11,780 nucleotides of DNA from the NCBI GenBank assembly GCA_016931085.1, contig JAFGFO010000420.1, positions 1 to 11,780 on the forward strand. The letters are read 5' to 3'. Below are positions 1 to 11,780 of this stretch, one piece after another. Below the pieces are notes generated by a model. The model ran no database searches. It had not been told where the DNA came from and saw nothing but the letters and a program-made list of their open reading frames with translations. Position numbers and translations under genes: made by a program. Within the stretch, counting starts at the first letter, position 1. Each line of letters opens with the position of its first letter. Origin of the DNA: Thermoflexales bacterium. Its GTDB lineage: Bacteria; Chloroflexota; Anaerolineae; Fen-1058.

Positions 1-1032
1 CTCGCGCGGCTTGCGAAAGCGCTTGCCGTCCTCGGTGCTGCCGGCAAAGGGCACCCAACCGGCATAGACGGGGTTGGAGAGGATGTCGCGGACAGCATCG
101 GCGGTGAATGGACCTGGGGGATGGAGACCAGGCCGCCCCTTGGTGCGAAAGTGAACCTCGCTGCCGTCGGGCAGGTCAAAGATCTGGGTGTTCAACCGGT
201 GGGCGATGTCGGCGAACGAGTACTGGCCGGTGGCGTACCAGGCGAACATCAGGCGGACGGCGTGTGACTCGACCGGGTGGGGGATGCGAAAGGCCTTGCC
301 GCGCCGGTCGGGCTGGCCCACGTGGGGGCAGTACGCGACGCCTGTCGGGTCGGCGCCGTTGGGGTCGGTGCACTTGCTGCAGCGCCCATCGCAGTAGCCA
401 AAGCGGTGGGTGGGGGCCAGCAGGCCGTTCTTGGCGTCCGTCAGGCGCTTGATGCGCATTTCCTGGCTGAGATTGTCGCTGTAGAACTCGGCCAGCGCGC
501 CCAGGATGTAGACCACCAGCTTGCCCCAGGCCCGGCGATAGTCGATGCCCTCGCGCAGCGAGACGAGCTTGACGTCGTGTTTGCGCAGCATGTCGATGAA
601 CTCTAGGAAAGTGGGCAGGTGGCGCGCCAAGCGGTCGAGGCGGTCGACGACCAGAACCTTGATGCGGCCCGAGCGAACGAGCTTTTTGAGCCGGGTAAAG
701 CCTTCTCTTCTGCTGGTGCGTCCTGAGCGGGCCGGGTCGGTGATCACGTCGAGCAGCGTCCAGCCTTGCCCCAAGATATAGCCCCGGATGCGATCTTCCT
801 GGTCCTCCATGCTGGTGCCCTCCAGTTGCATTCCCATCGAGACGCGGGTATAGCCGGCGGCGATCAGTTGAGAAGGCGGCGGCTCGGCCGATTTGCCGGC
901 GTTGTCGTTGAGAATCATCAGGATGCGGCTGCGCACCTCGCGGTCGCTGGATGGGTCGCCGCTGCCCTTGTGCATCGCTCCCAGGCTGGCCGCGAGCAGG
1001 CCGATTCCCAGCGTCGTCATTTGGATCAACAC
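1..1032 (-). CDS. Large serine recombinase (resolvase/integrase family), partial at left edge
   Basis: Serine site-specific recombinase, expected to cut and rejoin DNA through a serine-DNA intermediate to integrate or excise an element. The frame is open to the left edge, so the C-terminus is missing (344 codons present). Numbered from the GTG at 1032: a ~55-residue extension precedes the resolvase domain; YTRVS gives the catalytic Ser65; the DRLDRLAR block near 130-137 supplies the conserved arginines; EFYSDNLSQE-type helix follows; then a recombinase DNA-binding domain with a CDGRCSKC Cys cluster and a later YCPH that could form a zinc site; and SNPVYAGWV, typical of the family, near the cut edge. 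I chose GTG 1032 because GAGGGAG lies 7 nt upstream; the alternative ATG at 1020 has no good ribosome site. The GTG overlaps the end of the small upstream ORF by 7 nt, suggesting translational coupling. Family assignment is secure; element boundaries are not visible. Confidence 0.93.
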   Translation of the reverse strand, partial: MLIQMTTLGIGLLAASLGAMHKGSGDPSSDREVRSRILMILNDNAGKSAEPPPSQLIAAGYTRVSMGMQLEGTSMEDQEDRIRGYILGQGWTLLDVITDPARSGRTSRREGFTRLKKLVRSGRIKVLVVDRLDRLARHLPTFLEFIDMLRKHDVKLVSLREGIDYRRAWGKLVVYILGALAEFYSDNLSQEMRIKRLTDAKNGLLAPTHRFGYCDGRCSKCTDPNGADPTGVAYCPHVGQPDRRGKAFRIPHPVESHAVRLMFAWYATGQYSFADIAHRLNTQIFDLPDGSEVHFRTKGRPGLHPPGPFTADAVRDILSNPVYAGWVPFAGSTEDGKRFRKPRE

Positions 1033-1223
1033 TCGAATTCTCCCTCGTCTGGCACTTCAGGCTCGTCGTCCAGGTCTTGCTCGTCGTCCATCGGCTCGAC
1101 GCCGAGGATGCGGCGCAGCGCCATGGCGATGGCAAAGCACGCTTCGTCGACGTGCTCGTCCAGCACGTCGAGCGTGTCGTGTGGGGGATGTGCTCCTTGG
1201 TTTGAGAACGCCATGCCTGCCAT
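1026..1223 (-). CDS. Small acidic hypothetical protein (65 aa)
   Basis: I do not recognise this protein. It is 65 residues, with an N-terminal half predicted helical (HDTLDVLDEHVDEACFAIAMALRRIL) broken here into its parts: LDVLDEHVDEACF and AIAMALRRILGVEP. The last 20 residues are strongly acidic (DDEQDLDDEPEVPDE region). It sits 34 bp after the XRE gene and overlaps the recombinase start, on the same strand, so it belongs to the same transcript. An acidic tail could mean a DNA-mimic or protein-binding role, for example as a recombinase or repressor partner, but that is inference only. No strong ribosome site precedes the ATG at 1223 (a weak CAGGT) or the ATG at 1214, so the start is uncertain. 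The frame differs from the overlapping recombinase and is supported mainly by operon position. Confidence 0.6.
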   Translation of the reverse strand: MAGMAFSNQGAHPPHDTLDVLDEHVDEACFAIAMALRRILGVEPMDDEQDLDDEPEVPDEGEFEC

Positions 1224-1257
1224 ACATTGTTACCTGATTGCGCCCTTTGCCGGTTTT

Positions 1258-1605
1258 CTATCCATAGATTTCAATGATGGCGTGGGCCATCCTTGTCAAA
1301 AGTTGTTTCCCTTTCTCGTCCAACCGGGAAAGCACGTCTTGAGTCTCGTGAGTGGCGGGCATGGACGCTGGTGTGGCCGGCAGCAAGCCGGCGAGACGGT
1401 ATATGTTTTCAAGCGGCTCGTTGAACGCCTTGGCAATGCGCTGGCACAGGTCGGGGCCTGCTCGCCGTGTGCCGTTGAGCACCCGGCTGATCGTGCCGCT
1501 GGGTACCCGCATTCTGTACGCCGCCTCTGAGGCATTCCAATCTCTTGCTTTCATTTGTTGCTCTAGCCAGTTTCGTAGTTCTGTCTGCATGTCATGAGTG
1601 TACAT
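1258..1605 (-). CDS. XRE-family helix-turn-helix transcriptional regulator
   Basis: A 115-aa DNA-binding protein of the XRE/Cro-CI type. The helix-turn-helix spans about residues 20-75: WNASEAAYRMRVPSGTISRV is the positioning and recognition helix pair, followed by LNGTRRAGPDLCQRIAKAF and the ENIYRLAGLLP end typical of the family. The C-terminal ~35 residues form a further helix (LSRLDEKGKQLLTRMAHAII). The ATG at 1605 is chosen because AGGAAGGAGA lies just upstream at 1611-1620; an upstream in-frame ATG at 1674 would add 23 residues but has no such site. It is the first gene of the minus-strand set leading to the recombinase, and probably represses its own promoter or the divergent plus-strand operon, as phage and ICE regulators do (inference). 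The inverted repeat at 1779-1801 is a candidate binding site. Confidence 0.88.
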   Translation of the reverse strand: MYTHDMQTELRNWLEQQMKARDWNASEAAYRMRVPSGTISRVLNGTRRAGPDLCQRIAKAFNEPLENIYRLAGLLPATPASMPATHETQDVLSRLDEKGKQLLTRMAHAIIEIYG

Positions 1606-1610
1606 TATTT

Positions 1611-1620
1611 TCTCCTTCCT
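1611..1620 (-). promoter_or_regulatory. Ribosome binding site of the XRE gene
   Basis: AGGAAGGAGA on the minus strand, ending 5 nt before the ATG at 1605. It is a strong Shine-Dalgarno match and decides the start in favour of the 115-aa form rather than the longer 138-aa reading from 1674. Confidence 0.75.
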
Positions 1621-1753
1621 GTGGGATTCAATCTCGTTCCTCTTGGAATCAGTTTTTAGAGTGATGACAGGCATGGCGCATCATAAGAATATGGTGGCGC
1701 TATCGGAAAAATCGTGTGCGTAGAATGTAACTTTCCTGGTGGTTCAAAACTGG

Positions 1754-1784
1754 TTCCCACAGGTATGCCAAGCAGGGGTATACT
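1754..1784 (+). promoter_or_regulatory. Possible promoter for the plus-strand replication operon
   Basis: TATACT at 1779-1784 is a good -10 box. TTCCCA at 1754-1759 is a weak -35 (4 of 6 matches) with a long 19-bp spacer. It points toward the gene starting at 1856, and the -10 lies inside one arm of an inverted repeat, which would suit a repressed promoter. The poor -35 and spacer keep this tentative. Confidence 0.35.
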
Positions 1785-1801
1785 AGGCGCAGCATAGTAT
1801 A
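1779..1801. promoter_or_regulatory. Inverted repeat, candidate operator
   Basis: TATACTA (1779-1785) and TAGTATA (1795-1801) are perfect 7-bp inverted arms separated by 9 nt, giving half-site centres 16 bp apart. The site lies between the divergent XRE gene and the plus-strand operon and covers a possible -10 box, which is where an XRE dimer would be expected to bind. Binding by this XRE protein is inference. Confidence 0.4.
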
Positions 1802-1816
1802 TGGTACAGACGAATT

Positions 1817-1852
1817 CCCCCTCTCCTGTGGGAGAGGGGCAGGGGGTGAGGT
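1817..1852. repeat. GC-rich palindromic intergenic repeat, copy 1
   Basis: CCCCTCTCC (1818-1826) and GGAGAGGGG (1831-1839) make a perfect 9-bp stem with a TGTG loop, followed by GGGGGTGAGG at 1842-1851. The same 10-base end recurs at 11591-11600 inside hsdM. This style of repeat is scattered through many Chloroflexota and some other genomes. Here its end lies directly before the GTG start at 1856 and its GTGAGGT could act as that gene's ribosome site. Confidence 0.7.
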
Positions 1853-1855
1853 CAA

Positions 1856-2158
1856 GTGAGTTCATCAACCTTGTGCCAACAACTGGCCGGTATCAAGCTG
1901 GAAGTGTTCGACTCGGTCTATGCCGGGCTGCTGCCGCACGAGCGGGAGGAGGTCGACGATCTGGTCGATGCTTTAGCCCGGATACCCAAGGTCGGGGACA
2001 AGACGGCCCGCGAGTTGTTCGTGTCGGTTGTGCTGCTGACCGTGCCGGGAGCGCCCGGCGCGCTCGGAGCGAGCTCGGCTCGAGATCTGTGGGCGTCCGT
2101 CACGCGCCTGCTGCGAAAGAATCACGATGGCATACAACTGTCCGCGGGAACAGATTGA
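1856..2158 (+). CDS. Hypothetical protein, 100 aa, first gene of replication operon
   Basis: Not recognised. The 100-residue product has a segment rich in charged residues (LPHEREEVDDLVDALARIPKV, about residues 26-46), then GDKTARELFVSVVLLTVP and an alanine/glycine-rich linker, and contains no motif I can name. The only plausible early start is GTG 1856 (an in-frame stop lies at 1847-1849), with GTGAGGT from the preceding repeat 4 nt upstream. The end overlaps the NYN gene by 32 bp. Evidence that it is real: coding-like composition, tight packing with the next gene, and position behind a divergent control region. The VDALARIPKVGDKTARELF stretch loosely resembles a helix-hairpin-helix (IPKVGDKTA compared with IPGIGpktA), which would point to DNA binding; this is suggestive only. 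Confidence 0.6.
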   Translation: MSSSTLCQQLAGIKLEVFDSVYAGLLPHEREEVDDLVDALARIPKVGDKTARELFVSVVLLTVPGAPGALGASSARDLWASVTRLLRKNHDGIQLSAGTD

Positions 2159-2837
2159 GCCTTCTCTCTCAATCGGAGAACCACAGGATGCACCTGCAGG
2201 TGCGGCGCTGGCGATTGACGGCCGGAATATTATGCTGGCGGCTGCCCAGGTCGGCAAGTGGGTTGATTTTGTCGCGTTATTGATGGCTGTGTCGAAACAG
2301 AGCAAGTACGAGTTCAAGTTCAAGCGTTTTTACGTTGGCCCCCCGGCTGATACGGTGCTGATAGATAAGAATGTGCTGGTAAACTATTGCGCGCCGCAGC
2401 AAAAAGAACCCTCACCGGCCGAATGGTACAACGCGCTCCAGCGCGAGATCGAAGCGATGGGTTACCACTGGGTGTGCTGTGAGCCGCCGGGGTCGCGCCA
2501 GGGACAAGTCAAGACCAACGTCGATATCGTGATCGCCACCGACTTGGTGACCTGGGCCAAGTCGCCGAGGTATGACATCTATCTGGCTGGCGGGGATGGG
2601 GACTACTTGATAGCTGTGCAGCGCGTCCGGCAACTAGGTGCCAGGCTGTGCTTGCTGGGGATTATGGCCGCCCGCCATGTGTCGAGGGCCCTTCTGAATG
2701 AGGTGCCACCGGCCGACTGTTTCGACATGGAGGCCATGGAGAATGTGCTGTGTCCCCTGCTCGTACAACCAGACAGTCAAGATGGCCCCGAGGCCGACTG
2801 TCCCAATCGTCACAAGACCAATCGACTAATCGACTAG
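2127..2837 (+). CDS. NYN-domain (LabA/DUF88-like, PIN-fold) protein
   Basis: A 236-aa protein with the NYN/LabA pattern of a PIN-fold nuclease-like domain, a family generally thought to act on RNA. Visible motifs are LAIDGRNIM (Asp31, Asn34), VDIVIATDLV (Asp133, Asp139) and YLAGGDGDYLIAV (Asp157, Asp159), followed by VRQLGARLCLLGI, the usual strand-helix end of the fold. The four acidic positions expected of an active metal site are all present. About 28 residues precede the first motif, and the C-terminal tail (DCPNRHKTNRLID) is encoded partly by the 8-bp tandem repeat, so it is probably not structured. It overlaps the 100-aa gene upstream by 32 bp and ends 24 bp before the primase gene. NYN proteins are not standard partners of primases; a role in RNA-primer or copy-number control is possible but unproven. 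The start ATG 2127 has only a weak GAAAGA ribosome site. Confidence 0.82.
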   Translation: MAYNCPREQIEPSLSIGEPQDAPAGAALAIDGRNIMLAAAQVGKWVDFVALLMAVSKQSKYEFKFKRFYVGPPADTVLIDKNVLVNYCAPQQKEPSPAEWYNALQREIEAMGYHWVCCEPPGSRQGQVKTNVDIVIATDLVTWAKSPRYDIYLAGGDGDYLIAVQRVRQLGARLCLLGIMAARHVSRALLNEVPPADCFDMEAMENVLCPLLVQPDSQDGPEADCPNRHKTNRLID

Positions 2838-2876
2838 CCAACTAACCGACCAATCGACCAAATGACCACAAGACTA
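2813..2876 (+). repeat. 8-bp tandem repeat across the NYN/primase junction
   Basis: Eight consecutive 8-base units of the consensus ATCGACYA: CAAGACCA, ATCGACTA, ATCGACTA, GCCAACTA, ACCGACCA, ATCGACCA, AATGACCA, CAAGACTA. The array contains the NYN stop codon (2835-2837) and the start codon of the primase gene (2862). It could be a set of iterons next to a replication gene, or a slippage-born simple repeat of the type found between genes in some Chloroflexota. Confidence 0.75.
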
Positions 2877-4994
2877 ACCGTTGACGTAGAACACATCGCC
2901 GCCGTGCTGCGCACGCTGTTCGCTCCCGGCGAGGTGATCGAGGTGCGTATCCCCAGCGTGCCGCGCGCCGGAACCGTCAGCGGCTACTTTGACGATTTTC
3001 TCCTGGCTGCCCGGGCTGCCGCCCGCTACAACTCGCGCGCTGACGGCGTCTATTTCACGCTCAACCCGGTCAGCCGCGTTCTGCTGGCGCGCTCGACCAA
3101 CCGCCTGTCCGAGTGGGCCAAGAGCGTGAGCTCTGACGTGGACGTCCTCGTGCGCCGGCATCTCTTGTTCGATTTTGACCCGGTGCGGCCTTCGGGCATC
3201 TCGTCTACAGAGGCCGAGCTGGCCGCCGCGCTGGAGCGGCGTGACGCGGTGGGAGCCTGGCTCCAGGCGCAGCTGCCCTCGGAGAGGGCACCTGCCAGTG
3301 GCTTTCCGCCCGGCCTGGCCGCGATGTCGGGCAACGGCGGGCATCTGCTCTACCGCTTGCCGGATTTGCCCAACACCCCGGAGACGACTGACCTGGTGCG
3401 CGCTTGCCTGGCGGCCGTCAAGTCGCGTTTTGGCGACGATCTGGTGAGCGTGGACGACACCGTCTTTAACGCCTCGCGTCTGACCAAGCTGTACGGCACC
3501 TGGGCGCGCAAGGGCGATCACCTGCCCGACCGGCCTCACCGCCTGTCGCACCTGGAGCTGCCCACCGGGCCGGTTGCCCCGCTTTCGCTCGACCAGTTGC
3601 GTTGGCTGGCCAACCAGGCGGCCGCTACCCCGTCCCATGCTCGTCACGCAGCAGGCCACGCGCCGGTATTCACCACGACCGGCCGCCGGCTGGACGTAGG
3701 GGCCTACCTGGCCGCTGCCGGGCAGGAATACCGCGCTCGGAGCAAGGGTGGCGTGACCTGGTACAATTTCAAGGACTGCCCTGTGCACACTGACCCGGAC
3801 GGCGACCGTTACGAGTGCGGCATCTGCCAGTTTGACAACGGCGCGCTCGGCGCCAAGTGCCAGCACGATCCCACTGCAACCTGGGCCGACTTCAAAGCCG
3901 CCCTGGGCAATCCCGCGCCGTACTACGTCGGCGGCGATCCGCTGCAGTCCGGCCGTCCTTCATCCCTGGCTGTAGCCCTCGCGTCCCCTGCATCGCCGGG
4001 AGAATGTACGCTGGACCATCTCACAGCCTACGCCCGCTGCCCAATGGAGTACACGCTGCGTTACCAGGCTGGCGCGCGAGTCTCACCCACCGGCGAGGAC
4101 CTCGTCCAGCATACCGTGCTCAAGGCGCTGCGGGATTTCCACGCCGGCCTCACGCCCTCGCCTTTTGCCGCCGTCCGCGCCAACTGGCGCGCACTTCTGG
4201 ATGAGTGGGGGATAGAGAAGCCGGACAAGGCCTATACTGCGCTTGAAGACTATGCCCGGCTGCGCACAGAATTGCTGCTGCCCTTTTTGCGCGGTGAGAT
4301 CCTCAAGCCTGATGGCAGTCCCTACGCCGAGCCGCGCAAGAGCCAGATATTCCACAACACAGCCCGCGCGCGCGGTCTGCACCAGCTCCAGGTCAGCGTG
4401 GACGGGCAAATCTCTCGTCCACCTGTCTCACTGCGAAGCGGTGACTGCCTGGGGGACGTGTTCGCCGACGCGCTTGAGATCGCCTTGCGCTACCAGCTTC
4501 CCGCCCAGGCGAACGCGCAGGCCTCGGAGGGGAACGACCTTATCGGCGTGCAGGTGCCTTTTGGCCTGGATTTGAGTGATGACCACCTTTCCGGCCAGGC
4601 TGACTTGCTGCTCCGTGTGCGGGAGCGTGGCCAGTCTGGCCTGGTGGCCGTCGTTTATGATTTTGGCCGGCTTGTCCCCTGGGACATCTTGCGGCGCGAT
4701 CTGCGTGTCTTGGCACTGCTGAACGCCGGCGGCGAGTTTTGGCGGGGCGAGGCCTCGCACACCGTCAGGGTGCATTACCTTCGCGTGGCCGAGACCGTCA
4801 GCGTGTACGGCACCTCGAATCCGGCCTGGGGGCGGGCGCTTCTGGCCGCGGCGGTGCATGCGTTGAGCACTCCCGGTGTTCCGCGCATGGCCATTGCCCC
4901 TCACCAGTGTGCGGGCTGCCGGTATCGGGAAACCTGTTCCTCGCCTGAGGGCTGGAATGTCCTAATGAGAGGCATCGATGCCCCAAGTCCCTGA
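2862..4994 (+). CDS. Primase (AEP superfamily) fused to a Cas4/AddB-like PD-(D/E)XK Fe-S nuclease domain
   Basis: A 710-aa protein in two parts. The N-terminal ~300 residues carry the archaeo-eukaryotic primase motifs: FDFDP (Asp104, Asp106, metal site), SGNGGHLLYRL (156-166, His161) and VDDTVFNASRLTKLYGTWARKG (197-218), as in phage and plasmid replicative primases. A Cys/His segment follows (CPVH at 306-309, then CGIC and CQH) that matches the zinc-binding end seen after such primases. The C-terminal ~330 residues look like the RecB-type nuclease of Cas4 and AddB: LDHLTAYARCPMEYTLRY (Cys393), SGQADLLL (Asp581), VVYDFGR (Asp600), and a terminal CAGCRYRETC (Cys683, 686, 692), which gives the C...C-x2-C-x5-C iron-sulphur pattern. 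In the active-site block the usual lysine two residues after the acid is Gly602, so cleavage activity is doubtful. No Shine-Dalgarno precedes ATG 2862. The DnaB-like gene overlaps its end by 17 bp, so the pair probably forms the replication initiation machinery of the element. Confidence 0.85.
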   Translation: MTTRLTVDVEHIAAVLRTLFAPGEVIEVRIPSVPRAGTVSGYFDDFLLAARAAARYNSRADGVYFTLNPVSRVLLARSTNRLSEWAKSVSSDVDVLVRRHLLFDFDPVRPSGISSTEAELAAALERRDAVGAWLQAQLPSERAPASGFPPGLAAMSGNGGHLLYRLPDLPNTPETTDLVRACLAAVKSRFGDDLVSVDDTVFNASRLTKLYGTWARKGDHLPDRPHRLSHLELPTGPVAPLSLDQLRWLANQAAATPSHARHAAGHAPVFTTTGRRLDVGAYLAAAGQEYRARSKGGVTWYNFKDCPVHTDPDGDRYECGICQFDNGALGAKCQHDPTATWADFKAALGNPAPYYVGGDPLQSGRPSSLAVALASPASPGECTLDHLTAYARCPMEYTLRYQAGARVSPTGEDLVQHTVLKALRDFHAGLTPSPFAAVRANWRALLDEWGIEKPDKAYTALEDYARLRTELLLPFLRGEILKPDGSPYAEPRKSQIFHNTARARGLHQLQVSVDGQISRPPVSLRSGDCLGDVFADALEIALRYQLPAQANAQASEGNDLIGVQVPFGLDLSDDHLSGQADLLLRVRERGQSGLVAVVYDFGRLVPWDILRRDLRVLALLNAGGEFWRGEASHTVRVHYLRVAETVSVYGTSNPAWGRALLAAAVHALSTPGVPRMAIAPHQCAGCRYRETCSSPEGWNVLMRGIDAPSP
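4967..4972 (+). promoter_or_regulatory. Ribosome binding site of the DnaB-like gene
   Basis: GAGAGG lies 5 nt before the ATG at 4978, inside the last codons of the primase gene. It supports that start and indicates translational coupling across the 17-bp overlap. Confidence 0.65.
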
Positions 4995-6045
4995 GCGTAT
5001 CGTCCTTCCCGCCGGCGTGGACTTTCCCCGCACGCTGTACGAGGTCACCGCCGAGTTCGACCGGCGCTTGAAAGAGGGCAAGCTGGCCAACTACCGGCCG
5101 ATCCCCACCGGTTTTTCGCCGCTCGACGACTACCTGGGCGGCGGTCTGCAGGCTGAGGACTTGGTGCTGCTGGGTGGGCCGCAGGGTGTGGGCAAGACCG
5201 TGGCCGTGCTGCAGATGGCGCGCAACGTCGCCCGTTCCGGCCGGGCGGCCATTGTCGTCTGCTTTGAGCACTCCGAGGTTTATCTCTACCACCGGCTGAT
5301 GGGCCTGGAGTCGATCGATCCCACCAGCGACGATCCCCAGGGCATGACGCGCCAGGCGCTGCGCGAGGCTGTGCTGCGGGCATTGGAAGCCGAACGCGCG
5401 GTTGCAGGCTTCGAACCTGCAACCTCAGACCTGCCGGTAGTCCCCGAGGCGAAGCCGAAGGGGGAACCTTCAACTGTCTTCGGCCTGGACTGGGTGCTTG
5501 CCCAGGTGCCGGGAGCGCAGCGGGCGTGGGAGAAACTGGTGCCGTACTGGGATCACCTGTGCCTGGGGCGTGGCAGCTCGCGCCGGACGACCGTTGACGT
5601 GTTGGAGAAATATGTCCAATGGGCGCGTAGCCAGGGACACGACGACGTCGTCCTGTTTGTGGACTATTTGCAGAAGGTGCCTCACATCCCGCCCATTGGC
5701 GTACCCGAGCCAGATACCCTGGCGCGTGTTGGGCACGTGGTGGCCGGGCTGAAAGACGTAGCGCTGGCCACCGGCGCGCCGGTCGTGGCCGTGGCGGCTG
5801 CCGACGAAGATGGCTTGCGTGGCGGCCGTATCCGCCTGGCCAACCTGCTTGGCCCCTCGTTGGTGCAGTATGAGTGTGACACTGCCATCATCTTGAACCC
5901 TGCTCCTGGTGGGCAGCAGCGGGTGGTGTGGTCCATCGAGAAGAACCGCTCAGGGCCGGCCTGCATTGAGCTTCTGTTCGCCCTTCACGGCCAGTACTTT
6001 TGCTTCAACCCTGTGGCGGTGAGTGCCGAGATGCCCCCCGGGTGA
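4978..6045 (+). CDS. DnaB-like RecA-fold ATPase/helicase
   Basis: A 355-aa ATPase related to the C-terminal (motor) domain of replicative helicase DnaB. PTGFSPLDDYLGGGLQAEDL (about 42-61) is the family lead-in, GGPQGVGKT (66-74) is Walker A, VCFEHS the next strand with its catalytic Glu, VVLFVDYLQ (224-232) is Walker B, and WSIEKNRSGP near 322 matches the basic loop KNRxGp of DnaB proteins. It lacks the DnaB N-terminal helical domain, so it may rely on the upstream primase for loading, or act as a RadA/RepA-like single-domain motor. Residues about 142-165 (VAGFEPATSD... to KPKGEPS) look like read-through of two intergenic repeats and are absent from the usual fold pattern, yet the frame is kept. 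It starts within the primase gene and is the last gene of the operon; a hairpin follows at 6089-6121. Confidence 0.87.
   Translation: MPQVPERIVLPAGVDFPRTLYEVTAEFDRRLKEGKLANYRPIPTGFSPLDDYLGGGLQAEDLVLLGGPQGVGKTVAVLQMARNVARSGRAAIVVCFEHSEVYLYHRLMGLESIDPTSDDPQGMTRQALREAVLRALEAERAVAGFEPATSDLPVVPEAKPKGEPSTVFGLDWVLAQVPGAQRAWEKLVPYWDHLCLGRGSSRRTTVDVLEKYVQWARSQGHDDVVLFVDYLQKVPHIPPIGVPEPDTLARVGHVVAGLKDVALATGAPVVAVAAADEDGLRGGRIRLANLLGPSLVQYECDTAIILNPAPGGQQRVVWSIEKNRSGPACIELLFALHGQYFCFNPVAVSAEMPPG
5401..5423. repeat. Perfect inverted repeat inside the DnaB-like gene
   Basis: GTTGCAGG (5401-5408) and CCTGCAAC (5416-5423) with a 7-nt spacer containing TTCGAA. It encodes VAGFEPA, a peptide of the kind made when a palindromic intergenic element is translated, and marks the left part of an apparent insertion in the ATPase. 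Confidence 0.65.
5440..5467. repeat. Imperfect GC-rich palindrome inside the DnaB-like gene
   Basis: CCCCGAGGC ... GCCGAAGGGG, arms pairing CCCC/GGGG and GGC/GCC with an internal mismatch. It encodes PEAKPKGEP. Placed 16 bp after the previous palindrome, it appears to be a second intergenic-type element captured in frame. Confidence 0.5.
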
Positions 6046-6088
6046 TCGGAGATGGTGACGATTTGTGCTGCCCACGTCTGTTTTGCTT

Positions 6089-6121
6089 GCCTCTGATCGG
6101 GGGGCGGTGGTGATCAGAGGC
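6089..6121 (+). terminator. Hairpin after the replication operon, possible terminator
   Basis: GCCTCTGATC (6089-6098) pairs perfectly with GATCAGAGGC (6112-6121) around a 13-nt G-rich loop, 44 bp after the DnaB-like stop. The 10-bp stem would end the operon's transcript, but only TTGTACTGTT follows, not a T-run, so intrinsic termination is uncertain. Confidence 0.45.
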
Positions 6122-6207
6122 TTGTACTGTTACATCACCAGGCTGTTCCGATAGCTCGTGTTCTCTACTTTTTTGCTCCAGACTACACCAACTGGTCACA
6201 AAATTGG

Positions 6208-6231
6208 TCTTGACACGTGTCTTGACAGGTG
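6208..6231. repeat. Tandem 12-bp direct repeat
   Basis: TCTTGACACGTG (6208-6219) is followed directly by TCTTGACAGGTG (6220-6231), one mismatch. It lies in the 197-bp gap between the DnaB-like gene and the end of the membrane winged-helix gene. Two adjacent copies could be a protein-binding site; chance duplication is also possible. Confidence 0.5.
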
Positions 6232-6242
6232 CAATCTCCTCG

Positions 6243-6740
6243 TTAGCGCACCTTGTATCCCATCGCCTGCAGCTTTTTTCGCCTGGCATTCGCAGCCTGT
6301 CGCGAAATACCCAGTCTTTGACCCAATTCCTTGTCGGACAAGTCTGGCTCTTTGGTTACCCACTCCAGTATCCGTGCATCAGTCGGATCTTGAATGGGTG
6401 GTAGACAGTTGGGCAAGCTGATAGCTTGTATTGACTTGTCGCTTGTCACTGTATCGTTCACTTGCTCACCAACCATCGGGGAGTTGGTCGGTGGTATTCT
6501 GCTCCTCCACAGCTTGTCCAACTCATCCTCGGCGCGTCGATATTGTTTTGTCCAGGCAATCCCGATCGAGAGGAATGGAGCAGTAATCAAGCCGACTAGC
6601 ACTCCTGCCAGTGTTTTGACGGGATCAACCAGCCACAGGACAAACCCACATACAATAGGCGTGAGCAAAACTGGTCTCATGATTTCGAGGCTCTTGACAA
6701 GTTTCGCTTTAAAAGATAGCTCATTGATTGAATCGTTCAT
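6243..6740 (-). CDS. Two-helix membrane protein with C-terminal winged helix-turn-helix
   Basis: A 165-aa protein. Two hydrophobic segments (about 22-38, PVLLTPIVCGFVLWLV, and 41-63, VKTLAGVLVGLITAPFLSIG) form a hairpin in the membrane, then a basic/acidic stretch and a linker (about 64-117). The last 47 residues, DARILEWVTKEPDLSDKELG then QRLGISRQAANARRKKLQAMGY, are a winged helix-turn-helix of the Lrp/MarR-like shape. It may be a membrane-tethered regulator or a sensor of envelope state (inference; I do not recognise a named family). ATG 6740 is chosen because AGGGAGGT lies 4-5 nt upstream; the GTG at 6746 is inside that ribosome site. The gene has its own promoter and runs against both flanking operons. 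Its DNA is visibly AT-richer than its neighbours, which suggests a separate origin. Confidence 0.8.
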   Translation of the reverse strand: MNDSINELSFKAKLVKSLEIMRPVLLTPIVCGFVLWLVDPVKTLAGVLVGLITAPFLSIGIAWTKQYRRAEDELDKLWRSRIPPTNSPMVGEQVNDTVTSDKSIQAISLPNCLPPIQDPTDARILEWVTKEPDLSDKELGQRLGISRQAANARRKKLQAMGYKVR

Positions 6741-6769
6741 TAGCACCTCCCTGGTAATTGATCTGCGAG

Positions 6770-6798
6770 ATTATACAATTCTTTCAACTGCTTGCCAA
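6770..6798 (-). promoter_or_regulatory. Promoter of the membrane winged-helix gene
   Basis: On the minus strand TTGGCA (6798-6793) and TATAAT (6775-6770) are separated by exactly 17 bp, close to the sigma-70 consensus (5 of 6 and 6 of 6). Transcription would begin near 6762, giving a leader of about 20 nt that contains the ribosome site AGGGAGGT. Confidence 0.75.
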
Positions 6799-6831
6799 AA
6801 GCGTCTTGATTTGTTTCGGATCAAGCTCTAC

Positions 6832-6861
6832 TTGGTCAAAAGCGAAAACGAGTAGTATAAT
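6832..6861 (+). promoter_or_regulatory. Candidate promoter of the helicase-nuclease operon
   Basis: A perfect TATAAT at 6856-6861 follows a weak -35, TTGGTC at 6832-6837, with an 18-bp spacer. It points to the helicase gene and would leave a leader of about 80 nt. It lies back to back with the minus-strand promoter, its -35 only about 35 bp away, so one bound regulator could affect both. Confidence 0.5.
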
Positions 6862-6948
6862 AAGCGTAAAGCCAGAGTTACACGTGCAGGTTGCCGGGGG
6901 CTCTGGCAGGGGATTCACGGAACATTATCGAATTGTAGAGTTGCAGCC

Positions 6949-9819
6949 ATGGGGCGTCCAATTTATCTTCTTGCACATCTCACCGAGCAGCAGCTCGAGG
7001 CTATCTTGCACACGGGTTCGCCGCTGCTCATCATCGCCGGGCCTGGCTCGGGCAAGACCGAGGTCGTCACCTGGCGCGTGGCGCACCTGATCAGGGCTGG
7101 ATATGCTGCGCCCGCGCATTGTCTGGTCACCACTTTTACCAACAAGGCAGCCCTCGAACTCAAAGACCGCATCCAGCACAATCTCCATCAGGCTGGTTTC
7201 GAAGGAGTGGAAGCTGACGTCGAGCAGATGCAGGTTTGTACCATCCACTCGTTGTGCGCCGATATCTTGCGGCAATACCAAAGTCGTTCCTCTTTACCGC
7301 GTGGCTTTCGCATCCTGGACGAGAGCGGCCAATTTCTGTTTGTCTACACTCATCGTAAGGCCTTGGGACTAGATGCGCTCGTCAAAGGACGCCCACATGA
7401 CTTTTTCTCTGACGTGCTGCATATGTTTAACCTAGCGACCGAGGAACTTGTTGCATCTGGGGATTTGTTGGGCTGGTGCAGAGAGCAGCAGCAAGCAGCC
7501 GAAGAGCGTGCTGCTGAGGCTGCCGGGGGCAAAAGCAAGGCCAAGGCTCGCAAGGCCGCCGACGAGGTCGAGCTTTGGCGCGAGGAAGCCATTGTCACCG
7601 AAGGCTATCGCGCCTATTGCGACTTGCTGCGCGAGCGAGGTTTGGTTGACTTTGCCTTTCTGCAGTGTCATACCCTGGACTTGCTTCAGTCTAAGCCGGA
7701 TGTCGTAACCGAGTTGCGCGAACGTTACCGCGAGATTTTCGTGGACGAATACCAGGACACCAATGCTGCGCAAGAGCATATTCTCAAGTACCTCGCTGCC
7801 GCAGGCGAGCGCTTGACTGTCGTGGGTGACGATGACCAGAGTATATACCGTTTTCGCGGCGCAACAGTGAGCAATCTTCTTTCATTTGCCGATCGTTATG
7901 CCGGTGCGCACGTCGTCAAGCTGACCCAGAACTTTCGCAGCCGTGAACCAATCGTGCAGCACTCGCTCGGTGTTATTGTGAACAACCCGGCCCGTTTCCC
8001 CAAGGACCTGTTCACGATGCGCGGCAGTGGCAGCGACGTCTTACTCGTTTACGAGCGCACGGTGAGCGAAGAAGCGGCCGCCATCGCCGCTCTATTAGGT
8101 CGCTTGCACCGCTCTGGGAAAATCCGGCGTTGGGGCGATGTGGCCTTTTTGCTGCGCAGCGTGAAATCGTATGCCGGTGACTATGTAGCGGCATTGCAGG
8201 CAGAAAGTATCCCGGCTTACGTCATGGGCGATGCGACTTTCTTCGAGCGTGAGGATATTCAGCAACTCTACTGCTTGTTCAACTTTTTGGGCGCGACCAA
8301 ACCATGGGGTGACGTCCACGTGCGCTGCCCGCTGATGGGGTTAGATGATCCCACGTGTATGGCGCTTCAAGTGTACAAGGGTAGTTTGCTCGATATTGCA
8401 GACGATGAGGGGTTGCAACAAATCGGTGTTCAAGACGCTAATGATCGCCGCAGGATCTTGGATCTGTTGGCGCTCAAGCGACGCGTCCAGGCCAAGCAGC
8501 ACACCAGCTTGTTGGAGGTGTTCTACGACCTGTTGGCCGCCACGGGACACGTGCGGTTGTGCGAGCGGGCCAAGTGCACCGAGCCGTTGATGAACCTGGG
8601 TGTGATGAGCCGGCTGGTGGCCGCTTTTGACGAGCATGGCGGCACGCGCAACTTTTACCCGTTTCAGGATTATCTGCGGTTGATGAAGGAAGGCGGGGTC
8701 AATCCGGCTGTTGTCGCGCCAGACAATGCTGTGCAGGTGATGACTATCCACCAGGCCAAGGGCTTAGAGTTTCCTGTTGTTGTGATCGGATCGGTCATGA
8801 CCGGCCGGTTGCCAGGCACGTACCGCAAGGATCGTTACGAGGTGCCGCACAAGCTGCGTGCTAGTGGCCAGCCGGAGGTGCCAGACCCGCACTTGGTTGA
8901 CGAGCGCAAGTTGTTTTATGTGGCGGCTACTCGTGCCAGGGAACTGTTGATCCTGGGCACGGCTGACGTGGTCAACAAGCGCGGTGGCGGCCCAAGTCCT
9001 TTCTTGGTCGAGATGTTTGGTCAAGACTTACACGGGGTGGCCGACCTCAGCCAGGCTCGCATTGAAGAGGCTGCAAGTCGGGCTGAAACAGGTACTGTGC
9101 CTCGCGAGCGCCTGAGTTTCAGTCAACTGGCTTACTTTCTCCAATGCCCGGTGCGATTCAAGTTTGCCGTTGCGTATGGCTTGGAAGTGCCCAGGCCTGA
9201 TCCGGTGGATTATGGCGCGAACGTGCATCGCGCGTTGTTGGTCATTCACGAGCTTGCACGAATTGGTCAGACCCCCTCGCAGGGTGATGTGGGCGAGATT
9301 GTCGAGCAGACGTGGATCACGGCGCTTCAGGCTAACCCAGCTCAGGATCGCCAAGCCAGGCAAGCCGCCATCAAGCAGCTTGAGCGGTACGTCACGAACC
9401 ACGCCGGCACGTTTGATCGGGTGAAACAGGCCGAGGTTTCGTTCTCGTTGGGGCTGGATCGGCACGTTTTGGTAGGCAAAATTGACCTGGTTCGCCAGGC
9501 CGGTGGGGAAAACGAAATAGTGGATTTCAAAACAGGCAAGTCGGTGCCAGCGGCATTGGAGCAGGTAGATACTCAGCTCGACCTGTATGCATTGGGTGCG
9601 GAAGGGAGTCTTGGTCTGCGCGTTGCTCGCCAGGCCGTGCATTTCTTGGAAGACGACAAGGTGTATGCGTGGGACTGGTCGACGCAAAAGGCACTTGCAG
9701 CGCGCGAGTGCTTGGACGCAATGCTTGATTGCATCTTGCGCCAGGACTTGACGCCCAGGCTGGAGTATTGCCCGCGCTGTTCCGAGTTCCGTTCCATCTG
9801 CCCTTATGCTGGAGGTTGA
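6949..9819 (+). CDS. UvrD/PcrA-type helicase with C-terminal Fe-S PD-(D/E)XK nuclease
   Basis: A 956-aa superfamily 1 DNA helicase-nuclease. Helicase motifs occur in order: LTEQQLEAI (Q motif), GPGSGKTE (31-38, Walker A), TFTNKAALELKDRI (Ia), FVDEYQDTNAAQ (264-275, Walker B), VGDDDQSIYRFRGA (III), LTQNFRS (IV), VQVMTIHQAKGLEF (V) and LFYVAATRARELL (VI). A charged helical insertion (about 180-220, rich in Ala, Glu and Lys) is in the 1B region. From about 720 a RecB/Cas4-like nuclease follows: LSFSQLAYFLQCP (Cys733), GKIDLV (Asp846), IVDFKTGK (Asp859, Lys861), then CPRCSEFRSIC (Cys941, 944, 951), an iron-sulphur set. All catalytic residues of both parts are present. The layout resembles AddA/AddB material joined in one chain. 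ATG 6949 has no strong ribosome site, but the Q motif follows closely, supporting the start. The DUF1232 gene begins 3 bp later. Confidence 0.93.
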   Translation: MGRPIYLLAHLTEQQLEAILHTGSPLLIIAGPGSGKTEVVTWRVAHLIRAGYAAPAHCLVTTFTNKAALELKDRIQHNLHQAGFEGVEADVEQMQVCTIHSLCADILRQYQSRSSLPRGFRILDESGQFLFVYTHRKALGLDALVKGRPHDFFSDVLHMFNLATEELVASGDLLGWCREQQQAAEERAAEAAGGKSKAKARKAADEVELWREEAIVTEGYRAYCDLLRERGLVDFAFLQCHTLDLLQSKPDVVTELRERYREIFVDEYQDTNAAQEHILKYLAAAGERLTVVGDDDQSIYRFRGATVSNLLSFADRYAGAHVVKLTQNFRSREPIVQHSLGVIVNNPARFPKDLFTMRGSGSDVLLVYERTVSEEAAAIAALLGRLHRSGKIRRWGDVAFLLRSVKSYAGDYVAALQAESIPAYVMGDATFFEREDIQQLYCLFNFLGATKPWGDVHVRCPLMGLDDPTCMALQVYKGSLLDIADDEGLQQIGVQDANDRRRILDLLALKRRVQAKQHTSLLEVFYDLLAATGHVRLCERAKCTEPLMNLGVMSRLVAAFDEHGGTRNFYPFQDYLRLMKEGGVNPAVVAPDNAVQVMTIHQAKGLEFPVVVIGSVMTGRLPGTYRKDRYEVPHKLRASGQPEVPDPHLVDERKLFYVAATRARELLILGTADVVNKRGGGPSPFLVEMFGQDLHGVADLSQARIEEAASRAETGTVPRERLSFSQLAYFLQCPVRFKFAVAYGLEVPRPDPVDYGANVHRALLVIHELARIGQTPSQGDVGEIVEQTWITALQANPAQDRQARQAAIKQLERYVTNHAGTFDRVKQAEVSFSLGLDRHVLVGKIDLVRQAGGENEIVDFKTGKSVPAALEQVDTQLDLYALGAEGSLGLRVARQAVHFLEDDKVYAWDWSTQKALAARECLDAMLDCILRQDLTPRLEYCPRCSEFRSICPYAGG
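9811..9815 (+). promoter_or_regulatory. Ribosome binding site of the DUF1232 gene
   Basis: GGAGG, 7 nt before ATG 9823, inside the final codons of the helicase gene. It fixes the start and shows that the two genes are translated from one message. Confidence 0.8.
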
Positions 9820-9822
9820 AAG

Positions 9823-10254
9823 ATGGAAAAGTTTGATAGCTTATTGCAGCAAGAGATTGCCAGGTACGAAGGCCGTCACGACGACTTGATTTACCAAGCC
9901 CCGGCCTTGTATCGCCTGATGGTGCAACTGTTGGACGACAAGCGGTTGCCAGGCCGGCTTCGCCCGTTGATCGCGTGCACAGTCGCGTATTTCATCCTGC
10001 CGGCCGACGTCATCCCTGAGGATATCCATGGCCCGTATGGCTACGCTGACGATATCTGGCTGTGTGCCTGGGCGGCCGGCGTGGTGCGCCGCGAAGTGGG
10101 CGATGACGTTTTGACCGAGAACTGGGATGGCGAAGCGCCGCTGATAGAGCTGCTGCAGGACATCCTGGCGCGTGAAGCGGACTTGATTGGGGACCAGCGG
10201 GACAAGATTTTGTGGTATACTGGCTGTGATAGGCTGATTGATTTGGAGCTGTAG
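9823..10254 (+). CDS. DUF1232/YkvA-like protein
   Basis: A 143-aa protein whose centre (about 46-80) matches the DUF1232 pattern: PLIACTVAYFILPADVIPED followed by GYADDIWLCAWA, compared with the family's hY.LSPiDLIPDf...GylDD. The family's function is not established; the motif sits in a short hydrophobic stretch and is sometimes linked to membranes. The remaining sequence is helical and acidic, with no catalytic motif. The gene follows the helicase-nuclease by 3 bp and precedes hsdM by 88 bp, so it is part of the same cassette and may be an accessory subunit of the helicase or the restriction complex (inference). DUF1232 assignment is fairly firm; role is unknown. Confidence 0.82.
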   Translation: MEKFDSLLQQEIARYEGRHDDLIYQAPALYRLMVQLLDDKRLPGRLRPLIACTVAYFILPADVIPEDIHGPYGYADDIWLCAWAAGVVRREVGDDVLTENWDGEAPLIELLQDILAREADLIGDQRDKILWYTGCDRLIDLEL

Positions 10255-10333
10255 GAGCGAATCTGTATGCCCCACAGGGTCCCTTGGGTTCCAGGGTACA
10301 TAGACTGCTTCTATCATTGGATATCGGGTAACC

Positions 10334-10339
10334 AGGAAG
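10334..10339 (+). promoter_or_regulatory. Ribosome binding site of hsdM
   Basis: AGGAAG, 3 nt before ATG 10343; spacing is on the short side. No clear promoter is visible in the 88-bp gap after the DUF1232 gene, so hsdM is probably transcribed with the helicase genes. Confidence 0.5.
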
Positions 10340-10342
10340 TGA

Positions 10343-11780
10343 ATGGCTCAACGGAAGAAAACTGACAAGACGAAAACCAATGGTGCCAACTTGGGCTTTG
10401 AGGAAAAGCTGTGGGCGGCCGCTGACAAGCTGCGCGGCCACGTGGACGCCGCCGAGTACAAGCACATCGTCCTGGGCCTGATTTTCCTCAAGTATATCTC
10501 GGATGCCTTCGAGGAACGCCACTGCTGGCTCTTGAAAGAGACGGCTAATCCTCGCAGTGACTATTACGTGCGCGAGGAACAGACTCGTTACGAGGTAGCT
10601 GAGGACCGCGACGAGTACACCGCCGATAACATCTTTTGGGTGCCCAAGGAAGCGCGGTGGTCGTACCTGCAAGCCAACGCCAAGCAGCCAACCATCGGCC
10701 AGTTGATTGACGAAGCTATGGTGGCCATTGAGCGCGAAAATCCACGCCTCAAGGGCGTATTGCCCAAAGACTATGGTCGCCCTACACTGGACAAACACCG
10801 GCTGGGTGAGCTGGTTGACTTGGTCGGTACGATCGGCTTAGGCGATGCAGAGAGCCGCTCCAAGGATATCCTGGGCCGCGTGTACGAGTATTTCTTGGGA
10901 CGCTTTGCCAGCGCCGAGGGCAAAGGCGGCGGTGAGTTTTACACACCTCAAGCGGTGGTCAAGCTGTTGGTGGCCATGATCGAGCCGTACCGGGGTCGCG
11001 TGTACGACCCGTGTTGCGGATCGGGCGGCATGTTCGTGCAATCCGAAAAGTTTGTCCAGGCCCATGGGGGCGGTATCCACGACATTGCTATTTATGGGCA
11101 GGAATCCAACCCGACGACCTGGCGTTTGTGCAAGATGAACCTGGCCATCCGGGGCATTGAGGGCAAGATCGGGGCCGAGCCGGCCGATACCTTCCACAAC
11201 GACGTCCACAAAGACTTGCGAGCCGATTTTATCCTGGCCAATCCCCCCTTCAACGTGAGCGATTGGGGCGGCGAACGCGTGCGCGACGATGTGCGCTGGA
11301 AGTATGGCGCGCCGCCGGTGGGCAATGCCAACTTTGCCTGGGTGCAGCACATTGTTCACCACCTGGCGCCGGCTGGCATTGCCGGTTTCGTGCTGGCGAA
11401 CGGCTCGATGAGTTCCAATACAAGTGGTGAAGGTGACATCCGCCGGGCTATCATTGAGGCTGACCTGGTGGATTGCATGATTGCGCTGCCGGGGCAACTG
11501 TTTTACACCACGCCGATTCCGGCCTGTTTATGGTTTCTCACGCGCAGCAAGCAAAGGGCGCCCCTCGCCCGCTGGGGTGGGAGAGAGGTCGGGGGTGAGG
11601 GCCGTGACCGGTGTGGCCAAACGCTGTTCATCGACGCGCGCAAGATGGGTTACTTGATAGACCGGACGCACCGAGAGTTGACGGACGAAGAAGTCGCCCG
11701 CGTTGCCGGCGCCTATCACGCCTGGCGTGGCGAAAGCCTCGCCGGGGGTGAAGATTACCAGGATGTGCCGGGCTTTTGCA
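10343..11780 (+). CDS. hsdM: Type I restriction-modification methyltransferase subunit HsdM, partial at right edge
   Basis: The DNA N6-adenine methyltransferase subunit of a type I restriction-modification system; with HsdS it methylates the recognition site, and with HsdR it restricts foreign DNA. 479 codons are present and the frame runs off the right edge. The N-terminal HsdM_N helical domain covers about 15-170 ([20 protein letters not shown], then [20 protein letters not shown]). The methyltransferase domain has [16 protein letters not shown], the SAM-binding [10 protein letters not shown] (222-231), the YGQES strand and the catalytic NPPF (300-303). The conserved [20 protein letters not shown] and [15 protein letters not shown] blocks flank an atypical segment, residues about 406-420 ([15 protein letters not shown]), which is a translated copy of the GC-rich repeat. 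hsdS and hsdR are expected just beyond the window. Confidence 0.95.
11561..11601. repeat. GC-rich palindromic repeat inside hsdM, copy 2
   Basis: CCCCTCGCCCGCTGGGGTGG followed by GAGAGAGGTCGGGGGTGAGG, sharing the GGGGGTGAGG end and general plan with the intergenic copy at 1817-1852. It adds about 14 codons between two conserved HsdM blocks and contains no stop in the reading frame. Confidence 0.75.

Follow-up and report, generated by a model that had tools for sequence, protein, structure and literature searches.

A family of predicted AEP primases fused to a Cas4/AddB-like four-cysteine domain that lacks the nuclease lysine

A stretch of 11,780 nucleotides from a Thermoflexales bacterium, referred to here as the window, encodes a single protein in which a predicted AEP (Prim-Pol) primase is followed by a domain resembling the Cas4/AddB-type Fe-S nucleases, and the locus raises the question of what a nuclease-like tail does on a primase. 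Literature that was mostly open-access, judged from titles and the beginnings of abstracts, gave no description of a primase fused to a Cas4/AddB-like domain. The founding AEP survey, reportedly that of Iyer et al. in 2005, may describe the fusion. Neither 'Cas4' nor 'iron' is mentioned in the main text of a later AEP survey (PMC5862659), the portions consulted of a Cas4 survey (PMC5704561) and of the CAPP paper (PMC8211822) contain no mention of 'primase' and 'Cas4', respectively, and no primase-Cas4-type fusion is described in passages of PMC4046053, PMC8616872, and PMC10910872, the first of which reports a casposon Cas4-like nuclease joined to a helicase. As far as searched, the architecture is a real, conserved, and apparently undescribed variant of the mobile-element AEP primases.

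The fused protein and its family

The initial annotation had read a 710-aa open reading frame (ORF) at this locus as a primase with three motifs and a Cys/His segment in its N-terminal half, joined to a Cas4/AddB-like domain marked by a single Cys and a C-x2-C-x5-C pattern, and all of these elements were found where it had placed them (Table 1). Two protein searches covering 5.8 billion sequences returned the identical set of at least 16 end-to-end clusters, including that of the window; this total is a lower bound because both searches scored the ~8000 candidates with the most shared words. The same two-domain order is present in at least 15 further clusters, which match 98-99% of the 710-aa length at 44-63% identity, and the start Met is aligned in 15 of the 16 rows of the alignment of fused proteins (alignment A1, window protein included), so the fusion ORF is neither a chance reading frame nor a frame accident. 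By score, the 16-member family stands apart from its other relatives: the lowest fused member scored 574 bits in the first search and 1046 bits in the second, and the next protein 245 and 331 bits, respectively. One member, P0002, also comes from a metagenome-assembled genome of the Thermoflexales, an order of the Chloroflexota.

Table 1. Coordinates of the fusion gene, its sites and the neighboring features in the window
Feature	Position	Strand	Residues or evidence
Serine recombinase	1-1032, cut by window end	-	PF00239 E 2.9e-31; PF07508 E 2.5e-10
HTH_3 protein	1258-1674	-	
NYN (PIN-like) domain protein	2127..2837	+	PF01936 E 6.7e-10; acidic motifs present; ends 24 nt before primase start
Tandem 8-nt array, ~GACYAAYC; candidate iteron or operator	2808..2879	+	Spans NYN end, 24-nt gap and primase start codon
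Primase / Cas4-AddB-like fusion gene	2862..4994	+	710 aa, ATG start, stop included; ORF list and 15 full-length relatives
AEP (Prim-Pol) catalytic domain, predicted	2862..3626	+	Residues 1-255
AEP motif I, D104-x-D106	3171..3179	+	Both Asp 150/150 aligned relatives
AEP motif II, S156-G-N-G-G-H161	3327..3344	+	S156, G157, N158 each 150/150; H161 143/150
AEP motif III D198 and candidate motif IV R206	3453..3479	+	D198 150/150; R206 149/150
Cys/His zinc-ribbon-like segment (C306, H309, C319, C322, C333, H335)	3687..3911	+	Residues 276-350; all six invariant in 16 fused proteins
Cas4/AddB-like PD-(D/E)XK domain with four-cysteine site	3993..4991	+	Residues 378-710
Cys1 of Fe-S-type site, C393	4038..4040	+	16/16
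D581, first acidic residue of nuclease site	4602..4604	+	16/16
D600-F601-G602, where active relatives have D-x-K; Lys absent	4659..4667	+	D600 16/16; Lys602 0/16
C683-x2-C686-x5-C692 of Fe-S-type site	4908..4937	+	16/16 each
DnaB_C/RecA-fold helicase gene	4978..6045	+	355 aa; PF03796 E 1.1e-12; Walker A and B present
Winged-HTH protein	6243-6746	-	N-terminal part membrane-spanning by eye
UvrD helicase with C-terminal Cas4-like domain	6949-9819		Catalytic motifs kept
DUF1232 protein	9823-10254		
HsdM	10343-, cut by window end		

The N-terminal half is predicted to be an active AEP primase. It has the AEP fold, and the motif patterns of the superfamily are all present: hhhDhD/E of motif I at D104 and D106, small-x-His of motif II at G159-G160-H161, and hD/E of motif III at V197-D198. 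These positions are near-invariant in 150 aligned relatives, and H161 is kept in all 16 fused proteins. The pair R206-L207, likewise present in 16/16, includes a candidate, identified by sequence alignment, for the motif IV flange Arg of PrimPol-PV1. Profile searches gave no PriCT match for either the window protein (Pfam, E up to 1) or the 16 fused proteins (E up to 0.1). Within the Cys/His segment that follows, C322 is found in exactly the 16 fused proteins among the 150.

Assignment of the C-terminal half depended on both profile and fold comparison. Pfam PDDEXK_1 matched the window protein with 26.7 bits against a cut-off of 22 and matched 6/16 fused members at E up to 0.1; the Cas4 model TIGR00372 gave weak matches in four of the 16 (best E 2.8e-4) and none in the window's own protein. 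A structure model built from the 16 sequences is weak at full length (mean pLDDT 66, pTM 0.51), with ten-residue block pLDDT means of 49-94 over residues 381-710 except for 671-680, at 36. Fold matching of the model by VIA gave ACE1 (13.0), AdnA (12.6), Cas4 (12.3), Dna2 (11.7), and AddB (11.3), and the leading rows over residues 378-699 are of the PD-(D/E)XK fold, not the helical PriL fold; Foldseek alone found no match at or below E 0.001, although AddB and Cas4 again headed its list. The comparison that might have overturned the proposed two-domain architecture thus returned the PD-(D/E)XK fold and supports it.

The one-plus-three cysteines of this domain are fixed throughout the family, and the site that they form probably carries a 4Fe-4S cluster. 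Eight of the 11 cysteines of the fusion protein are invariant, namely these four and four in the Cys/His segment. Across the 16 clusters, 39 of the 333 columns of the C-terminal half are invariant, and they include the four cysteines and two aspartates of the nuclease site; the chance of these six named columns falling among the invariant ones is 1.8e-6, if kinship is ignored. Mean identity in the family is 51% in the C-terminal half versus 71% in the AEP part, and two subclades, now at 38% identity to each other, both preserve the full length in alignment A1.

The nuclease site of the C-terminal half

The Asp pair that the initial annotation had attributed to RecB-family nucleases is present in all 16 fused proteins: in the structure model, D581 lies within the predicted strand 575-588 and D600 terminates the predicted strand 591-600, as expected for the acidic pair of the fold. 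That earlier reading had recognized the cysteines and aspartates rightly and had missed the absence of the Lys of (D/E)xK. The catalytic Lys is found in none of the 16, residue 602 being S in eight, A in five, and G, T, and L in one each; Lys anywhere in residues 600-606 occurs in one protein, P0002, one place beyond 602. Position 417, that of the motif-I His, is E in 10, D in two, Q in two, H in one, and R in one, so that it is acidic in 12/16, and the single His is that of the window's own protein. QxxxY is absent from residues 600-632 in 16/16. Motif-I His and QxxxY are names for motifs of Cas4/AddB-type nucleases. In these three features the fused family differs from the Fe-S nucleases of the Cas4, AddB, AdnA, and Dna2 type, and because Lys, His, and QxxxY were all looked for and found wanting, we do not class the domain as a Cas4/AddB nuclease. 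A control is available in the same window: the Cas4-like end of the UvrD helicase, encoded two genes before HsdM, has CPxxF, GxxVH, GKID, VDFK, QLDLYA (QxxxYA), and a closing three-Cys cluster and so keeps the catalytic motifs, unlike the primase tail.

The helix that follows D600 contains R611 (14/16), H/R612 (16/16), D613 (15/16), and R615 (14/16). This Arg/His stretch occupies the place of QxxxY in the active relatives and, together with the fixed cysteines and acidic pair, would fit a binding role. Some enzymes of the PD-(D/E)XK fold cut without the Lys, and its loss is therefore not proof of lost activity; since the acidic pair is kept, metal binding may survive in the domain. Both subclades are without the Lys, and the loss is thus probably as old as the known fused family. 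The initial annotation had expected the tail to process DNA ends or strands as a nuclease, a role that the missing Lys, His (15 of the 16), and QxxxY argue against. We predict that the C-terminal domain is without nuclease catalysis and suggest that it may still bind DNA in the manner of Cas4/AddB-type proteins.

Distribution of the fusion and the surrounding genes

Partner domains were counted by hand from a precomputed Pfam column for the 104 non-fused proteins among the top 120 of 918. Of these, 58 have an annotated domain of helicase or DUF type and 46 have no annotation; the counts are PF13481 (AAA_25) 20, PF13148 15, PF08706 14, PF06048 4, PF12307 3, and PF03796 (DnaB_C) alone 2, some rows bearing extra domains such as HTH, and PDDEXK (PF12705) is a partner in 0/104. 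PF13148, PF08706, PF06048, and PF12307 are presumably DUF3987, D5, DUF927, and DUF3631. Among the 150 proteins, the C-terminal profile matches just the 16 fused ones, and a looser cysteine cluster, C-x2-C-x4-8-C, is found among the 134 non-fused proteins in P0052 only, near its end.

When 84,980 species genomes and IMG/VR were scanned by pattern, relatives of the primase half were detected and no fusion. With alignment A1, 41 pattern matches in the genome contigs yielded 16 relatives, whose similarity never extends past query residue 365; in the viral contigs, 40 pattern matches yielded 25 loci, again with nothing past residue 381. The A2 scan, whose query ends at residue 363, gave 494 relatives with 80 loci retained, and here the tail was tested separately with the C-terminal profile. 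In the resulting set of 125 loci plus the window, the primase half was matched in all 126 and the C-terminal profile (E up to 10) matched only the window ORF; this profile detects close kin only, as it also misses the UvrD-Cas4 domain in the window. A cysteine-pattern search able to find UvrD-Cas4 returned six other ORFs from the same sources, none of which is a primase ORF or contains GxxD...DxK. The looser C-x2-C-x4-8-C pattern after residue 330 is present in 2/137 primase ORFs, that of the window and one from a viral contig (L056:3458-6256). The latter, of 933 residues, has CQACGRELC at residue 843 without a Cas4-like first Cys, and its cysteine cluster is probably another metal site.

A protein search with residues 378-710 recovered P0001-P0003 only, a result that is governed by the word limit and is no measure of spread. 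In 59 genomes from the phylum of one locus's genome (L018), two had a match, neither beyond profile position 337 of 695. By tblastn, one plasmid and two phage records matched over the N-terminal half only, and P0010 as query found the same two phage records; searches with the C-terminal half found nothing in phages and no relative in viral contigs. In BFVD, the viral structure that best matches the full model is A0A516L7T7 (822 aa; 586 columns, 21% identity, TM 0.17), which could be a viral protein with both domains or a poor chain of matches.

The fusion likely had a single origin. In an IQ-TREE quick tree of 52 rows chosen from the 150, the 16 fused proteins form one side of a branch with a support of 88, below the tool's mark for a firm branch, and the subclades, P0001-P0003 and the 13 others, are both firm with a support of 99 each. 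In a FastTree tree of all 150 rows, the very long branch of P0121, a tailless primase of 381 aa, falls inside the fused set. This protein ends near the domain border on a contig of 1,918 bases that has room for more, and it might represent either an unfused form or a truncated sequence.

The genes around the fusion suggest an integrated mobile element, judging from the recombinase, the repressor-like protein, and the primase itself. From its position, the NYN protein may belong to the replication module and could be a primer-removing or RNA-cutting partner. The array that spans the junction of the NYN and primase genes has nine 8-nt units, the first degenerate, with a period out of step with the codons; lag-8 identity in 72-nt stretches is 0.67 here and does not exceed 0.42 in the rest of the window, and TRF reports rows at 2816-2858 and 2847-2868. 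When the regions preceding 42 other primase loci were put through a similar repeat test, all scored lower, and the best of them had a different period. Immediately downstream of the primase gene, the helicase gene starts inside it, the two sharing 17 nt. The initial annotation had noted that mobile-element primases are usually fused to helicase or PriCT domains; a putative helicase partner is indeed present here, as the next gene and not in the same chain. The order NYN-primase-helicase is known from one member, that of this window, and scans of viral contigs gave no relative of either the helicase or the NYN protein.

Farther downstream, the UvrD-Cas4 gene followed by those for DUF1232 and HsdM resembles the known defense settings of UvrD-Cas4 fusions near restriction and methylase genes described in parts of PMC5704561, which involve type III and Dcm enzymes, whereas the window has a type I methylase. 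A CCCTCTCC...GGGAGAGGGG-type repeat also occurs twice in the window, at 1816-1851 and 11565-11600, the two 36-nt copies being 78% alike. Repeats of this type are common in Chloroflexota genomes.

Proposed role of the tail

Known systems resemble the fusion in part. Compared with the mobile-element AEP primases of the PrimPol-PV1-like and all3500-like groups described by Kazlauskas et al. 2018 (PMC5862659), the fused proteins share the AEP fold, motifs I-III, an Arg after motif III, a likely mobile-element setting, and, in their wider family, helicase-type C-terminal partners. Partners reported there include helicases, PriCT-1/2, HTH, and lambda O-like domains, the PriCT domains being proposed counterparts of PriL and those most often fused to mobile-element AEPs, whereas the fused proteins show no PriCT match in Pfam. 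Domains of the Cas4, AddB, AdnA, and Dna2 type are otherwise fused to helicases or Cas1 or stand alone, and here the domain is joined to a primase. The C-terminal Fe-S domain of PriL, PriX, and PriCT offer a parallel in that a probable Fe-S domain is attached to, or works with, an AEP domain; unlike the helical PriL domain, the fold here is PD-(D/E)XK, and the likeness is one of position and possible role only. UvrD-Cas4 fusions in defense islands, as described in PMC5704561, likewise join a pfam12705 Cas4-like domain to a DNA enzyme. The TTV1 nucleocapsid protein TP1 (PMC4625639) is a precedent for a mobile-element Cas4 derivative that has lost catalytic residues, although there a split Cas4 gene gave rise to a capsid protein and here the domain is the tail of a primase. 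Two further papers provide a functional context: SCCmec uses a separate primase and helicase as a mobile-element replication module, with enzymes unrelated to these (PMC7581432), and in Thermus, AddAB loss is selected for when a mobile-element Prim-Pol is lost (PMC9751324), which is a genetic link between both kinds of activity in different proteins.

We propose, with moderate confidence, that the protein is a mobile-element replication primase whose Cas4/AddB-type tail has lost catalysis and serves mainly as a DNA-gripping module that also docks the helicase. Retention of the four metal-holding cysteines together with loss of the key cutting residue suggests that the tail probably grips DNA or partner proteins instead of cutting. 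The AEP domain, aided by the Cys/His segment, would make primers for replication of the element; the tail would keep the template strand, or else a strand end or fork junction, beside the primase active site, would help to dock the separately encoded RecA-type helicase, and would take the place, and perhaps the job, of the PriCT/PriL-type domain and fused helicase of other AEPs.

The strongest competing explanation, which we regard as possible though rather unlikely, is that the tail is mainly a protein-docking adaptor with little DNA role, which replaced a covalent helicase link and recruits the downstream RecA-type helicase. Relatives P0046, P0052, and P0140 have DnaB_C/RecA-type domains in the same chain, the ATPase part of P0140 beginning at about residue 370; the tail sits in that helicase place, and the ATPase part of the adjacent, overlapping helicase is weakly similar to the post-primase part of P0140 (24 bits, E 9.2e-8 in the file of 150 proteins). 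An adaptor, however, would have no need to retain four metal-type cysteines and an acidic pair as the subclades drifted so far apart, and the co-occurrence of primase and helicase is seen in this window only. We think it improbable that the tail has an altered but working nuclease site and trims or nicks strands to give the primase starting points: the fold, the acidic pair, and the four cysteines are kept, a mostly acidic residue 417 could mean that a metal site persists, and the existence of Lys-independent enzymes of this fold helps the idea, but the S, A, G, T, or L at residue 602, the near absence of a nearby Lys, and the missing QxxxY speak against cleavage. That the tail is a decaying relic of an accidentally fused nuclease, with no present role, is very unlikely: its faster evolution and missing catalytic residues would agree with this, but the invariant columns across 16 clusters, all four cysteines among them, and the full length of both subclades speak against it.

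A more speculative reading, which we consider doubtful, is that the family is an independent second invention of an Fe-S primase, in which a mobile-element AEP took up a silenced Cas4/AddB domain whose cluster and old active-site groove do the job of the unrelated C-terminal domain of archaeal and eukaryotic PriL, holding the template together with either the starting nucleotide or the end of the primer, perhaps under redox control. The role of the Fe-S cluster in primases is disputed. An archaeal study reports primer synthesis that is independent of the cluster (PMC5700102), and in another line of work the DNA affinity of the human primase domain is reported to depend on the redox state of the cluster, with concerns about that claim noted (PMC6298731). 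If an unrelated Fe-S fold joined a primase separately, keeping its cysteines and losing catalysis, this question would become testable in a single-chain bacterial protein. The fusion adds an architecture absent from the consulted portions of the AEP survey PMC5862659 and, if the proposed role is true, would represent another way in which Cas4-type nucleases come to serve as modules that do not cut.
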